From Klebsiella sp. RHBSTW-00484 (GTDB lineage Bacteria; Pseudomonadota; Gammaproteobacteria; Enterobacterales; Enterobacteriaceae): a DNA stretch of 64,000 nt. Made by a program: the position numbers and the translations under genes. The stretch spans positions 5,332,001 to 5,396,000 of the forward strand of contig NZ_CP055481.1 of the NCBI RefSeq assembly GCF_013705725.1, read 5' to 3'. This document shows positions 1 to 64,000 of the stretch, in pieces. Below the pieces are notes generated by a model. The model worked only from the letters and a program-made list of their open reading frames with translations, was not told the DNA's origin and did no database searches. The stretch's first letter is position 1; each line of letters starts with the position of its first letter.

Positions 1-2
1 GA

Positions 3-635
3 ATGAAAGGTACCATCTTCGCCGTAGCGCTTAACCATCGCAGCCAGCTTGATGCCTGGCGCGAAGCGTTCCAACAGGCCCCCTACAAAACGCCGCCGAA
101 AACTGCGGTCTGGTTTATCAAACCGCGCAATACCGTGATCGGCAACGGCGAGAACATCCCTTACCCGCAGGGCGAAACCGTACAGAGCGGCGCGACCGTG
201 GCGCTTGTCGTCGGCAAAACCGCGCGCAAAGTGGCCGCAGAAGAAGCCGCCGCTTATATTGCTGGCTACGCGCTGGCTAACGACGTCAGCCTGCCGGAAG
301 AGAGCTTCTATCGTCCGGCAATCAAGGCCAAATGCCGCGACGGCTTTTGTCCGATTGGCGAACTCGCGCCGGTCAACAACGTCGATAATCTAAATATCAT
401 CACCGAGATCAACGGTCGCGAAGCGGACAGCTGGAACACCGCTGACCTCCAGCGCTCCGCCGCCGAGCTGCTGAGCGCCCTGAGCGAATTCGCCACCCTT
501 AACCCCGGCGACGCCATTCTGATCGGCACCCCGCACAACCGCGTCACGTTGCAACCCGGCGATCGCGTGCGCATTCTCGCCGAGGGTTTCCCGGCGCTAG
601 AAAACCCGGTGGTTGCTGAAGGAGAGCTGGCATGA
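3..635 (+). CDS. hpaG1: HpaG1, N-terminal subunit of the homoprotocatechuate isomerase/decarboxylase
   Basis: Fumarylacetoacetase-superfamily protein of 210 residues matching the N-terminal half of E. coli HpaG/HpcE, which isomerises and decarboxylates the ring-fission product in 4-hydroxyphenylacetate breakdown. The start (MKGTIFAV) coincides with that of the fused E. coli protein, so the gene looks complete although its ribosome site lies outside the window. In E. coli the two halves are one polypeptide of about 429 residues; here they are separate genes overlapping by ATGA. The E-x-E metal ligands present in the partner (HYEAELVVV) are replaced by SGATVALVV here, so this half probably does not bind the catalytic metal. 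Cytoplasmic. Confidence 0.93.
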   Translation: MKGTIFAVALNHRSQLDAWREAFQQAPYKTPPKTAVWFIKPRNTVIGNGENIPYPQGETVQSGATVALVVGKTARKVAAEEAAAYIAGYALANDVSLPEESFYRPAIKAKCRDGFCPIGELAPVNNVDNLNIITEINGREADSWNTADLQRSAAELLSALSEFATLNPGDAILIGTPHNRVTLQPGDRVRILAEGFPALENPVVAEGELA

Positions 636-1393
636 AACAAGCACGCATTGAGTGGCAGGGACAACAACACGATGTTCAGATTGATGAACACGACCAGGTT
701 CGGCTGGCTGACGGCAGGCTGCTAAACGAGGGCGACTTTCGCTGGCTGCCGCCCGCCGACGGCACGCTGTTCGCGCTGGGCCTGAACTACGCCGATCACG
801 CCAGCGAGCTGGAGTTTAAGCCGCCCACCGAACCGCTAGTGTTTATCAAAGCGCCGAACACTTTTATCGGCCACCAGCAGGAATCGGTACGCCCGGATAA
901 CGTCGAGTACATGCACTACGAAGCCGAACTGGTGGTGGTGCTCGGCAAAACCGCGCGTAAAGTCGCCGAAGCCGACGCCATGGAGTACGTCGCCGGGTAT
1001 ACCGTCTGCAATGACTACGCCATCCGCGACTATCTGGAAAACTACTATCGCCCCAATCTGCGGGTAAAAAGCCGCGACACCCTGACGCCGATCGGCCCAT
1101 GGATCGTCGCGAAAGAGTCGATCCCGGATCCACATAACCTGGCGCTGCGCACCTGGGTCAACGGCGAACTGCGCCAGCAGGGCACCACCGCCGATCTGAT
1201 CTTCAGCATTCCCTTCCTGATCGCTTATCTCAGCGAGTTTATGACCCTGCAACCGGGCGACATGATTGCCACCGGCACGCCGAAAGGGCTGTCGGACGTG
1301 GTGCCGGGCGATGAAGTGATCGTCGAAGTGGAAGGCGTGGGCCGCCTGGTCAACCGCATCATCAGCCAGCAAGCGTATGAGGAGAAGCTGTAA
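632..1393 (+). CDS. hpaG2: HpaG2, C-terminal (metal-binding) subunit of the HpaG isomerase/decarboxylase
   Basis: FAH-fold protein of 253 residues equivalent to the C-terminal half of E. coli HpaG. It keeps the E-x-E metal ligands (YEAELVVV) and the downstream Asp in the NDYAIRD segment, so this half should carry the active site that decarboxylates 5-oxo-pent-3-ene-1,2,5-tricarboxylate and isomerises the product. It has about 45 N-terminal residues (beginning MKQARIEWQG) that the fused E. coli protein lacks; they resemble the small N-terminal domain of stand-alone FAH-family enzymes. Its ATG overlaps the hpaG1 stop (ATGA), and its stop shares one base with the hpaE start (TAATG), so translation is coupled through the operon. 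Confidence 0.93.
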   Translation: MKQARIEWQGQQHDVQIDEHDQVRLADGRLLNEGDFRWLPPADGTLFALGLNYADHASELEFKPPTEPLVFIKAPNTFIGHQQESVRPDNVEYMHYEAELVVVLGKTARKVAEADAMEYVAGYTVCNDYAIRDYLENYYRPNLRVKSRDTLTPIGPWIVAKESIPDPHNLALRTWVNGELRQQGTTADLIFSIPFLIAYLSEFMTLQPGDMIATGTPKGLSDVVPGDEVIVEVEGVGRLVNRIISQQAYEEKL

Positions 1394-2859
1394 TGAAAAA
1401 GATTAACCACTGGATCAACGGCAAAAACGTCGCTGGCAGCGAGTATTTTCATACCACCAACCCGGCGACTGGCGAAGTGCTGGCGGAAGTGGCCTCCGGC
1501 GGCGAAGCCGAAGTCAATCAGGCTGTGGCGGCAGCGAAAGAGGCGTTCCCGAAATGGGCCAATCTGCCGATGAAAGAGCGCGCGCGTCTGATGCGTCGTC
1601 TTGGCTCTCTGATCGACCAGAACGTGCCGGAGATCGCCGCCATGGAGACCGCCGACACTGGCCTGCCGATCCACCAGACCAAAAACGTACTGATCCCACG
1701 TGCGTCGCACAACTTCGAATTTTTCGCCGAAGTGTGCCAGCAGATGAACGGCAAGACCTACCCCGTTGACGACAAGATGCTCAACTACACCCTCGTGCAG
1801 CCGGTCGGCGTGTGCGCGCTGGTATCGCCGTGGAACGTGCCGTTTATGACCGCCACCTGGAAGGTCGCGCCGTGCCTGGCACTGGGCAACACCGCGGTGC
1901 TGAAAATGTCCGAGCTGTCGCCGCTGACCGCCGACCGTCTGGGCGAACTGGCGCTGGAAGCGGGCATTCCGCCGGGCGTGCTCAACGTGGTTCAGGGCTA
2001 CGGCGCGACGGCGGGCGATGCGCTGGTGCGCCACCACGACATCCGCGCGGTGTCGTTTACCGGTGGGACTGCCACCGGGCGCAACATCATGAAAAACGCC
2101 GGGTTGAAAAAGTACTCCATGGAGCTCGGCGGCAAATCTCCGGTGCTGATTTTTGAAGATGCCGATATCGAGCGCGCACTCGACGCCGCGCTGTTTACCA
2201 TCTTCTCGATCAACGGCGAACGCTGCACCGCTGGCTCGCGCATTTTTATTCAGCAGAGCATCTATCCCGAGTTCGTCAAACGTTTTGCCGAACGCGCGAA
2301 CCGCCTGCGCGTCGGCGACCCGGCCGACCCGAACACCCAGGTGGGTGCCCTGATCAGCCAGCAGCACTGGGAGAAGGTTTCCGGCTATATCCGCATCGGT
2401 ATTGAAGAAGGGGCAACTCTGCTGGCAGGCGGCCCGGATAAACCGACCGATCTGCCCGCGCATCTGAAAAGTGGTAACTTCCTGCGCCCGACGGTGCTGG
2501 CGGACGTCGACAACCGCATGCGCGTCGCCCAGGAAGAGATTTTTGGCCCGGTAGCCTGTCTGCTGCCGTTTAAAGACGAGGCGGATGGTCTGCGCCTGGC
2601 CAACGATGTGGAATACGGCCTCGCCTCTTATATCTGGACCCAGGACGTCAGCAAAGTGCTGCGTCTGGCGCGCGGCATCGAAGCCGGAATGGTGTTCGTC
2701 AACACCCAGAACGTCCGCGACCTGCGTCAGCCGTTCGGCGGCGTGAAGGCCTCCGGCACCGGCCGCGAAGGCGGCGAATACAGCTTTGAAGTATTCGCTG
2801 AAATGAAAAACGTCTGCATCTCGATGGGCGACCATCCGATCCCAAAATGGGGAGTCTGA
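1393..2859 (+). CDS. hpaE: HpaE, 5-carboxymethyl-2-hydroxymuconate semialdehyde dehydrogenase
   Basis: NAD-dependent aldehyde dehydrogenase of 488 residues that oxidises the semialdehyde formed by HpaD. The family signature is intact: the PWNVPFMTATWKVAPCLA nucleotide-binding segment, the general-base Glu in ELGGKSP, and the nucleophile Cys278 in GERCTAGSR. Length and sequence match E. coli HpaE closely. The ATG overlaps the hpaG2 stop codon by one base, and hpaD starts one base after the stop, so this is the third gene of a tight operon. Cytoplasmic. Confidence 0.95.
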   Translation: MKKINHWINGKNVAGSEYFHTTNPATGEVLAEVASGGEAEVNQAVAAAKEAFPKWANLPMKERARLMRRLGSLIDQNVPEIAAMETADTGLPIHQTKNVLIPRASHNFEFFAEVCQQMNGKTYPVDDKMLNYTLVQPVGVCALVSPWNVPFMTATWKVAPCLALGNTAVLKMSELSPLTADRLGELALEAGIPPGVLNVVQGYGATAGDALVRHHDIRAVSFTGGTATGRNIMKNAGLKKYSMELGGKSPVLIFEDADIERALDAALFTIFSINGERCTAGSRIFIQQSIYPEFVKRFAERANRLRVGDPADPNTQVGALISQQHWEKVSGYIRIGIEEGATLLAGGPDKPTDLPAHLKSGNFLRPTVLADVDNRMRVAQEEIFGPVACLLPFKDEADGLRLANDVEYGLASYIWTQDVSKVLRLARGIEAGMVFVNTQNVRDLRQPFGGVKASGTGREGGEYSFEVFAEMKNVCISMGDHPIPKWGV

Positions 2860-2860
2860 T

Positions 2861-3718
2861 ATGGGAAAGTTAGCGTTAGCAGCAAAAACCACTCACGTAC
2901 CGTCAATGTATCTTTCTGAACTGCCGGGTAAAAATCATGGCTGCCGTCAGGGAGCCATTGATGGGCATAAAGAAATCAGCAAGCGCTGTCGTGAACTGGG
3001 CGTTGATACGATTATCGTTTTCGATACTCACTGGCTGGTGAATAGCGCCTACCACATTAACTGCGCCGACCATTTTCAGGGCGTCTATACCAGCAACGAG
3101 CTGCCGCATTTTATCCGCGACATGACCTACGACTACGACGGCAACCCGGAGCTGGGCCAGCTTATCGCCGACGAAGCGGTCAAGCTGGGCGTGCGCGCCA
3201 AAGCGCACAACATCCCGAGCCTGAAGCTGGAGTACGGCACGCTGGTACCGATGCGCTACATGAACGCCGATAAGCATTTCAAAGTGGTCTCTATCTCCGC
3301 GTTCTGCACTGTTCACGACTTCGCCGACAGCCGCAAGCTGGGCGAGGCCATTCTCAAAGCTATCGAGAAATATGACGGCACCGTGGCGGTCCTGGCCAGC
3401 GGCTCCCTGTCGCACCGCTTTATCGATGATCAGCGTGCCGAAGAGGGCATGAACAGCTATACCCGCGAGTTCGATCATCAGATGGATGAACGGGTGGTGA
3501 AGCTGTGGCGAGAGGGTAAGTTCAAAGAGTTCTGCACCATGCTGCCGGAGTACGCCGACTACTGCTACGGCGAGGGCAACATGCACGACACGGTGATGCT
3601 GCTCGGCCTGCTCGGCTGGGACAAGTACGACGGCAAGGTGGAGTTTATTACCGAACTGTTCGCCAGCTCCGGCACCGGCCAGGTCAACGCCGTCTTCCCG
3701 CTGCCGGAACACGCCTGA
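2861..3718 (+). CDS. hpaD: HpaD, homoprotocatechuate 2,3-dioxygenase
   Basis: Extradiol ring-cleavage dioxygenase of the LigB (class III) superfamily, 285 residues, the usual length for enterobacterial HpaD. It opens 3,4-dihydroxyphenylacetate between C2 and C3 to give 5-carboxymethyl-2-hydroxymuconate semialdehyde, using a ferrous ion held by His and Glu ligands. The N-terminal TTHVPSM and the VFDTHW segment supply the expected metal-site histidines. It begins immediately after hpaE and is followed 12 bases later by hpaF, with a Shine-Dalgarno sequence (TGAGGAGA) overlapping its own stop codon. Confidence 0.94.
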   Translation: MGKLALAAKTTHVPSMYLSELPGKNHGCRQGAIDGHKEISKRCRELGVDTIIVFDTHWLVNSAYHINCADHFQGVYTSNELPHFIRDMTYDYDGNPELGQLIADEAVKLGVRAKAHNIPSLKLEYGTLVPMRYMNADKHFKVVSISAFCTVHDFADSRKLGEAILKAIEKYDGTVAVLASGSLSHRFIDDQRAEEGMNSYTREFDHQMDERVVKLWREGKFKEFCTMLPEYADYCYGEGNMHDTVMLLGLLGWDKYDGKVEFITELFASSGTGQVNAVFPLPEHA

Positions 3719-3730
3719 GGAGAACGCAGA

Positions 3731-4111
3731 ATGCCGCATTTTATCGCCGAATGTACCGATAACATCCGCGAACAGGCCGATTTACCGGGTCTGTTCAGCA
3801 AAGTGAACGAAGCGCTGGCGGCGACCGGTATCTTTCCCATCGGCGGCATTCGCAGTCGCGCCATCTGGCTGGATACCTGGCAGATGGCCGACGGTCAGCA
3901 CGATTACGCCTTCGTGCATATGACGCTGAAGATTGGCTCCGGACGCAGCCAGGAAAGCCGTCAGGACGTGGGCGATATGCTGTTCGCGCTGATTAAAGCT
4001 CATTTCGCCGCGCTGATGGAGAGCCGCTATCTGGCGCTGTCGTTTGAAATCACCGAGCTGCATCCGACGCTGAATTACAAGCAGAACAACGTGCACGCGC
4101 TGTTTAAATAA
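3731..4111 (+). CDS. hpaF: HpaF, 5-carboxymethyl-2-hydroxymuconate delta-isomerase
   Basis: A 126-residue member of the tautomerase superfamily (CHMI family). It begins MPHFIAECT, placing the conserved catalytic Pro at position 2, exposed once the initiator Met is removed, as in 4-oxalocrotonate tautomerase. It isomerises 5-carboxymethyl-2-hydroxymuconate for HpaG. A strong ribosome site (GAGGAGAACGCAGA) precedes the ATG. The palindromic repeat at 4127-4218 separates it from hpaH, so the downstream genes may be expressed at a different level. Confidence 0.94.
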   Translation: MPHFIAECTDNIREQADLPGLFSKVNEALAATGIFPIGGIRSRAIWLDTWQMADGQHDYAFVHMTLKIGSGRSQESRQDVGDMLFALIKAHFAALMESRYLALSFEITELHPTLNYKQNNVHALFK

Positions 4112-4126
4112 TGCGCGCTCGGTCCG

Positions 4127-4218
4127 TTCCCTCGCCCCTTTGGGGAGAGGGTTAGGGTGAGGGGGGATCTCTGCGGCCTGATGCCCTCACCCCGGCCCTC
4201 TCCCACGGGGAGAGGGGG
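4127..4218. repeat. Double palindromic REP-type element between hpaF and hpaH
   Basis: Two imperfect GC-rich palindromes built from CCCTC(G/A)CCCC, CCCTCTCCC and their complements GGGGAGAGGG lie back to back. The same CCCTCTCCC/GGGAGAGGG arms recur after yjiA at 15989-16009, which marks a dispersed repeat rather than a gene-specific structure. In mRNA it would fold into strong hairpins that could stabilise the upstream hpaGEDF message or attenuate hpaHIXA. It ends 24 bases before the hpaH start. Confidence 0.75.
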
Positions 4219-4242
4219 AAAACAATGCCACAGGAAGCAACT

Positions 4243-5046
4243 ATGCTCGATAAACAGACCCATACTCTGATCGCACAACGGCTGAACCAGGCGGAAAAAC
4301 AGCGCGAACAGATCCGCGCCGTCTCACTGGATTACCCGACGATCACCATCGAAGACGCCTACGCCGTACAGCGCGAATGGGTCAATCTGAAAATCGCCGA
4401 AGGCCGCGTGCTTAAGGGTCACAAAATCGGCCTGACCTCAAAAGCGATGCAGGCCAGCTCGCAAATCAGCGAACCGGACTACGGCGCGCTGCTCGACGAT
4501 ATGTTTTTCCACGACGGCGGCGATATTCCCACCGACCGCTTTATCGTCCCGCGCATCGAAGTGGAACTGGCCTTCGTGCTGGCCAAACCGCTGCGCGGCC
4601 CCAACTGTACCCTGTTCGACGTCTACAACGCGACCGACTACGTGATCCCGGCGCTGGAGCTTATCGACGCCCGCTGCCACAACATCGACCCGGAAACCCA
4701 GCGCCCGCGCAAAGTCTTCGACACCATCTCCGATAACGCCGCCAACGCCGGGGTGATCCTCGGCGGTCGTCCGATTAAACCCGACGAGCTGGATCTGCGC
4801 TGGATCTCCGCCCTGCTCTATCGTAACGGCGTGATTGAAGAGACCGGCGTCGCCGCAGGGGTGCTCAATCATCCGGCCAACGGCGTGGCCTGGCTGGCAA
4901 ACAAGCTCGCACCATACGACGTTCAACTGGAAGCCGGACAGATTATTCTCGGCGGCTCCTTTACCCGTCCGGTTCCGGCACGTAAGGGCGACACCTTCCA
5001 CGTCGACTACGGCAACATGGGCTCGATTAGCTGCCGCTTTGTTTAA
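4243..5046 (+). CDS. hpaH: HpaH, 2-oxo-hept-3-ene-1,7-dioate hydratase
   Basis: A 267-residue member of the hydratase/decarboxylase (MhpD-like, FAH-related) family that adds water to 2-oxohept-3-ene-1,7-dioate, giving the substrate of HpaI. The start at MLDKQTHTL matches E. coli HpaH and has AGGA seven bases upstream; an in-frame ATG at 4225 would add six residues and lacks a good ribosome site. The divalent-metal acidic motif [13 protein letters not shown] and the ALELIDARC segment are intact. Followed by hpaI after 10 bases. Confidence 0.93.
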
Positions 5047-5056
5047 GGGGAACATG

Positions 5057-5845
5057 ATGAATAACGCCTTTAAAGATGCCTTAAAAGCGGGCCGCCCACA
5101 GATTGGCCTGTGGCTGGGACTCACCAGCAGCTACAGCGCCGAGCTGCTGGCCGGAGCCGGATTCGACTGGCTGCTGATCGACGGCGAACATGCGCCGAAC
5201 AACGTGCAAACGGTACTGACCCAACTTCAGGCTATCGCCCCCTACCCCAGCCAGCCGGTGGTGCGTCCGTCGTGGAACGACCCGGTGCAGATTAAACAAC
5301 TGCTGGACGTCGGTGCGCAAACCCTGCTGGTACCCATGGTGCAGAACGCCGACGAAGCGCGGCTGGCGGTGAAGGCCACCCGCTATCCGCCCGCAGGCAT
5401 TCGCGGCGTCGGCAGCGCCCTGGCCCGCGCCTCGCGCTGGAACCGCATCCCCGATTACATCCATCAGGCCAACGACGCAATGTGCGTGCTGGTGCAAATA
5501 GAAACCCGTGAAGCGCTGAAAAACCTGCCACAGATCCTCGACGTTGAAGGCGTGGACGGCGTGTTTATCGGCCCGGCGGATCTTAGCGCCGACATGGGCT
5601 TTGGCGGCAATCCCCAGCACCCGGAAGTGCAGGCCGCCATCGAACACGCCATCGCGCAGATTCGCGCAGCGGGCAAAGCGCCGGGGATCCTGATGGCCAA
5701 TGAGCAGCTGGCGAAGCGCTATCTGGAGCTTGGCGCGCTGTTTGTCGCCGTCGGCGTCGATACCACCCTGCTGGCCCGCGGCGCCGAAGCGCTGGCAGAA
5801 CGGTTTGGCATAAGCGCCAGAGCGGCGGAATCGGGCGTTTATTAA
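5057..5845 (+). CDS. hpaI: HpaI, 4-hydroxy-2-oxo-heptane-1,7-dioate aldolase
   Basis: Class II pyruvate aldolase of the HpcH/HpaI family, 262 residues. It splits 4-hydroxy-2-oxoheptane-1,7-dioate into pyruvate and succinic semialdehyde, the last step of the pathway. Visible active-site elements are the catalytic His in DGEHAPNN, the Arg in VVRPSW, and the metal ligands Glu in VQIET and Asp in IGPADLSAD. Two adjacent ATGs (5054, 5057) follow the AAGGGG ribosome site; 5057 gives the better spacing and the same length as E. coli HpaI. The succinic semialdehyde could be taken up by the dehydrogenase at 16042-17412. Confidence 0.93.
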
Positions 5846-5895
5846 CGCCGGGCAAACAGCAGTACCCTACAAAATTCCCATTAGAGGAAAGGACA

Positions 5896-7272
5896 ATGAG
5901 CGACACATCATCAGCACTCCCGGAAGCGCAGGATCCTGCCAATCAGCATAAACAGCTAACGGCGCAGCAGCAGTCGGTTATCAACAAGCTGTTCCGTCGT
6001 CTGATCGTATTTTTGTTTGTGCTGTTTATCTTCTCGTTTTTAGACAGGATCAATATCGGCTTTGCCGGGCTGACCATGGGGCAGGATCTGGGCCTCAACG
6101 CCACCATGTTCGGCCTCGCCACCACCCTGTTTTATGCCACCTACGTGATTTTCGGCATCCCCAGCAACGTGATGCTCAGCATCGTCGGCGCGCGCCGCTG
6201 GATTGCCACCATTATGGTGCTGTGGGGGATCGCTTCTACCGCCACCATGTTCGCCACCGGGCCAAACAGCCTCTACATCCTGCGGATGCTGGTGGGGATT
6301 ACCGAGGCTGGTTTCCTGCCCGGCATCCTGCTGTATCTGACCTTCTGGTTTCCGGCCTTCTTCCGCGCCCGCGCCAACGCGCTGTTTATGATAGCGATGC
6401 CGGTGACCACCGCGCTGGGCTCTATCGTCTCCGGCTATATTCTGTCGATGGACGGCCTGCTCAATCTGCATGGCTGGCAGTGGCTGTTCCTGCTGGAAGG
6501 TTTCCCGTCGGTGCTGCTCGGCATTATGGTCTGGTTCTGGCTCGATGATTCGCCGTCGAAGGCCAAATGGCTGACGGCGGAGGACAAAAAATGCCTGCAG
6601 GAGATGATGGATAACGATCGCCTGACGCTGGTGCAGCCGGAAGGGGCGCTCAGCCATCACGCCATGCAGCAGCGTAGCCTGTGGCGGGAAGTGTTCACGC
6701 CGATCGTGCTGATGTACACCCTGGCCTACTTCTGCCTGACCAATACGCTCAGCGCGATCAGCATCTGGACGCCGCAGATCCTCAAAAGCTTTAACGAAGG
6801 CAGCAGCAATATCACTATTGGCCTGCTGGCGGCGATCCCGCAGATTTGTACCATATTGGGGATGATCTACTGGAGTCGCCACTCTGATAAGCACCAGGAA
6901 CGTAAGCACCATACCGCCCTGCCGTTTCTGTTCGCCGCCGCGGGCTGGCTGCTGGCGTCGGCCACCGATCACAACCTGATCCAGCTGCTGGGGATCGTGA
7001 TGGCCTCCACCGGATCGTTTAGCGCAATGGCCATTTTCTGGACCACGCCGGATCAGTCGATCAGCCTGCGCGCCAGAGCGATCGGTATCGCGGTGATCAA
7101 CGCCACCGGCAATATTGGATCGGCGCTCAGTCCTTTTATGATCGGCTGGCTGAAGGATATTACCGGCAGCTTCAGCAGCGGCCTGTGGTTTGTCGCCGCC
7201 CTGCTGGTCATTGGCGCAGTGATTGTTTGGGCTATTCCGATGAAAGGATCGCGTCCCCGCGCGACGCCGTAA
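5896..7272 (+). CDS. hpaX: HpaX, 4-hydroxyphenylacetate transporter (MFS)
   Basis: Major facilitator of the anion:cation symporter (ACS) family, 458 residues with about twelve hydrophobic segments in the inner membrane. The family motif is visible near FLDRINIGFAG in TM1, followed by the TM2-3 loop with GARRWIA. It imports 4-hydroxyphenylacetate and its hydroxylated analogue. A good AGAGGAAAGG ribosome site lies just upstream, and hpaA starts nine bases after the stop, so hpaX and hpaA are co-transcribed as in E. coli W. Confidence 0.93.
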   Translation: MSDTSSALPEAQDPANQHKQLTAQQQSVINKLFRRLIVFLFVLFIFSFLDRINIGFAGLTMGQDLGLNATMFGLATTLFYATYVIFGIPSNVMLSIVGARRWIATIMVLWGIASTATMFATGPNSLYILRMLVGITEAGFLPGILLYLTFWFPAFFRARANALFMIAMPVTTALGSIVSGYILSMDGLLNLHGWQWLFLLEGFPSVLLGIMVWFWLDDSPSKAKWLTAEDKKCLQEMMDNDRLTLVQPEGALSHHAMQQRSLWREVFTPIVLMYTLAYFCLTNTLSAISIWTPQILKSFNEGSSNITIGLLAAIPQICTILGMIYWSRHSDKHQERKHHTALPFLFAAAGWLLASATDHNLIQLLGIVMASTGSFSAMAIFWTTPDQSISLRARAIGIAVINATGNIGSALSPFMIGWLKDITGSFSSGLWFVAALLVIGAVIVWAIPMKGSRPRATP

Positions 7273-7281
7273 GGAGCCGCT

Positions 7282-8172
7282 ATGTGCCAGAGCCCTATCG
7301 CCAATATCGATATCAACAAAGAGTACGATGAGAGTCTGGGAACGGAAGATGTGCATTATCAGTCGTTTGCCCGCATGGCGGAGTTCTTTGGCCGCGATAT
7401 GCAGGCGCACCGTCACGACCAGTACTTTCAGATGCACTTTCTTGATACCGGGCAGATTGAGCTGCAGCTCGACGAGAGTCGCTACTCGGTGCAGGCGCCG
7501 CTGTTTGTTCTGACGCCGCCGTCGGTGCCGCACGCGTTTATCACCGAGTCCGATAGCGACGGCCACGTGCTGACGATACGAGAGGATCTGGTCTGGCCGC
7601 TGCTGGAGGTGCTCTACCCCGGCACGCGGGAAGCCTTCGGCCTGCCGGGCATCTGCCTGTCGCTGGCCGATAAGCCCGAAGAGCTGGCGGCGCTGGCGCA
7701 CTACTGGCGGCTGATTGAACGCGAATCGACCGCGCAGTTGCCGGGGCGCGAACACACCCTGATGCTGCTGGCGCAGGCAGTGTTCACTCTGCTGCTACGC
7801 AACGCAAAGCTTGACGATCATGCCGCCAGCGGGATGCGCGGCGAGCTAAAGCTGTTCCAGCGTTTTAACCAGCTGATCGATAGCCACTACCACCTGCACT
7901 GGACGGTACCGGATTACGCCAGCGAGCTGCATCTGACCGAATCCAGGCTAACCGATATATGCCGCCGCTTCGCCAACCGCCCGCCAAAGCGACTGATTTT
8001 CGACAGGCAATTGCGCGAGGCCAAGCGGCTGCTGTTGTTTTCCGATAGCGCGGTTAACGAAATCGCCTGGCAGTTGGGCTTTAAGGACCCGGCCTATTTC
8101 GCTCGCTTTTTTAACCGCTTAGTGGGCTGCTCGCCGAGCGCGTTCAGAACGCAAAAAGTGCCGGTGTCTTAG
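7282..8172 (+). CDS. hpaA: HpaA, AraC-family activator of hpaBC
   Basis: A 296-residue AraC/XylS regulator with an N-terminal cupin effector domain (HRHDQYFQMHFLDTG region) and two C-terminal helix-turn-helix motifs, including the signature IAWQLGFKDPAYFARFFNRLVGC. In E. coli W the homologue activates the hpaBC promoter in the presence of 4-hydroxyphenylacetate. Co-linear with hpaX (nine-base gap); its target promoter should lie in the 8327-8545 interval just downstream. Preceded by AAGGAG. Confidence 0.93.
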   Translation: MCQSPIANIDINKEYDESLGTEDVHYQSFARMAEFFGRDMQAHRHDQYFQMHFLDTGQIELQLDESRYSVQAPLFVLTPPSVPHAFITESDSDGHVLTIREDLVWPLLEVLYPGTREAFGLPGICLSLADKPEELAALAHYWRLIERESTAQLPGREHTLMLLAQAVFTLLLRNAKLDDHAASGMRGELKLFQRFNQLIDSHYHLHWTVPDYASELHLTESRLTDICRRFANRPPKRLIFDRQLREAKRLLLFSDSAVNEIAWQLGFKDPAYFARFFNRLVGCSPSAFRTQKVPVS

Positions 8173-8218
8173 GATCTTTCCGGGGGCGACGCAGCGCGTT
8201 CGCAGCCGTCTGAGAGAC

Positions 8219-8326
8219 GGTAGCCCGGACAAGGCGCGTTAAGCGCCGCCTCCGGGAAGACACCACACCGATGCCTCAGATCCGGCACATTTCCCGGAGG
8301 CGATGCTACGCATCTGTCCGGGCTAC
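8219..8326. repeat. REP pair (BIME) between hpaA and hpaB
   Basis: Two REP units in opposite orientation: GTAGCCCGGACAAGGCGCG...CGCCGCCTCCGGG at 8219-8256, and the inverse TTCCCGGAGGCGATGC...CTGTCCGGGCTAC at 8291-8326. The same unit recurs at 39164, 41077 and 45297, so it is a dispersed family. It would end or stabilise the hpaXA transcript ahead of the hpaBC promoter. Confidence 0.8.
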
Positions 8327-8545
8327 AAATTCAAAACCCGCACTGACTTGTCGCCAGGTCCACCGGGGAGCCAAGCCGGAAAATAGAAAAACCAACCCCG
8401 ATCACATAACTCAACCCCGCCCGAAAAGTACCGACCGTTGACCTAAAAGTCTCTTCACGAAAGCCGCGTTAACCGCTTCAATTGAACAACAAAAACAAAA
8501 CATAAATTTAACATCACTTTCCGATTAATACTGACGAGGTCCCCT
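8327..8545 (+). promoter_or_regulatory. hpaBC upstream control region
   Basis: No gene is visible in this interval. It becomes strongly A-rich over the last 80 bases. TTGAAC at 8482-8487 followed by TAAATT at 8503-8508 is a possible but short-spaced (15 bp) promoter, as expected for a promoter that needs an activator. In E. coli W the equivalent region binds HpaA, CRP and IHF; I cannot assign those sites here with confidence. GAGG at 8536-8539 is the hpaB ribosome site. Confidence 0.45.
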
Positions 8546-10108
8546 ATGAAACCTGAAAATTTCCGTGCAGACGCTAAACGCCCGTTAACCGGTGAAGAGT
8601 ACCTGAAGAGCCTGCAGGACGGTCGCGAAATCTATATCTACGGCGAGCGCGTTAAAGATGTGACTACGCATCCGGCTTTTCGTAACGCCGCCGCCTCCGT
8701 CGCGCAAATGTACGACGCGCTGCACAAGCCCGAGCTACAGGACACCCTGTGCTGGGGTACCGACACTGGCAGCGGTGGTTACACTCATAAATTCTTCCGC
8801 GTGGCGAAAAGCGCCGACGACCTGCGCCAGCAGCGCGACGCCATCGCCGAATGGTCGCGCCTGAGCTATGGCTGGATGGGCCGTACCCCGGACTACAAAG
8901 CCGCCTTCGGCTGCGCATTAGGCGCGAATCCGGCGTTTTACGGCCAGTTCGAACAAAACGCCCGCAACTGGTACACCCGCATTCAGGAAACCGGCCTGTA
9001 CTTTAACCACGCCATTGTTAACCCGCCGATCGATCGTCATAAGCCAGCGGACGAAGTGAAAGATGTCTATATCAAGCTGGAGAAAGAGACCGATGCCGGG
9101 ATCATCGTCAGCGGCGCGAAAGTCGTCGCCACCAACTCGGCGCTAACCCACTACAACATGATTGGCTTCGGCTCGGCGCAGGTGATGGGTGAAAACCCGG
9201 ATTTCGCACTGATGTTCGTCGCGCCGATGGACGCCGAAGGGGTCAAACTTATCTCCCGTGCCTCCTATGAACTGGTGGCCGGAGCCACCGGATCGCCATA
9301 CGATTATCCGCTCTCCAGCCGCTTCGACGAGAACGACGCAATCCTGGTGCTGGATAACGTGCTGATCCCATGGGAAAACGTGCTGATCTATCGCGATTTC
9401 GATCGCTGCCGTCGCTGGACCATGGAAGGCGGTTTCGCCCGCATGTATCCGCTGCAGGCCTGCGTACGTCTGGCGGTAAAACTCGACTTTATCACCGCCC
9501 TGCTGAAGCGCTCGCTGGAGTGCACCGGCACCCTGGAGTTCCGTGGCGTGCAGGCCGAGCTTGGCGAAGTCGTGGCCTGGCGCAATATGTTCTGGGCGCT
9601 GAGCGATTCGATGTGCGCCGAAGCGACGCCGTGGGTCAACGGCGCGTATCTGCCGGATCACGCCGCGCTGCAAACCTATCGTGTCATGGCGCCGATGGCT
9701 TACGCCAAAATCAAAAACATTATCGAGCGCAGCGTCACCAGCGGCCTGATCTACCTGCCGTCCAGCGCCCGCGATCTCAACAACCCGCAGATCAACGAAT
9801 ACCTGGCGAAATATGTGCGCGGATCGAACGGCATGGATCACGTCGAGCGCATCAAGATCCTCAAACTGATGTGGGATGCTATCGGCAGTGAATTTGGTGG
9901 CCGCCATGAACTGTATGAAATCAACTACTCCGGCAGCCAGGATGAAATTCGCCTGCAGTGCCTGCGCCAGGCGCAAAGCTCCGGCAACATGGACAAAATG
10001 ATGGCGATGGTCGACCGCTGCCTGTCTGAGTACGACCAGCACGGCTGGACGGTGCCGCATCTGCACAACAATACCGATATCAACATGCTGGATAAGCTGC
10101 TGAAGTAA
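8546..10108 (+). CDS. hpaB: HpaB, 4-hydroxyphenylacetate 3-monooxygenase, oxygenase component
   Basis: Large component of the two-component, FADH2-utilising aromatic hydroxylase, 520 residues, the family's usual length. It converts 4-hydroxyphenylacetate to 3,4-dihydroxyphenylacetate using reduced FAD delivered by HpaC. The acyl-CoA dehydrogenase-like fold shows the conserved substrate/FAD segment with GRTPDYK, the YNMIGFGSAQVMG stretch, and the C-terminal GRHELYEINYSGSQDEIRLQ region. hpaC starts 19 bases downstream. Cytoplasmic. Confidence 0.95.
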   Translation: MKPENFRADAKRPLTGEEYLKSLQDGREIYIYGERVKDVTTHPAFRNAAASVAQMYDALHKPELQDTLCWGTDTGSGGYTHKFFRVAKSADDLRQQRDAIAEWSRLSYGWMGRTPDYKAAFGCALGANPAFYGQFEQNARNWYTRIQETGLYFNHAIVNPPIDRHKPADEVKDVYIKLEKETDAGIIVSGAKVVATNSALTHYNMIGFGSAQVMGENPDFALMFVAPMDAEGVKLISRASYELVAGATGSPYDYPLSSRFDENDAILVLDNVLIPWENVLIYRDFDRCRRWTMEGGFARMYPLQACVRLAVKLDFITALLKRSLECTGTLEFRGVQAELGEVVAWRNMFWALSDSMCAEATPWVNGAYLPDHAALQTYRVMAPMAYAKIKNIIERSVTSGLIYLPSSARDLNNPQINEYLAKYVRGSNGMDHVERIKILKLMWDAIGSEFGGRHELYEINYSGSQDEIRLQCLRQAQSSGNMDKMMAMVDRCLSEYDQHGWTVPHLHNNTDINMLDKLLK

Positions 10109-10127
10109 TTCGCAGCAGGAGGTCACA

Positions 10128-10640
10128 ATGCAATTAGATGAACAACGTCTGCGTTTTCGCGATGCCATGGCCAGCCTGTCGGCCGCGGTTAACGTCATCA
10201 CCACCGAAGGCGAAGCGGGTCGCTGCGGCATCACCGCCACCGCAGTCTGCTCGGTGACCGATACGCCGCCGTCGGTGATGGTCTGCATCAATGCCAATAG
10301 CGCGATGAATCCGGTGTTCCAGGGCAACGGTAAGCTGTGCATCAACGTACTCAACCACGAGCAAGAGGAAATGGCTCGCCACTTCGCCGGAATGACCGGT
10401 ATGACGATGGATGACCGCTTCGGCCTCTCCTGCTGGCAGAAAGGGACGCTGGGTCAGCCGGTTCTGAAAGGCTCACTGGCAAGTCTCGAAGGCGAGATTA
10501 GCCAGGTGCAGACCATCGGCAGTCATCTGGTTTATCTGGTGGAAATCCGCAATATTACCCTCTGCCAGCAGGGCCACGGGCTGATTTACTTCAAGCGCCG
10601 TTTCCATCCGGTAATGATGGAGATGGAAGTGGTGGCGTAG
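10128..10640 (+). CDS. hpaC: HpaC, NADH:flavin reductase component of HpaBC
   Basis: A 170-residue short-chain flavin reductase (split-barrel FMN-binding fold) supplying FADH2 to HpaB. Typical elements are AAVNVITTEG near the N-terminus, the GITATAVCSVTDTPPSVMVCI flavin-binding strand and loop region, and the C-terminal GLIYFKRRFHP. Preceded by GCAGGAGGT and co-transcribed with hpaB. An inverted repeat 38 bases downstream (10678-10708) probably ends the transcript. Confidence 0.95.
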   Translation: MQLDEQRLRFRDAMASLSAAVNVITTEGEAGRCGITATAVCSVTDTPPSVMVCINANSAMNPVFQGNGKLCINVLNHEQEEMARHFAGMTGMTMDDRFGLSCWQKGTLGQPVLKGSLASLEGEISQVQTIGSHLVYLVEIRNITLCQQGHGLIYFKRRFHPVMMEMEVVA

Positions 10641-10677
10641 GTTTACTCGCTACCAGGCGGGTAGCCTGATGATAAAC

Positions 10678-10708
10678 ATATTCCCGGAGGTGGTGCCCCC
10701 GGGAATAT
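10678..10708 (+). terminator. Inverted repeat after hpaC
   Basis: Perfect 10-base arms ATATTCCCGG / CCGGGAATAT separated by 11 bases. No long T-tract follows, so it is a stabilising or bidirectional hairpin rather than a textbook intrinsic terminator. It lies between convergent hpaC and the unknown gene that stops at 10732. Confidence 0.55.
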
Positions 10709-10731
10709 ATTGTGATTCGGCACTAAAGTTT

Positions 10732-11553
10732 TCAGTCAACTGCGCGACATGATGTCCAGTCAAAGCTCCCACCGCCGCGGAAATTTTGTTTGGTATAGTT
10801 CTCAGGCAGCGTTAAATGCCACCCTTTTTGTCCGGCGACGCAGGCAATGACGGGAAATTGAGAATAATCAATAGCATCATGAATAAATTGCTCTTTACCT
10901 ATATTTTGTAAAAAGGCATCCCCTCGATTCCATATCGCTTTTTTGAGCCTGATATTCCAGACTCGATAGCTCTCGCCAGCGATAGTATAACCCTCACCTT
11001 CAGGTGCCTTTTTTGTCCAGTCAATCTCGCCACCATCGGATAAATATTGCCATACCGCATAGCGCTCAAGAGTGAATTGACTGGGTAAGGTACTGACATT
11101 CTTAGAATCGATTTTATCGAGTAACTGTGGATTCGCTAACAGTAGCGCCATGGCTTTATGCATGTAGCCCAGCATAATGTCGGGGCGTTCGGGTACTCCC
11201 TCTTCTGCGTCAAACAAAGATATATAAGCGAGATAGCGTGCGTCATCACGCACCTTTTGACCATTTTCCGCCGCGCTGGCGACGATCTTCGCCGCCCTAT
11301 ATTGTAAACTTCCCCAGGATTCAGCTCCGCCAACGGGTCTGTAGCGATTATTGTACTTTTCACCCGTCAGGTAGCCTTGAGCTGCGTTTAAATCGTTAGC
11401 GTTTAACGCCGATACAGCGCGCTGATGGTCGGATAAGGTCATTACATTGCGCCCCGTATTTCTCGCCATATAATAAGACTGCTGGCATTCAGTAAGCATG
11501 ACGACCATCACGACCAGGGCAATAATCCTTAGAAAGGTTTTATATATCTTCAC
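10732..11553 (-). CDS. Unknown exported or membrane-anchored protein
   Basis: Not recognised. I place the start at a GTG (11551-11553) because AGGGG lies seven bases upstream and the reading then opens with a basic, hydrophobic leader (KIYKTFLRIIALVVMVVML) followed by TECQQ. This could be a signal peptide or a weak lipobox; Glu at -1 is unusual for lipid modification. The mature part (about 250 residues) has two C-terminal cysteines (FPVIACVAG and WTSCRAVD) that could form a disulphide in the periplasm. An upstream ATG at 11610 would add 19 residues overlapping the preceding gene. It lies 16 bases after that gene, so the two form an operon. AT-richer than hpa and btsT on either side, which suggests horizontal acquisition. 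Confidence 0.7.
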   Translation of the reverse strand: MKIYKTFLRIIALVVMVVMLTECQQSYYMARNTGRNVMTLSDHQRAVSALNANDLNAAQGYLTGEKYNNRYRPVGGAESWGSLQYRAAKIVASAAENGQKVRDDARYLAYISLFDAEEGVPERPDIMLGYMHKAMALLLANPQLLDKIDSKNVSTLPSQFTLERYAVWQYLSDGGEIDWTKKAPEGEGYTIAGESYRVWNIRLKKAIWNRGDAFLQNIGKEQFIHDAIDYSQFPVIACVAGQKGWHLTLPENYTKQNFRGGGSFDWTSCRAVD

Positions 11554-11569
11554 CGAGAAGCCCCTTATT

Positions 11570-12175
11570 TTATTTATAAATATATTGTTTGGAAACTTGT
11601 CTCGGTTCAATGTACAGCAAAACGGTTACCCGACCTTTTTTATAACTTCGTTGCCATTTGGAACAGTGAGTTATTTTATTCGTATCTAACCTTTTGTTAT
11701 ACCACTCTTGCTGTTTTGCAATACAGTCTGAAAGACTTTGATAGAATTTGTTTTTATCAGCAATATACTCTTCTTTAGTTATCGCCGGGCCATACTCTCG
11801 GTCAAGGACTTTCATTTCCTCATTGTATAAAGCCAGCGCCTCCTTGCCATCATCAACCTTATAGGCCTGCTGACTGGAATCAACATCAGCGCTAACAAAA
11901 ACACTTTTTAGCCCTTTATTCTTATCGAAATAAAGCTTCATCTCCTGATATTTCAGCGCCCCCACTTCCTGGGGAGTAAGCGTTGAGATAATCAGATCTG
12001 GGTCTTTTCCCGCATAATTGATATCTGATACCTCAAGAGAATATAAAGGCGTGTTTCTGGCCTCATCGTAACTCATCCCCCATCGCAGCTTATAAGGCGC
12101 TGGCGGCTCACCTGCTGCCTGAGTGAATGTTGCATAAAAAGCACTAACGATGATCATTATCTTTACAAATTTCAT
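11570..12175 (-). CDS. Unknown secreted protein with signal peptide
   Basis: Not recognised. 201 residues with a clear Sec signal peptide (basic MKFVKI, hydrophobic core, likely cut after TQAA). The mature protein begins with a YKLRWGMSYDEAR segment and ends rich in Lys and Tyr; it has two cysteines (SDCIAK and THCSKW) that may pair. It is first in a two-gene operon with the exported protein encoded at 10732-11553, and the pair sits as an AT-rich island between hpaC and the btsT control region. Immunity or effector-neutralising roles are conceivable but unsupported. Confidence 0.75.
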   Translation of the reverse strand: MKFVKIMIIVSAFYATFTQAAGEPPAPYKLRWGMSYDEARNTPLYSLEVSDINYAGKDPDLIISTLTPQEVGALKYQEMKLYFDKNKGLKSVFVSADVDSSQQAYKVDDGKEALALYNEEMKVLDREYGPAITKEEYIADKNKFYQSLSDCIAKQQEWYNKRLDTNKITHCSKWQRSYKKGRVTVLLYIEPRQVSKQYIYK

Positions 12176-12334
12176 TACCTGATTTCCCTATGATAAACGC
12201 TATCCATACCTACAGATTAAACGTCAGCATGATAGCAAAATCCCTGTGCGTGAAATAACACTATTGATTTTTGGCTGATAAAAAATATCATCCTCAACCT
12301 GTAAAGAAACGCTTTTCGTCAGGGAGAATAATAG

Positions 12335-12350
12335 CGTGATATTAATCACA
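12335..12350. promoter_or_regulatory. CRP-binding site upstream of btsT
   Basis: CGTGA-TATTAA-TCACA matches the CRP consensus TGTGA-N6-TCACA at nine of ten conserved positions. It sits about 200 bases before the btsT ATG and 27 bases before the BtsR boxes. CRP dependence of btsT (yjiY) is established in E. coli; the site here is by sequence match. Confidence 0.7.
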
Positions 12351-12377
12351 TATTTTTCTTCTCCGGCGCCATATCCA

Positions 12378-12425
12378 ACCGCTTACCCCGGCAAGTGACC
12401 GCTTAACCCTGCATACAACCACTCA
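12378..12425 (+). promoter_or_regulatory. Triple BtsR (YehT) box array upstream of btsT
   Basis: ACCGCTTA at 12378-12385, ACCGCTTA at 12398-12405 and ACCACTCA at 12418-12425 all fit the ACC(G/A)CT(C/T)A half-site reported for the LytTR-type regulator BtsR at the E. coli yjiY promoter. They repeat with an exact 20-base period, about two helical turns, on one face of the DNA. The published E. coli operator, as I recall it, is a pair of such boxes; the third, degenerate copy extends it towards the promoter. Confidence 0.72.
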
Positions 12426-12543
12426 CAGATTTACCCAACTTTACGCGCGCAAAGTTCTGGCAAGATCGTCCCCAGCATAGCGAATCAATACCTCCTCTAA
12501 ACGGCTTCGGCCCATTATTCATCTCAATAAGCCAGGTTTTACT

Positions 12544-14694
12544 ATGGATACTAAAAAGTTATTCAAGCACATACCCTGGGTGATTCTTGGAATCATCGGG
12601 GCATTTTGCCTCTCGGTTGTCGCCCTGCGTCGCGGTGAGCACGTCAGTGCGCTGTGGATCGTAGTGGCGTCGGTTTCCGTCTACCTTGTCGCCTACCGTT
12701 ATTACAGCCTGTACATCGCGCAAAAGGTAATGAAGCTCGACCCTACGCGCTCCACGCCTGCGGTGATTAACAATGATGGCCTGAACTATGTCCCGACCAA
12801 CCGTTACGTGCTGTTCGGCCACCACTTTGCCGCTATCGCCGGTGCCGGTCCGCTGGTGGGCCCGGTGCTCGCCGCGCAGATGGGCTACCTGCCGGGAACC
12901 CTCTGGCTGCTGGCGGGCGTGGTGCTGGCAGGGGCGGTGCAGGACTTTATGGTGCTGTTTATCTCCTCGCGCCGTAACGGTGCTTCGCTGGGTGAGATGA
13001 TCAAGCAAGAGATGGGGCCGGTTCCTGGCTCAATCGCGCTGTTCGGCTGCTTCCTGATTATGATCATCATCCTCGCGGTACTGGCGCTGATCGTAGTAAA
13101 AGCGCTGGCGGAAAGCCCATGGGGTGTATTCACCGTCTGCTCAACCGTACCGATCGCGCTGTTTATGGGGATCTACATGCGCTTCCTGCGTCCGGGACGC
13201 GTGGGGGAAATATCGGTTATCGGTATCGTCCTGCTGGTGGCTTCCATTTACTTCGGCGGCGTGATTGCCCACGACCCGTACTGGGGCCCGGCACTGACCT
13301 TTAAAGACACCACTATCACCTTTACCCTGATCGGCTACGCATTTATCTCCGCGCTGCTGCCGGTGTGGCTGATTCTGGCACCACGTGACTACCTCGCCAC
13401 CTTCCTTAAAATCGGCGTTATCGTCGGCCTGGCGCTGGGTATCGTTATCCTCAACCCGGATCTGAAAATGCCGGCAGTGACCCAGTACATTGATGGTACC
13501 GGTCCGCTGTGGAAAGGCGCGCTGTTCCCGTTCCTGTTTATCACCATCGCCTGCGGCGCGGTCTCAGGCTTCCACGCGCTGATCGCTTCCGGCACCACGC
13601 CGAAGCTGCTGGCTAACGAAACCGACGCCCGGTTTATCGGCTACGGCGCGATGCTGATGGAGTCCTTCGTGGCGGTAATGGCGCTGGTAGCGGCATCAAT
13701 TATCGAACCGGGCCTCTACTTTGCGATGAACACCCCGCCAGCAGGCCTTGGCATCACCATGCCGAACCTGCACGAAATGGGTGGTGAAAACGCCGCACTG
13801 ATTGCCGCACAACTCCGCGATGTGACCGCTCACGCAGCGGCGACCGTCAGCTCCTGGGGCTTTGTGATTTCACCTGAGCAGATCCTGCAAACGGCGAAAG
13901 ATATCGGCGAACCGTCGGTACTGAACCGCGCAGGCGGCGCGCCGACGCTGGCGGTTGGTATCGCTCACGTATTCCACAAAATCATGCCGATGGCGGATAT
14001 GGGCTTCTGGTACCACTTCGGTATTCTGTTTGAAGCGCTGTTTATCCTCACCGCGCTGGATGCCGGTACCCGTGCAGGCCGCTTTATGCTGCAGGATCTG
14101 CTGGGCAACTTCGTACCGTTCCTCAAGAAAACCGACTCACTGGTGGCGGGCATTATCGGCACCGCGGGCTGCGTCGGGCTGTGGGGCTACCTGCTGTATC
14201 AGGGCGTAGTTGACCCGCTGGGCGGCGTGAAGAGCCTGTGGCCGCTGTTCGGTATCTCTAACCAGATGCTGGCCGCCGTGGCGCTGGTGCTTGGCACCGT
14301 GGTGTTGGTCAAAATGCAGCGCACCAAATATATCTGGGTTACCGTGATCCCGGCCGCATGGCTGCTGCTGTGCACCACCTGGGCGCTGGGTCTGAAACTG
14401 TTCAGCACCAACCCGCAGATGGAAGGCTTCTTCTTTATGGCTCAACAGTATAAAGAGAAAATTGCTTCCGGCGGTGAACTGACCGCGCAGCAGATTGCTA
14501 ACATGAACCATATCGTGGTGAACAACTACACCAACGCAGGTCTGAGCATTCTGTTCCTGGTGGTGGTCTACAGCATCATCTTCTACGGCGTGAAAACCTG
14601 GCTCAACGTGCGCAATAATAAAGTGCGTACCGACAAAGAGACCCCGTACGTGCCGGTACCGGAAGGTGGCGTGAAGACCTCTTCACATCACTAA
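12544..14694 (+). CDS. btsT: BtsT, pyruvate:H+ symporter (CstA family)
   Basis: A 716-residue inner-membrane transporter of the CstA family, with many hydrophobic segments across its length and a short charged C-terminus. It closely matches E. coli BtsT (YjiY), the high-affinity pyruvate/proton symporter induced by the BtsS/BtsR two-component system under carbon limitation. The segments NRYVLFGHHFAAIAGAGPLVG and DAGTRAGRF are family hallmarks. Downstream yjiX (YbdD family) repeats the cstA-ybdD arrangement. A REP element at 14700-14781 lies between btsT and yjiX. Confidence 0.95.
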   Translation: MDTKKLFKHIPWVILGIIGAFCLSVVALRRGEHVSALWIVVASVSVYLVAYRYYSLYIAQKVMKLDPTRSTPAVINNDGLNYVPTNRYVLFGHHFAAIAGAGPLVGPVLAAQMGYLPGTLWLLAGVVLAGAVQDFMVLFISSRRNGASLGEMIKQEMGPVPGSIALFGCFLIMIIILAVLALIVVKALAESPWGVFTVCSTVPIALFMGIYMRFLRPGRVGEISVIGIVLLVASIYFGGVIAHDPYWGPALTFKDTTITFTLIGYAFISALLPVWLILAPRDYLATFLKIGVIVGLALGIVILNPDLKMPAVTQYIDGTGPLWKGALFPFLFITIACGAVSGFHALIASGTTPKLLANETDARFIGYGAMLMESFVAVMALVAASIIEPGLYFAMNTPPAGLGITMPNLHEMGGENAALIAAQLRDVTAHAAATVSSWGFVISPEQILQTAKDIGEPSVLNRAGGAPTLAVGIAHVFHKIMPMADMGFWYHFGILFEALFILTALDAGTRAGRFMLQDLLGNFVPFLKKTDSLVAGIIGTAGCVGLWGYLLYQGVVDPLGGVKSLWPLFGISNQMLAAVALVLGTVVLVKMQRTKYIWVTVIPAAWLLLCTTWALGLKLFSTNPQMEGFFFMAQQYKEKIASGGELTAQQIANMNHIVVNNYTNAGLSILFLVVVYSIIFYGVKTWLNVRNNKVRTDKETPYVPVPEGGVKTSSHH

Positions 14695-14699
14695 ACCTG

Positions 14700-14781
14700 A
14701 TGCCGGATAGCGTAACGCCTATCCGGCCTACAGAACGTGCATTAACGTAGGCCGGATAAGGCGCAAGCCGCCATCCGGCTT
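14700..14781. repeat. REP/BIME between btsT and yjiX
   Basis: Classic E. coli-type REP pair: TGCCGGATAGCG...CCTATCCGGCCTAC followed by GTAGGCCGGATAAGGCG...CCATCCGGC in opposite orientation. It is likely to protect the btsT message from 3' exonucleases and separate its expression from yjiX. Confidence 0.85.
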
Positions 14782-14802
14782 TATTCGTTACATGGGATCT
14801 AT

Positions 14803-15006
14803 ATGTTTGGTAACTTAGGTCAGGCTAAAAAGTACCTCGGTCAGGCGGCAAAAATGCTGATTGGCATTCCGGACTATGACAACTACGTTGCGCATATGCA
14901 GACCAACCATCCGGATAAACCGTACATGACCTACGAAGAATTCTTTCGCGAACGCCAGCAGGCCCGCTACGGCGGCGATGGCAAAGGCGGCGTACGCTGC
15001 TGTTAA
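14803..15006 (+). CDS. yjiX: YjiX, YbdD/YjiX-family small protein
   Basis: A 67-residue protein ([21 protein letters not shown] start) of the DUF466 YbdD/YjiX family, almost always encoded next to a CstA-type transporter. Conserved features are the [12 protein letters not shown] segment, the [17 protein letters not shown] segment and a terminal double Cys. Its role is not firmly known; co-occurrence suggests it assists the peptide or pyruvate transporter. It ends 11 bases before the yjiA start. Confidence 0.93.
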
Positions 15007-15017
15007 TGGAGGCAACA

Positions 15018-15974
15018 ATGGCACCGATTGCAGTTACCCTGCTGACCGGCTTTCTTGGCGCAGGCAAAACCACCCTGCTGCGCCATATTCTCAACGAAGA
15101 GCACGGTTTTAAAATCGCCGTTATCGAAAACGAATTTGGCGAAGTTGCCGTTGACGATCAGTTGATTGGCGATCGCGCAACGCAGATTAAAACCCTGACT
15201 AACGGCTGTATTTGCTGTACCCGCTCAAATGAACTGGAAGATACCCTGCTCGATCTGCTCGACAGTCGCGATCGCGGGGAAACCGATTTTGACCGTCTGG
15301 TGATTGAGTGCACTGGCATGGCCGACCCCGGCCCGATTATTCAGACCTTTTTCTCCCACGATGTGCTGTGCGAACGCTATCTGCTGGATGGGGTGATTGC
15401 GCTGGTTGACGCGGTGCATGCCGATCAGCAGATGAATCAGTTCACCATCGCCCAGTCGCAGGTGGGCTATGCCGATCGCATCCTGCTCACCAAAACTGAC
15501 GTGGCAGGCGACAGCGACAAGCTCCGCGAACGGCTGACGCGCATTAACGCCCGCGCGCCCATTTACACCGTGACTCACGGCGACATCGACCTGAATCTGC
15601 TGTTTAACACCAGCGGTTTTATGCTGGAAGAGAACGTGGTCAGCAGCAAACCGCGCTTCCACTTTATGGCCGACAAGCAAAACGATGTTTCGTCGATTGT
15701 GGTGGAGCTGGATTACCCGGTGGATATCAGCGAAGTGTCGCGAGTGATGGAAAATCTGTTGCTCGACTTTGCCGAACAGTTGATGCGCTACAAAGGGATG
15801 CTGTGGATTGATGGCGAACCAAACCGCCTGCTGTTTCAGGGCGTCCAGCGGCTATATAGCGCCGACTGGGACCGTCCGTGGGGCGATGAGCCGCCGCACA
15901 GTACGCTGGTATTTATCGGTATCAATCTGCCGGAAAAGCAAATTCGTACAGCGTTTGCAGGATTGCGCAAATAA
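15018..15974 (+). CDS. yjiA: YjiA, COG0523-family P-loop GTPase
   Basis: A 318-residue G3E-class GTPase. The P-loop GFLGAGKTTLL opens the protein; the COG0523 metal-site motif appears as GCICC, the Walker B-like segment as VIECTGMADP, and TKTD gives base specificity. E. coli YjiA binds Zn and GTP. I chose ATG at 15018, which follows GGAGG by five bases and gives the E. coli length, over an ATG twelve bases earlier that overlaps the yjiX stop. Confidence 0.94.
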   Translation: MAPIAVTLLTGFLGAGKTTLLRHILNEEHGFKIAVIENEFGEVAVDDQLIGDRATQIKTLTNGCICCTRSNELEDTLLDLLDSRDRGETDFDRLVIECTGMADPGPIIQTFFSHDVLCERYLLDGVIALVDAVHADQQMNQFTIAQSQVGYADRILLTKTDVAGDSDKLRERLTRINARAPIYTVTHGDIDLNLLFNTSGFMLEENVVSSKPRFHFMADKQNDVSSIVVELDYPVDISEVSRVMENLLLDFAEQLMRYKGMLWIDGEPNRLLFQGVQRLYSADWDRPWGDEPPHSTLVFIGINLPEKQIRTAFAGLRK

Positions 15975-15988
15975 CCGCCTGAGCGTTT

Positions 15989-16009
15989 CCCTCTCCCTGT
16001 GGGAGAGGG
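15989..16009. terminator. Hairpin between convergent yjiA and the aldehyde dehydrogenase gene
   Basis: Perfect nine-base arms CCCTCTCCC / GGGAGAGGG with a TGT loop. It shares its arms with the repeat at 4127-4218, so it is a dispersed palindrome acting as a probable bidirectional transcript end. Confidence 0.6.
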
Positions 16010-16041
16010 TTAATGATGAGAGCATCAGCACGCTCAGTTGC

Positions 16042-17412
16042 TTAGCGACGAACCACCACCAGCTTCTGATTCACAAACTCTTTAATCCCCAGTTCGGAAA
16101 GCTCACGGCCAAATCCGGAGCGTTTGACGCCGCCAAATGGCAGCTCCGGCGCGGTATCAGTTAACCAGTTGATATAGACCATCCCGGTTTCGATTCGCGA
16201 CGCCATCAGTTTCGCCCGTTCGATATCCTGGCTGAACACTGCGCCACCCAGGCCATAGTGCGAATCGTTAGCCAGTTTCACCGCCTCATCGTCATCTTTC
16301 ACCACGTAAATTTGCGCCACCGGGCCAAAAAACTCTTCAAAGTACGCCGGATTATCGCGGGTGATGCCGGTCAGAATAGTCGGCTCGAAAAAGCTGCCTT
16401 CCCGCTGCGCGAGTTTGCCGCCCAGGTGCAGTTTGGCGCCGTTTTTCACCGCCTCATCCACCTGTTTGGTCAGGGTTTCCAGCGCGTCTTTTGAGGAGAG
16501 CGGACCCAGCGTCGTGCTCTCGTCTAGCGGATCGCCCATCTTCACCTGACGGAACGCATCGGTAAATTTGCTGAGGAACTGGTCAGCAATTTTTTCATGG
16601 AGAATAAAGCGTTTTGCGGCAGTACAGACCTGTCCGGCGTTGTTGAGTCGGGCCTGAACACCAATCTTCACCGCTTTCTCCAGATTTGCGTCGTCGAGCA
16701 CCACAAACACATCGTTACCGCCCAGTTCAAGCGTCGCTTTCTTGATGTGTTTAGCCGCCTGCGCTGCTACCACGCTCCCGGCTTTTTCCGAGCCGGTCAG
16801 CGCCGCGCCCTGAACGCGATCGTCGGCGATAATCTTCGCTACCTGATCCTGAGAAATAAACAGGTTAGTCCATGCCCCTTCTGGTGCACCGGCTTCACGC
16901 ACCAGATGAGCAAAAGTTTCCGCACAGTGCGGAACGATGCTGGCATGCTTGGCGATCACCGGATTCCCCGCCGCCAGATTTGGTGCCAGTACGCGCATTA
17001 GCTGGTAATAAGGGAAGTTCCACGGCTCTACGGCCATCAGCACGCCGACAGGATGGTGTTCGACCCACGCCTCACCCAGCTCTGACTGATACTTCACCGG
17101 GGCCAGAAACTGTTTCGCGTTGTCGGCGTAGTAGCGGGCAATTTGCGCGCACAGCTTAACCTCGCCGCGGCTTTGCTCGATAAGCTTCCCCATCTCCTGG
17201 CTGGCGATTTTGGCCAGTTCGTCCACCCTGCTGTCAATCAGATCAGCCAGCTTACGCAACACTGGCAGCCGCTGATCAATATCCCCTTTCGCCCATTCGG
17301 AATGATAAAGCGCATCTGCTTTTTGCAGCGCCGCCTCCACGTCCGCATCGCTGTGAGCGGGATACTCTTTGATGAGTTGGTTGTTCGCAGGATTCACCGT
17401 CTGGTAAGCCAT
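16042..17412 (-). CDS. NAD(P)+-dependent succinate-semialdehyde-type dehydrogenase
   Basis: Aldehyde dehydrogenase of 456 residues, close in length and sequence to E. coli Sad (YneI). The Glu general base is in LELGGND and the nucleophile is Cys263 in NAGQVCTAAKR; the cofactor loop (PWNFPYYQLMR) and the FGGVKRSGFGRE segment are intact. It probably oxidises succinic semialdehyde to succinate. That is the end product of HpaI, so it could serve the hpa pathway about 10 kb away, although it is transcribed alone and convergently to yjiA. Gene symbol left blank because sad itself normally lies elsewhere. Preceded by AAGGAG. Confidence 0.88.
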   Translation of the reverse strand: MAYQTVNPANNQLIKEYPAHSDADVEAALQKADALYHSEWAKGDIDQRLPVLRKLADLIDSRVDELAKIASQEMGKLIEQSRGEVKLCAQIARYYADNAKQFLAPVKYQSELGEAWVEHHPVGVLMAVEPWNFPYYQLMRVLAPNLAAGNPVIAKHASIVPHCAETFAHLVREAGAPEGAWTNLFISQDQVAKIIADDRVQGAALTGSEKAGSVVAAQAAKHIKKATLELGGNDVFVVLDDANLEKAVKIGVQARLNNAGQVCTAAKRFILHEKIADQFLSKFTDAFRQVKMGDPLDESTTLGPLSSKDALETLTKQVDEAVKNGAKLHLGGKLAQREGSFFEPTILTGITRDNPAYFEEFFGPVAQIYVVKDDDEAVKLANDSHYGLGGAVFSQDIERAKLMASRIETGMVYINWLTDTAPELPFGGVKRSGFGRELSELGIKEFVNQKLVVVRR

Positions 17413-17590
17413 ATCGTATGTCTCCTTGTTATCGCTATTAACACAGTCATAAATGCTGCACAGGATATTAAGGGTAGTCGAGATGGCCAGGGATGAGTGT
17501 AAACTCAGGTATATCCGGAATTTTCCAGGAAAGAATAACGATAATCACCGGACAGACTTTCTACCGGGAACTTAACAGAACAGCAATGGA

Positions 17591-18553
17591 TTAGTGATTA
17601 TTGACCGTGATATCCGCTTCCGGCAGACCGGTAATTCTCAGCACCGTGTCCAGCGCCATGCCATCAGCAAGCATGGTTCGGGCAATGCGTAACGCTTCGG
17701 CGCGCTGGCCTTCTTCAACGCCCTCAATACGCCCCTCCAGGTGCCCTTCCTGACGCCCCTCAAGGCGGCCTTCCCGCTTTCCCTGACGACGTCCAACCTC
17801 ACGTAATCTTTCGGCGATAGTCATCAATTTCTCCTTATGTTGCGGTACACGCTGAGCCACCTCGCGGATAAATTTGCCTATGCGAAGCGCTTTGCCCGAG
17901 TGAATCAGGTAATTAAACAGCGTTTTTAGCTGCCTGTCATTAGCGTATCCATTAAGCAAAATGGACGTCAGATGCTCAACAATTCCCAGCAGGTCGCGTT
18001 GGCGAATATGCTTTTGCATCAGCTCCAGCAACGCAATTCGTCGATGCTGAACAATTTCATCATCAGGCACGATGGTAATGTCCACCAGCGGAAACGGCGT
18101 AACGTAGAGCTGCTTCGCCAGCGCCGGGTCGGCAAACTTATCGAGCCAGGATAACGACCAGGGGTAGGGCGTCACCACGCCGTGATAGAAAAGAATCGGC
18201 ACCACCAGCGGCAGCGTTTTATGCCCGTTATCCAGATGACGCTGCATCGCGGCGATAGCGTAGCGCATCAGCCTGAACGCCATATGCGCATCGGGTGAGC
18301 TTTGATGCTCTATGACGACGTAGATATATCCTTCTCCCGCTGCGGTTTTCAGCCGCCAAAGAACGTCGGAGTAGTAGGCCCGCAGGTTCTCTTCAATAAA
18401 ACTACCGGACTCCAGCGTTAGAGAATCCAGGTCGCACAGTTTTCTTAACGCGGGCGGCAAGTGAATATCAAGAAAATCCCGCGCGGTATCGGCATGGCAT
18501 AAAAACTGTTTAAAGACCGCATCGTGCGGGGTCGACGTGGTACCTTTTTCCAT
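17591..18553 (-). CDS. Rpn-family recombination-promoting nuclease (PD-(D/E)XK)
   Basis: A 320-residue Rpn/YhgA-type protein. The start at [18 protein letters not shown] gives the family's standard N-terminus; a longer open reading (to 18832) exists but is not needed. The nuclease core shows SDVLWRLK and the [11 protein letters not shown] strand typical of the fold. The C-terminus carries a run of REG/LEG/QEG repeats (about residues 265-295) before a short helical tail, a hypervariable feature of this family. Rpn proteins promote RecA-independent recombination and some act in toxin-antitoxin or phage-defence-like roles. 'Putative transposase' in older annotations is misleading. Confidence 0.85.
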
Positions 18554-18758
18554 GGTTATCCGCCTGCGTGAGAAATCCAGCCGCCACTCTACTGCGCCAT
18601 TTTTCTCACAACACGCCCTGATTTCGACGTTTAGGAGCCGCGACGAAAGATATCTTCTCCCGGCTGCAAGCGCGGTATTTTTGTCGAAGGCGGCTCGCAT
18701 TTCGCCCTCTGCTTGCTGGCATGTTATAAACAGGTATCTCTCAGCTAAGGAGCCCTCC

Positions 18759-19574
18759 GTGAGCCATACGCGTGATATCCCGCAAACCTTCTGGCGTGAC
18801 GAGCAGTTTCCCTGGCTTGAGCTGCGCAGCACCTGGCGCAGCCGTCAGGCTTATAAACGTCATCGCCATCCGCAGCTCTCGGTGGGAGCGATTATCGAAG
18901 GGGAAACGCGCTGTATCTGCAACGGGCAGGAGTACCTGCTGCGCCCTGGTGAGCTGATTATTATCCCCGCGCAGGCGCCTCATAGCTGTAATCCGCTTAA
19001 CGGCCAGCCGCGTAGTTACCATATGCTCTACCTTGATATTCGCTGGTGTCGGCAACAGTTGGGAAACATTACCCACCCGGCCCAATTGACAACACCACAG
19101 TTAGTCATACGCGACGCCGGACTCTTCACGCAGTATCAGCAGATTGTCGCGATGATGTGCCAACAGCAAACAACGGCGCTGCCCACCAGCATCGCGCGAT
19201 TGCTCCAGGATCTGCCCCTACACCCTGCCGTACCGCAGGCGTTAAGCAAAACCAGCTCACAGCTATTCAGCCGCCTGGCAACCAATCTACAAGAGCCACC
19301 AACGCTGGATCGCCTCGCCAACGAGTTCGCCCTGCGCAAAGAGACGCTGATCCGCGCCTTCAAGCACGATACCGGCCTGACGCCCGCCAGTTTTATCAAT
19401 ATGGCGCGCATCGAGTTCGCCAAAACGCGCCTGCGCGCCGGGGATAATATTGCCGACGTTGGCTATCAGGCCGGATTTGCTGACCAGAGCCACTTCCATA
19501 AGACCTTTGTCAGCTATACCGCCGCCACGCCGCGCCAGTATGCTCAGGGCCGATCAATATCAGACAATAATTAG
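18759..19574 (+). CDS. AraC-family transcriptional regulator
   Basis: A 271-residue regulator. An N-terminal cupin domain ([26 protein letters not shown]) precedes two C-terminal helix-turn-helix motifs, the second with the signature [21 protein letters not shown] start it at GTG 18759, six bases after AAGGAGC; upstream in-frame ATG codons run into the region before the Rpn gene and lack ribosome sites. It sits 48 bases before a LysE-type exporter gene in the same direction and probably regulates it, as in many AraC-LysE pairs. Confidence 0.87.
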
Positions 19575-19622
19575 CCTCCGCGCTGGCGTAGGGTGACCTC
19601 TCAGGTTATTACTGAGGTTGCT

Positions 19623-20285
19623 ATGGACATACTCGCTACGCTCTTTCCTCCCGCCTTCCCCGCGCTGGCGCTCTCCCATTTCGTCGCCCTGCTGAGCCCC
19701 GGCCCGGATTTTTTCCTGCTGGTAGGCTACGCCATTCGCTATCGCCTGCGCGGTAGCGTCGGCCTGTGTATCGGGATCGCCGCCGGTAACGGGCTATATA
19801 TTGTGCTGGCGATTATCGGCTGGGGGATCCTGCGCCACGCGCCGCTGCTGTTTACGATCATTGAGCTGCTGGGCGCGGCGTATTTGCTGTGGATTGGCAG
19901 CCTGCTGCTAAGAAGCCGTCCGGCGACGCTGGATTTACGCAGTGCCGAAGCATCTCGCCCGTCGCTGGCAAAACAGCTCGTGCTGGGGCTAGGTTCATCG
20001 TTGCTCAACCCGAAGAACGCCCTGTTTTATCTGGCGCTGATGACCTCGCTGCTGGGTCCGAACGTGACGCTGGTACAGCAGACCACCAGCGGAATCTGGA
20101 TGACCAGCGTGGTGCTGCTGTGGGATGTCTTACTGGTCTCGCTGATTGCGCTCCCGTCGGTACAGCGTCGCCTTTCCGCCGTCGTCTGGCGAGTCGAGCG
20201 AGCGGCCGGCGGCGTGCTGATGGCTTTTGGCTGCTGGATTTTGTGGCAGTTTTTGCACGAGGCCGCCATCAAGCTATATGCTTAA
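19623..20285 (+). CDS. LysE/RhtB-family amino acid exporter
   Basis: A 220-residue inner-membrane protein with about six hydrophobic segments. It opens with the family pattern around [20 protein letters not shown] and has the [19 protein letters not shown] segment. Such proteins export amino acids or their derivatives. The start at ATG 19623 has GAGG five bases upstream. Its stop overlaps the beginning of the possible longer yjiN reading, so the two may be co-transcribed. The substrate cannot be read from the sequence. Confidence 0.87.
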
Positions 20286-20289
20286 GCTT

Positions 20290-21567
20290 ATGGAAAAAAT
20301 CGCTGAACTGAAACGCGCCAAACTGCTGGCGCTCTCGCTGCTGCTGATCGCAGTGGCTATTTTTATCACTACCCTTGTGCTGCCGCCGACGCCGTGGGTC
20401 GGTGCGCTAAAGGCTATCTCCGAAGCGGCGATGGTTGGCGCGCTGGCGGACTGGTTTGCGGTAGTGGCGCTATTTCGCCGTATACCGCTGCCGTTCGTCT
20501 CACGGCATACGGCAATTATCCCGCGCAATAAAGACCGGATTGCCGACAATCTCGGCTATTTCGTGCAGGAAAAATTTCTCGACACCCCATCGCTGGTGGC
20601 GTTGATTCGCCGTTACGAACCAGCGCTGATGCTGGGTAACTGGTTCAGCCAACCGGAAAACGCTCGCCGGGTGGGACAGCATCTGCTGCAGGTGATGAGC
20701 GGTTTTCTCGAGCTGACCGACGATGCGCGCATTCAGCGCCTGCTGCGCCGGGCGGTGCACAAAGCCATCGATAAGGTCGATTTAACCCAAACCAGCGCCA
20801 TGATGCTGGAGGGGCTAACCCGCGATAACCGTCACCAGAAGCTGCTGGACTCACTGATTAGCCAGCTGATCGCCCTGCTACAGCGCGACAGCTCGCGGGC
20901 GTTTATTGCTCGTGGCATTATCCGCTGGCTGGAGACCGAGCATCCGCTGAAGGCCAAAATTCTGCCTACCGAGTGGCTGGGCGAGCACAGCGCGGAAATG
21001 GTGACCGATGCGGTCAACACACTGCTTGATGAGGTCAGTCAGGATCGCACGCATCAGATTCGCCAGGCCTTCGATCGCGCGACGCTAAAATTGATCGACA
21101 ACCTGAAGTCCGATCCGCAGATGGCGGAAAAAGCGGAGAGCATTAAAGCGTATCTGAAGAACGATGAGACCTTTAACCGCTATCTTGGCGAAGTGTGGGC
21201 TGACCTGCGCGGCTGGATTAAAAATGACGTCAATAGCGAAGATTCACGCATCAAGCAGCGTATTGCCGAAGCCGGACAGTGGTTTGGCGAAACGCTGCTC
21301 CACGATGAGGCGCTACGCGAGTCGCTGAACGAACATCTTGAACAGGCGGCCCATCGGGTGGCCCCGGAGTTTGCCGCCTTCCTGACCCGCCATATCAGCG
21401 ATACGGTCAAAAGTTGGGACTCACGCGATATGTCGCGGCAAATCGAGCTGAACATTGGTAAGGATCTGCAGTTTATCCGCATCAACGGGACGCTGGTGGG
21501 CGGCACGATTGGCCTGGTGCTGTGGTTGTTTTCACAAATCCCGTCGCTGCTGCATCTTCATATTTAA
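20290..21567 (+). CDS. yjiN: YjiN, DUF445-family inner-membrane protein
   Basis: A 425-residue DUF445 protein matching E. coli YjiN over its length. It has N-terminal hydrophobic segments, the conserved [21 protein letters not shown] stretch, a long helical cytoplasmic or periplasmic middle, and a C-terminal membrane helix ([19 protein letters not shown]). The molecular function is unknown. I start at ATG 20290 by alignment to E. coli; ATG 20278, overlapping the upstream stop codon, would add four residues. Confidence 0.9.
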
Positions 21568-21691
21568 TGGAAATAATTGTTTCAAATACATATTTATCAT
21601 AAATATAAATTAACACCTGAAAAGGCATGGATATTTCTGTTGACCCTAAATTTATTGCAGTGTGAAGTGCAGGAATAGTGTGCGCCTGTTA
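21568..21691. other. AT-rich intergenic stretch after yjiN
   Basis: No gene or clear terminator seen. The first 70 bases are strongly AT-rich. Together with the following repeat element it makes up the 304-base yjiN-mdtM gap. Confidence 0.4.
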
Positions 21692-21835
21692 AGAGCCTAT
21701 CCCACCAGGCGCAATTGCTGTAGCCAGTTTGGACACGGACAGCGCAGAACAACGGAGTGTACACGTAGTACGTGAGGTTGTGAGCACTGCCCTGGGCCAA
21801 AATGGCAAATAAAATAGCCTAATGGGATAGGCTCT
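21692..21835. repeat. 144-bp element with perfect 13-bp terminal inverted repeats
   Basis: The ends are AGAGCCTATCCCA and TGGGATAGGCTCT, perfect inverted repeats of 13 bases enclosing a non-coding body that contains the near-palindrome CACGTAGTACGTG. Size and architecture are those of an enterobacterial intergenic repeat or a miniature inverted-repeat element. I recall similar GAGCCTATCCCA-ended sequences between genes in Salmonella and Escherichia relatives, but cannot check. It ends 36 bases before mdtM. Confidence 0.72.
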
Positions 21836-21871
21836 AAGCGTGCATCGCAAAACCCAACAAGGAACCCCCTG

Positions 21872-23116
21872 ATGTTACAATGGATGACCCGCTTTTTTGC
21901 CCGCCATTCCACCACGCTGTTCTTCCCGGCAGCGCTGATCTTGTATGATTTCGCGGCTTACCTGACCACCGATCTTATCCAGCCGGGTATCATCCACGTG
22001 GTGCGCGATTTCGACGCCGATGTGGCGCTGGCACCCGCGTCGATCAGCCTGTATATGGCCGGCGGCATGGCGCTGCAGTGGCTGCTCGGTCCGCTCTCAG
22101 ATCGTATCGGTCGTCGTCCAGTGCTGCTGACCGGCGCGCTGATCTTCACCCTTGCCTGCTTTGCGACCATGTTCACCACCTCGATGGAGCAGTTCCTCGC
22201 GGCGCGCTTTATTCAGGGCACCAGCATCTGTTTTATCGCTACGGTTGGCTACGTCACCGTACAGGAAGCATTCGGTCAGACCAAAGCCATTAAGCTGATG
22301 GCGATTATTACTTCGATCGTGCTGATTGCGCCGATTATCGGCCCGCTCTCAGGTGCTGCGCTGATGCATTTCGTTCACTGGAAAGTACTGTTCGGTATTA
22401 TCGCGGCAATGGGGTTTATCGCCTGGCTGGGGCTGCTGCTGAATATGCCGGAAACCGTGCAGCGCGGCGACCTTCCCTTTAGCGCCAGCGGCGTGCTGCG
22501 TGATTTCCGCGATGTTTTTCGCAACCGAATTTTTCTGTTCGGCGCCGCCGCGCTCTCGCTAAGCTACATCCCGCTGATGAGTTGGGTGGCGGTCTCGCCG
22601 GTGATCCTGATTGACGATGGCGGATTGACCACCTCAGAGTTCGCCTGGACCCAGGTACCGGTCTTCAGCGCGGTGATCGTCGCTAATTTGTCGGTGGCGC
22701 GATGGGTGAAAGACCCGACCCGCCCGCGCTTTATCTGGCGCGCGGTGCCCATCCAGATGACCGGGCTGGCCGTGCTGATCCTCGGTAACCTGCTGTGGCC
22801 GCACGTCTGGCTGTGGTCGGTACTGGGGACCAGCTTATACGCCTTCGGCATCGGGCTTATCTTCCCGACGCTGTTCCGCTTTACGCTATTTTCCAACGAT
22901 TTGCCAAAAGGGACCGTCTCGGCCTCACTAAACATTGTGATCCTCAGCGTCAGCGCCCTCTCCATCGAAGCGGCGCGCTGGCTGTGGTTTAACGGCGGCA
23001 AGCTGCCTTTTCACCTGCTGGGCGTGGTGGCGGGGATCGCGGCTGCCTTCTGCCTGGCAGGATTATTAAATCGCCTTCGCCAGCATCAACCTTCATCGCT
23101 GGCGTCAGTGAAATAA
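21872..23116 (+). CDS. mdtM: MdtM, MFS multidrug/H+ antiporter
   Basis: A 414-residue DHA1-family transporter with twelve hydrophobic segments, closely matching E. coli MdtM, which exports chloramphenicol, quaternary ammonium compounds and bile salts and supports alkaline pH tolerance. Visible hallmarks are the TM1 [16 protein letters not shown] segment, the TM2-3 motif A loop [14 protein letters not shown], and the TM5 motif C-like segment [10 protein letters not shown]. An AAGGAA ribosome site precedes it. A terminator hairpin follows immediately at 23122-23143. Confidence 0.94.
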
Positions 23117-23121
23117 ACTAC

Positions 23122-23143
23122 CGCCCCACCACGCTGTGGGGCG
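23122..23143. terminator. Bidirectional terminator between mdtM and the metC-like gene
   Basis: Perfect arms CGCCCCAC / GTGGGGCG with a six-base loop between two convergent genes; short T/A tracts flank it. Confidence 0.75.
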
Positions 23144-23150
23144 TTAGTTA

Positions 23151-24341
23151 TCAAGCAATACGGGTAAATCCGGCTTCCAGATCGGCAATCAAATCTCCCA
23201 CATCCTCCAGCCCGATATGCACCCTCACCAGCGTCCCGCTGAAGTCGACATCCCCCGCCGGGCGAATGCTGTTCAGTTCCTCCGGCTGGTTTGCCAGAAT
23301 TAACGACTCAAACCCACCCCAGGAATAGGCCATATGAAACAGAGAGAAATTATCGAGGAAATTCGCCATCTGCTCGTCGGTCAATCTGTTTTTCAGCACA
23401 AAGGAAAACAGACCAGAGCTTCCGGCAAAATCACGCTGGAAATATTCATGGCCCGGGCATTCCGGTAACGCCGGATGGTTGACTCGCGCCACTTCCGGCC
23501 TTGCCGACAGCCAGCGAGCAATATGAATACTGCTCTCCTGATGCTGCTTAAGGCGAACGGCCAGCGTACGCAGCCCACGGCTACCGTTGTAAGCGGTATC
23601 GGCATCCAGCGTTTGCCCCATGAGATATGAATTCTCACGCAGACGATCCCAGCAGCGAGCGTTGGAAACCGCGGTGCCCAGCATCCCATCGGAATGACCA
23701 ATGGTGTACTTTGTTCCAGCCTGTATGGAAATATCGACGCCATAATCCAGAGCCTTAAACAGCACGCCCGCCGCCCAGGTATTGTCGATCATGATGATGA
23801 TTTCAGGGTTAACCGCGCGAATAGCTTTCACCATGCCGGGCACATCCTGCACTTCCATGGTGATGGAACTGGGCGATTCAAGAAACACAACCCGGGTTTC
23901 AGGCCGCAGAAGGTCCACAATACCCGCGCCAATCATCGGATCGTAATACGTGGTCTCAACATTGAATTTACTCAGGATCTTATTGCAGAAATCCTGGGTC
24001 GGTTCATAGGCAGCCCCGGTCATCAGGATATGGTCGCCACTCTCGACGAACGCCAGAATCGCATTAGTCACAGCCGCAGCGCCGCAAGGATAGAGCGCGC
24101 AGCCCACTCCACCTTCTAAATCACTCATCGCTTTCTGAAACGCAAAGTGGGTATAAGTCCCACGGCGACCGTAAAACAGTTCCCCATTAGCGCGATTCGC
24201 AGTGGCAAATTTTTTGTCCTTCACGGTATCAAATACCAGCGAAGAGGCGCGCTGAATGACCGGGTTTACCGCCCCCTGAGTGTAACGTTTGTCACGTCCA
24301 GCGACGATCAGTTGCGTTTCGAGCTTGATAGAATCGTTCAT
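23151..24341 (-). CDS. MetC-like cystathionine beta-lyase paralogue (PLP)
   Basis: A 396-residue Cys/Met-metabolism PLP enzyme, strongly similar to E. coli MetC along its length: the [10 protein letters not shown] and [11 protein letters not shown] segments, the [12 protein letters not shown] phosphate cup, the [11 protein letters not shown]sp, and the PLP lysine in [12 protein letters not shown]. It should cleave C-S bonds (cystathionine, cystine or related thioether amino acids). It is co-transcribed with a DAACS symporter gene 37 bases upstream, which suggests a dedicated uptake-and-cleavage pathway for an imported sulphur or dicarboxylic amino acid, distinct from the biosynthetic metC. 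Strong AGGAGA ribosome site before ATG 24341. Confidence 0.87.
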
Positions 24342-24378
24342 AATATCTCCTGTTAACTGCTTAATCTGTATGGAAAAC

Positions 24379-25611
24379 CTACACCGCCGCGACTGGCGAG
24401 TTCGCTTCAGCAATCACCTGCTTTTTCCCGGCAAACCTCTCCACTATCTGCGCCGCGTTTAAATCGTGGATCACGTTGATAAGCGTCGCCGGAGCGTCCG
24501 TTATCGCCCCCAGCACCACCAGCATTGGGATAGCTTCCATTGGCAGTCCCAGCGTAGTAACGATAAAGATTTCCCCAAGAAATGCGCCCCCCGGTACGCC
24601 GCCGACGATAATCGCGGAAAGCACGGCGATCAGCATCGTCAGGAAGAACGTCTCAGCGGTGAATTCCATTCCCAACACCGAGTAAATAAAGACAATTTTC
24701 AACGCCGCAATCATCGCCACGCCGCCTTTATTCAGGTTGACCAGCAGCGGAATGGAGACGTCGACGATTTCCGGGTTGATCCCCATCGCTTTACCGGCAC
24801 GTAGCGTGACGGGTAAGGTTCCTAATGAGGAACAGGTTCCCAGTGCGGTAACCGACGGCTCGATAGCGTTACGCCAGAAAGCCTTCACCGCTGGAATGCC
24901 GCCGCCAATGTACGAATAAAAAATCGAGCCAAAGATGTAATAGACCAGCGTGGCTGCCATAAACAGGCCGATAGCGCGGGCAAAGGTCAACAACAGCGCA
25001 GAGTCCTGACTTGCCATCGTCGCCGCGAAATAACAGCCAAGCCCCACTGGCGCGACCTTCATGATGATGGAAACAATCTTCATAATGACGGTATTGATAT
25101 CTTCCAACAGCGACGCGATGCGTTTACCCGCCTGCTCCGATTGTCCAATGGCAATACCGGCGATAATCGCCATCACGATCAGCGCAAGAATATTGGACTT
25201 AGAGAACAGCCCGATAAAATCGCTAGTGGTGATCATGCTGACAAAGTCCATCTTTCCGCTCCCTGCCTGTACAGACTGAGAGAGATCGATAGTGACGCCT
25301 TGCGCCGGGTTATACCAAAGCGCGAGCGCCACAATCCCGGCTGCTGGAATAAACGCCATCGCGATAGAAACAATAAAGATAATTGCCATAATACGCCCCA
25401 GCCTTTTCAGGTCGGTCATACTGGCAATAGAGGACATCACGCTGATACCCACCAGCGGAACGATAATCATAAATAACAGGTTTAGAAATATCTGACCGAC
25501 TGGCTGCAATTTGCTTGCTAATGCCGGAGCGTAAATACCTAACAGCCCACCAGCAACCAGAGCGGATAAAAGAATAATAGAAGATTTGTAGGGTTCGAGT
25601 CGTGTCCACAT
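24379..25611 (-). CDS. DAACS-family Na+/H+:dicarboxylate or amino acid symporter
   Basis: A 410-residue glutamate-transporter-fold protein with eight or so membrane segments and two re-entrant hairpins. The [11 protein letters not shown] hairpin and the [12 protein letters not shown] segment correspond to the family's SSSxxTLP and NMDGT/DRxRTxxNVxGD motifs. It is first in an operon with the MetC-like lyase, so the likely cargo is a sulphur amino acid such as cystine or cystathionine (inference). Start ATG 25611 follows AAAGGTG. Its promoter is cut off: IS1 begins 52 bases upstream of the start codon. Confidence 0.87.
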
Positions 25612-25655
25612 AACCGGCACCTTTTAATTTAAATTATTTTAAATGAGATTAAATT

Positions 25656-25663
25656 CACAATTT
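25656..25663. repeat. Left 8-bp target-site duplication of IS1
   Basis: CACAATTT here and at 26432-26439, directly flanking IS1. The next base is G on both sides, so a nine-base duplication sharing one IS base is formally possible. Confidence 0.9.
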
Positions 25664-25678
25664 GGTAATGACTCCAAC

Positions 25679-26182
25679 TTAATGATAGTGTTTTATGTTC
25701 AGATAATGCCCGATGACCTTGTCATGCAGCTCCACCGATTTTGAGAACGACAGTGACTTCCGTCCCAGCCTTGCCAGATGTTGTCTCAGATTCAGGTTAT
25801 GTCGCTCAATGCGCTGAGTGTAACGCTTGCTGATAACGTGCAGCTTTCCCTTCAGGCGGGATTCATACAGCGGCCAGCCATCCGTCATCCATACCACGAC
25901 CTCAAAGGCCGACAGCAGGCTCAGAAGACGCTCCAGTGTGGCCAGAGTGCGTTCACCGAATACGTGCGCCACAACCGTCTTCCGGAGCCTGTCATACGCG
26001 TAAAACAGCCAGCGCTGGCGCGATTTAGCCCCGACGTATCCCCACTGTTCGTCCATTTCCGCGCAGACGATGACGTCACTGCCCGGCTGTATGCGCGAGG
26101 TTACCGACTGCGGCCTGAGTTTTTTAAATGGCGGAAAATCGTGTTGAGGCCAACGCCCATAATGCGGGCGGTTGCCCGGCAT
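25679..26182 (-). CDS. insB: InsB, IS1 transposase catalytic portion
   Basis: A 167-residue reading frame containing the DDE-type catalytic region of IS1 transposase ([15 protein letters not shown] and the later acidic residues). The functional transposase is the InsAB' fusion made by -1 frameshifting at the AAAAAAC heptamer (reverse complement of 26119-26125), where insA and insB overlap. Intact. Confidence 0.95.
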
Positions 26183-26376
26183 CCAACGCCATTCATGGCC
26201 ATATCAATGATTTTCTGGTGCGTACCGGGTTGAGAAGCGGTGTAAGTGAACTGCAGTTGCCATGTTTTACGGCAGTGAGAGCAGAGATAGCGCTGATGTC
26301 CGGCGGTGCTTTTGCCGTTACGCACCACCCCGTCAGTAGCTGAACAGGAGGGACAGCTGATAGAAACAGAAGCCAC
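26101..26376 (-). CDS. insA: InsA, IS1 repressor / DNA-binding portion
   Basis: 91 residues with a Cys4-type zinc motif (CPSCSATDG...CSHCRKTW) and a helix-turn-helix ([22 protein letters not shown]). Alone it represses the IS1 promoter; fused to InsB by frameshifting it becomes the transposase. Sequence and length are those of standard IS1. Confidence 0.95.
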
Positions 26377-26431
26377 TGGAGCACCTCAAAAACACCATCA
26401 TACACTAAATCAGTAAGTTGGCAGCATCACC

Positions 26432-26439
26432 CACAATTT
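26432..26439. repeat. Right 8-bp target-site duplication of IS1
   Basis: CACAATTT, identical to 25656-25663. Confidence 0.9.
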
Positions 26440-26611
26440 GATGATTTTTTGCCTTTCCTCCCTTCATTTTGTGATGCAACTCACTTAAGTTGTTATTTAT
26501 TCACTTTAAACGTGTTTTATTTCCTATTAATCAATAATTACATGTTTAAATTACCAATGTAACCGCCTATTCGTACCGTTTTTGCAAATCACTTGTGAAT
26601 AAAAGGAAAAA

Positions 26612-27538
26612 ATGAGCGCGCCAATATCGCTAAAAAATTTAGAATTTTTTATCAAAATCGTAGACTGTGGAGGGTTGTCTGAAGCCGCAGCGCAGCTCAA
26701 CGTGTCGCCTTCGGCAGTCAGTAAAAGCCTGGCGGCAATGGAAAACTCGTTAGGAACCACCTTAATTAAACGCACCACCCGCAGTATTACTCTGACCGAT
26801 GCAGGGCAATATTTGTTTAACCGCGCTAATAAATTACTGCAGGAGTTCGATGAAACGCTCAATACCACTTCGAGCTATGACCAAAATCCGCAAGGCGAAT
26901 TACGTGTCACATGTTCAATTGCATTTGGTTATTCCCACCTGGTCAACTTGGTTGATAAATACCGCACGAAATTTCCGGATGTAAATCTTTATATCGACCT
27001 GAATGATAATTTTATCAATCTGAATGAAACTGATTTCGATATCGCTCTGCGTATCTCGACCGCGCCGCCGCAAAACTACGCCATGCGCAAGCTGGTACCG
27101 ATCCGCTGGGCATACTGCGCTTCTCCAGGTTATCTCGCTAAAAAAGGGATTCCCCAACGCCGAATTGATTTGGCAGGCCACGACTGCCTGGTGTACCCCG
27201 GCCTCACGCCAGTGCTGAAAATAGCTGACGATCAGGATCGCTTGCATCAATTGAAACTTCATATGCCGATTCAAGCGAACAGCAGTCTGGTGCTGTTGAA
27301 GTCCGTGTTAGAGGATCAAGGCGTCGCATACCTGCCAACTTATTTGATTGGCGGGCATATTCAAAAAGAGGAAATCACGCCGCTGCTGCTTGATGGCACG
27401 ATTACGTGTGAAACCCACGCCCTGTACGCACTCTATTTTCCCAGTAAATACAGCAATCCGAAAGTGCGCTCCTTTATCGATTTTTTGGTCGATGAACTCG
27501 GGACATTACCAGCATGGGATAGTTGGATACCTAACTGA
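26612..27538 (+). CDS. LysR-family regulator, probable controller of the symporter/MetC-like operon
   Basis: A 308-residue LTTR with an N-terminal winged helix (GGLSEAAAQLNVSPSAVSKSLAAMENSLG) and a substrate-binding domain with RPL-like segments (SLVLLKSVLEDQGVAYLP). Divergently oriented from the symporter-lyase operon, the usual arrangement for a cognate activator. IS1 now separates the two, starting 172 bases upstream of this gene. Gene, length and domains look intact. Closest to CrgA-type LTTRs by its HTH and TLIKRTTRSITLTDAG segment. Confidence 0.88.
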   Translation: MSAPISLKNLEFFIKIVDCGGLSEAAAQLNVSPSAVSKSLAAMENSLGTTLIKRTTRSITLTDAGQYLFNRANKLLQEFDETLNTTSSYDQNPQGELRVTCSIAFGYSHLVNLVDKYRTKFPDVNLYIDLNDNFINLNETDFDIALRISTAPPQNYAMRKLVPIRWAYCASPGYLAKKGIPQRRIDLAGHDCLVYPGLTPVLKIADDQDRLHQLKLHMPIQANSSLVLLKSVLEDQGVAYLPTYLIGGHIQKEEITPLLLDGTITCETHALYALYFPSKYSNPKVRSFIDFLVDELGTLPAWDSWIPN

Positions 27539-27662
27539 GTCGATTGCTTTACGGGGCATGTTCCCATCAGCCCATACCCGCCAGACGTTTGATAAACCAG
27601 ATGATATCTCTATCACGGCATAATAAAATCATTGCTACACGGCCCAATTATCAGGAGAAAAA

Positions 27663-27902
27663 ATGGCTGACATCACCTTATCATCCGGCGAACGCGACCT
27701 GCTGCGCGAGAAGCTATGTCAATACTGCGAAGAAAATTTTGAACTGGAGCTGGAGCAGTTTGACGCCGAATTCTTTGTCGACTTTATCGCCAAAGAGCTA
27801 GGGCCGATGTTTTTTAACGCCGGGATTGATACGGCAATTAGCACCCACGTCGCCTGGAGCGATCGAATCCAGGAAGAGATGGATCTGAAAAAAGTCTATT
27901 AG
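27663..27902 (+). CDS. DUF2164-family small protein
   Basis: 79 acidic residues, ATG preceded by AGGAG. The FFVDFIAKELGPMFFNAGIDTA segment is the family core; no membrane segment or catalytic motif is visible. Function unknown. It stands alone between the LysR gene and yjiM. Confidence 0.82.
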   Translation: MADITLSSGERDLLREKLCQYCEENFELELEQFDAEFFVDFIAKELGPMFFNAGIDTAISTHVAWSDRIQEEMDLKKVY

Positions 27903-28012
27903 CGCCAACCGTCCAATAGCTCGACATGAGTGGGAGATCAATAAAGGCTTACTATTAACATGGTTATAATACAGGTTCTTTCATCATCTCCCGTGTACGG
28001 GGAAGGAAAACC

Positions 28013-29164
28013 ATGTCGCTTATCACCGATCTACCCGCCATTTTTGACCAATTCTCCGAAGCTCGCCAGAAGGGCTTTCTCACGGTCATGGATCTTAAAG
28101 AACAGAACATTCCGCTGGTCGGCACTTACTGCACCTTTATGCCGCAGGAGATCCCGATGGCCGTGGGCGCAGTGGTGGTTTCACTGTGCTCCACCTCTGA
28201 CGAAACGATTGAAGAGGCGGAGAAAGACCTGCCACGCAACCTCTGTCCGCTGATTAAAAGCAGCTATGGCTTTGGCAAAACCGACAAATGCCCCTACTTC
28301 TACTTTGCCGACCTCGTCGTCGGTGAAACCACCTGCGACGGCAAAAAGAAAATGTATGAATACATGGCCGAATTCAAAGCCGTGCACGTCATGCAGTTGC
28401 CGAATAGCGCCAACGACGATGCCTCCCGCGCGCTGTGGAAAGCAGAAATCCTGCGCCTGCAACGGGCGGTGGAAGAGCGCTTCGGCACGCCCATCACCGA
28501 AGCCGCGCTGCGAGAAGCGATTATCCTTAAGAACCGCGAACGCCGGGCGCTGGCAAACTTCTACCGCGTCGGGCAACTCAATCCGCCAGCGCTCAGCGGC
28601 AGCGATATTTTAAAAGTGGTCTACGGCGCGACTTTCCGCTTCGACAAAGAGGCACTGATTAACGAACTCAATAGCATGGCCGAGCGGGTTCGCCAGGAAT
28701 GGCAAGAGGGCAAACGGCTGGAAGCGCGACCGCGCATTCTTATCACCGGCTGCCCGATAGGCGGTGCGGCGGAAAAAGTGGTGAAGGCGATTGAAGACAA
28801 TGGCGGCTGGGTGGTCGGTTTTGAAAACTGTACCGGTGCCAAAGCCACCGAGCACTGTGTCGAAGAAACCGGCGACGTCTACGATGCTCTGACTGACAAA
28901 TACCTCGCCATCGGCTGCTCCTGCATCTCGCCTAACGACCAGCGCTTAACCCTGCTCAGTCAAATGGTGGAAGAGTACCAGGCCGACGGCGTGGTGGATG
29001 TCATTTTGCAGGCCTGCCACACCTATGCAGTGGAATCGCTGGCAATTAAACGCCACGTGCGTAACCAACACAACATTCCCTATATCGCCATTGAAACCGA
29101 CTATTCGACAGCGGATATCGGCCAGCTCAGCACCCGCGTCGCGGCCTTTATTGAAATGCTGTAG
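28013..29164 (+). CDS. yjiM: YjiM, 2-hydroxyacyl-CoA dehydratase subunit D-like protein
   Basis: A 383-residue member of the HgdB/FldC/BcrB family of double-cubane or Fe-S dehydratase subunits. Conserved cysteines for cluster binding occur in GTYCTFMPQEIPMA, KTDKCPYFYFADL, the ITGCPIGG region and the ILQACHTY segment. With YjiL as ATP-dependent activator it should perform a low-potential reduction or dehydration of a CoA ester or related thioester; the substrate is unknown in E. coli too. A TATAAT at 27965-27970 may be its promoter -10. Followed nine bases later by yjiL. Confidence 0.92.
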   Translation: MSLITDLPAIFDQFSEARQKGFLTVMDLKEQNIPLVGTYCTFMPQEIPMAVGAVVVSLCSTSDETIEEAEKDLPRNLCPLIKSSYGFGKTDKCPYFYFADLVVGETTCDGKKKMYEYMAEFKAVHVMQLPNSANDDASRALWKAEILRLQRAVEERFGTPITEAALREAIILKNRERRALANFYRVGQLNPPALSGSDILKVVYGATFRFDKEALINELNSMAERVRQEWQEGKRLEARPRILITGCPIGGAAEKVVKAIEDNGGWVVGFENCTGAKATEHCVEETGDVYDALTDKYLAIGCSCISPNDQRLTLLSQMVEEYQADGVVDVILQACHTYAVESLAIKRHVRNQHNIPYIAIETDYSTADIGQLSTRVAAFIEML

Positions 29165-29173
29165 GGGGCATGA

Positions 29174-29941
29174 GTGACGTTTACCGTAGGGATTGATTCC
29201 GGTTCTACCGCCACCAAAGGCATCCTGCTCCAGGACGGCGCGATCCAACGCCGTTTTCTCTGCCCGACGCCGTTTCGCCCCGCCGATGCCATCGTTGAAG
29301 CGTGGGAAACGCTCTGCGCCGAGCTGGATGAACGCCCGTTTTTAACCTTGACCGGCTACGGTCGCCAGCTGGTGGATTTTGCCGACAAGCAGGTGACGGA
29401 GATTTCCTGCCACGGGCTAGGCGCGCGCTTGCTCGCTCCGGAGACCCGCACGGTTATCGATATCGGCGGCCAGGACAGTAAGGTTATCCAGTTGGATGAC
29501 GACGGCAACCTTACCGACTTTCTGATGAATGACAAATGCGCTGCGGGCACCGGGCGCTTTCTGGAGGTTATCTCGCGCACCCTCGGGGCCAGCGTCGAAC
29601 AGTTGGATAGCATCACTAAAGGCGTCGATCCGCATGCGATCACCAGCATGTGCACGGTGTTTGCCGAATCCGAGGTGATCAGCCTGCGTTCAGCGGGCGT
29701 GCCGCCGGAGGCGATCCTCGCCGGGGTAATCAACGCCATGGCCCGGCGCAGCGCCAATTTTATCGGTCGTTTGTCGGCGCAGGGCCCGCTGCTGTTTACC
29801 GGCGGCGTCAGCCACTGCGCAGCGTTTGCCCGAATGCTGGAAGGCCACGTCGGCATGGCGGTGCATACGCATCCCGACGCCCAGTTCGCCGGGGCAATCG
29901 GCGCGGCGCTGATTGGCTTACGCCAGAGGAGCCGCAGGTGA
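29174..29941 (+). CDS. yjiL: YjiL, ATPase activator of 2-hydroxyacyl-CoA dehydratase type
   Basis: 255 residues of the BadF/BadG/HgdC actin-fold ATPase family. The phosphate-1 loop is GIDSGSTATKG, the second loop is DIGGQDSKVI, and the [4Fe-4S] cysteines are in NDKCAAGTGRFLE and TSMCTVFAESE, which bridge a homodimer. It starts at GTG 29174, five bases after AGGGGG; the ATG at 29170 is out of frame. It would reduce YjiM in an ATP-driven step. Its stop overlaps the GTG start of the next gene (GTGA). Confidence 0.92.
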   Translation: MTFTVGIDSGSTATKGILLQDGAIQRRFLCPTPFRPADAIVEAWETLCAELDERPFLTLTGYGRQLVDFADKQVTEISCHGLGARLLAPETRTVIDIGGQDSKVIQLDDDGNLTDFLMNDKCAAGTGRFLEVISRTLGASVEQLDSITKGVDPHAITSMCTVFAESEVISLRSAGVPPEAILAGVINAMARRSANFIGRLSAQGPLLFTGGVSHCAAFARMLEGHVGMAVHTHPDAQFAGAIGAALIGLRQRSRR

Positions 29942-30204
29942 CGGAATATCTGTTTTTATTTCATTCGACGGTGGGCGTGGTGCGCACCCGCAAAGCCTTG
30001 CAGGCGGCAGGAGTGACCTTCCGGGTGAAGGACATTCCACGCCAGCTGCGCGGCGGCTGCGGGCTGTGTATTTATCTGAGCTGTGAGGCCGGAGAGGAGC
30101 AGCGGTGGGTTATCCCCGGCCAAACGGAAGCGATATTTCGCGTCGAAGGCCAGGCGTTCCACCCATTGCACGCATTCCCGGCACAGCACATTACTGATAG
30201 TTGA
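29938..30204 (+). CDS. DUF3343 small protein coupled to yjiL (putative Se/S carrier-like)
   Basis: 88 residues beginning at a GTG that overlaps the yjiL stop, so it is translated by coupling. The central RGGCGLCIYLSC has a CxxC plus a third Cys, the family's hallmark, suggesting a thiol or persulphide carrier or metal site. Family members are often encoded near YjiL/YjiM-type systems or sulphur/selenium proteins; the function is not established. Its 3' end overlaps the convergent fimbrial adhesin gene by 14 bases. Confidence 0.82.
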   Translation: MTEYLFLFHSTVGVVRTRKALQAAGVTFRVKDIPRQLRGGCGLCIYLSCEAGEEQRWVIPGQTEAIFRVEGQAFHPLHAFPAQHITDS

Positions 30205-31378
30205 TGGTGAACTCTACCGCCGTATCGGCCTTACCTGCCCGCAGCGTGCTTTCATTGTTACGGGCATAACGCGCTCTGAGCGGTATCGCGTAGCTGGCGG
30301 TGGTTTGCTGCAGCGACAGGTTCGAGTCGGTTAACGTATTGGCTTTAGAATGAGTTAACACATTCACATTATCGCGATTTTGGATCTCCAGACACATGCC
30401 TTTTGCCATATCGGTATCGTCGGTCAGCGCTGCGCACTCGCCGCCCGCGGCCAGGGTCTGATAGCCACTCACCGGGTTAAGCAAAAAGCCAATGCTATTA
30501 GCCAAATCAGGCCCGACGATCGTATAGTCCGTCGAGCTTCGCCAGCGGATCACCGCCGTCGACGAGGAGTCCGACGCGTTACGATTGTAGCGCCCGTACA
30601 TCGGTGGACAGTTCAGCAGGTTAATGTTGAAATCCACCCACTCGGTGGTCGTTGATTCGGCAATCGAATGTTCCCCCATTGGCACCGTGACATCCGGCGT
30701 CTGGCAGGTACCGGCAACGACAGTCACACTACCGGAGATGTTCCAGCGGTAACCATAATCCTGGGTCACACCGGTGGCGTTCGTGGCCTGGGCGGAACGA
30801 GTAATCGGTGGGTAGTTGAACGCCACCATCCAAACCCCTGGTGAGATATCACCGACTTTTACCAGCAGCAGTTCAAAGGCCTGATCGGTGTAAACCGAAC
30901 CAAAGCGCCTCGATTCCGTGCTCGGAATATTCGTTTGAGTCATAGAAGAATCAGGCAGCCCATATAACGATGTTGAATTATTATTGTAGGTAGCGGCGAC
31001 CACCACCCCAATCCCGGAAACCCCGGTGCTGTAAACATTAAGCCCCTGATACTGCCCAACAACGGCGGGCAGCGCGCCCTCAATATTTAACGCATGGACG
31101 AGCTTAATGTACTCCCCGCCCGACACGTTCGAAATGCAGCCATCAACACCGATGATCTGCGTATCGGCATCAAAAATGTATTGCCGATAAAGTACGGATC
31201 CCACGGGTAAATCACGTAATGCCGAAACCATCAGGAGTTTGCCTAAAACCGAGACATACTGCTCGACATAAGCCGTACGGCCAGAATAGTTTTTCGTACA
31301 GGTAATCGACGCGAACGACACAAACGGCAGCAGTAATAACCCTGCCAGCCCCCATCGTAGCCAGCTTTTAATCGGCAT
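30191..31378 (-). CDS. Fimbrial tip adhesin (FimH-like two-domain)
   Basis: 395 residues, last gene of a chaperone-usher operon. The start at MPIKSWLRW gives a signal peptide (cut near SFA) and has AGGGAGGG upstream. An N-terminal lectin-like domain of about 200 residues precedes a C-terminal pilin domain that begins around GTCQTPDVTVPMG and ends in the chaperone-recognition strand VEFTINYQ, with the penultimate Tyr typical of fimbrial subunits. This fits a tip adhesin. The receptor cannot be inferred. Its stop lies inside the end of the opposing DUF3343 gene. Confidence 0.87.
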   Translation of the reverse strand: MPIKSWLRWGLAGLLLLPFVSFASITCTKNYSGRTAYVEQYVSVLGKLLMVSALRDLPVGSVLYRQYIFDADTQIIGVDGCISNVSGGEYIKLVHALNIEGALPAVVGQYQGLNVYSTGVSGIGVVVAATYNNNSTSLYGLPDSSMTQTNIPSTESRRFGSVYTDQAFELLLVKVGDISPGVWMVAFNYPPITRSAQATNATGVTQDYGYRWNISGSVTVVAGTCQTPDVTVPMGEHSIAESTTTEWVDFNINLLNCPPMYGRYNRNASDSSSTAVIRWRSSTDYTIVGPDLANSIGFLLNPVSGYQTLAAGGECAALTDDTDMAKGMCLEIQNRDNVNVLTHSKANTLTDSNLSLQQTTASYAIPLRARYARNNESTLRAGKADTAVEFTINYQ

Positions 31379-31397
31379 AATTAGCCCTCCCTGGAAA

Positions 31398-33917
31398 TTA
31401 GTGGCACTCAGCATTGATGTTTACGATCTCCGATGTCGAAGATGCCGGAAGCGAGTAGTTAATGGCGCAGGAATCCTCTTTCTCTGTTCCCCAGCGCACG
31501 CGCAGCTGGCCTGAAGCATGAGCAAGGCGGGCAAAAATACGCTGCCCCTGGCCCACCACACCGACAATATTCTTTTCCGCATCCAGCACATCGGCACCAA
31601 ACGGAACCGCCTGAGCGTTAGTCAGTCGAATCATCGCCGCCTGCCCTTGTACGGTATCAAAACGCAGTTTGACCACCGCCCCGCTGTAAGGCGCGATTTT
31701 CTGGCTGGTGTTCTCCAGCTCAACGTTTTCTGGAATGCCTTTGGGATCGATCTCGACCAGGTTGCTCTGGTAAGCATTGAGATAAGGGACAATGGCGTAA
31801 CCAAAGCGATCGACCGTGACGCCAGGATAGCCGCTGACCTTCGCGCCCTGGGCACCTTTAGCCTCCACCAGTGCCATGGTGTCGGCGGTATAAGGCGTCA
31901 GCGTCACGCCACCGCTATGGGCAACCGCGCCGCCGCTGATACCAAGAGAATAATTACTGTAATGCTTACCCGCTCCCGCCTGCGCCTGAAGCATCGCCAG
32001 CGAACTGCGTAACGAGGTATTCAGCGAACCGCTCGTTGAGCCACCGTTATTGGTATTTGATGCTGAAAGGCCATAGCTCAGCGAATTGTCTTCCAGCGCC
32101 GTGCCGCTCACCCCAAGCTGCTCGCGCACTACGCCACCAGGATCGTGATTCAGGTTCATCGACATCTGGCTAAATGGCGTTGTGCTGCCGAGCGGGATGC
32201 TCAGCGTTAGCTGATAGTGGTTTTCATAATCACCATCGCCATTACGGTTACGGCTGACGCTTAGCCCGTAGCTCACCCGTCCCAGGCTGTTGTTATAACC
32301 AAACTGGTACTGGCGATCGGTGCCCAGGTTATTGTCCCAGTAATCCTGCTGCCAGGCGTTAAGGTAAAAGTTACCCCACCCCTCGGGCAGATTCTGGCTG
32401 GCGCTGACGCTAAGGCGACTTTTGGGACGGCGTATATCCCAGGTATCATTGCCATACTTCTGTGCATCACGGATCTGCATCGCAGTCATAAAGTCCAGAT
32501 ACTCTTCGGTCGAATAGCGATAAGCCGCAACGTTAAAGTTGCTGCCCGTTGACAAAATAAACTGGCTGTATTTCAGCTGATAGCTCTGACCCGACATGCG
32601 TTTGCCGTAGCTCGCCAGCGGTTTATCCAGTTGGGTTTGCGACTGAGTGGCATCCAGAGAAAATGTCCCGACAGACGTACCCAGCGCCAAGCCCAAAACG
32701 CCAGCCTGGTAATCTTCATTGCCCTGAAGACCTGCGTAGCCGGTAAAAAAGTTGTTCAGCCCACGACGCCACGTCAGCTCACCGAACGCAGGCTCACTTT
32801 CCACCTGATCTTTGCGGAGTTTGCCTAGCGTCACGCTGTAGTGATTGGTACCTGAGCGCAGCAAATTACTGCTCGCCGCATAGGGAATCACCTGCTGCTG
32901 TTCGGAGCCATCGGCCTCTTTAATCACCAGTTGCAGGTCGCCGCCATAGCCTGTGGGATAAAGGTCGTTAATTTCAAACGGGCCAGGTGAAACGGTCGTT
33001 TCGTATAACAAACGCCCTTGCTGAAAAACCTGCACCTTCGCGGAAGTTCGCGCGGTTCCACGAACGATAGGCGCATAGCCACGCTGTGAATCCGGCAGCA
33101 TCTGCTCTTCATTCGCGAGCTGGGCACCGCGAAAGGAGAGCGTATCAAACAACTCCCCCCGGGTATTGCGATCCCCAATTGAGAGACGGCCTTTTATCGC
33201 TGGAATATCGCGCTGTACGTAGGTGTTTAGTGCCTGGGAGTGACTTCCCACGTCATCCTGCCAGCTCCAGTTGCCGTTATGACGAAAATACCAGTTTCCC
33301 AGGTTAAAACCCGTCGTGATCCCGGTATAGGCGCTGTCGTTTTCCGTTCCCCGGTTTTGCTGGTGATAATAGTTAGCGTTATAGGTTAGCAGCCCGGCCG
33401 TCACACCTTTGTTCCATAACGCCGGGTTGACATAACCTCGTGGGTTGCGCACCAGATAAAGCGTCGGGATCTCTAAATCCAGCGTCTGGTTGCCGGTATC
33501 AAACTCCATCTTTACCTGCGGGATCATCGCCGTCACCGCCAGGCAATCGTCATCAGCGCTATTGGCTAAAAGCCTCTGCGCGTCATCACTGAGTTTCTCA
33601 ATATTCAACGGTAGCGTGCGCCATGCCCCTGTCGTCAGGCAAATAGTGCCCGTATTGGCAGGCGGTGTACTTTCGCTAACCGTAATATCCTGAAAACCCT
33701 GATATTGGTTGTTAATTCGCAGTTCTACGCGATATTTACCGGGTACAGCCCTGTTACGTTCGTAATGGGTCAGGTTTATTTTTTTCTGGCTCCCCTGACT
33801 CATAAAGGTGCTATTAAACTGTACTTCATCTGCATCCTGTGCGACGGCAAAAGGGCTAAAACCCAGCGTAATCGCCATGGCTAGCGGCGTCGGTTTAAAA
33901 TAGCAGGAACGAATCAT
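31398..33917 (-). CDS. Fimbrial outer-membrane usher (FimD family)
   Basis: A 839-residue usher: signal peptide, N-terminal periplasmic domain (VQFNSTFMSQG), a beta-barrel with plug, and C-terminal domains ending with a Cys pair (DSCAINY and NAECH). It recruits chaperone-subunit complexes and exports the fimbria. Start ATG 33917 is seven bases after GGGG; a TTG one codon earlier is in frame. Twenty bases separate its stop from the adhesin start. Confidence 0.92.
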   Translation of the reverse strand: MIRSCYFKPTPLAMAITLGFSPFAVAQDADEVQFNSTFMSQGSQKKINLTHYERNRAVPGKYRVELRINNQYQGFQDITVSESTPPANTGTICLTTGAWRTLPLNIEKLSDDAQRLLANSADDDCLAVTAMIPQVKMEFDTGNQTLDLEIPTLYLVRNPRGYVNPALWNKGVTAGLLTYNANYYHQQNRGTENDSAYTGITTGFNLGNWYFRHNGNWSWQDDVGSHSQALNTYVQRDIPAIKGRLSIGDRNTRGELFDTLSFRGAQLANEEQMLPDSQRGYAPIVRGTARTSAKVQVFQQGRLLYETTVSPGPFEINDLYPTGYGGDLQLVIKEADGSEQQQVIPYAASSNLLRSGTNHYSVTLGKLRKDQVESEPAFGELTWRRGLNNFFTGYAGLQGNEDYQAGVLGLALGTSVGTFSLDATQSQTQLDKPLASYGKRMSGQSYQLKYSQFILSTGSNFNVAAYRYSTEEYLDFMTAMQIRDAQKYGNDTWDIRRPKSRLSVSASQNLPEGWGNFYLNAWQQDYWDNNLGTDRQYQFGYNNSLGRVSYGLSVSRNRNGDGDYENHYQLTLSIPLGSTTPFSQMSMNLNHDPGGVVREQLGVSGTALEDNSLSYGLSASNTNNGGSTSGSLNTSLRSSLAMLQAQAGAGKHYSNYSLGISGGAVAHSGGVTLTPYTADTMALVEAKGAQGAKVSGYPGVTVDRFGYAIVPYLNAYQSNLVEIDPKGIPENVELENTSQKIAPYSGAVVKLRFDTVQGQAAMIRLTNAQAVPFGADVLDAEKNIVGVVGQGQRIFARLAHASGQLRVRWGTEKEDSCAINYSLPASSTSEIVNINAECH

Positions 33918-33981
33918 CAAGAACCCCGTTCTATTCCATTACTGTTTACAGGGCGGCGGCGACAATAAATACCGCAGCAAT

Positions 33982-34677
33982 TTATTTCGTATCGGGACTC
34001 ACCGGGCGCAGCGCACCGTAGTCATTGATAATCATGGGATACCAGCGGGTGGTCACGCGATCCAACGTCCAGGTATGGGTTTCACCTGGCGTTAACATGC
34101 TGCCAGCCCCCAATTTTTTCTCCCCTTTTTCATCTTCTGAAAAGTAAGCCACTGTTACGTGATAGGGCGTAGCGTTATGCGCGGTGACCTTATTTCCCTG
34201 ACGCTTCCAGACAACCTTTTCCGGCGCTTCACTCGCGTTTTTTATTAGTTTTTGTGGGCGATAAAAAAGTTTCAGGCGAGAGCGAAAGGCCATCGATAGC
34301 ATATTTTTCTCTGCTAGCTCACCTTTCACCGTTGGAGGAATTTCAAGAACATTAAGATAAAAAATAGATTCTTTATCTTGCGGTAATGCTTCACCGGTAT
34401 AGCGAATACGCAGCGTTTGTCCTTTCCCGGCATTAACACGATTAATCGGCGGGGTTAATACAAACGGCGCTTTTGCCGTATCCGGCGTTGAAGTCGGATC
34501 GCCATTATCCACCCAGGACTGGATGAGTACCGGCACGTTACCCTTATTTTCCATCTTAACGGTAACTTCCCGATCGGTTGACGGGTAAATAACACGCGTT
34601 CCGGAAATAACTACTGAGGCGCAGGCAGGAAAGGCCGTCGTCATGACGAGTAGCATGGTAAGAATGCTTTTTTTCAT
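33982..34677 (-). CDS. Periplasmic fimbrial chaperone (PapD/FimC family)
   Basis: 231 residues: a signal peptide cut near ACA, then two immunoglobulin-like domains. The subunit-anchoring Arg is in GTRVIYP and the Lys in RSRLKLFYRP; the G1 donor strand region follows INRVNAGKGQTLRIRYTG. The short F1-G1 loop indicates an FGS-class chaperone. It delivers subunits to the usher encoded downstream. ATG 34677 has AGGA upstream. Confidence 0.92.
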   Translation of the reverse strand: MKKSILTMLLVMTTAFPACASVVISGTRVIYPSTDREVTVKMENKGNVPVLIQSWVDNGDPTSTPDTAKAPFVLTPPINRVNAGKGQTLRIRYTGEALPQDKESIFYLNVLEIPPTVKGELAEKNMLSMAFRSRLKLFYRPQKLIKNASEAPEKVVWKRQGNKVTAHNATPYHVTVAYFSEDEKGEKKLGAGSMLTPGETHTWTLDRVTTRWYPMIINDYGALRPVSPDTK

Positions 34678-34749
34678 TACAGAATCCTTCCTGTTAACCG
34701 ATGGAATTCCTTCCATCGGTGTTTCACATGTCATCCAATGACGATGAAC

Positions 34750-35310
34750 TTACTGGTAGTTAATGCTAAAGCTGACATTGCTGGTTACAGCACCTGGAGT
34801 GGTTGCGCCGGTAGCGAAGTACTGAACAGCATAAGGCAGGATGGTGGTACCGGTACTCGCCCCAGCAGTATTCGGAATAGCAACCTGCGTGTTGGTTGAA
34901 CTTTGCGAGTTATGGCCCACCTTAATAGCGCTATCGCTTTGAACATCAACCAACTGCAGCTGGACGTTGCCAGCACCGGTTGAAGTGGTATTTACCAGGT
35001 TATTGGTAACGCTGTCTACAGTTGCGCCACCTTCAAAGTAAGCCGCTGCGGTAGAAGTGGTTACCAAACCAGTACAGCCAGAGAGCTCAATATTAAATTG
35101 AGTGCGTCCGCCGGTATTACCAGCCACCGCCAAAGTCTGGGTGGAAAGCGTAGGCAGCACGACAGTCGCCGGAGAAGTCCCACCATCAATAGCAATCTGG
35201 CAGGTAGAATCAGTTAACTTACCCTGGAAATTGATTTGCCCATCAGATGCCTGAGCACCAGCAGCAACCAGGCAAGAAACCACAGCAGTAGATAATAATA
35301 AACGCTTCAT
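34750..35310 (-). CDS. Major fimbrial subunit (type 1-like pilin)
   Basis: 186 residues: signal peptide (MKRLLLSTAVVSCLVAAGAQA), the conserved disulphide pair in DSTCQIAIDG and ELSGCTGL, a Ser/Thr/Ala-rich body, and the chaperone-recognition end VSFSINYQ. First structural gene of the operon, with GGAG six bases before ATG 35310. The roughly 200 bases upstream separate it from the winged-helix regulator gene and probably hold the operon promoter. Confidence 0.92.
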   Translation of the reverse strand: MKRLLLSTAVVSCLVAAGAQASDGQINFQGKLTDSTCQIAIDGGTSPATVVLPTLSTQTLAVAGNTGGRTQFNIELSGCTGLVTTSTAAAYFEGGATVDSVTNNLVNTTSTGAGNVQLQLVDVQSDSAIKVGHNSQSSTNTQVAIPNTAGASTGTTILPYAVQYFATGATTPGAVTSNVSFSINYQ

Positions 35311-35511
35311 ATTTAACTCCATGTTAAAAAAAGTCCCTGGATAAGGGAGTGTTATTTACACAAAAGCACTTCTGTTGGAATTTAAACGCCCAACATACAC
35401 GATTCCATAACAGTCAATTATTTATTAGCACTAATATAATAATATTAGATGCCAATAGAATTGCCGCCTGGTTTTATATATTTATAAAATAAATATCATT
35501 ACAACCAATAA

Positions 35512-35880
35512 TCAAGGTCGATAGAGTATTTTTATATTTCCAGAGGTTATTCTGTAACCTTTCCCAGAGATTCGCTCAATCATATTCTCGTCAACACCAG
35601 CCAGCATCAAATTTTGTTTCAAGGCTGATATCACCTGCACTAATCTGGAATGTGAAGAGCTCAATCCATTTTTATCCCAGACATGATGCATAATTTCATT
35701 ATCGGTAATAATTTCTTTCTGATGTTGCATCAGAAGAAAGAATAAAAGATTAGACATAGTACTACGCAAAGCAATAGGGCCAGCTCCCTGTAAATGACTA
35801 GAAATATTAACAACCTTAAGCGGGTTGTCGAAACAAAAAATGGCATCATCAATCAGAAAACCAAAAACAGAGAATGACAT
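35512..35880 (-). CDS. Small winged-helix regulator (OmpR/CadC-type DNA-binding domain)
   Basis: 122 residues consisting almost only of a Trans_reg_C winged helix: VWDKNGLSSSHSRLVQVISALKQNL region and the terminal ISGKGYRI wing are typical. No receiver domain and no membrane segment, unlike CadC or OmpR. It lies just upstream of the pilin gene in the same direction and is probably the operon's own regulator, comparable to other small wHTH proteins beside fimbrial operons. AT-rich codons match the acquired fimbrial island. Confidence 0.8.
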   Translation of the reverse strand: MSFSVFGFLIDDAIFCFDNPLKVVNISSHLQGAGPIALRSTMSNLLFFLLMQHQKEIITDNEIMHHVWDKNGLSSSHSRLVQVISALKQNLMLAGVDENMIERISGKGYRITSGNIKILYRP

Positions 35881-36447
35881 TCACATATCCTCATATAATC
35901 ATCCTTAATTATATATTAAGTGAATATAAAAACTTTCCTGGCACGGCCTAATAATAATCTTATGTCCTGGAATGATTATAATCCTAATATTAAAAAAACC
36001 TCAAGAAGCATCAATTTAAGTGGAAAAGACAGATTTAAACAAAAAGTGCAGCATAAAAAACTAATACATAGCAAAAAAACAAAGCAAAAAAACCAAAACA
36101 CTTAAAGAATAATCTTAAGAATCTAACGCCAAACATTAAAAATATAAAACTTTATTTTAAATAAAATCAGAATAAAAAACCATTTATGGAAAATAAAACA
36201 TTAAAAACAATAAATTACAAATACATTAAATATCATGAAAAAAGTATGAACTAAATTCATTTTATGTAACAAAAACAAAAAGCATTCACAATCACAATTG
36301 TTTATTGATTAAATATATTTATTATTTATCAAAAATAGGCATTCTCTTACACAATATTATTTTAGGGGGAATAAACCCAAAAATGCCCCCTTTCATTTTC
36401 AACGAAAAGTTAAATACAAAAGTATTATGACTACGCAAAAATAGGGA
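35881..36447. other. AT-rich non-coding gap beside the fimbrial island
   Basis: About 570 bases, mostly A and T (long A runs), much richer than the flanks. A lysine- and asparagine-rich reading of 61 codons (35920-36105) is present but has no ribosome site and low-complexity content, so I do not call it. The stretch probably contains the wHTH gene's promoter and is a likely H-NS target. No RNA gene was recognised. Confidence 0.5.
36365..36390. terminator. Possible hairpin downstream of the DUF2955 gene
   Basis: GGGGG and CCCCC arms 16 bases apart, followed on the plus strand by TTTCATTTT. Only five paired bases are certain, so this is a weak candidate for the end of the 39040-36448 operon. 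Confidence 0.3.
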
Positions 36448-37512
36448 TCACTCCGTCATCACAAACCGCGTCGGTGCAAAGCAATTCAAAATACGATGCA
36501 CCAGAAAGACCATCGTCAGCGTCGCCAGCAACGCGACGGTCACCGACGTGATGCGGTACAGGTCGCTGAATACCAGATCCTGGTCCGGATGCAGATTCTG
36601 ACCAAACATAATGCCGATGGTGGTGATACTGGCAAAGCCCACGCCAGCGCCCACCTTCTCCATCACGTGCAGGCGAGCGCTAAAGGCCAGACCGAGGCCA
36701 ATCAGCGGCATCATCAGCACCATATGATTGCTGAAATTATAGATAACCAACTGCACCAGCAGAATATAGAGACAGGCCATCACCACGCCCACCACACGCC
36801 AGATCGAGCTAATCACCGCGCCGCGATAGTGCATCGGGAAGAGAATCAAAATCCCCGCCATCAGCGCCGACAGGGAATCACTCAAATCGCAGACCTGGAA
36901 GATAACAAAGATCATCGTCGCCACGGTGCCGGAGAGCAGCGATTCATGGCGAATACGCGCGGCATCTTTTTCAATACGCGGCGGCGGCTTGCGCGGTTCG
37001 ACATCCGGGATGAAATAATTGAGCAATGCGCTGAGCGCCACCGCCATCACGCAGGCCTCCATGTTGGAGAACATCAGCGTGTGCCAGTTGCTGGTGGGAT
37101 AGCTCATAAAGTTGAGCATCGTGCTCTGACACACCACGCCCATCGAGCCCAACAGAAACAGCGGCCCCTGGCTCATAAAGCGAAAACGCATCACGTACAG
37201 GCCAAATACCACCAGCGTCATGATCACCGGCCACTGCGAAAGATAACCGACGATCAGTACCATTTCGACGCAGTTTACCGCCGCACTAAACACAAACTGC
37301 CGCGCCACATGGCGGTTAAACACCGGCACCAGCGACAGAAGCATCAGCGGGTAAACCACAAAAAAGACACCGTACTGCACGTCGTAGAAAGTCGAAATGC
37401 TCAGCGCGATAGTTCCGGCGACGGCGATGCGCAGCGTCTGGCGAAAATCATTCGCCGTATAAACGATATTGCCATGCGGGGTGAAGACCCGCGCCAGGGT
37501 GTTAATAGACAT
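36448..37512 (-). CDS. DUF2955 inner-membrane efflux component (AaeB/FUSC-like)
   Basis: 354 residues with two blocks of hydrophobic helices separated by a charged cytoplasmic stretch (VEPRKPPPRIEKDAARIRHE), the half-size layout of FUSC/AaeB-type transporters. It overlaps the end of the membrane-fusion gene by 11 bases, so the two are translated together. The pair probably exports an aromatic acid or drug-like compound. Last gene of a three-gene operon led by a MarR regulator. Confidence 0.86.
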   Translation of the reverse strand: MSINTLARVFTPHGNIVYTANDFRQTLRIAVAGTIALSISTFYDVQYGVFFVVYPLMLLSLVPVFNRHVARQFVFSAAVNCVEMVLIVGYLSQWPVIMTLVVFGLYVMRFRFMSQGPLFLLGSMGVVCQSTMLNFMSYPTSNWHTLMFSNMEACVMAVALSALLNYFIPDVEPRKPPPRIEKDAARIRHESLLSGTVATMIFVIFQVCDLSDSLSALMAGILILFPMHYRGAVISSIWRVVGVVMACLYILLVQLVIYNFSNHMVLMMPLIGLGLAFSARLHVMEKVGAGVGFASITTIGIMFGQNLHPDQDLVFSDLYRITSVTVALLATLTMVFLVHRILNCFAPTRFVMTE

Positions 37513-38569
37513 AATGCAGCAGGCTCACCAGATGGATCTGCACGCCAGCAAAGGTGCGGGCAAACGGACCATCGCTATTGTAGAGTTGCACCGTGGCGCG
37601 CGCGCCGGTGGGCAGCGGCTTGTCCAGCGGCTCATCGAGCGCCACGTGGATGCGCATGCGCTGGGCATCACGCACCCAGCGGGTGGACTGCTCCGGCTGC
37701 GACAGCTGGCCGTTGACCTCTTCCTGCCCGGCCAGAATACCGGCATCGCTGCTGGTGACGTGCGCTTTAAAGACCTTACCCGGCAGCGCATCAAACACCA
37801 CCGCCGCATCGGTATTCACGCCGGTGTGGCGCAGGCTCTTCTCACGAAAATCAGCGACGATATCGGTGTGATTGCTCACCAGCGCCAGCAACGGCGTGGC
37901 GGCAGTGGCGTACAGTCCGGGATTGAGCTGAAGGTTGCTTACCATGCCGTCGGTTTCGGCGCGGACCTGCGTCCAGCCGAGGTTAAGCTGCGCTTCTTCC
38001 AGCGCGTTGCGATATTTTTGCAGCGTCACGTTACGCGCATCATCGCGTTCGCCGCGCTGGATCAGCAGGTTCTGGATGCTGGCGTTGAGCGCGCTGACCG
38101 ACTGTTCGCTGGTTTGCCAGGTGGTGCGCACCTTATCCAGGTCCGACTGCGAGACGTTCTGCATGGTGCTCAGCCGCTGATAACGGTCGAGGGTAACCTT
38201 GTCGTTGCGCGCGGTGTACTGGGCGGTGCGCAGATTGGCGCGGGCAGAAGCGATCTGCGCATCCAACTGCTGGTTGCTCAGCTTCGCCTGCTCAAAGGCG
38301 ATTTGCGCGGCTTCCACTTTGTTGGTAAACGGCGCCGGGTCCAGCTCATAGAGCAGGTCGCCCTTCTTCACCAGGCTGTTGTTATGCACATAGACATGGG
38401 AGACATAGCCGGAGACGCGCGAGGATACCGGCGTCACTACGCGCATCACGGTGGAGTCCGGGGTGAGCGGGATCCAGATATCGGCAACGATAAACCAGGC
38501 GAATATCGCCAGGAACGCGGCAATACTCACCCTTACCCAACGGGCAAACTTCTGTTCAGGGGTCATCAT
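37502..38569 (-). CDS. HlyD/EmrA-type membrane-fusion protein
   Basis: 355 residues: one N-terminal membrane anchor (VSIAAFLAIFAWFIVADIWIPL), a lipoyl half-motif (VSGYVSHVYVHNNSLVKKGDLLYELD), a long alpha-hairpin (about residues 95-200), then the second lipoyl half and beta-barrel (AETDGMVSNLQLNPG). Bridges the DUF2955 pump to an outer-membrane channel encoded elsewhere. Six bases after the MarR gene. Confidence 0.9.
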   Translation of the reverse strand: MMTPEQKFARWVRVSIAAFLAIFAWFIVADIWIPLTPDSTVMRVVTPVSSRVSGYVSHVYVHNNSLVKKGDLLYELDPAPFTNKVEAAQIAFEQAKLSNQQLDAQIASARANLRTAQYTARNDKVTLDRYQRLSTMQNVSQSDLDKVRTTWQTSEQSVSALNASIQNLLIQRGERDDARNVTLQKYRNALEEAQLNLGWTQVRAETDGMVSNLQLNPGLYATAATPLLALVSNHTDIVADFREKSLRHTGVNTDAAVVFDALPGKVFKAHVTSSDAGILAGQEEVNGQLSQPEQSTRWVRDAQRMRIHVALDEPLDKPLPTGARATVQLYNSDGPFARTFAGVQIHLVSLLHYVY

Positions 38570-38575
38570 AGTTTT

Positions 38576-39040
38576 TTAGATCTTATTATCTTCTTCGCGG
38601 ATAGTCCGCAGATTGCAGGCGATTTGATTTAGGGTGGCGCTGAAGGTGGCGAGTTCTGCTTCGGGAATGGTTCGGGTGACGCGATTTTGATAAGTCTCAA
38701 TCACGCGGTTCAGCTCTTCCAGCCTCGATTGGCCTTCCGCCGTCAGCGTCAGCAGGCGTATGCGTTTGTCATAAGGCGATGTGGAACGCAGCAGATAGCC
38801 CTGCTTTTCCAGCTGCGTGAGGGTGCGCATCAGCGGCGGCAGTTCAATGCCCTGCACCTCCGCCAGCTCGCTGACCGAGACGTTATCCCCCAACTGATGC
38901 AGTTGCATCAGCACCGTCCAGCTTGACTGGGTCAGGCCGGTGTCGGTAATGGCAGAATCAATAATCGCGCGCCACTGGCGCACCACCATCGCCATGCGCA
39001 TCCCCATCGGGCGGCGGGCAAACAGGTCGTCTTCGGTCAT
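38576..39040 (-). CDS. MarR/SlyA-family regulator of the efflux operon
   Basis: 154 residues with the winged-helix core (VSVSELAEVQGIELPPLMRTLTQLEKQGYLLRS) and the wing DKRIRLLTLTAEG. First gene of the operon with the membrane-fusion and DUF2955 genes, so it is probably an autorepressor released by an aromatic ligand. ATG 39040 is preceded by GAGG on the reverse strand. Confidence 0.9.
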   Translation of the reverse strand: MTEDDLFARRPMGMRMAMVVRQWRAIIDSAITDTGLTQSSWTVLMQLHQLGDNVSVSELAEVQGIELPPLMRTLTQLEKQGYLLRSTSPYDKRIRLLTLTAEGQSRLEELNRVIETYQNRVTRTIPEAELATFSATLNQIACNLRTIREEDNKI

Positions 39041-39163
39041 CTCTTTTCCTCACTTAACGGTAAGGAAAATAATACTTATCACGGTAACTATCAAGAAACA
39101 AAGGATAGAGAAGCATGAAATGATAAATTCTGTGAATGTAAATTCCCAATGGAGTATCGGTTT

Positions 39164-39235
39164 GGTAGCCCGGACAGGCGCATCAAGCGCCGCCTCCGGG
39201 AAAACCCCGGTAGCGCTGACGCTTACCGGGGTTAC
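39164..39235. repeat. REP/BIME between the MarR gene and yjiS
   Basis: GGTAGCCCGGACAGGCGC...CGCCGCCTCCGGG followed by CCCCGGTAGCGCTGACGCTTACCGGGG, the same family as 8219, 41077 and 45297. It lies between the diverging MarR promoter and the end of yjiS. Confidence 0.75.
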
Positions 39236-39265
39236 AAACGCGCACGGGGTGAAAAACCGCACGTT

Positions 39266-39430
39266 TTAATTGATCTGATCCCGTCTTAATCCGACGTCTC
39301 TCAACTGTTCATCGCTCATTCGCTGCAAAACTCGTCGCGTTTGCATCCGAAGCCACCATTTTCTGATCGCTCGCCCTAAAAATATGAAGCCGATAAACGG
39401 CTGTTTTGCCCGGTTCTCATGAAATTCCAT
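39266..39430 (-). CDS. yjiS: YjiS, DUF1127 small protein
   Basis: 54 residues (start MEFHENRAKQPFIG) of the DUF1127/YjiS family. The C-terminal motif reads MSDEQLRDVGLRRDQI, preceded by an Arg/Trp-rich basic helix. A perfect AGGAGG lies six bases upstream of ATG 39430. Alphaproteobacterial DUF1127 proteins have been linked to RNA metabolism and phosphate or polyamine responses; the enterobacterial function is unknown. It is divergent from yjiR, as in E. coli. Confidence 0.9.
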   Translation of the reverse strand: MEFHENRAKQPFIGFIFLGRAIRKWWLRMQTRRVLQRMSDEQLRDVGLRRDQIN

Positions 39431-39607
39431 CCTCTGCCTCCTCGCCTTGCCAGAGGCTTTATCTTCGCGGATCCGGGACCAGACAATACAGATTCACAAA
39501 ACACTTTTCTTTAACATACAGATTGATTAAAACGATATCTGCGTGCGGTTTTCACCGCCCATCTGTACTGGTTTATCCATCTGTATGGCGACAAAAAGGG
39601 ATACAGC

Positions 39608-41020
39608 ATGACTCGCTACCAACATCTGGCCAATTTGCTGGCTGAACGTATTGAACAAGGGCTGTATCGCCACGGCGAAAAGCTGCCCTCTGTGCGCAGC
39701 CTGAGTCAGGAGCACGGCGTTAGCATCAGCACCGTCCAGCAGGCTTATCAGACGCTGGAACAGCGCCAGCTGATCACCCCGCAGCCGCGATCCGGCTATT
39801 TCGTTGCCCCGCAAAAAGCCCAGCCGCCGGTACCGCCGATGTCGCGCCCGGTACAGCGACCGGTGGAGATAACCCAGTGGGATCAAGTGCTGAACATGCT
39901 CGACGCCCGCAATGACAAAACCATTATCCCGTTCGGCGGCGGGTCGCCGGACGTATCTCAGCCGAGTTTAAAACCGCTGTGGCGCGAGCTCAGCCGGGTG
40001 ATCCAGCATAATATTATCGACGTGCTGAGCTACGATGAGCTGGCCGGACGCCGCGAACTGCGCGAGCAGATCGCCCGCCTGATGCTCGATGGCGGTTCCG
40101 TTGTTACCGCCGATGAGCTGGTGATCACCAGCGGCTGCCACAGCGCGCTGTCGCTAGCCCTGCTCGCGGTGTGCCAGCCCGGCGATATCGTGGCCGTTGA
40201 ATCCCCTTGCTATTACGGCACCATGCAGATGCTGCGCGGCTTAGGGCTAAAAGCCATTGAGATCCCCACCGATCCGAACAGCGGGATCAGCGTCGAAGCC
40301 CTGGAGCTGGCGCTGGAGCAGTGGCCGATCAAAGGGGTCATTCTGGTGCCGAACTGCAACAATCCGCTGGGATTTATCATGCCGGACGCCCGCAAACGCG
40401 CCGTGCTGTGCCTCGCCCAGCGCCACGATATCGTGATTTTTGAGGATGATATTTACGGCGAGCTGGCGACCGACTACCCACGCCCGCGCACCATTCATTC
40501 ATGGGATATCGACGGCCGGGTCATACTCTGTAGCTCGTTTACCAAAACCATCGCTCCCGGCCTGCGCATCGGCTGGGTCGCCCCGGGCCGCTACTACGAC
40601 CGGCTTTTACAGATGAAATACGCCGCCAGCGGCACCAACGTCCCCTCAACTCAACTGGCGGCCTCCACCTTTATTCGCGAAGGCCACTATCACCGCCATG
40701 TGCGGCGAATGCGGCAGATTTACCAGCGCAATATGGAGATCTACACCTGCTGGCTGCGGGAATATTTTCCCTGCGGCATCTGCGTCACACGTCCAACCGG
40801 CGGCTTTATGCTGTGGGTCGAACTGCCCGAGCAGGTGGATATGGTCTGCGTCGCCAAACAGCTGTGCCGCATGAAGATCCAGGTCGCGCCGGGATCGCTG
40901 TTTTCGGCTTCAGGGAAGTATCGAAACTGCTTAAGGATCAACTGCGCCCTGCCGCCGATTGAGAAGCACCGGGAGGTGATGGTGCAGTTGGGGGATGCGG
41001 TGAAGGTGGCGATGGAGTAG
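39608..41020 (+). CDS. yjiR: YjiR, MocR/GabR-type PLP-binding transcriptional regulator
   Basis: 470 residues: an N-terminal GntR winged helix (KLPSVRSLSQEHGVSISTVQQAYQ) joined by a linker to a type I aminotransferase domain. The aminotransferase-like elements are present: the NCNNPLGF Asn, the FEDDIYGEL Asp and the SSFTKTIAPGLRIGW lysine for PLP. Such proteins sense PLP or amino compounds. Very close to E. coli YjiR. Divergent from yjiS. Confidence 0.93.
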   Translation: MTRYQHLANLLAERIEQGLYRHGEKLPSVRSLSQEHGVSISTVQQAYQTLEQRQLITPQPRSGYFVAPQKAQPPVPPMSRPVQRPVEITQWDQVLNMLDARNDKTIIPFGGGSPDVSQPSLKPLWRELSRVIQHNIIDVLSYDELAGRRELREQIARLMLDGGSVVTADELVITSGCHSALSLALLAVCQPGDIVAVESPCYYGTMQMLRGLGLKAIEIPTDPNSGISVEALELALEQWPIKGVILVPNCNNPLGFIMPDARKRAVLCLAQRHDIVIFEDDIYGELATDYPRPRTIHSWDIDGRVILCSSFTKTIAPGLRIGWVAPGRYYDRLLQMKYAASGTNVPSTQLAASTFIREGHYHRHVRRMRQIYQRNMEIYTCWLREYFPCGICVTRPTGGFMLWVELPEQVDMVCVAKQLCRMKIQVAPGSLFSASGKYRNCLRINCALPPIEKHREVMVQLGDAVKVAME

Positions 41021-41037
41021 GAGGCGGAGTGAAGCTG

Positions 41038-41114
41038 CGCAGACGGAGGCTACGGCTTCCCCGCCGTCTGCGGACCGGTAGCCCGGACAAGGCGCGTCAA
41101 GCGCCGCCTCCGGG
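41038..41114. repeat. Hairpin plus REP unit after yjiR
   Basis: CGCAGACGG at 41038-41046 pairs perfectly with CCGTCTGCG at 41064-41072, followed directly by a REP unit (GGTAGCCCGGACAAGGCGCG...CCTCCGGG). Probable transcript end for yjiR. Confidence 0.7.
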
Positions 41115-41299
41115 ATTTTACTGGTCGTATACTCTTTAGCACTTGAAACATGTATGTCGCTGTTCTCATATCCACTTTCAAAAGAATAGAACAGACCACT
41201 GCAACAATAATGATGTAATGTACTCGCCGATGGATCGATTTAATATTTTCGTATTAGCCCACCCACGAAATCAAATCTATAGCTATGAAGCCATACTGA

Positions 41300-41692
41300 T
41301 TATCTGAAATCCCTTTCTCTAAGAATGAGATTGATTTCCTGTAAAGCATCCAGCTGCCTCTTCTCAAAAGGAGTTGGCGTATTTGAGCCATAAATAGTAG
41401 CAAGACTGAAAACGCCCCCTGCTAATCCGGTCAAACCTGAGACAAGATCCCATTGACCATGAAAAAAATACCATCCCCCAGCAAACAGCATTAGAAGGCC
41501 GCATCCGGCCAAAATCTTTAAGACAATTGTTGACTTTCTATTCCTCTCTTTCCTCAAAATCTTTAATCGATGCTGCTCCTCTGAAATCAGCTCATCGTTA
41601 TCACAGTAAATCAATAACTTAAATTCATTCTGTTTCGAATGATCATTAATAGTGACATCACCATTAATGTTACCGGAATTAAAATCTCGCAT
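41300..41692 (-). CDS. Unknown small two-helix membrane protein
   Basis: Not recognised. I start at ATG 41692 (MRDFNSGNINGDVTIND), six bases after AAGGTG; a longer reading to 41788 lacks a ribosome site. 130 residues: a short N-terminal beta-like NINGDVTIND motif, a charged coiled stretch (EEQHRLKILRKERNRK), two membrane helices (IVLKILAGCGLLMLFAGGWYF and LVSGLTGLAGGVFSLATIYG), then a short cytoplasmic tail (FEKRQLDALQEINLILRERDFR). AT-rich and lying beside restriction-system debris, it looks like accessory-region cargo. The N-terminal motif resembles those seen on proteins with effector-type or defence associations, but this is only an impression. Confidence 0.62.
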   Translation of the reverse strand: MRDFNSGNINGDVTINDHSKQNEFKLLIYCDNDELISEEQHRLKILRKERNRKSTIVLKILAGCGLLMLFAGGWYFFHGQWDLVSGLTGLAGGVFSLATIYGSNTPTPFEKRQLDALQEINLILRERDFR

Positions 41693-41944
41693 ATTGTTCA
41701 CCTTATCACGACTATTATTTATAGAATTCATTTCACCATTCTGCCTGACAAATTCCATCAAGCAATGTAAAAATAAATTTCGTGCCATTTCATATATCTT
41801 AAAAATATTTAACGCTATGTACAGATTTTTATATAAAATATAACCATAATCAATAATATTGATACCAGAGATTCAATCAAATGGTACAAGATCCGCAATT
41901 GCCCACTTCTTTCTTCATGTAATTCAAAAGGTAAATATCAACCC

Positions 41945-42180
41945 TTCTATGCAGGAGATAAAACGCTGGCGCTGGCGAAAGAGATGAAGGCCGTCGTGGA
42001 TAACACGTCAAAGTACCCGGACTGGAGCAAGCGTGATGATATTAAGCCAAGCTGAAGGTGGAGATGATCCTGCTGCTGCACAAACACAAGTTCCCGCCGG
42101 TGGCGAATGATGATGTGTATATGGGCGTGCTGGCGCAGGCGGAGAATTTTAAACAGCATCATATTAACACACTGTATTAA
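41945..42180 (+). pseudogene. C-terminal remnant of type I restriction enzyme subunit HsdR, frameshifted
   Basis: Reading from 41945 gives FYAGDKTLALAKEMKAVV then SKYPDWSKRDDIK, the conserved C-terminal helical domain of HsdR (R subunit). At about 42045 one base is missing (AAGCCAAGCTG for AAG-GCC-AAG-CTG), giving an early stop. In the next frame the protein continues LKVEMILLLHKHKFPPV, then VYMGVLAQAENFK, to a natural TAA at 42180. Nothing of the helicase or nuclease domains is present upstream. It sits next to symE, which in E. coli K-12 adjoins hsdRMS, so this is a deletion scar of a former type I restriction locus. Confidence 0.82.
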
Positions 42181-42186
42181 TGTTAT

Positions 42187-42213
42187 TGCCGGATAGGTTT
42201 TGCTTATCCGGCA
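42187..42213. repeat. REP-like hairpin after the hsdR remnant
   Basis: TGCCGGATA / TATCCGGCA inverted repeat with a nine-base loop, the core of an E. coli-type REP. It starts seven bases after the remnant's stop codon. Confidence 0.7.
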
Positions 42214-42304
42214 TGGATTACCTACTCCGCCGTTTTAATTTCTGAATAAATACTTCCAGTAACGTCTTTATTATTGTCTATTTTTAGCTGGCTTTATTTT
42301 TATT

Positions 42305-42324
42305 TACTGGGTAGATTTACAGGT
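42305..42324 (+). promoter_or_regulatory. LexA box of symE
   Basis: The core CTGG-GTAGATTT-ACAG (42307-42322) matches CTGT-N8-ACAG with one mismatch. In E. coli, symE is an SOS gene with a LexA site in the same relative place. The box would overlap a promoter with TTTACT (42303-42308) and TATTTA (42327-42332). Confidence 0.7.
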
Positions 42325-42407
42325 GTTATTTAGCGCGATATGGCCGTGCGGGAACACGGCCACATCGCTAATCACAATCCCTATTTAAGAGGAATAGAGA
42401 CGATGAC
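42320..42407 (-). ncRNA. symR: SymR-like antisense RNA locus opposite the symE 5' region
   Basis: On the minus strand the segment reads ...GGGATTGTGATTAGCGATG... then a strong hairpin (42335-42368; 14-base arms with one mismatch, six-base loop) and GCGCTAAATAAC, which parallels what I recall of E. coli SymR. It would cover the symE ribosome site and start codon, blocking translation. The exact ends are inferred; the minus-strand promoter would lie within the first codons of symE. Confidence 0.55.
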
Positions 42408-42738
42408 TGACGCCGATTCTATTGCAGAACTGATTAAACCTGTAGTGTTTCCTTCGACCTTACGCAGTTATACCGTGTCGTATGTGACGAATTATCCAAA
42501 ACACGATCGCGTACCCGCGCTGATTTTAAAAGGTCAGTGGCTTGAGAAAGCGGGTTTTACCCCCGGCAGAAAGCTGGAGGTACGCGTTATGGACGAGTGT
42601 ATTGTGCTCACCGCCAAAGTGATGGAGCCCACGCTCGAGGATGCGTTTCATCGTGTGCAGAATCTGTCAAAGCGCAAGCAGCAGCAAATCATGGAGCTGA
42701 TCGCGATGGTGGAAAGCAGCAAGGGAACCTTCAGTTAA
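42403..42738 (+). CDS. symE: SymE, SOS-induced type I toxin-like protein
   Basis: 111 residues of the SymE family (AbrB-like fold turned toxin). It starts MTDADSIAE, and the core ALILKGQWLEKAGFTPGRKLEVRVMDECIVL is diagnostic. E. coli SymE is LexA-repressed, kept low by antisense SymR and by Lon, and damages RNA or condenses nucleoids when overproduced. Here a LexA box, an antisense hairpin locus and an intact reading frame are all kept. I use ATG 42403 by alignment; the upstream reading through the hairpin is not the protein. Confidence 0.9.
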   Translation: MTDADSIAELIKPVVFPSTLRSYTVSYVTNYPKHDRVPALILKGQWLEKAGFTPGRKLEVRVMDECIVLTAKVMEPTLEDAFHRVQNLSKRKQQQIMELIAMVESSKGTFS

Positions 42739-42748
42739 CAGCCTAAAC

Positions 42749-42770
42749 TGGCGGCCAGATATGGCCGCCA
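42749..42770 (+). terminator. Hairpin after symE
   Basis: Perfect nine-base arms TGGCGGCCA / TGGCCGCCA with a GATA loop, 10 bases after the symE stop. No T-tract. Confidence 0.55.
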
Positions 42771-42985
42771 CATGCATTACGCCCCGACTACGATAGCCAA
42801 TATAAAACACGCTAATAATACCTCGTAAGAATATTAACGAATTGATTTATCAGCAAACATATATCGTTTATGTTTATAAAATCTTGCGTAATTGCCTTCC
42901 CGCCCTAATCCCGATACATTCACTTACTCCCCATAGGGGAAATTCTAAATATAAAAAACACAACAATTAAATCGGGATGAATGTC

Positions 42986-43897
42986 ATGAAAATAACCAAA
43001 GACCAGGTGGTTTACACCATGTCGCGGGATAACGCCCCTGTCGCCACCGTAAATAGCGGTAGTGAGGTGCTGTTCGAAACCTGCGACTGCTTCTCTGATC
43101 AAATCACCTCTGCCGATGCCGTATTCAACGAGCTGGACTGGCAGCGTATTAATCCGGCGACCGGGCCGGTGTACGTTGAGGGTGCCGAGCCGGGCGATGC
43201 GCTTAAGGTTACGATCAAGCGTATTACCCTGACGGGTCAGCAAGCGGTGATGGTCACCGCGCCGCAGCTGGGTGTGATTGGCGACGAACTCGATGCCCCG
43301 AAGGTCACTATCGTTCCCATTGAAAACGACCAGGCCGTACTGCCCGGTAACGTGCGTGTTCCGCTCAATCCGATGGTTGGCGTGATCGGCGTCGCCCCGG
43401 CTGGCGAAGCCATCTCCTGCGGCACGCCGGATAGCCACGGCGGCAATATGGACTGCAAAATGATTACCGCAGGCAGCACGCTATGGTTGCCGGTCAACGT
43501 GCCCGGCGCGCTGTTCGGATTGGGGGATTTACACGCCGCAATGGGCGATGGCGAAGTCTCGGTCTGCGGCCTGGAAATCCCCGGTGAAGTGCTGGTGGAG
43601 CTGACGGTGGTCAAAAACCGTAAGCTGCCGCTGCCGATGCTCGAAAACAGCAAGACGCTCTTCACCCTTGCCTCTGCTCTGACACTTGATGAGGCCGCCG
43701 CGATGGCGACCCGCCATATGGCACATTTTATCGCGGATAACACATCCCTGACGCTGGCGGAAGCCATCAGCATCCTGAGCATCGCAGGCGATCTGCAAAT
43801 CTGTCAGGTGGTCGATCCGCTGAAAACCTGTCGCTATGCCTTACCGAAATCAGTGGCTGAACAGCTCTCCCTGCGTATTGAAGGGGAGCAGGTATGA
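42986..43897 (+). CDS. Acetamidase/formamidase (FmdA_AmdA)-family protein
   Basis: 303 residues with the family's metal-site segments: PVYVEGAEPGDALKV near the N-terminus, and CGTPDSHGGNMDCKMITAGSTLWLPVNVPGALFGLGDLHAAMGDGE spread over about residues 150-200, containing the HGGNMD and GDLHAAMGDGE signatures. It should hydrolyse a small amide to acid and ammonia in the cytoplasm. ATG 42986 has GGG eight bases before; ATG 42977 would add three residues. The permease gene overlaps its stop (ATGA), so substrate import and hydrolysis are coupled. The substrate is unknown. Confidence 0.86.
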   Translation: MKITKDQVVYTMSRDNAPVATVNSGSEVLFETCDCFSDQITSADAVFNELDWQRINPATGPVYVEGAEPGDALKVTIKRITLTGQQAVMVTAPQLGVIGDELDAPKVTIVPIENDQAVLPGNVRVPLNPMVGVIGVAPAGEAISCGTPDSHGGNMDCKMITAGSTLWLPVNVPGALFGLGDLHAAMGDGEVSVCGLEIPGEVLVELTVVKNRKLPLPMLENSKTLFTLASALTLDEAAAMATRHMAHFIADNTSLTLAEAISILSIAGDLQICQVVDPLKTCRYALPKSVAEQLSLRIEGEQV

Positions 43898-45237
43898 GCG
43901 TCGAACAGTTTGGCTATAAGCAGGAGCTACACCGGGCGCTGACGTTCCGTGACCTGCTGGTCTACGGCATGATTTTTATGGTGCCCATCGCCCCGTTTGG
44001 CGTCTTTGGCTACGTCTGGGACGGCGCGCAGGGAATGGTGGCGCTGGCCTACCTCATCGGCATGGTGGCGATGTTCTTTACCGCCATGAGCTACTGGTCG
44101 ATGTCGCGCGCCTTCCCGGTTTCCGGTTCGGTGTACGCGTATGCCCAGCGCGGCATTCATCCCATTGTCGGCTTTTTTGCCGGTTGGCTGATCCTGCTGG
44201 ACTATATTCTGGTGCCGTCGCTGCTCTATATCGTCAGCGCAGCCGCACTTGCGCCCATGCTGCCTGGCGTACCGGGCTGGCTGTGGATCGTCGGCTTTAT
44301 CGCCATCAACAGCCTGATTAACCTGCGCGGCATTACCTTTACCGCTCGAGCCAATAACACGATTCTGATCGCCGAAATCGTGGTGCTGTCGGTGTTCGTC
44401 GTGCTGGGGCTGATCGCGCTCTATTCCGGCGCGGGCGCAGGCCATTTGACGCTCGACCCGCTCTATAACGCCGATAAGTTCAGCCTGCCGCTGGTGATGG
44501 GCGCGGTCTCTATCGCCGTCCTTTCTTTTCTGGGTTTCGATGGGATCTCCACGCTTTCGGAAGAAACGAAAGGCGGCGTCGATACCGTGGGCAAGGCTTC
44601 GCTGGGCGCATTGATGCTGGTGGGTTCGCTGTTTATCCTGCAAACCTGGATTGCCGCCGATCTGGCGCAGGGGATGACGTTCAGCAGCCTCGATACGGCT
44701 TTTTACGATACCGCTAATCTGGCGGGAGGCAACTGGCTGAAGTACGTCACCATGTGGTCAACGGTGATCTCCTGGGGGATTGCCAACGCGCTGGTGGCGC
44801 AGGCTGCCGTGTCGCGCATTCTGTTTGCGATGGCGCGTGATAAGCAGCTGCCGAAACTGCTGGCGAAAGTGCATCCGCGGCTGAAAACGCCTTACGTCAG
44901 CACCCTGTTTGTGGCGCTGATTTCCCTGGTTTCCGGCCTTTGGTTCTATGGTGATATCGACAATCTTAGCCGCCTGGTGAACTTCGGCGCATTAATGGGT
45001 TTCCTGGTGCTGCATATCGCCGTGATCAACCATTACATCATTCGCAATAAGTCACGCAATCTGGTGATGCACCTGCTGTTCCCGGTGGTGGGTCTGTGCA
45101 TTATCGGCTTTGTTATCTATGAGATGGACGCTCAGGCGAAGGTACTCGGACTGAGCTGGCTGGCAGTGGGTGTCGTCTATTACGTCATGATGCGCCTGGT
45201 GCTCAAACGCAATATCGAACTAAATCTGGAAGGGTAG
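43894..45237 (+). CDS. APC-family amino acid/amine permease
   Basis: 447 residues with twelve hydrophobic segments; the TM1 segment LTFRDLLVYGMIFMVPIAPFG and the TM6 region AVLSFLGFDGISTLSEETKGG are typical of the APC superfamily (YjeH/PuuP-like). Overlaps the amidase gene by four bases, which suggests it imports an amide or amine processed by that enzyme. Followed by a REP element. Confidence 0.88.
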   Translation: MSVEQFGYKQELHRALTFRDLLVYGMIFMVPIAPFGVFGYVWDGAQGMVALAYLIGMVAMFFTAMSYWSMSRAFPVSGSVYAYAQRGIHPIVGFFAGWLILLDYILVPSLLYIVSAAALAPMLPGVPGWLWIVGFIAINSLINLRGITFTARANNTILIAEIVVLSVFVVLGLIALYSGAGAGHLTLDPLYNADKFSLPLVMGAVSIAVLSFLGFDGISTLSEETKGGVDTVGKASLGALMLVGSLFILQTWIAADLAQGMTFSSLDTAFYDTANLAGGNWLKYVTMWSTVISWGIANALVAQAAVSRILFAMARDKQLPKLLAKVHPRLKTPYVSTLFVALISLVSGLWFYGDIDNLSRLVNFGALMGFLVLHIAVINHYIIRNKSRNLVMHLLFPVVGLCIIGFVIYEMDAQAKVLGLSWLAVGVVYYVMMRLVLKRNIELNLEG

Positions 45238-45242
45238 CCTCT

Positions 45243-45334
45243 CCCCGGCTCGCGCTGTGCTTAGCCGGGCTACGGGTTCGCAATCATCTGTGGACCGGTA
45301 GCCCGGACAGGCGCGTCAAGCGCCGCCTCCGGGG
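45243..45334. repeat. REP/BIME between the permease and the LysR gene
   Basis: CCCCGGCTCGCGCTGTGCTTAGCCGGGCTAC followed by GGTAGCCCGGACAGGCGCG...CGCCTCCGGGG: same family as 8219, 39164 and 41077. It separates two convergent genes. Confidence 0.75.
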
Positions 45335-45353
45335 AACAACTCGCAATACGGCT

Positions 45354-46253
45354 TCAGGCTTTTAATGACATCACAATCTGCTGGCGCAGCCACCGATGCG
45401 CGGGGTCGCGGTGCCAGCGCTCGTGCCACAGCATCAGCATATCAAACCCGGCCACCGCCAGCGGCGGTTCGATCACCGTCAGGCCGCCTGCTCCACGCAC
45501 CAGACGCTCGGGCAGCACCGCCACCAGCTCGCTATTGCGCAGCGTCTCCAACATAAACAGGAAATGTGGCACCGAAAGGACAACCCGCCGCGCCAGACCG
45601 AGGTTCGCCAGCGCGGTATCGGTCGCGGCGCTGAATCCCCCGCCGTCCGGCGAGACGATCACCTGATCCAGCTGGCAGAACTGCTCCAGACTTAACGCGG
45701 ATTGCAGCGCCGGATGCCCCGCTCTGCCCGCCAGCACGTAGCGTTCGCGGAACAGCAAACGCTGATGCAACCCCGCTGGAGCGCCGTCATGAGTATGGAA
45801 AAACAGATCTACTTCATCGCGATCCGCCTGCTGAATCAACCGCGAGGGCTGTAGCTCGAACACCGCCAGACGGCTGGCCGGGGAAGCGGTGCGCAACGCG
45901 TTGAGCGCCGGCAGCAGAATCGCCGAGGCCATATAGTCCGTCGCCGCCACCCGCCAGGTTTGTGTCGCCGTCGCCGGGTCAAACGCCTGAACCGGCGCGA
46001 CCGCCAGTTCCAGCGCCAGCAGCGCATCACGCAGCGGCCCGCGTAGTTCATCGGCGCGAGCGGTTGGCTGCATCCCACGCGGCCCCGGCAGCAGCAACGG
46101 ATCAGAAAATATCTCACGCAATCTCGCCAGTTGAACGCTGACCGATGGCTGAGACAAATTCAGGCGTTGCGCCGCCCGGGTGACGTTATTTTCGCTGAGC
46201 AGCACGTCGAGGGTGCGCAGCAGGTTGAGGTCCAGACGCTGAATATTAATCAT
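45354..46253 (-). CDS. LysR-family regulator divergent from the quinone reductase gene
   Basis: 299 residues; winged helix LSENNVTRAAQRLNLSQPSVSVQLARLREIF, then a substrate-binding domain. ATG 46253 (MINIQRLDLNLLRTLD) is six bases after AGGT. It is back to back with the flavodoxin-fold reductase gene (87 bases between starts), so it most likely controls it. NodD/NahR-like layout. Confidence 0.89.
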   Translation of the reverse strand: MINIQRLDLNLLRTLDVLLSENNVTRAAQRLNLSQPSVSVQLARLREIFSDPLLLPGPRGMQPTARADELRGPLRDALLALELAVAPVQAFDPATATQTWRVAATDYMASAILLPALNALRTASPASRLAVFELQPSRLIQQADRDEVDLFFHTHDGAPAGLHQRLLFRERYVLAGRAGHPALQSALSLEQFCQLDQVIVSPDGGGFSAATDTALANLGLARRVVLSVPHFLFMLETLRNSELVAVLPERLVRGAGGLTVIEPPLAVAGFDMLMLWHERWHRDPAHRWLRQQIVMSLKA

Positions 46254-46340
46254 CACTATACCTGTCATTGAGGTAATTCATTTCTACTATAACGCCGTGC
46301 CCTCTACTCTGCAGCTCTCCATGACTCAGAGGTGATCTCA

Positions 46341-47123
46341 ATGAAAGTGTTACTGATTTACGCCCATCCCGAACCACGTTCGCTTAACGGCGCGCTGAAA
46401 GATTTTGCCGTGCAGCATCTGCAAAAGGCCGGTCACGAAGTGCAGGTGTCCGATCTCTACGCCATGCGCTGGAAGGCAGGGTTTGATGCCGACGACAGCA
46501 GCGCTTTGCCGGTCGGAGATGCCTGGCGGGCAACGCGGGATTCACAGCAGGCGTTTGAACAAGGCACGCAAAGTGCGGATATCGTCGGCGAACAGGAGAA
46601 ACTGCTGTGGGCCGATACGGTGATTTTTCAGTTCCCGCTGTGGTGGTTTTCCATGCCCGCCATTATGAAAGGCTGGATTGACCGGGTCTACGCTTACGGG
46701 TTTGCTTACGGCGTCGGCGAGCACAGCGAAACGCACTGGGGCGATCGCTACGGAGAAGGGACGTTCGCGGGCAAACGGGCGATGCTGATCGTCACCGCCG
46801 GAGGATGGGCGGAACACTACGCGCCGCGCGGGATTAACGGTCCTATCGACGATATTCTGTTCCCCATTCAGCACGGGATGCTGTTCTACCCCGGCTTTGC
46901 CGTGTTGCCGCCGCTGGTGTTTTACCGTACCGACAAACTCGATGAACAGCGCTTTAATACGCTGCGCGACGAACTGGCCCAGCGGCTGGATACCTTATCT
47001 GAAACCGCGCCAATTCCCTTCCGCCGCCAGAACCATGGCGACTACCTGATCCCTTCTCTGGCTCTGCGCCCGGAGCTGGCTCCGGGTGAGAGCGGTTTAG
47101 GCGTACATCTAGACCACAATTAA
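46341..47123 (+). CDS. NAD(P)H:quinone oxidoreductase-like flavoprotein (flavodoxin_2)
   Basis: 260 residues. VLLIYAHPEPRSLNGAL is the FMN-phosphate segment, FQFPLWWFSMPAIMKGWIDRV the second conserved segment, and TAGGWAEHYAPRGINGPID the active-site strand of the NQO1/MdaB family. It should reduce quinones or electrophiles with two electrons. ATG 46341 follows AGAGGTG; two upstream codons (ATG 46332) are possible. Probably regulated by the divergent LysR protein. Confidence 0.88.
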   Translation: MKVLLIYAHPEPRSLNGALKDFAVQHLQKAGHEVQVSDLYAMRWKAGFDADDSSALPVGDAWRATRDSQQAFEQGTQSADIVGEQEKLLWADTVIFQFPLWWFSMPAIMKGWIDRVYAYGFAYGVGEHSETHWGDRYGEGTFAGKRAMLIVTAGGWAEHYAPRGINGPIDDILFPIQHGMLFYPGFAVLPPLVFYRTDKLDEQRFNTLRDELAQRLDTLSETAPIPFRRQNHGDYLIPSLALRPELAPGESGLGVHLDHN

Positions 47124-47175
47124 TTTACACCCTAAATAATTAACACCGAAGGGACGAAGCCGCAGGCCGCGGATA

Positions 47176-49134
47176 TTAGCATAAGCTGAAATCGGCCTGC
47201 GCCTGCGCTAGCTTTTTCGCAGCCTCCTGTAAAGGCTCGTGCAGCATCGACATTCGCCGTCCGGACTCCAGGCTAAAACGCTGTAGCTCCACCGCACCGT
47301 TCGTTAAGGCCGCTTCCAGCGCCACCCGTCTGGCCGCAAACTTCGCCTTCACCGCGTTTATATCGCCGGGCGATACCGCCTCGGCGGCGTTGAAGACAAA
47401 ACGCCGATCGCAGCTTCTCTTCCAGTCCAGCACCGCCTGCGTCAGATGATTACCAAAACCTTTAACCTGTTGAACCCTGCGTTTGGTGACGTCCGCCGCT
47501 GTTTCAATGCCGAACGAAAGCAGCGCGGCCTTACGCGCAGCCCCAACGCCCGGGATCGGCGCGGATGCAATAAAGCACGTGGCGAGGAATTTCTCCCGTT
47601 GTCGTTCCCGCGCCGTCGCGTGCAAATCATCAATCTCTTTCTTTTCTGCCGTCGGCAGCCCGGTTAGCTCTTCTTTGCGCTGCATCAGCGCCGCGCGTTT
47701 GGCCATAAAACCTTCGGGGCCACAAGAGTGCTGCACCTGATTGACGAGCTGCCGATACTCATTTTCGGCAAGATCCATCGCCGTACGGCGCTGCTGTACT
47801 TCCTCTTTGCGCAACTGCCCCCCGAAATGTTTTACCCCCCAGACCGCCAAAGCACCACCAATCAGCGACCAAAGCCATCCTTGCGACATATAGAAAACTT
47901 TCATCGTCACAACCATTATTACGATGGCAATAAATGCCACCACAAATTGAGCGCCGGTAACTGCTTTTTTCCCTGGGATATTCTTCGGTAACGGGTGAGG
48001 AACCACCTGGTAATGCAAAGCAGAAGGGAGGTTCAACGGCGGTGGCGGCGATGCTGCCGTAATCGCCCCCAACACCCTGGCCATGACAAAATCGCCAGCC
48101 GATGTTCTGACGGTGACATTCAAATCGATAAAATAGCTCACCCCCTGATCTTCAAGCTCGCACCAAGGGCAGAGGGTTAAATGGCGAGGGAAAACATGCA
48201 TTGCAGAGGCAGCGCATTTTCTTAATTGCTGGCGTAGCTCATCCAGCGCGCTAACCCACTGCTGCGCCGTCGGACGCCCTTTTTCAACCCCTTGTTCAGT
48301 GAACGCCAGATGAAACATAGAGGCCACCGACTGGGGAAGTATCGATATGGGAATCGAGCGCGGGGGCGGCCGAAAACCTCGCTGCTGGTTATCTTTGGCG
48401 TAAGCATAACGAAAATACGCAATATCCGACTCCAGCGCATTACCCACCTCTTTTAACAATGGGATACCGGAATAAGGGTGTCGACCGCCAAATAAAACAT
48501 GAAAGATAAGCAGCGCCAGGCCGAAGTTATCGTGATTTGGCGTACGGCTAAAGCCGGAGAAGGAGGGTAACGATTGCAGCTCAGGCGGAGTAAAATGCGC
48601 CACGCCGACCTCACAAAGATACGATGTACCCTGTTCGTTGATCTGGAACGAATCACTGTCTATCAGAACAACCTTGCTGTCTTTTCCCACCATAAAGCTG
48701 TTTTGATTCACATCGCCGACAATATGCCCGTGATCGTGGATAGTCTCGAACGATGCGGCAATATTGCGCGCGACGTACAGCAAAAAATCCCATGCTGAAT
48801 CGGGGTAATGCTGGCGACGATGCGCAGGGCTATACACCATATGAATCGGTTCTTTTCCTGCGACCTTAGGCATCAGGAAGCCCACAACCTTGCCGCCGCG
48901 TCCGGTGTGCAGGGTCGCCTGCGGCCAGGCAATATAATCCAACAGGCGATCGTCCGCCGTTGCAGCCATAAAGCTCAGCTTGGCCTGCTTCAGCACGTCT
49001 GGCGGCGAGTGATAAATCTTGGCGACGCTATCGCGAAACTCCTTTACCTCAAATACCGCGCCTTCACCGCCCTTGCCTAACTCCCTTCCCAGGGTCACCG
49101 AATCGTTGGCTGATGTATATAAGTGTTCTTTCAT
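47176..49134 (-). CDS. yegI: YegI-like protein kinase with membrane segment and helix-hairpin-helix domain
   Basis: 652 residues. An N-terminal Hanks-like kinase: GKGGEGAVFEV glycine loop, VAKIY lysine, HGHIVGDVNQNSFMV catalytic loop and VLIDSDSF in place of DFG. Then a cysteine pair (CPWC), two hydrophobic segments (about residues 395-440), a coiled stretch, an HhH domain from about residue 530 (GVGAARKAALLSFG, QQVKGFGNHLTQAVL), and a helical tail. Matches E. coli YegI in architecture. The ATG overlaps the PP2C gene's stop (ATGA). The kinase-phosphatase pair is known from E. coli; the substrate is not. Confidence 0.88.
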   Translation of the reverse strand: MKEHLYTSANDSVTLGRELGKGGEGAVFEVKEFRDSVAKIYHSPPDVLKQAKLSFMAATADDRLLDYIAWPQATLHTGRGGKVVGFLMPKVAGKEPIHMVYSPAHRRQHYPDSAWDFLLYVARNIAASFETIHDHGHIVGDVNQNSFMVGKDSKVVLIDSDSFQINEQGTSYLCEVGVAHFTPPELQSLPSFSGFSRTPNHDNFGLALLIFHVLFGGRHPYSGIPLLKEVGNALESDIAYFRYAYAKDNQQRGFRPPPRSIPISILPQSVASMFHLAFTEQGVEKGRPTAQQWVSALDELRQQLRKCAASAMHVFPRHLTLCPWCELEDQGVSYFIDLNVTVRTSAGDFVMARVLGAITAASPPPPLNLPSALHYQVVPHPLPKNIPGKKAVTGAQFVVAFIAIVIMVVTMKVFYMSQGWLWSLIGGALAVWGVKHFGGQLRKEEVQQRRTAMDLAENEYRQLVNQVQHSCGPEGFMAKRAALMQRKEELTGLPTAEKKEIDDLHATARERQREKFLATCFIASAPIPGVGAARKAALLSFGIETAADVTKRRVQQVKGFGNHLTQAVLDWKRSCDRRFVFNAAEAVSPGDINAVKAKFAARRVALEAALTNGAVELQRFSLESGRRMSMLHEPLQEAAKKLAQAQADFSLC

Positions 49135-49889
49135 TGTACCCATAACGCCAGCGCCAGCGTTTTATCATCATCCGTGCGTTCATTAACCGACGGGCTACCC
49201 AAAAACTCGACCAACAGAGCCGGTAACATCTCTGCCTGCTGCGGAGAAACGCTGGCCATCACCTTGAAAAATGGCGTAAAGAACGGCTCATGGGGGGTAT
49301 TGTCCGTAAGATTAAGCGCCAGTCGCTGGATGCCGTCGGTAAACGCCGCGACCTTCAGCGCCCGCGCAGGCATGAAATGCGTCTCCAGTACGTTAACCGC
49401 ATCGTCATCCGTCACAAACCAGGTCATATTGGCATACTCGCCGGTCATCGGTACTAGCGGAACCTCCATCCCTTCGCCGCAATCCACAGCCACGCCGCCG
49501 TCACCAATCTGCATAATTAGCGTACCGTTTTCCATAGAGAGTACGCCCAAAAAGGTGCAGGCATAATCGCGCGCCGTCAGCGGATGAACGGCTGCCGCCA
49601 GTATTCGTGCTTTTATTGCCTGCACGATATCAACGGCTAAGGCTTCATTAAGCTCAAACGCATCCTGCCGCACGCTGTCCGCCAGCCAGGCCGCCGCGGC
49701 TTCAACAGCCAGTTCAGCCCCTTCGCCACCCCGCAGCGCGCTACCGGCACCGTCGGAGACAAACAGTGAAAGCAGCGGCTGCCCATTGTTGAGCGTATCG
49801 ACCCCTGCCAGGCAACGATCCTGACAAGGGGTTTGCGTGCTGAGATGAGAGGTACCCACCTCGGAACCATAAACCAGACGCCAACTCAC
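49131..49889 (-). CDS. pphC: PphC (YegK)-like PP2C phosphatase
   Basis: 252 residues of the PP2C family: [17 protein letters not shown] (metal-binding Asp), [10 protein letters not shown] (GDG) and [10 protein letters not shown] (Asp-Gly) are the metal-site motifs in order. E. coli PphC dephosphorylates the kinase YegI. Translation starts at GTG 49889, overlapping the stop of the VWA gene (GTGA), and its stop overlaps the kinase start, so all three are made together. Confidence 0.9.
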
Positions 49890-50545
49890 ACCGACGCCCA
49901 GCCTTTTGGCGATTCAAGCGCGACTTCGGTTCCCGGCGTCGATCGGGAAACGGAACGCAGCGAGCTGGAAAGCCAGCTAAACAGTTCACGAAACTGCAGC
50001 CCTTGCAACGATAGCGGCTGGCGAACGCTAATTTTCGCCAGCGTGTGCATATCTGCGCTCTGGACGCCAATGGAGAAAAATGCGAACTTTTTGGCCGCCT
50101 CGCCTTCACTCACCATCGCCGCCGCCGACTGCCAGCTATCTGTCGGCCCGCCGTCTGTTATCAGAAAAACCCATGGGCGATAATATGAAATGCCGTTGGC
50201 GCGGTACTCGCGTTTACGCTCTTCAACCATATTGAGCGCCTGAGTGATGGCCGCCCCCATTGGCGTATCGCCCTGCGCGTAGAGAATCGGCGGGAAGAAG
50301 TTTTCCGCGCTAGTGAACGGTTGTTCCACTTTTACCGGGCCAAACGTCACAATGCTCAAATCTACGCGTTTCATTGCCAACGCATCTGAAAGCAGCTCAT
50401 CACGAAAGGTCATCAGACCGGCATTGAGTTCATTGATAGGGCGGCCGTTCATCGAGCCGGAGACGTCCAGCAGCAGCACGCACGGGCAGCGAGGCTCCGG
50501 GTTACTGGCAAAATCGCTGGTTCCAAAGGTAATTTGTTCGCTCAT
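49886..50545 (-). CDS. yegL: YegL-like von Willebrand factor A domain protein
   Basis: 219 residues, essentially one VWA domain. The MIDAS motif is DVSGSM at about residue 27, completed by TPMGAA and LITDGGPTD. It resembles TerY-type VWA proteins that sit beside kinase/PP2C pairs. First gene of the yegL-pphC-yegI operon. ATG 50545 follows AAGGAA. Probably a scaffold or substrate for the kinase. Confidence 0.9.
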
Positions 50546-50789
50546 GAGAATTCCTTTCTTATTTGAGTGGTGTCATCACAACGCGGTGGATAATCCATCC
50601 TGTACCTAACGTTGTCAGAGGTGATAATAACCTGGGGAATTAAAAAACAGTAAGTAATAACTGGGTTAGCGCAGAGCAAGCGGACGAAGAATACCAGCAC
50701 AATTCATAAGGTGAATTGTGAGCCTCCACGCAATAACCGAATCCAGTCCCACCGCGCCTCTTCGCATATTGATAGCGATCAACAATAAT

Positions 50790-50809
50790 CATACCGTCTG
50801 GTCGGTATG
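50790..50809. promoter_or_regulatory. TetR-type operator at the start of the regulator gene
   Basis: CATACCG-TCTGGT-CGGTATG: perfect seven-base arms around six bases, of the kind bound by NemR/AcrR-like TetR proteins. It lies just before (and overlaps) the possible ATG at 50807, so the regulator probably represses itself. Confidence 0.68.
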
Positions 50810-50818
50810 ATTCGGGCC

Positions 50819-51391
50819 ATGAACACAGAAGCCCAACATCGAAAAAAAGATCCCGTTCGTTTGCATAAGCAACTGCTGGAATCAGCGGCCACCATTGCCG
50901 GTCGGGACGGCATCGCCGCTCTCTCGCTGAACGCCGTTGCGCGCGAGGCGGGAGTGAGTAAAGGCGGTCTACTGCACCATTTTCCCAACAAACAGGCGCT
51001 GATTTTTGCCCTATTTGCTCGTCTGCTGGCGATTATGGAAGAGGCAATCGCCGAGCTGATGGCTGCGGATAATATCTCTTATGGCCGCTTTACCCGTGCC
51101 TATCTGCGCTATCTGTCAGCCCCTGAGCTGACCGACACCCAGGAGAGCCGCCAGTTAATGGTGCTGTCGCTGGCCATGCCGGACGAACCGGTACTGCGAA
51201 AATGCTGGCGCGACTGGATGCTGGACCATCTGGCGAAAGGCGATGAACTGGACAATAGCCATACCGGCACGCTGGTGCGCTACGCGGCGGACGGCATCTG
51301 GCTATCGGAGTTAACTGAGGGGCGCACGATGAGCGCCGGGCACAGGCAGTCGCTGGTCAGCGATCTGACAAAGATGACGCTTCCTGTGTGA
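50819..51391 (+). CDS. TetR-family regulator
   Basis: 190 residues. The helix-turn-helix reads IAALSLNAVAREAGVSKGGLLHHFPNKQALI; the C-terminal ligand domain is ordinary in size. I start at ATG 50819 because the earlier ATG (50807) falls inside the palindromic operator; neither has a good ribosome site. No obvious target gene adjoins it apart from yegL-pphC-yegI (divergent) and itself. Confidence 0.85.
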   Translation: MNTEAQHRKKDPVRLHKQLLESAATIAGRDGIAALSLNAVAREAGVSKGGLLHHFPNKQALIFALFARLLAIMEEAIAELMAADNISYGRFTRAYLRYLSAPELTDTQESRQLMVLSLAMPDEPVLRKCWRDWMLDHLAKGDELDNSHTGTLVRYAADGIWLSELTEGRTMSAGHRQSLVSDLTKMTLPV

Positions 51392-51404
51392 ACATATATA
51401 CACT

Positions 51405-51516
51405 AAATAATTCGCGTTGCAGGAGGGCGGCAAGGGAGCGAATCCCTGGGAGCATAGATAACTATGTGACCAAGGTGAGCGAGCGCAGCCAACGCACCTG
51501 CAACGTGAAGTATGAC
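51405..51516. repeat. ERIC element
   Basis: Enterobacterial repetitive intergenic consensus: GCGAATCCCTGGGAGCATAG and ACTATGTGACCAAGGTGAGCG correspond to the central ERIC inverted repeats. The outer arms TTCGCGTTGCAGG (51411-51423) and CCTGCAACGTGAA (51497-51509) pair with one mismatch. Boundaries are approximate. Confidence 0.85.
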
Positions 51517-51535
51517 GTGATAGATTGAGGCCACG

Positions 51536-52336
51536 ATGCGCTATAACATCCATGGCCGTCTTATTTATGATGCAACGGACGGCACACTAACCCTACCTGG
51601 AAGCGATGAGGCGGACAGCCAGCTGTCAATTACCGCCAACGCGCTGCTGTGGTTTTTCCTGCGCCATACCGACGTGGTCAGCCGCGACGAAGTGCTCAAA
51701 AAAGTCTGGGATGATAACGGGTTAACCTCATCCAATAGTAATCTCAATCAGTATCTGAGCATGCTGCGTAAAACCTTCCGCCACTACGATATCGACAACA
51801 TTATTGTCACCGTGTCGCGCGGCCTGCTGCAGCTCAACCCGGATCTCACCATCGAGATGCTGGACGCTATCCCTGACCCAGCACCGCCGCTCGCTATCGA
51901 TCCTGAGCCAGACCAAACCATCGTGCCGCCAGAACAAAAGCCTTTTTCCACGCGGCACGCGCGCGGTACCTGCTGGTATCTCGCCGGAGGCTGCCTGCTG
52001 ACCATCGCCCTGTTGCTGGTGGTGTGTAGTTTTCTTGGCACCAGCGAGTCGCGCCCCATCATGCTAACGCAAATGAGCCACAGCCAGTGCGAGCTGCTGG
52101 CTAGCGATGAGATGCTGCGCTCCGTTGCCGGAACCGCCTATGGCAAGAATTTTGATACCGTACGCCAGCGCCTGAAGCTGGAGTGCAAGCCCGGCGAACG
52201 CTTCGTCTTCTTTTACGGCGACCGGCTGGAAACCAACGGCCTGGGCCGTGTATTCCTCGCCCACTGCGCGATGCACGAAGATAACCCGTTCAGCTACTGC
52301 GATAACTATTTTTACTATTCATGGAAGCCGCAATGA
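51536..52336 (+). CDS. CadC-like membrane-bound winged-helix regulator
   Basis: 266 residues: N-terminal Trans_reg_C winged helix (HTDVVSRDEVLKKVWDDNGLTSSNSNLNQYLSMLRKTF spread), a Pro-rich linker (PDPAPPLAIDPEPD), one membrane helix (CWYLAGGCLLTIALLLVVCS) and a periplasmic domain of about 95 residues with several cysteines (SQCELL, KLECKPG, AHCAMH, SYCDNY) that could form redox-sensitive disulphides. The layout resembles E. coli YqeI and CadC/ToxR. Overlaps the next gene by ATGA. It lies about 0.9 kb upstream of the cut operon in the same direction and may regulate it (inference). Confidence 0.83.
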   Translation: MRYNIHGRLIYDATDGTLTLPGSDEADSQLSITANALLWFFLRHTDVVSRDEVLKKVWDDNGLTSSNSNLNQYLSMLRKTFRHYDIDNIIVTVSRGLLQLNPDLTIEMLDAIPDPAPPLAIDPEPDQTIVPPEQKPFSTRHARGTCWYLAGGCLLTIALLLVVCSFLGTSESRPIMLTQMSHSQCELLASDEMLRSVAGTAYGKNFDTVRQRLKLECKPGERFVFFYGDRLETNGLGRVFLAHCAMHEDNPFSYCDNYFYYSWKPQ

Positions 52337-52851
52337 GAATCGCCCCTCTCCCCTTTTTCGCTCTCTCCAGCCTGGTGTTTATTGCCGCCACTGGGTTCTG
52401 TGCCTGGAAGCTGCTGCCCGTAGACAATGGCGGGATCATGAGCTGCTCCACGAAGGCGATAATGCGTTTTGAGAATATGGAAAAAGAGAACGTTAACGGC
52501 AATATCCATTTTAATTTTGCCGCCAACGGTAAAGGCTCGATGGTGGTTGAAGGCTACACCGATTCCGCCGCCGGCTGGCTCTATCTCCAGCGCTACGTTA
52601 AATTCAGCTACACCAGCAAGCGCATCTCCACCACCGAGCGCCACTACCGCATCAGCAAGTGGGAATCCAGCGCCTCGTCCATCGATGAGTCACCGGACGT
52701 TATCTTCGACTACTTTATGCGTGAGATGTCGGACAGCCACGATGGCCTGTTCCTCAACGCCCAGAAGCTCAATGAGAAAGCGATTCTGCTCAGTTCTATT
52801 AACTCGCCGCTCTACGTCTGCACGCTGAAGTCCGGCAGCAAACTTGATTAA
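52333..52851 (+). CDS. Small membrane-anchored partner of the CadC-like regulator
   Basis: 172 residues: one N-terminal membrane helix (FFALSSLVFIAATGFCAWKLL) and a periplasmic domain with two cysteines (MSCSTKA and YVCTLK). Starts within the stop of the regulator gene (ATGA), so it is translationally coupled. The pairing parallels YqeI-YqeJ and ToxR-ToxS, where the partner protects or tunes the sensor's periplasmic domain. No known enzymatic motif. Confidence 0.78.
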   Translation: MRIAPLPFFALSSLVFIAATGFCAWKLLPVDNGGIMSCSTKAIMRFENMEKENVNGNIHFNFAANGKGSMVVEGYTDSAAGWLYLQRYVKFSYTSKRISTTERHYRISKWESSASSIDESPDVIFDYFMREMSDSHDGLFLNAQKLNEKAILLSSINSPLYVCTLKSGSKLD

Positions 52852-53167
52852 GCTCACAGTCTCTTTTTTCCTGCACCGCCTCTCCCACTAAAACCGCACT
52901 TTTTGCATTTAGCCTCACCGCCAAAACACGATCTTTCCCGCACTTCACGAATGGTTAAATTACCCCTTCGCCGCAATAAATTATCAACTTATTAACATCT
53001 ATTCGCGCGAAGCTAAATGGTGAAATATGCACCGATTCGCCAGCCCAATCCCTTCCTCAACATCAGCATAAATAGATAAATGCGAACCTCACCCAACCTA
53101 AATCACAGAGTAAAAAACTAAAAATAACCATCTGACGGATTTAAATTTCACTTCGCCGCCCACTCCC
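52852..53167. other. Non-coding upstream region of the cut operon
   Basis: AT-rich, no gene seen. It presumably contains activator sites for the cut promoter, but I could not identify a convincing CRP or FNR site. Confidence 0.4.
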
Positions 53168-53257
53168 TATAGTGAACCCCGAACACCGCTTCCGCGTCCT
53201 GACGCCGTTACGCGGACGGTTTTCCCGAATCACAAAACCTGTTCTGGAGGAGAAAAC
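53168..53257 (+). promoter_or_regulatory. Probable cut operon promoter and leader hairpin
   Basis: TATAGT at 53168-53173 is a good -10 with only a weak -35 match (ATTTCA, 53145-53150), as expected of an activated promoter. In the leader, TCCGCGT at 53191-53197 pairs with ACGCGGA at 53210-53216, a seven-base stem with a 12-base loop. GGAGG (53246-53250) serves the first shell gene. Confidence 0.45.
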
Positions 53258-53536
53258 ATGGGTGATGCATTAGGGCTTATCGAAACCAAAGGTCTGGTGG
53301 CCTGTATTGCCGCAGCGGATGCCATGTGCAAATCCGCCAACGTCGAGCTGATTAGCTATGAAAACATCGGCTCCGGTCTGGTCACCGTGATGGTGAAGGG
53401 CGACGTCGGCGCGGTGAAAGCAGCAATAGATTCCGGTGTGGAATCCGCGCAGCGCATAGGGGAAGTGGTGACGTCGCTGGTGATTGCGCGTCCACATAAC
53501 GACATCAACAAAATTGTCATTAAACACAGGGCTTAA
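53258..53536 (+). CDS. cmcA: BMC-H microcompartment shell protein 1
   Basis: 92 residues, one BMC domain ([21 protein letters not shown]; pore loop [16 protein letters not shown]). Hexamers tile the facets of the choline-utilisation microcompartment. First of three tandem near-identical copies. Differs from the next two at several positions, for example Ala for Glu after VACI and Ile in the pore loop. The name follows the E. coli 536 cmcABC scheme by position. Confidence 0.93.
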
Positions 53537-53552
53537 GGCCAGGAGAACGCAA

Positions 53553-53837
53553 ATGGGTGATGCATTAGGTTTGATTGAAACCAAAGGCCTGGTGGCCTGC
53601 ATTGAAGCGGCAGATGCGATGTGCAAAGCCGCCAACGTTGAGCTGATTGGCTATGAAAACGTCGGTTCCGGCCTCGTCACCGCGATGGTGAAAGGCGACG
53701 TCGGCGCGGTGAAAGCGGCGGTCGATTCCGGCGTGGAATCAGCGCAGCGCATCGGCGAAGTGGTGACCTCACTGGTTATCGCCCGCCCGCATAACGACAT
53801 CAACAAAATCGTCTCGCATTACAAAATGGCCGAATAA
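53553..53837 (+). CDS. cmcB: BMC-H microcompartment shell protein 2
   Basis: 94 residues, start [12 protein letters not shown] with AGGAG upstream; a longer in-frame reading into the previous gene is not the start. One BMC domain with pore loop ENVGSGLV. Ends KMAE. About 90 percent identical to its neighbours, so these are recent duplicates or kept alike by gene conversion. Confidence 0.93.
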
Positions 53838-53851
53838 CCGGAGAAAACCTG

Positions 53852-54130
53852 ATGAAAGAAGCACTAGGGCTTATCGAAACCAAAGGTCTGGTGGCCTGTA
53901 TCGAAGCGGCAGATGCGATGTGCAAAGCCGCCAACGTCGAGCTGATTGGCTATGAAAACGTCGGTTCTGGCCTCGTCACCGCGATGGTGAAAGGCGACGT
54001 CGGCGCGGTAAATGCCGCCGTGGACTCCGGCGTGGAAGCGGCGAAACGCATTGGCGAAGTCGTCACCTCTCGCGTCATCGCGCGACCGCATAACGATATC
54101 GAAAAAATCGCGTCGCAGCACAAAGCATGA
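53852..54130 (+). CDS. cmcC: BMC-H microcompartment shell protein 3
   Basis: 92 residues, start [12 protein letters not shown]. Same BMC domain and pore loop as the second copy; differs chiefly at the outer helix ([14 protein letters not shown]) and C-terminus ([10 protein letters not shown]), surfaces that contact other shell tiles or cargo. Fourteen bases after copy 2; 53 bases before the aldehyde dehydrogenase start. Confidence 0.93.
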
Positions 54131-54183
54131 CCTGACAGGGCGCGCCCCGTCTCCACTCTTTTAGTCTGATGAAGGATAGACTC

Positions 54184-55791
54184 ATGATTGAACTGGATAA
54201 CGATTTGCAGTCCCGGCAAAACGCCCGGGAGCTGGTGCGCAATGCCAAAAAGGCGCAGGCGATTCTGGCCACCTTTTCGCAGCAGCAAATCGACGCCATC
54301 GTGAAGAACGTGGCCCAGGAAGCGGCGCATCATGCCGAAGCGCTGGCGAAAATGGCCGCGGAAGAGACCGGTTTTGGCAACTGGCAGGACAAAGTGCTGA
54401 AGAACCGCTTCGCCTCGCTGCGCGTTTACGACGCAATCAAAGATATGAAGACCGTCGGCATCATTCATGACGATCAAGTGCAAAAGGTGATGGACGTGGG
54501 CGTGCCGCTGGGGGTGATTTGTGCGCTTGTGCCGTCCACCAACCCGACATCCACTGTTATCTACAAAACGCTGATTGCCCTGAAAGCCGGTAACGCCATT
54601 ATCTTCTCGCCGCATCCGGGCGCACGCCAGTGCAGCTGGAAAGCGATTGAGATTGTTAAACGCGCCGCCGAAGCGGCGGGCGCTCCGGCAGGCAGCGTCG
54701 ACGCTATTAGTCAGCTGACCCTCGAAGCCACTTCAGAACTGATGCACAGCAAAGACGTGTCGCTGATTCTGGCCACCGGCGGTGAAGGCATGGTGCGCGC
54801 GGCTTACGCCTCTGGCACCCCAACCATCAGCGGCGGTCCGGGTAACGGCCCGGCGTTTATCGAACGCAGTGCTGATATTCACCATGCGGTGAAAGATATC
54901 ATCACCAGCAAAACCTTCGATAACGGCGTGATCTGCGCCTCCGAGCAGTCAATCATCGTCGAACGCTGCATTTACGACGACGTTCACCGCGAGCTGGAAG
55001 CCCAGGGCGCGTACTTTATGAACGAAAGCGAAGCGGCGAAAATGGCGGCCCTGCTGCTACGTCCGAACGGCGCGATCAACCCGAAAACGGTTGGCAAAAC
55101 CGCGCTGTATCTGAGCCAGATGGCCGGATTCTGCGTTCCGGCCAGCACCCGCGTGCTGATTGCCGAGCAGACCACGGTATCGCACTCCAACCCCTACTCG
55201 CGGGAAAAACTGTGCCCGGTCCTCGGCCTGTACGTGGAAGAAGACTGGAAAGCGGCCTGTCACCGCGTGGTGGAATTACTGACCAACGAAGGCCTCGGCC
55301 ACACGCTGGTGATCCACACCCGCAACCAGGACGTTATCCGCCAGTTCTGCCTCGAAAAACCGGTTAACCGCATCCTGATTAACACCCCGGCGGCCCTCGG
55401 CGGTATCGGCGCGACCACCAATATTACTCCGGCCCTGACTCTGGGCTGCGGCGCGGTAGGCGGCGGTTCCAGCTCCGACAACGTCGGACCGATGAATCTG
55501 CTCAACATCCGCAAAGTGGGCTACGGCGTGCGCTCCATTGATGAACTGCGCGCCCCGAGCAGCCGCCCGGAACCGCAGCCCACCATCGTCAACCCAACGG
55601 ATAACCCGAACCGCAGCATCTTTGATGACGATCGCTTTAACTCCCCGGCAGCAGCAGCGCCAGTGGCTCACGCTACCAGCAGCGCGGATGACCGTTTTGC
55701 TACCGCAGCGACCGCTGGCGCAGACAGCGAGATCAACGAGCAAAACGTGGAGCGCGTCATTCGCCAGGTGCTGGAACGCCTTGGCAAGTAA
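54184..55791 (+). CDS. cutF: CutF, CoA-acylating acetaldehyde dehydrogenase of the microcompartment
   Basis: 535 residues of the EutE/PduP-type family. The nucleophile is Cys251 in NGVICASEQS; no ALDH Glu base is needed for CoA chemistry. A Pro/Ser/Ala-rich linker (about residues 460-510) leads to a C-terminal amphipathic helix, NEQNVERVIRQVLERLGK, with the look of an encapsulation peptide. Converts acetaldehyde from choline cleavage into acetyl-CoA and NADH. Start ATG 54184 has AAGGA seven bases upstream; ATG 54169 would overlap that site. Confidence 0.93.
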   Translation: MIELDNDLQSRQNARELVRNAKKAQAILATFSQQQIDAIVKNVAQEAAHHAEALAKMAAEETGFGNWQDKVLKNRFASLRVYDAIKDMKTVGIIHDDQVQKVMDVGVPLGVICALVPSTNPTSTVIYKTLIALKAGNAIIFSPHPGARQCSWKAIEIVKRAAEAAGAPAGSVDAISQLTLEATSELMHSKDVSLILATGGEGMVRAAYASGTPTISGGPGNGPAFIERSADIHHAVKDIITSKTFDNGVICASEQSIIVERCIYDDVHRELEAQGAYFMNESEAAKMAALLLRPNGAINPKTVGKTALYLSQMAGFCVPASTRVLIAEQTTVSHSNPYSREKLCPVLGLYVEEDWKAACHRVVELLTNEGLGHTLVIHTRNQDVIRQFCLEKPVNRILINTPAALGGIGATTNITPALTLGCGAVGGGSSSDNVGPMNLLNIRKVGYGVRSIDELRAPSSRPEPQPTIVNPTDNPNRSIFDDDRFNSPAAAAPVAHATSSADDRFATAATAGADSEINEQNVERVIRQVLERLGK

Positions 55792-55817
55792 CACATTGAT
55801 ATAAGGCGATAAAAACA

Positions 55818-56075
55818 ATGATTCTCGCAAAGGTAGTTGGACATGTCGTCGCCACGCAGAAGTGCGATGAGCTACGCGGAAGCAACCTGCTGCTGATCAG
55901 CAAATTAGATGATGACCAGCAGCCGATGAAAGACCAGACCTGGGTTGCCGTTGATAGCGTCGGTGCCGGTATGCACGACATCGTGCTGGCGGAAGAGTAT
56001 CTGGCGCTCAACAAAGACCGCTACAAGGCCATGTCGGTGGTTGCCATTGTCGAGAACGTGTTTCGGGACGCTTAA
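55818..56075 (+). CDS. cmcD: BMV (EutN/CcmL) pentameric vertex protein
   Basis: 85 residues, starting MILAKVVGHVVATQK, with the VAVDSVGAGMHDIVLAEE segment typical of EutN/CcmL. Pentamers close the corners of the shell. Twenty-six bases after cutF. Confidence 0.92.
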   Translation: MILAKVVGHVVATQKCDELRGSNLLLISKLDDDQQPMKDQTWVAVDSVGAGMHDIVLAEEYLALNKDRYKAMSVVAIVENVFRDA

Positions 56076-56089
56076 GGAGTCAATAGCCA

Positions 56090-57232
56090 ATGAGTGAATT
56101 TTTGCTGAAACCGCGGATCCGCTTTGGTCAGGACGCGCTTTCCATCCTGAACGAGCTGCCCGCCCGCAACGTGCTGCTGGTTACCGACCAGGCGATGGTC
56201 AAATTTGGCCTCGCCGATCGCGTCACGCAGATCTTGCGCTCACGCGGCATCGCCTCCCAGATCTGGGGCGACGTGGTCGCCGACCCGGATATCGCCACCG
56301 TGGTGCGCGGGATGAAGCGGATGGATAACAGCTATCCGGATCTGGTTATCGCACTGGGCGGCGGTTCGGTGATTGATGCAGCCAAAGCGGTTATTTTCGC
56401 CCTGGCGCAAACCCGTCCGGACGCTCACCGCGAGCCGCCTTGCTTCGTGGCGATCCCCACCACCAGCGGCACCGGTTCGGAAGTCACCGCCTTTTCGGTA
56501 GTGAAGGCCCACGCCGAGAAGCTGGTGCTGGTGGACCCGTCGTTGCTGCCGGATATCGCTATTCTCGACCCGGCGCTGGTGGCCTCTGTGCCGCCCGCAA
56601 TCACCGCCGATACCGGAATGGACGTGCTGTGCCATGCGCTGGAGGCCTATGTCTCCCGCGCCGCCAGTGACTTTTCCGATGCGCTGGCTGAAAAGGTGGT
56701 GCAGCAGGTGTTTCGCTACCTGCCGACCTGCTGGCGCAACGGTCACGATCTGCTGGCACGAGAAAAAATGCACAACGCCTCCTGCATGGCGGGCATGGCT
56801 TTCACCAACGCGTCACTCGGCATCACCCACAGCCTGGCCCACGCGCTCGGCGGTGTTTTCCGCGTACCGCATGGCCGTGCCAACGCGTTGCTGATGGCGG
56901 AAGTGGTGGCCTGGAATGCGGATTATCAAGGGCTGTGCGATACCGATGCCGCCCGCAAATACGCCCGATTAGCCCATCTGCTGGACCTGCCTGTGGCCAC
57001 GACCCGCCAGGGCGTCACCAGCCTGCTGGTCGCCATTCAGGCGCTAAAAGACGAAATGACCATGCCGGTCGGCATTGGTGATACCGGTGTTGATGCGGCT
57101 GATTTTGACCGTCGTCTGGCAGAGATGGTCGGCCAGGCGCTGCGCGACAGCTGTACGCCGACGAACCCACGCGCGCCGGACGCTCACGCACTTACCGAAC
57201 TCTATCGCCGGGCGTGGACCGGTAACGCCTGA
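56090..57232 (+). CDS. cutO: CutO, iron-type alcohol dehydrogenase of the microcompartment
   Basis: 380 residues of the group III (Fe-dependent) alcohol dehydrogenase family. NAD-binding [13 protein letters not shown]; metal ligands in the segments [12 protein letters not shown] and HSLAHALGG and the downstream VPHGRANA. It reduces acetaldehyde to ethanol, recycling NADH made by CutF inside the shell. Starts 14 bases after the BMV gene. Confidence 0.92.
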
Positions 57233-57257
57233 TAACAAGAACTGGAGAACCTTACCC

Positions 57258-60200
57258 ATGGCACACTACAGCTTAACGCCGCGCGTCAAAGTGTTGGCAG
57301 AACGTTTACTCTCACAAAAAAGCACCCTGTGCACCGAACATGCCACCACGCTGAGCGCCCTTGATGGCGATATCGCGGGCATTCCCGCCGCCGTCAAACC
57401 CGCGCGCCGTTTCTATGAGCTGATGCGCCAATTGCCGCTGTGCATCAGCGCCGACGAACTGATCGTCGGCAACCAGACCCGTAAGCCGCACGGGGCGATT
57501 TTCCACGACGAAAGCGCCGCCCAGCGCCCTTCGGCATTCCAGTTCCTTAATCTTAGCAACGACCTGGATTCACCCGACTACAAACTGGTGGTCGAAAAAG
57601 GCGTGCTGGCGATTAAACACCAACTGGAAGAGAAAACCCGCGCGCTGGGCAGCGCGGTCAGCCGCAGCGGCATGGACGAAGTCAACGGCTGTCGTGCAGC
57701 GATTTACGCCTGCGACGCGCTGATGGCGCTGGCGCAAAACCTGGCCAATAGCGCCGAAACGCTCGCTGCCAGCGAAACCAACGCTTACCGCAAGGCGGAG
57801 TTGTTAGAGAGCGCAGCTATTCTGCACCACGTTCCGGCTCACCCGGCGCGCAGTTTCAAAGAAGCCTGCCAGGCGTTCTACCTGTTCCAACTGGCGCTCC
57901 AGTTGGACAACGGCAGCTACGCGGTCAACCCGGAAGGGGCCGACAAAGCCCTGCTGCCTTACTACCAGCACGATATCAACAGCGGTGCGCTGTCTCAGCA
58001 GCAGGCGTATGAAATCGTCGAGTCTTTGTGGTTCAAATTGGCTGAACTGAGTGAAGTCCGCGCCGCCAGCGCCATCGACGGTTATCCGATGTTTGATGCC
58101 CTACTCCACGGCGCGAGCCTTGAGAATGCGCGCATCAACGAACTCTCCGATATGTTCCTCAGCGCGCAGCACAACCTGAGCGCCCTACATCTGCCGGTGC
58201 GTCTGTTCAGCGGCGCGAAGCCCGTTTGTGCCGCGCCGTTTGCCGCCTGTAGCGAAACGCCAGCGGCAGAAGGTTTAACCCCGCGTATGCAGCGTCTGCG
58301 CAACCACTACCTGACCGTACGGCCGAGCGTTTCTATTTACCGCGCGCTGGCCTTTACCGAAGTGGTGAAAGCCAACCCAGGGATGCCAACCATTCTGCTG
58401 CGCGCCAAAGCGTTCCGTCACGCCTGCGAAACCGCGCCAATTCTGATTCAGGACGACGAGCTGATCGTCGGCCATCCATGCGGCAAGCCGCGTGCAGGCG
58501 CGTTCTCGCCGGATATCGCCTGGCGCTGGGTACGCGACGAGCTCGACACCATGAGCACCCGTCCACAGGATCCGTTTGAAATCAGCGAAGCCGACAAAAA
58601 GACCATCCGCGAAGAGATCGTGCCGTTCTGGGAAGGCCGTTCGCTGGATGAGATCTGTGAAGCACAGTACCGTGAAGCGGGCGTGTGGTCATTTAGCGGC
58701 GAAACCTTCGTCAGCGACCTCTCCTATCACCAGATCAACGGCGGCGGCGACACCTGCCCGGGCTACGACGTGCTGCTGTTCACCAAAGGGATGAACGGCA
58801 TTAAAGCCGATGCCGAGGCGCATCTCGCCAGCCTTAGCATGGAAAACCCGGAAGATATCGACCGCATTTACTACTACAAAGCGGCGATTGAAACCTGTGA
58901 AGGGGTGGTGAGCTACGCGCACCGCATCGCCGCGCGCGCCCGCGAACTGGCAGCCGTAGAGCAGAACGCCCAGCGTCGCGCCGAACTGCTGACCATCGCC
59001 GAAGTGAACCAGAACGTCCCGGCTAATCCGCCGAAAACCTTGCAGGAAGCGCTGCAAAGTATCTGGACCGTGGAATCGCTGTTTGAAATTGAAGAGAACC
59101 AGACCGGCCTGTCGCTGGGTCGCGTTGACCAGTACTGCTACCCAATGTTTGAAGCCGATATTCGCGAAGGCCGCCTGACCCACGACAGCGCGCTGGAGAT
59201 GATGCAGGCATTTATCATCAAATGTGCCGAACTGATGTGGATGTCCAGCGAGCTGGGCGCGAAATACTTCGCCGGATATCAGCCGTTTATCAACCTGACC
59301 GTTGGCGGCCAGAAGCGTTCCGGCGGTGATGCCTGTAACGACCTGACCTACCTGATTATGGACGCCGTGCGCTTTGTGAAAGTTTACCAGCCGTCGCTGG
59401 CCTGCCGTATTCACAACCAGTCGCCGCAGAAGTACATGGAAAAAATCGTCGATGTGGTGAAAGCGGGCATGGGTTTCCCGGCCTGTCACTTCGATGACTC
59501 GCATATCAAGATGATGCTGCGCAAAGGCTTCGATTTTGAAGACGCGCGCGACTACTGCCTGATGGGCTGCGTCGAGCCGCAAAAATCCGGCCGCATCTAC
59601 CAGTGGACTTCTACCGGTTATACCCAGTGGCCGATTGCCATCGAGTTCGTCTTAAACCGTGGTCGCATGGTGTTGTTTGATAGCTATCAGGGGCTGGATA
59701 CCGGCGACCTGCGTGACCTGCACACTTTCGAAGAGTTCGATGCGGCAGTGAAAAAGCAGATTGCCCATATTGTTCGCCTGTCAGCTATCGGTACGGTTAT
59801 CAGCCAACGCGTACACCGCGACGTGGCACCGAAGCCGCTGATGTCGCTGCTGGTGGAAGGCTGTATGGAGCAAGGTAAAGACGTCGCCGCCGGTGGCGCG
59901 ATGGTCAACCACGGGCCGGGGCTGATCTTCTCCGGGCTAGCAACTTATGTCGACTCCCTCGCCGCGATCCGCAAGCTGGTGTATGAAGATAAAAAATACA
60001 CCCTTGAGCAGATGCGCGATGCGATGCTGGCCAACTTCGAAGGCTTTGAAGGCCTGCGCCGCGACTGCCTGAACGCGCCGAAATACGGTAACGATGATAA
60101 CTACGTTGACCAGTACGCACTGGATATCACCGAGTGGACCGAGCGCGAGTGCCGCAAGTACCAGATGCTCTACTCGACCCTGAGCCACGGCACCCTGTCT

Positions 60201-60644
60201 ATTTCCAACAACACGCCAATCGGTGAGCTGACCAACGCCACGCCGAACGGGCGTCTGGCGTGGATGCCGCTTTCTGACGGCATCAGCCCAACCCAGGGCG
60301 CAGATAAACAAGGCCCGACCGCCATCATCAAGTCGGTAAGCAAGATGAACGTGGAGACCATGAACATCGGCATGGTACACAACTTCAAGTTCCTCAAAGG
60401 CTTGCTGGATACCCCGGAAGGACGCCACGGCCTGATTACGCTGCTGCGCACCGCGTCGATTCTTGGCAACGGCCAGATGCAGTTCAGCTATGTCGATAAT
60501 GAAGTGCTGAAAAAAGCGCAGCAGGAGCCGGAAAAATACCGCGACCTGATCGTCCGCGTGGCGGGCTATAGCGCCTACTTCGTCGAACTGTGCAAAGAAG
60601 TTCAGGACGAAATCATCAGCCGTACGGTGATTGAGAAGTTCTGA
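57258..60644 (+). CDS. cutC: CutC, choline trimethylamine-lyase (type II, 1128 residues)
   Basis: Glycyl radical enzyme that cleaves choline to trimethylamine and acetaldehyde. Catalytic residues are Cys771 and Glu773 in GCVEP and Gly1103 in RVAGYSAYF; the choline-site GGDTCPGYD is present. At 1128 residues it is the long (type II) form of Klebsiella and E. coli, with about 335 extra N-terminal residues. That extension is itself similar to the core: [15 protein letters not shown] (residue 66) mirrors [16 protein letters not shown] (about 400), and [17 protein letters not shown] (about 181) mirrors [17 protein letters not shown] (about 576). I start at ATG 57258 ([11 protein letters not shown]); the longer open reading overlaps cutO and is not used. 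Likely encapsulated. Confidence 0.96.
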
Positions 60645-60701
60645 TAAAAAACACGGACGTATTTGGACAAGGATGTCCCGATCGTATTTCTGGAGGTAAA
60701 T

Positions 60702-61649
60702 GTGAGCGCAAAACAAGAATTAACCGGGCGAATTTTCAATATTCAGAAATATTCGATTTATGACGGTGATGGAATTCGCACGCTGGTTTTTTTTAAAGGC
60801 TGCAATATACGCTGCCCGTGGTGCGCCAACCCGGAAGGGCTGAATAGCCAGTTTCAGGTGATGTTTTCGCAGGATAAATGCATTAACTGCGGCGATTGCG
60901 TCAACGTCTGCCCGGTGGGTATTCATTATCGGGCGGAAGAAAATGGCGAAATGAAGCACTTCGTCAACCGCAATAAAGATTGCATCGGCTGTCGCAAGTG
61001 CGAAGAAATTTGCACCCAGAGCGCGCTGGATATTATGGGCAAAGATGTCACCGTCAGCGAGCTGATGGAAATCATCATGCAGGATTATGATTTTTATATC
61101 GCTTCCGGCGGTGGCGTCACCATCGGCGGCGGCGAGATGAGCCTGCAAACCGATTTTGCCGTCGCGCTATTTAGCGAATGCAAAAAGATGATGCTCAATA
61201 CCGCTGTTGAAACCCAGGGTACAACCCCGCTGGCTAATTATCAAAAGCTGGCGCCGGTAACCGATACCTTCCTGTTCGATATTAAGCAAATTAATAGCGA
61301 GCACCATAAAGCCTTATTTGGCATTGGCAACGAAGGGATTCGCCGCAATCTGGAATGGCTGGTTGATTCGGGCGCTAACGTGATTGTGCGGATGCCGCTG
61401 GTGCGCGGTTATAACGACTCATGGGAGGCCATTACCGGGGCCATTGATTATGTGCAGAAACTGGCGAAGCGCGGCAATATTCGCCGCATCGACATGCTGC
61501 CGTACCACCAACTAGGGCGTAAGAAATATGAGCGACTGGAGATGCCCTACCCCATTACCCAGGACCCGACTTATTCCGCCGAAGAGTTGAACCGGCTGGA
61601 AACGTTCTTCACGCAGTTTGATTTTGACATTCGCTTAGTTCGTCACTAA
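60702..61649 (+). CDS. cutD: CutD, glycyl-radical activating enzyme (radical SAM)
   Basis: 315 residues. The radical-SAM cysteines are in GCNIRCPWC; an inserted ferredoxin-like domain has two Cys sets (CINCGDCVNVCP, CIGCRKCEEIC). GGGEMSLQ is the SAM-binding GGE segment. It installs the radical on CutC Gly1103. Starts at GTG 60702, five bases after GGAGG, matching known CutD; the reading upstream of it is not used. Confidence 0.95.
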   Translation: MSAKQELTGRIFNIQKYSIYDGDGIRTLVFFKGCNIRCPWCANPEGLNSQFQVMFSQDKCINCGDCVNVCPVGIHYRAEENGEMKHFVNRNKDCIGCRKCEEICTQSALDIMGKDVTVSELMEIIMQDYDFYIASGGGVTIGGGEMSLQTDFAVALFSECKKMMLNTAVETQGTTPLANYQKLAPVTDTFLFDIKQINSEHHKALFGIGNEGIRRNLEWLVDSGANVIVRMPLVRGYNDSWEAITGAIDYVQKLAKRGNIRRIDMLPYHQLGRKKYERLEMPYPITQDPTYSAEELNRLETFFTQFDFDIRLVRH

Positions 61650-61660
61650 AGGAGCCGATA

Positions 61661-62125
61661 ATGAAAAGTTTAGGCGTCATTGAAACGCGAGGGTTAGTCG
61701 CCGCCATACAAGCCGTGGACGCCGCCTGTAAAAGCGCAGGCGTGACCTGCATCGGCTACCGCAAAGTCGGTTCGGGGCTGGTGAGCGTCTGCTTTGAAGG
61801 GGAAATCAGCGCGATTCACACCGCCATCGAGCGCGGCATGGTTGTCGCCACTGCTATCGATCCGCAGGCCCGCTCTCTGGTGATCGCTCGCCCTGAGCGC
61901 TGCGTGGTCGAAGCCCTGAGCAGTTTAAAAGGCCACCCGCCGCGCGCTGAGGCCAAAGTCGACGCACCGGTTGAAATTAAAGATGAAGTCGGAGCTGAAG
62001 CCGACGAGCCGCTCCCGGCGGAAAAAAAGGACGCGGAAGAACCCGTCGCCCCGCCCACAGCGCAGCCCGCACCGGTCCCGTCGGAAGATAAAAACCCGGC
62101 GATGAGGAAAGGGAAGAAGGCATGA
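61661..62125 (+). CDS. cmcE: BMC shell protein with C-terminal extension
   Basis: 154 residues: a divergent BMC domain (MKSLGVIETRGLVAAIQAVD; pore loop KVGSGLVS) followed from about residue 95 by a low-complexity tail rich in Ala, Glu, Pro and Lys. Such tails are thought to link cargo or other shell parts. The stop overlaps the start of the next gene (ATGA). The symbol follows E. coli 536 by position. Confidence 0.9.
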   Translation: MKSLGVIETRGLVAAIQAVDAACKSAGVTCIGYRKVGSGLVSVCFEGEISAIHTAIERGMVVATAIDPQARSLVIARPERCVVEALSSLKGHPPRAEAKVDAPVEIKDEVGAEADEPLPAEKKDAEEPVAPPTAQPAPVPSEDKNPAMRKGKKA

Positions 62126-62742
62126 TCGATACTCTGCTACATGAAAAAATCGCCGCCCGCCTGAGCCATGTTTCTCCGGCTATCCCGGTCGGCATCTCTA
62201 ACCGCCACGTGCATCTGGCGCAGCAGGACGTCGAAGCTCTGTTCGGTAAGGGTTATGCCCTGACGCCGTTTAAGCCGCTGCGCCAACCGGGGCAGTTCGC
62301 CGCCCAGGAGTGCGTCACCGTGGTTGGTCCGAAAGGCTCACTGACTAACGTTCGCGTGCTCGGCCCGACGCGCCCGGTTTCGCAGCTGGAAATCTCCCGT
62401 GCCGACTGCTTTACCCTCGGCGTCAAGGCGCCGGTTCGCGAATCGGGTCAACTAGAGAACGCGGGCAGCGCATTGCTGATAGGCCCGGCAGGCCACGTCG
62501 AACTGCACTCTCAGGTGATCTGCGCCTGGCGGCATATTCATATGTCACCGCAGGACGCCCGCCAGTTGAATGTCGCTAACGGTCAAAAGGTCAGCGTGCG
62601 CAGCGACGGCGAGCGCCAGCTGACTTTCGATGAAGTGGTAGTGCGGGTGCGCGAAGACTTTGCGCTGGAGTTTCATATTGATACCGAAGAGGCCAACGCC
62701 GCCGGATTGAAAAACGGCGCGCAGGTCACGCTCATCGGTTAA
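62122..62742 (+). CDS. cutH: CutH, PduL-type phosphotransacylase
   Basis: 206 residues of the PduL family. Zinc-site histidines in VGISNRHVHLA and ICAWRHIHMSP are in the two repeated beta-barrel halves. It converts acetyl-CoA to acetyl phosphate, regenerating CoA inside the shell and feeding ATP formation. A short N-terminal helix (IDTLLHEKIAARL) may be an encapsulation signal. Confidence 0.92.
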   Translation: MIDTLLHEKIAARLSHVSPAIPVGISNRHVHLAQQDVEALFGKGYALTPFKPLRQPGQFAAQECVTVVGPKGSLTNVRVLGPTRPVSQLEISRADCFTLGVKAPVRESGQLENAGSALLIGPAGHVELHSQVICAWRHIHMSPQDARQLNVANGQKVSVRSDGERQLTFDEVVVRVREDFALEFHIDTEEANAAGLKNGAQVTLIG

Positions 62743-62754
62743 CGGAGGCCCGCC

Positions 62755-63441
62755 ATGACTGACCAACAGATTGAATGCCTGGTTGAACGCATACTCCAAC
62801 GCCTGAAACCGCCGGTACTGGTAATGGTGGCCGCCGCAACGGGATATCGGCATGCCATTAGTCAGCGGCTGGCGAGCTGCGGCGAAAGTCTGCATCTGGC
62901 GCTGGATAGCGGGATTGAAGACGGTGAGCAGTGGCAGGCTCTGGGTAAAACGCTGCCTGCGGCCGACTGGCAAGATACGCTGCCTTCGGTCCCGTACAAA
63001 GCGCTGCTGCTGCCGTTTCTCGATTATCCGCTGGCAGCAGATCTGGTGAATGGCTCCCTGCACAGCCCGCTTGCCCGGCGCGTGCATGATGCCCTGCTAA
63101 GCGGCCTGCCGGTGCTGGCGCTGCGCTACCATTGCGACCCCGCCAGCGAACTGAACCAGCTACTGGGCGCGCAGCCGAACTCTGCTTACGCCGGGCATAT
63201 GCAGGCCACGCTTGCCCGCCTGGCGGACTGCGGCGTCACGCTGTGTACCATGAATGAGCTGCTGGAAAGACTGGCGTCAGGTAGCGAAGCAGCGCCGGTA
63301 CTGACGAGTACCATGCGGCGTTATCTCACTGTCACAGACGTGGTGAATAATCCAGCGCTGGCTTCAACACCGCAAGCACAGCTGACCGATGCCGCGATCG
63401 ATTTTTTAAAAAACAGAAAAAAAGAACCTTACCTTAAATAG
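62755..63441 (+). CDS. Uncharacterised microcompartment-associated protein (PduM/flavoprotein-like)
   Basis: 228 residues. An N-terminal amphipathic helix (QQIECLVERILQRLKPP) resembles an encapsulation peptide. The middle has a possible Rossmann-like strand pattern (VLVMVAAATGY and ALLLPFLDYPLAADLV), and the C-terminus ends in a basic helix. This combination recalls PduM-type or flavoprotein-like accessory proteins of glycyl-radical microcompartments, but no decisive motif is visible. Twelve bases after cutH, so part of the operon. Confidence 0.72.
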   Translation: MTDQQIECLVERILQRLKPPVLVMVAAATGYRHAISQRLASCGESLHLALDSGIEDGEQWQALGKTLPAADWQDTLPSVPYKALLLPFLDYPLAADLVNGSLHSPLARRVHDALLSGLPVLALRYHCDPASELNQLLGAQPNSAYAGHMQATLARLADCGVTLCTMNELLERLASGSEAAPVLTSTMRRYLTVTDVVNNPALASTPQAQLTDAAIDFLKNRKKEPYLK

Positions 63442-63460
63442 TAAACCCGGAGTTTAACTT

Positions 63461-63874
63461 ATGTCTTCAAAAACAAAGTGTTGGCTATGGATGTTGTTGG
63501 TTATTGTTTCCGAAACCTCAGCCACGTCCACCCTCAAAATGTTCGGTAGCAGTGAAGGTACCACCAAAATGCTGCTGCTCGGACTGCTGATTGTTCTCTA
63601 TTGCACTTGCTACTACTCGCTATCACGGGCGGTAAAAGATATCCCTGTTGGCCTGGCCTACGCCACCTGGTCCGGCACCGGCATTCTGGTCGTTTCCACC
63701 CTGGGTATGGCTTTCTACGGTCAGCATCCGGACACCGCCGCCATTATCGGCATGGCAATCATCGCCAGCGGCATCGTGATCATGAACCTGTTTTCCAAAA
63801 TGGGCAGCGAAGAGAGCGCGGAAGCGCCTGCTGAGCCGGTCGCTTCATCTATGGACAAAAAAGTCGCCAACTAA
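63461..63874 (+). CDS. SMR-family transporter subunit 1
   Basis: 137 residues with four membrane helices. The SMR glutamate is in WMLLVIVSETSATSTLK. The GLAYATWSGTGI stretch is the family's TM3 signature. A longer hydrophilic C-terminal tail than EmrE (about 25 residues) ends in KKVAN. Followed 17 bases later by a second SMR gene, so the two probably form an asymmetric dimer that moves a quaternary or tertiary amine such as choline or trimethylamine (inference). Confidence 0.88.
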   Translation: MSSKTKCWLWMLLVIVSETSATSTLKMFGSSEGTTKMLLLGLLIVLYCTCYYSLSRAVKDIPVGLAYATWSGTGILVVSTLGMAFYGQHPDTAAIIGMAIIASGIVIMNLFSKMGSEESAEAPAEPVASSMDKKVAN

Positions 63875-63891
63875 CAGGAAAGGAAAAGCAT

Positions 63892-64000
63892 ATGTTTAAT
63901 CTCGGATTTTTATGGCTGGCGCTGTCTATCGGCTCCGAAATCACCGGTACGTCAATGATCAAAAAGACCAATGGCTTTAGCAAGTTGGCCCCGTCGGTGC
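63892..64000 (+). CDS. SMR-family transporter subunit 2 (cut by the window end)
   Basis: Begins MFNLGFLWLALSIGSEITG after AGGAAAAG; the conserved Glu of TM1 is in GSEITGTSMIKK. Only the first 36 codons are in the window. Pairs with the preceding SMR gene. Confidence 0.8.
   Translation, partial: MFNLGFLWLALSIGSEITGTSMIKKTNGFSKLAPSV

What the first reader, a model, noticed from the sequence alone, without database searches (positions are those of the whole stretch)
57258..58270. The N-terminal third of CutC is a decayed copy of its own glycyl-radical domain
Residues about 60-330 align in order with about 395-720 of the catalytic part ([58 protein letters not shown]), but end before the catalytic Cys and Gly. 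Type II CutC may thus be an internal pseudo-dimer whose inactive half serves assembly, encapsulation or interaction with CutD.
Basis: seen in the sequence. Interest (0 to 1): 0.7.

Follow-up and report, generated by a model that had tools for sequence, protein, structure and literature searches.

The report
Borrowed half-enzyme docks choline compartment cargo
The front third of this choline-splitting enzyme matches the front half of a different enzyme of the same superfamily better than it matches its own catalytic part, lacks the catalytic residues, and is likely the docking site by which a partner enzyme's repeated short tail motif would pack the two together inside a bacterial microcompartment.

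Summary
The resemblance is real: residues 7-82 and 106-303 align with the enzyme's own catalytic part (BLASTP E 7e-20) and match Pfam PFL-like (E 1.9e-50); the catalytic Cys and Gly are missing. The homology is in print (Kalnins 2020, Ferlez 2019). 'A decayed copy of its own domain' is not supported. In three trees the extensions group with diol/glycerol-dehydratase-type glycyl radical enzymes, in two of them as sister to a free-standing 808-aa enzyme of a Geobacteraceae MAG; a common clade with CutC is rejected (AU p 0.0004, 0.0001). Fusion of a foreign half-enzyme fits better than self-duplication. The domain is under purifying selection. In a Pectobacterium-like genus all 10 CutC-bearing genomes of 25 lack it, and 8 of the 10 have no BMC shell domain; the one cluster read there keeps CutD but has no CutF. 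New lead: CutF of extension-bearing loci carries DxRF motifs in its C-terminal tail (58 of 58 loci at least one, 57 at least two), absent from 28 distinct control tails. Published work shows that the extension is needed to recruit CutF. I infer that it is the receptor for these motifs; binding is untested.

The parts
57258..58217 (+). N-terminal extension of CutC, residues 1-320: front half of a glycyl radical enzyme, dehydratase type, without the catalytic loops
58218..58277 (+). linker, residues 321-340, predicted disordered (pLDDT about 35)
57504..57572 (+). residues 83-105: site of the internal deletion; 23 residues here stand against 84 in the catalytic part (417-500), which hold the YHQINGGGD loop
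58035..58061 (+). KLAELSEVR, residues 260-268: S265 and E266 are conserved in extensions (98%) and rare in the other GREs compared (7%, 4%); candidate docking residues (inferred)
58278..60641 (+). catalytic choline trimethylamine-lyase part of CutC
59568..59570 (+). catalytic Cys771 codon (GCVE motif); no counterpart in the extension
60564..60566 (+). glycyl-radical Gly1103 codon (RVAGYS motif); no counterpart in the extension
54169..55788 (+). CutF aldehyde dehydrogenase with C-terminal tail
55615..55638 (+). first DxRF motif in the CutF tail, SIFDDDRF
55681..55698 (+). second DxRF motif in the CutF tail, SADDRF
55735..55788 (+). encapsulation-peptide-like C-terminal stretch of CutF
   Evidence: the same stretch is named EP-like by Kalnins 2020
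60699..61646 (+). CutD activating enzyme (radical SAM); kept in the extension-less cluster L213
53258..54130 (+). three single-domain BMC-H shell genes
55818..56072 (+). BMC-P shell gene (EutN/CcmL)
56090..57229 (+). CutO alcohol dehydrogenase (named by its place in the published GRM2 locus)
61661..62122 (+). fourth BMC-H shell gene, with a long C-terminal tail
62122..62739 (+). CutH phosphotransacylase (PTAC)

Best explanation
Residues 1-320 of this type II CutC are more similar to the front half of diol/glycerol-dehydratase-type glycyl radical enzymes than to CutC itself; they were likely gained once by gene fusion and would now work as a catalytically dead docking domain for the DxRF-repeat tail of CutF. 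Shown here: homology, predicted fold, absence of the catalytic loops, grouping with dehydratase-type enzymes, purifying selection, co-occurrence with DxRF motifs, and absence of the domain in a lineage most of whose CutC-bearing genomes have no shell. Shown in print (Kalnins 2020): the extension is not needed to encapsulate CutC but is needed to bring CutF in, and CutF shifts full-length but not truncated CutC to larger aggregates. Inferred: the DxRF motifs, two per chain in most gammaproteobacteria examined and four or five in clostridia, are the ligands; each CutC dimer offers two extensions and each CutF tetramer several tails, so that together they would cross-link into the enzymatic core, with the end of the CutF tail free to meet the shell.
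Confidence: 0.6

Rival explanations
1. Self-duplication: the extension is a copy of the N-terminal half of CutC itself that diverged fast after losing catalysis.
For: 29% identity to the own catalytic part; Kalnins 2020 writes that it probably originated as an N-terminal duplication; fast divergence, 2.3 to 6 times that of the catalytic part, could blur the signal.
Against: AU tests p 0.0004 and 0.00014. In the 12-row alignment, two clostridial extensions (P0064, L073) are 48-51% identical to L074 and 28-32% to the two CutCs compared; the window's own is 34% and 25-26%.
Confidence: 0.07
2. Extra dimerisation surface: the extension pairs with another extension or with a catalytic domain and so chains CutC molecules together, as proposed by Ferlez 2019 and by the first reader's pseudo-dimer idea.
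For: It is predicted to keep the front-half fold, and many GREs dimerise through N-terminal residues (Ferlez 2019, passages).
Against: In Kalnins 2020 the shift of full-length CutC to larger aggregates came with CutF (passages); the dimer surface was not tested here.
Confidence: 0.15
3. The EP-like end of CutF, not the DxRF motifs, is what the extension binds; DxRF serves the shell or another partner.
For: EP helices are known to coalesce cargo (recalled); Kistimonas-type CutC carries one DxRF motif without any extension.
Against: By eye, many control tails without DxRF also end in an EP-like stretch, so that end does not track the extension while DxRF does.
Confidence: 0.2
4. The extension protects or activates the radical enzyme, for example against oxygen or through CutD.
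For: Ferlez 2019 raises oxygen stability and activation as options.
Against: The extension-less cluster L213 keeps CutD. Oxygen was not tested.
Confidence: 0.05

Closest known systems
Type II (GRM2) CutC N-terminal extension, Klebsiella pneumoniae (Kalnins 2020, PMC6971018; Ferlez 2019, PMC6325248)
   Same: It is the same domain: phmmer matches the whole extension to the full-length sequence deposited as 9f3w.
   Different: Those papers, in the passages read, call it a probable N-terminal duplication or say that it resembles the N-terminus of GRM1 enzymes; here it groups with dehydratase-type enzymes, and DxRF motifs are reported in CutF.
Glycyl radical diol/glycerol dehydratases (PDB 5i2a, 1r8w, 9rco)
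   Same: Among the closest solved relatives of the extension profile and the first rows for the model.
   Different: The extension lacks the Cys and Gly loops and, net, about 60 residues inside.
Carboxysome scaffolds CcmM (SSU-like domains) and CsoS2 (recalled, not fetched)
   Same: Works like them in outline: a dead enzyme-like module, or short repeats, gathers cargo by multivalent contacts.
   Different: Unrelated proteins; here the dead module is fused to the signature enzyme and the repeats sit on a partner enzyme.
Encapsulation peptides of metabolosome enzymes
   Same: Also recruit cargo.
   Different: They are short amphipathic helices; the extension is a folded domain of about 320 residues (predicted).

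Membership tests
Glycyl radical enzyme, PFL-like domain (extension, residues 1-320) | PFL-like domain match above the curated cut-off | tested here: met
   172.6 bits against cut-off 24.3 for residues 1-340
Glycyl radical enzyme, PFL-like domain (extension, residues 1-320) | fold of the N-terminal half | tested here: met
Glycyl radical enzyme, PFL-like domain (extension, residues 1-320) | catalytic Cys loop | tested here: not met
   extension ends before it
Glycyl radical enzyme, PFL-like domain (extension, residues 1-320) | glycine radical domain PF01228 | tested here: not met
   no match in residues 1-340 at E up to 1
Internal duplication of CutC | extension is sister to the CutC catalytic clade | tested here: not met
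   AU p 0.0004 and 0.00014
Dehydratase-type GRE lineage (by descent) | extension groups with the diol/glycerol-dehydratase-type clade | tested here: met
   99/93 with L074, 88/71 without it
Type II cut cluster (GRM2) | CutC of about 1130 aa with an extension of about 340 aa | tested here: met
Type II cut cluster (GRM2) | single-domain BMC-H plus BMC-P, no BMC-T in the locus | tested here: met
   four single PF00936 matches inside the window's cluster, BMC-P
Encapsulation peptide | short amphipathic helix on a flexible linker | tested here: not met
   predicted folded domain of about 320 residues
Multivalent condensation scaffold (works like) | direct binding between repeats and docking domain | not testable with these tools
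   no complex prediction or binding assay available

The most novel reading that the evidence does not exclude
A metabolosome evolved its own scaffold by capturing half of a foreign radical enzyme: the dead dehydratase half fused to CutC is the receptor, and tandem DxRF stickers on CutF, or on a free-standing sticker protein as in Endozoicomonas, are the ligands that knit the core. Kistimonas-type CutCs would have short-circuited the pair by putting a sticker and an EP helix directly on CutC.
Probability: 0.45. Interest if true: 0.78.

Novelty: new variant of a known kind. Interest (0 to 1): 0.62.

Why it matters
How metabolosomes gather their enzymes is largely open; Kalnins 2020 (Discussion) says that they have no specific additional adaptor proteins. 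If true, the type II choline compartment has such an adaptor, built from a captured half-enzyme, with a short, mutable ligand motif on its partner. That makes core assembly directly testable and gives a portable tag for loading cargo. It also corrects the published guess about the origin of the extension.

Tried and rejected
Rejected: self-duplication; neutral decay; a need for CutD contact; a role in encapsulating CutC itself.

Led nowhere: PDB entries 9f3w/x/y hold the full sequence, but the one chain of them that fold search listed, 9f3x_C, has 791 residues and aligns over 338-818, so the extension is not in that chain; the other chains were not inspected. Searches for a paper on these entries listed none (listings). 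Kalnins 2015 and Zarzycki 2015 are not held. One search was run by mistake on a full-length protein and is not used. Among the 60 of 130 PDB rows shown for CutF none reaches its tail. The free-standing Endozoicomonas ORF was folded from a single sequence (pLDDT 56.5, one C-terminal helix). The neighbours of L074 (AmiS/UreI transporter, outer-membrane protein, activase) do not name its substrate. One search (PF02901 in 299 genomes of the phylum) gave mainly pyruvate-formate-lyase-like enzymes and is used only through the extension-less CutC of G522 (L156).

Weak points: the catalytic-part tree is a quick tree with SH-aLRT only and some long rows; the seven label changes it needs cannot by themselves tell gain from loss. 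The searches of Clostridia drew 291 genomes from a larger group. The genus of G522 is unnamed; 'Pectobacterium-like' rests on an N-terminal segment identical to that of P0167, named Pectobacterium carotovorum. The alignment was made by MAFFT on 12 chosen rows.

Rows dropped: of 220 pooled enzymes 185 passed the length and coverage filter, 59 were kept at 65% identity, and 2 of these were left out of tree 1; 12 were named for exclusion from tree 2; tree 3 left out six extensions and L074. Trees used 15, 10 and 4 extensions of the 64 full-length proteins plus L073. In the DxRF control L256 fell out because its frame is cut; L220 duplicates L070 and L222 duplicates one L215 frame, so 60 and 29 entries are 59 and 28 distinct. 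One search counts the 58 of 59 extension loci with a CutF in reach; L067 has none. dN/dS: 15 pairs, 13 computable.

Full report
THE OBSERVATION. CutC in this window is 1128 aa (57258-60644). Its first 340 residues match Pfam PFL-like at E 1.9e-50 and align collinearly with the protein's own catalytic part in two blocks, 7-82 (35 bits, E 4e-6) and 106-303 (78 bits, E 7e-20, 29% over 204 columns). The match starts near residue 7, not 60. Between the blocks the catalytic part has 84 residues and the extension 23; in CutC these 84 hold the YHQINGGGD loop (that this loop binds choline, Y208 and D216 in Desulfovibrio numbering, is recalled). The extension ends before C771 and G1103.

WHAT IS ALREADY KNOWN. 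Kalnins 2020 (PMC6971018; search passages and the Discussion read) says that the ~340-residue extension is somewhat homologous to the next 340 residues and probably arose as an N-terminal duplication; that it is not needed to encapsulate the catalytic part; [quoted passage not shown] and that CutF shifts full-length but not truncated CutC to larger aggregates. The string DDRF does not occur in the held main text of Kalnins 2020. Searches on CutF with encapsulation peptide, on choline compartments with short linear motif, and on CutC with duplication or gene fusion listed no paper whose title or opening abstract lines propose the two new points below (listings only, 20 of 134; subscription papers are mostly not held).

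ORIGIN. Two lines disagree with self-duplication. Scores: the single-sequence PDB search gives 128.6 bits for diol dehydratase 5i2a and 81-87 for the extension-less CutC chains. A profile of ten extensions gives 253 for 5i2a, 227 for glycerol dehydratase and 174 at best for those CutC chains; against proteins fetched here it gives 365 for a free-standing enzyme of a Geobacteraceae MAG (L074:9977-12400), 288 for the next full-size enzyme without an extension, and 168-178 for seven extension-less CutCs. Trees: with 87 rows, 15 extensions form one clade with L074 at 100/99 and 18 CutC catalytic halves form another; holding extension and CutC together costs 51 log-likelihood units, AU p 0.0004. 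With 86 rows and denser sampling the result repeats with 10 extensions, and extensions+L074+14 further enzymes form a starred set of 25 (99/93). With four clostridial extensions and without L074, they still join those 14 enzymes, at modest support (88/71), and the union with CutC is rejected at p 0.00014. Three of the 14 (L126, L127, L078) hit diol or glycerol dehydratase best in the PDB. Clostridial extensions keep dehydratase-like wording that CutC lacks: CTERA and DELIVGNQ in three of three aligned, FPE(F/S)S in two of three. I conclude a single capture by fusion. The donor side is represented so far by one enzyme, encoded with an outer-membrane protein, an AmiS/UreI transporter and an activase; no PF00936 shell domain was found in that MAG, which may be incomplete.

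NATURAL DELETIONS. In a draw of 394 genomes of the order, 7 have the catalytic part at E up to 1e-250; of the 8 places, 4 lie in frames of 1136-1194 aa and 4 in frames of 819-879 aa. On a catalytic-part tree of 83 rows the label extension/no extension needs seven changes (quick tree). One extension-less group lies inside the extension-bearing Enterobacterales rows. In its genus, probably Pectobacterium, 10 of 25 genomes carry CutC at 86-87% identity; all 10 have frames of 841-879 aa with no extension, and 8 of the 10 have no PF00936 match. In the one such cluster read (L213, with L216 upstream) there are CutC, CutD, a transporter pair and a distant alcohol dehydrogenase match (124 bits), but no match to the window's shell proteins or CutF; the only CutF match in that genome at E up to 1e-60 is a 902-residue frame, which I read as AdhE from its length. 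So the extension is gone where compartment and CutF are gone, while CutD stays. Against a strict rule: the other 2 of the 10 genomes have one BMC locus elsewhere, and several extension-less CutCs (type I, Kistimonas type) do sit in or near BMC loci.

THE PARTNER MOTIF. The window's CutF tail reads SIFDDDRF ... SADDRF ... NEQNVERVIRQVLERLGK (55615-55788). Of the 59 extension-bearing loci, 58 have a CutF in reach: 58 of 58 carry at least one DxRF, 57 at least two, 126 copies in all; S and I stand before the first copy in 54 of 58 each. Four clostridial tails have four or five copies (L070 and L071 are close relatives). The CutC, CutD, CutO, BMC-H, BMC-P, transporter and TetR ORFs scanned have none; 56 CutH hold 8 copies, none with two, and 55 ORF63k hold 1. 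Shuffled tails reach two copies in 0.005 of 60 on average. CutF-like enzymes from loci without an extension have none: 29 entries, 28 distinct, of which 2 are from a type I choline cluster (G1085); two more come from a type I choline cluster of Enterococcus raffinosus. Two controls are from genomes that have an extension-bearing CutC at another locus (L226 in G001, L221 in G009). An E. coli locus shows the pair again: extension-bearing CutC and a CutF with two DxRF. Endozoicomonas has the motif on a separate ORF (L067:9468-9926; possible GTG start at 9510, four copies, one predicted helix) just upstream of its extension-bearing CutC. Kistimonas and Parendozoicomonas (relatives of it, recalled) and genome G1008 have no extension but one motif of the form SIF(D/N)D(Q/P)RF and a helix-like stretch at the N-terminus of CutC. 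I read that as the docking pair replaced by direct attachment; it can equally mean that the motif has another partner. Single DxRF copies also turn up in unrelated ORFs: three in L215, two in L213, one in a short L214 frame.

MECHANISM. Shown in print: the extension brings in CutF and lets it cross-link CutC. Shown here: in the loci examined the extension comes with DxRF motifs, on CutF or, once, on a separate ORF. Inferred: DxRF is the ligand. CutC dimers then carry two receptors each and CutF tetramers several ligands, enough for a network.

VERDICT. Confidence about 0.9 in the foreign origin and about 0.5-0.6 in the DxRF docking.

Noticed in passing
L015:16952-19435; L067:15031-17613; L212: A second CutC-like enzyme (62-63% to CutC, 68-72% to each other, GCVE kept), beside the cut cluster in Klebsiella spallanzanii and Endozoicomonas and on another contig of G1008; possibly for a different quaternary amine.
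   Followed up: partly
L074:9977-15306: Glycyl radical enzyme of unknown substrate with a Phenol_MetA outer-membrane protein, an AmiS/UreI transporter and an activase; the transporter hints at a small amide-like or urea-like substrate.
   Followed up: partly
L067:9468-9926: Separate DxRF-repeat ORF with a possible GTG start and a C-terminal helix; no family search was run on it; possible dedicated adaptor protein.
   Followed up: partly
window 62755-63441: 228-aa gene of the cut cluster, present in most extension loci scanned, with no Pfam match.
   Followed up: no
L071:3703-7166 and L023: CutC frames split in a Clostridium and a Kluyvera record; left as they are.
   Followed up: no
E. coli collection: 322 of 5426 complete E. 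coli genomes match this cutC, 321 of them over at least 80% of it; 321 places on chromosomes, one on a plasmid.
   Followed up: no
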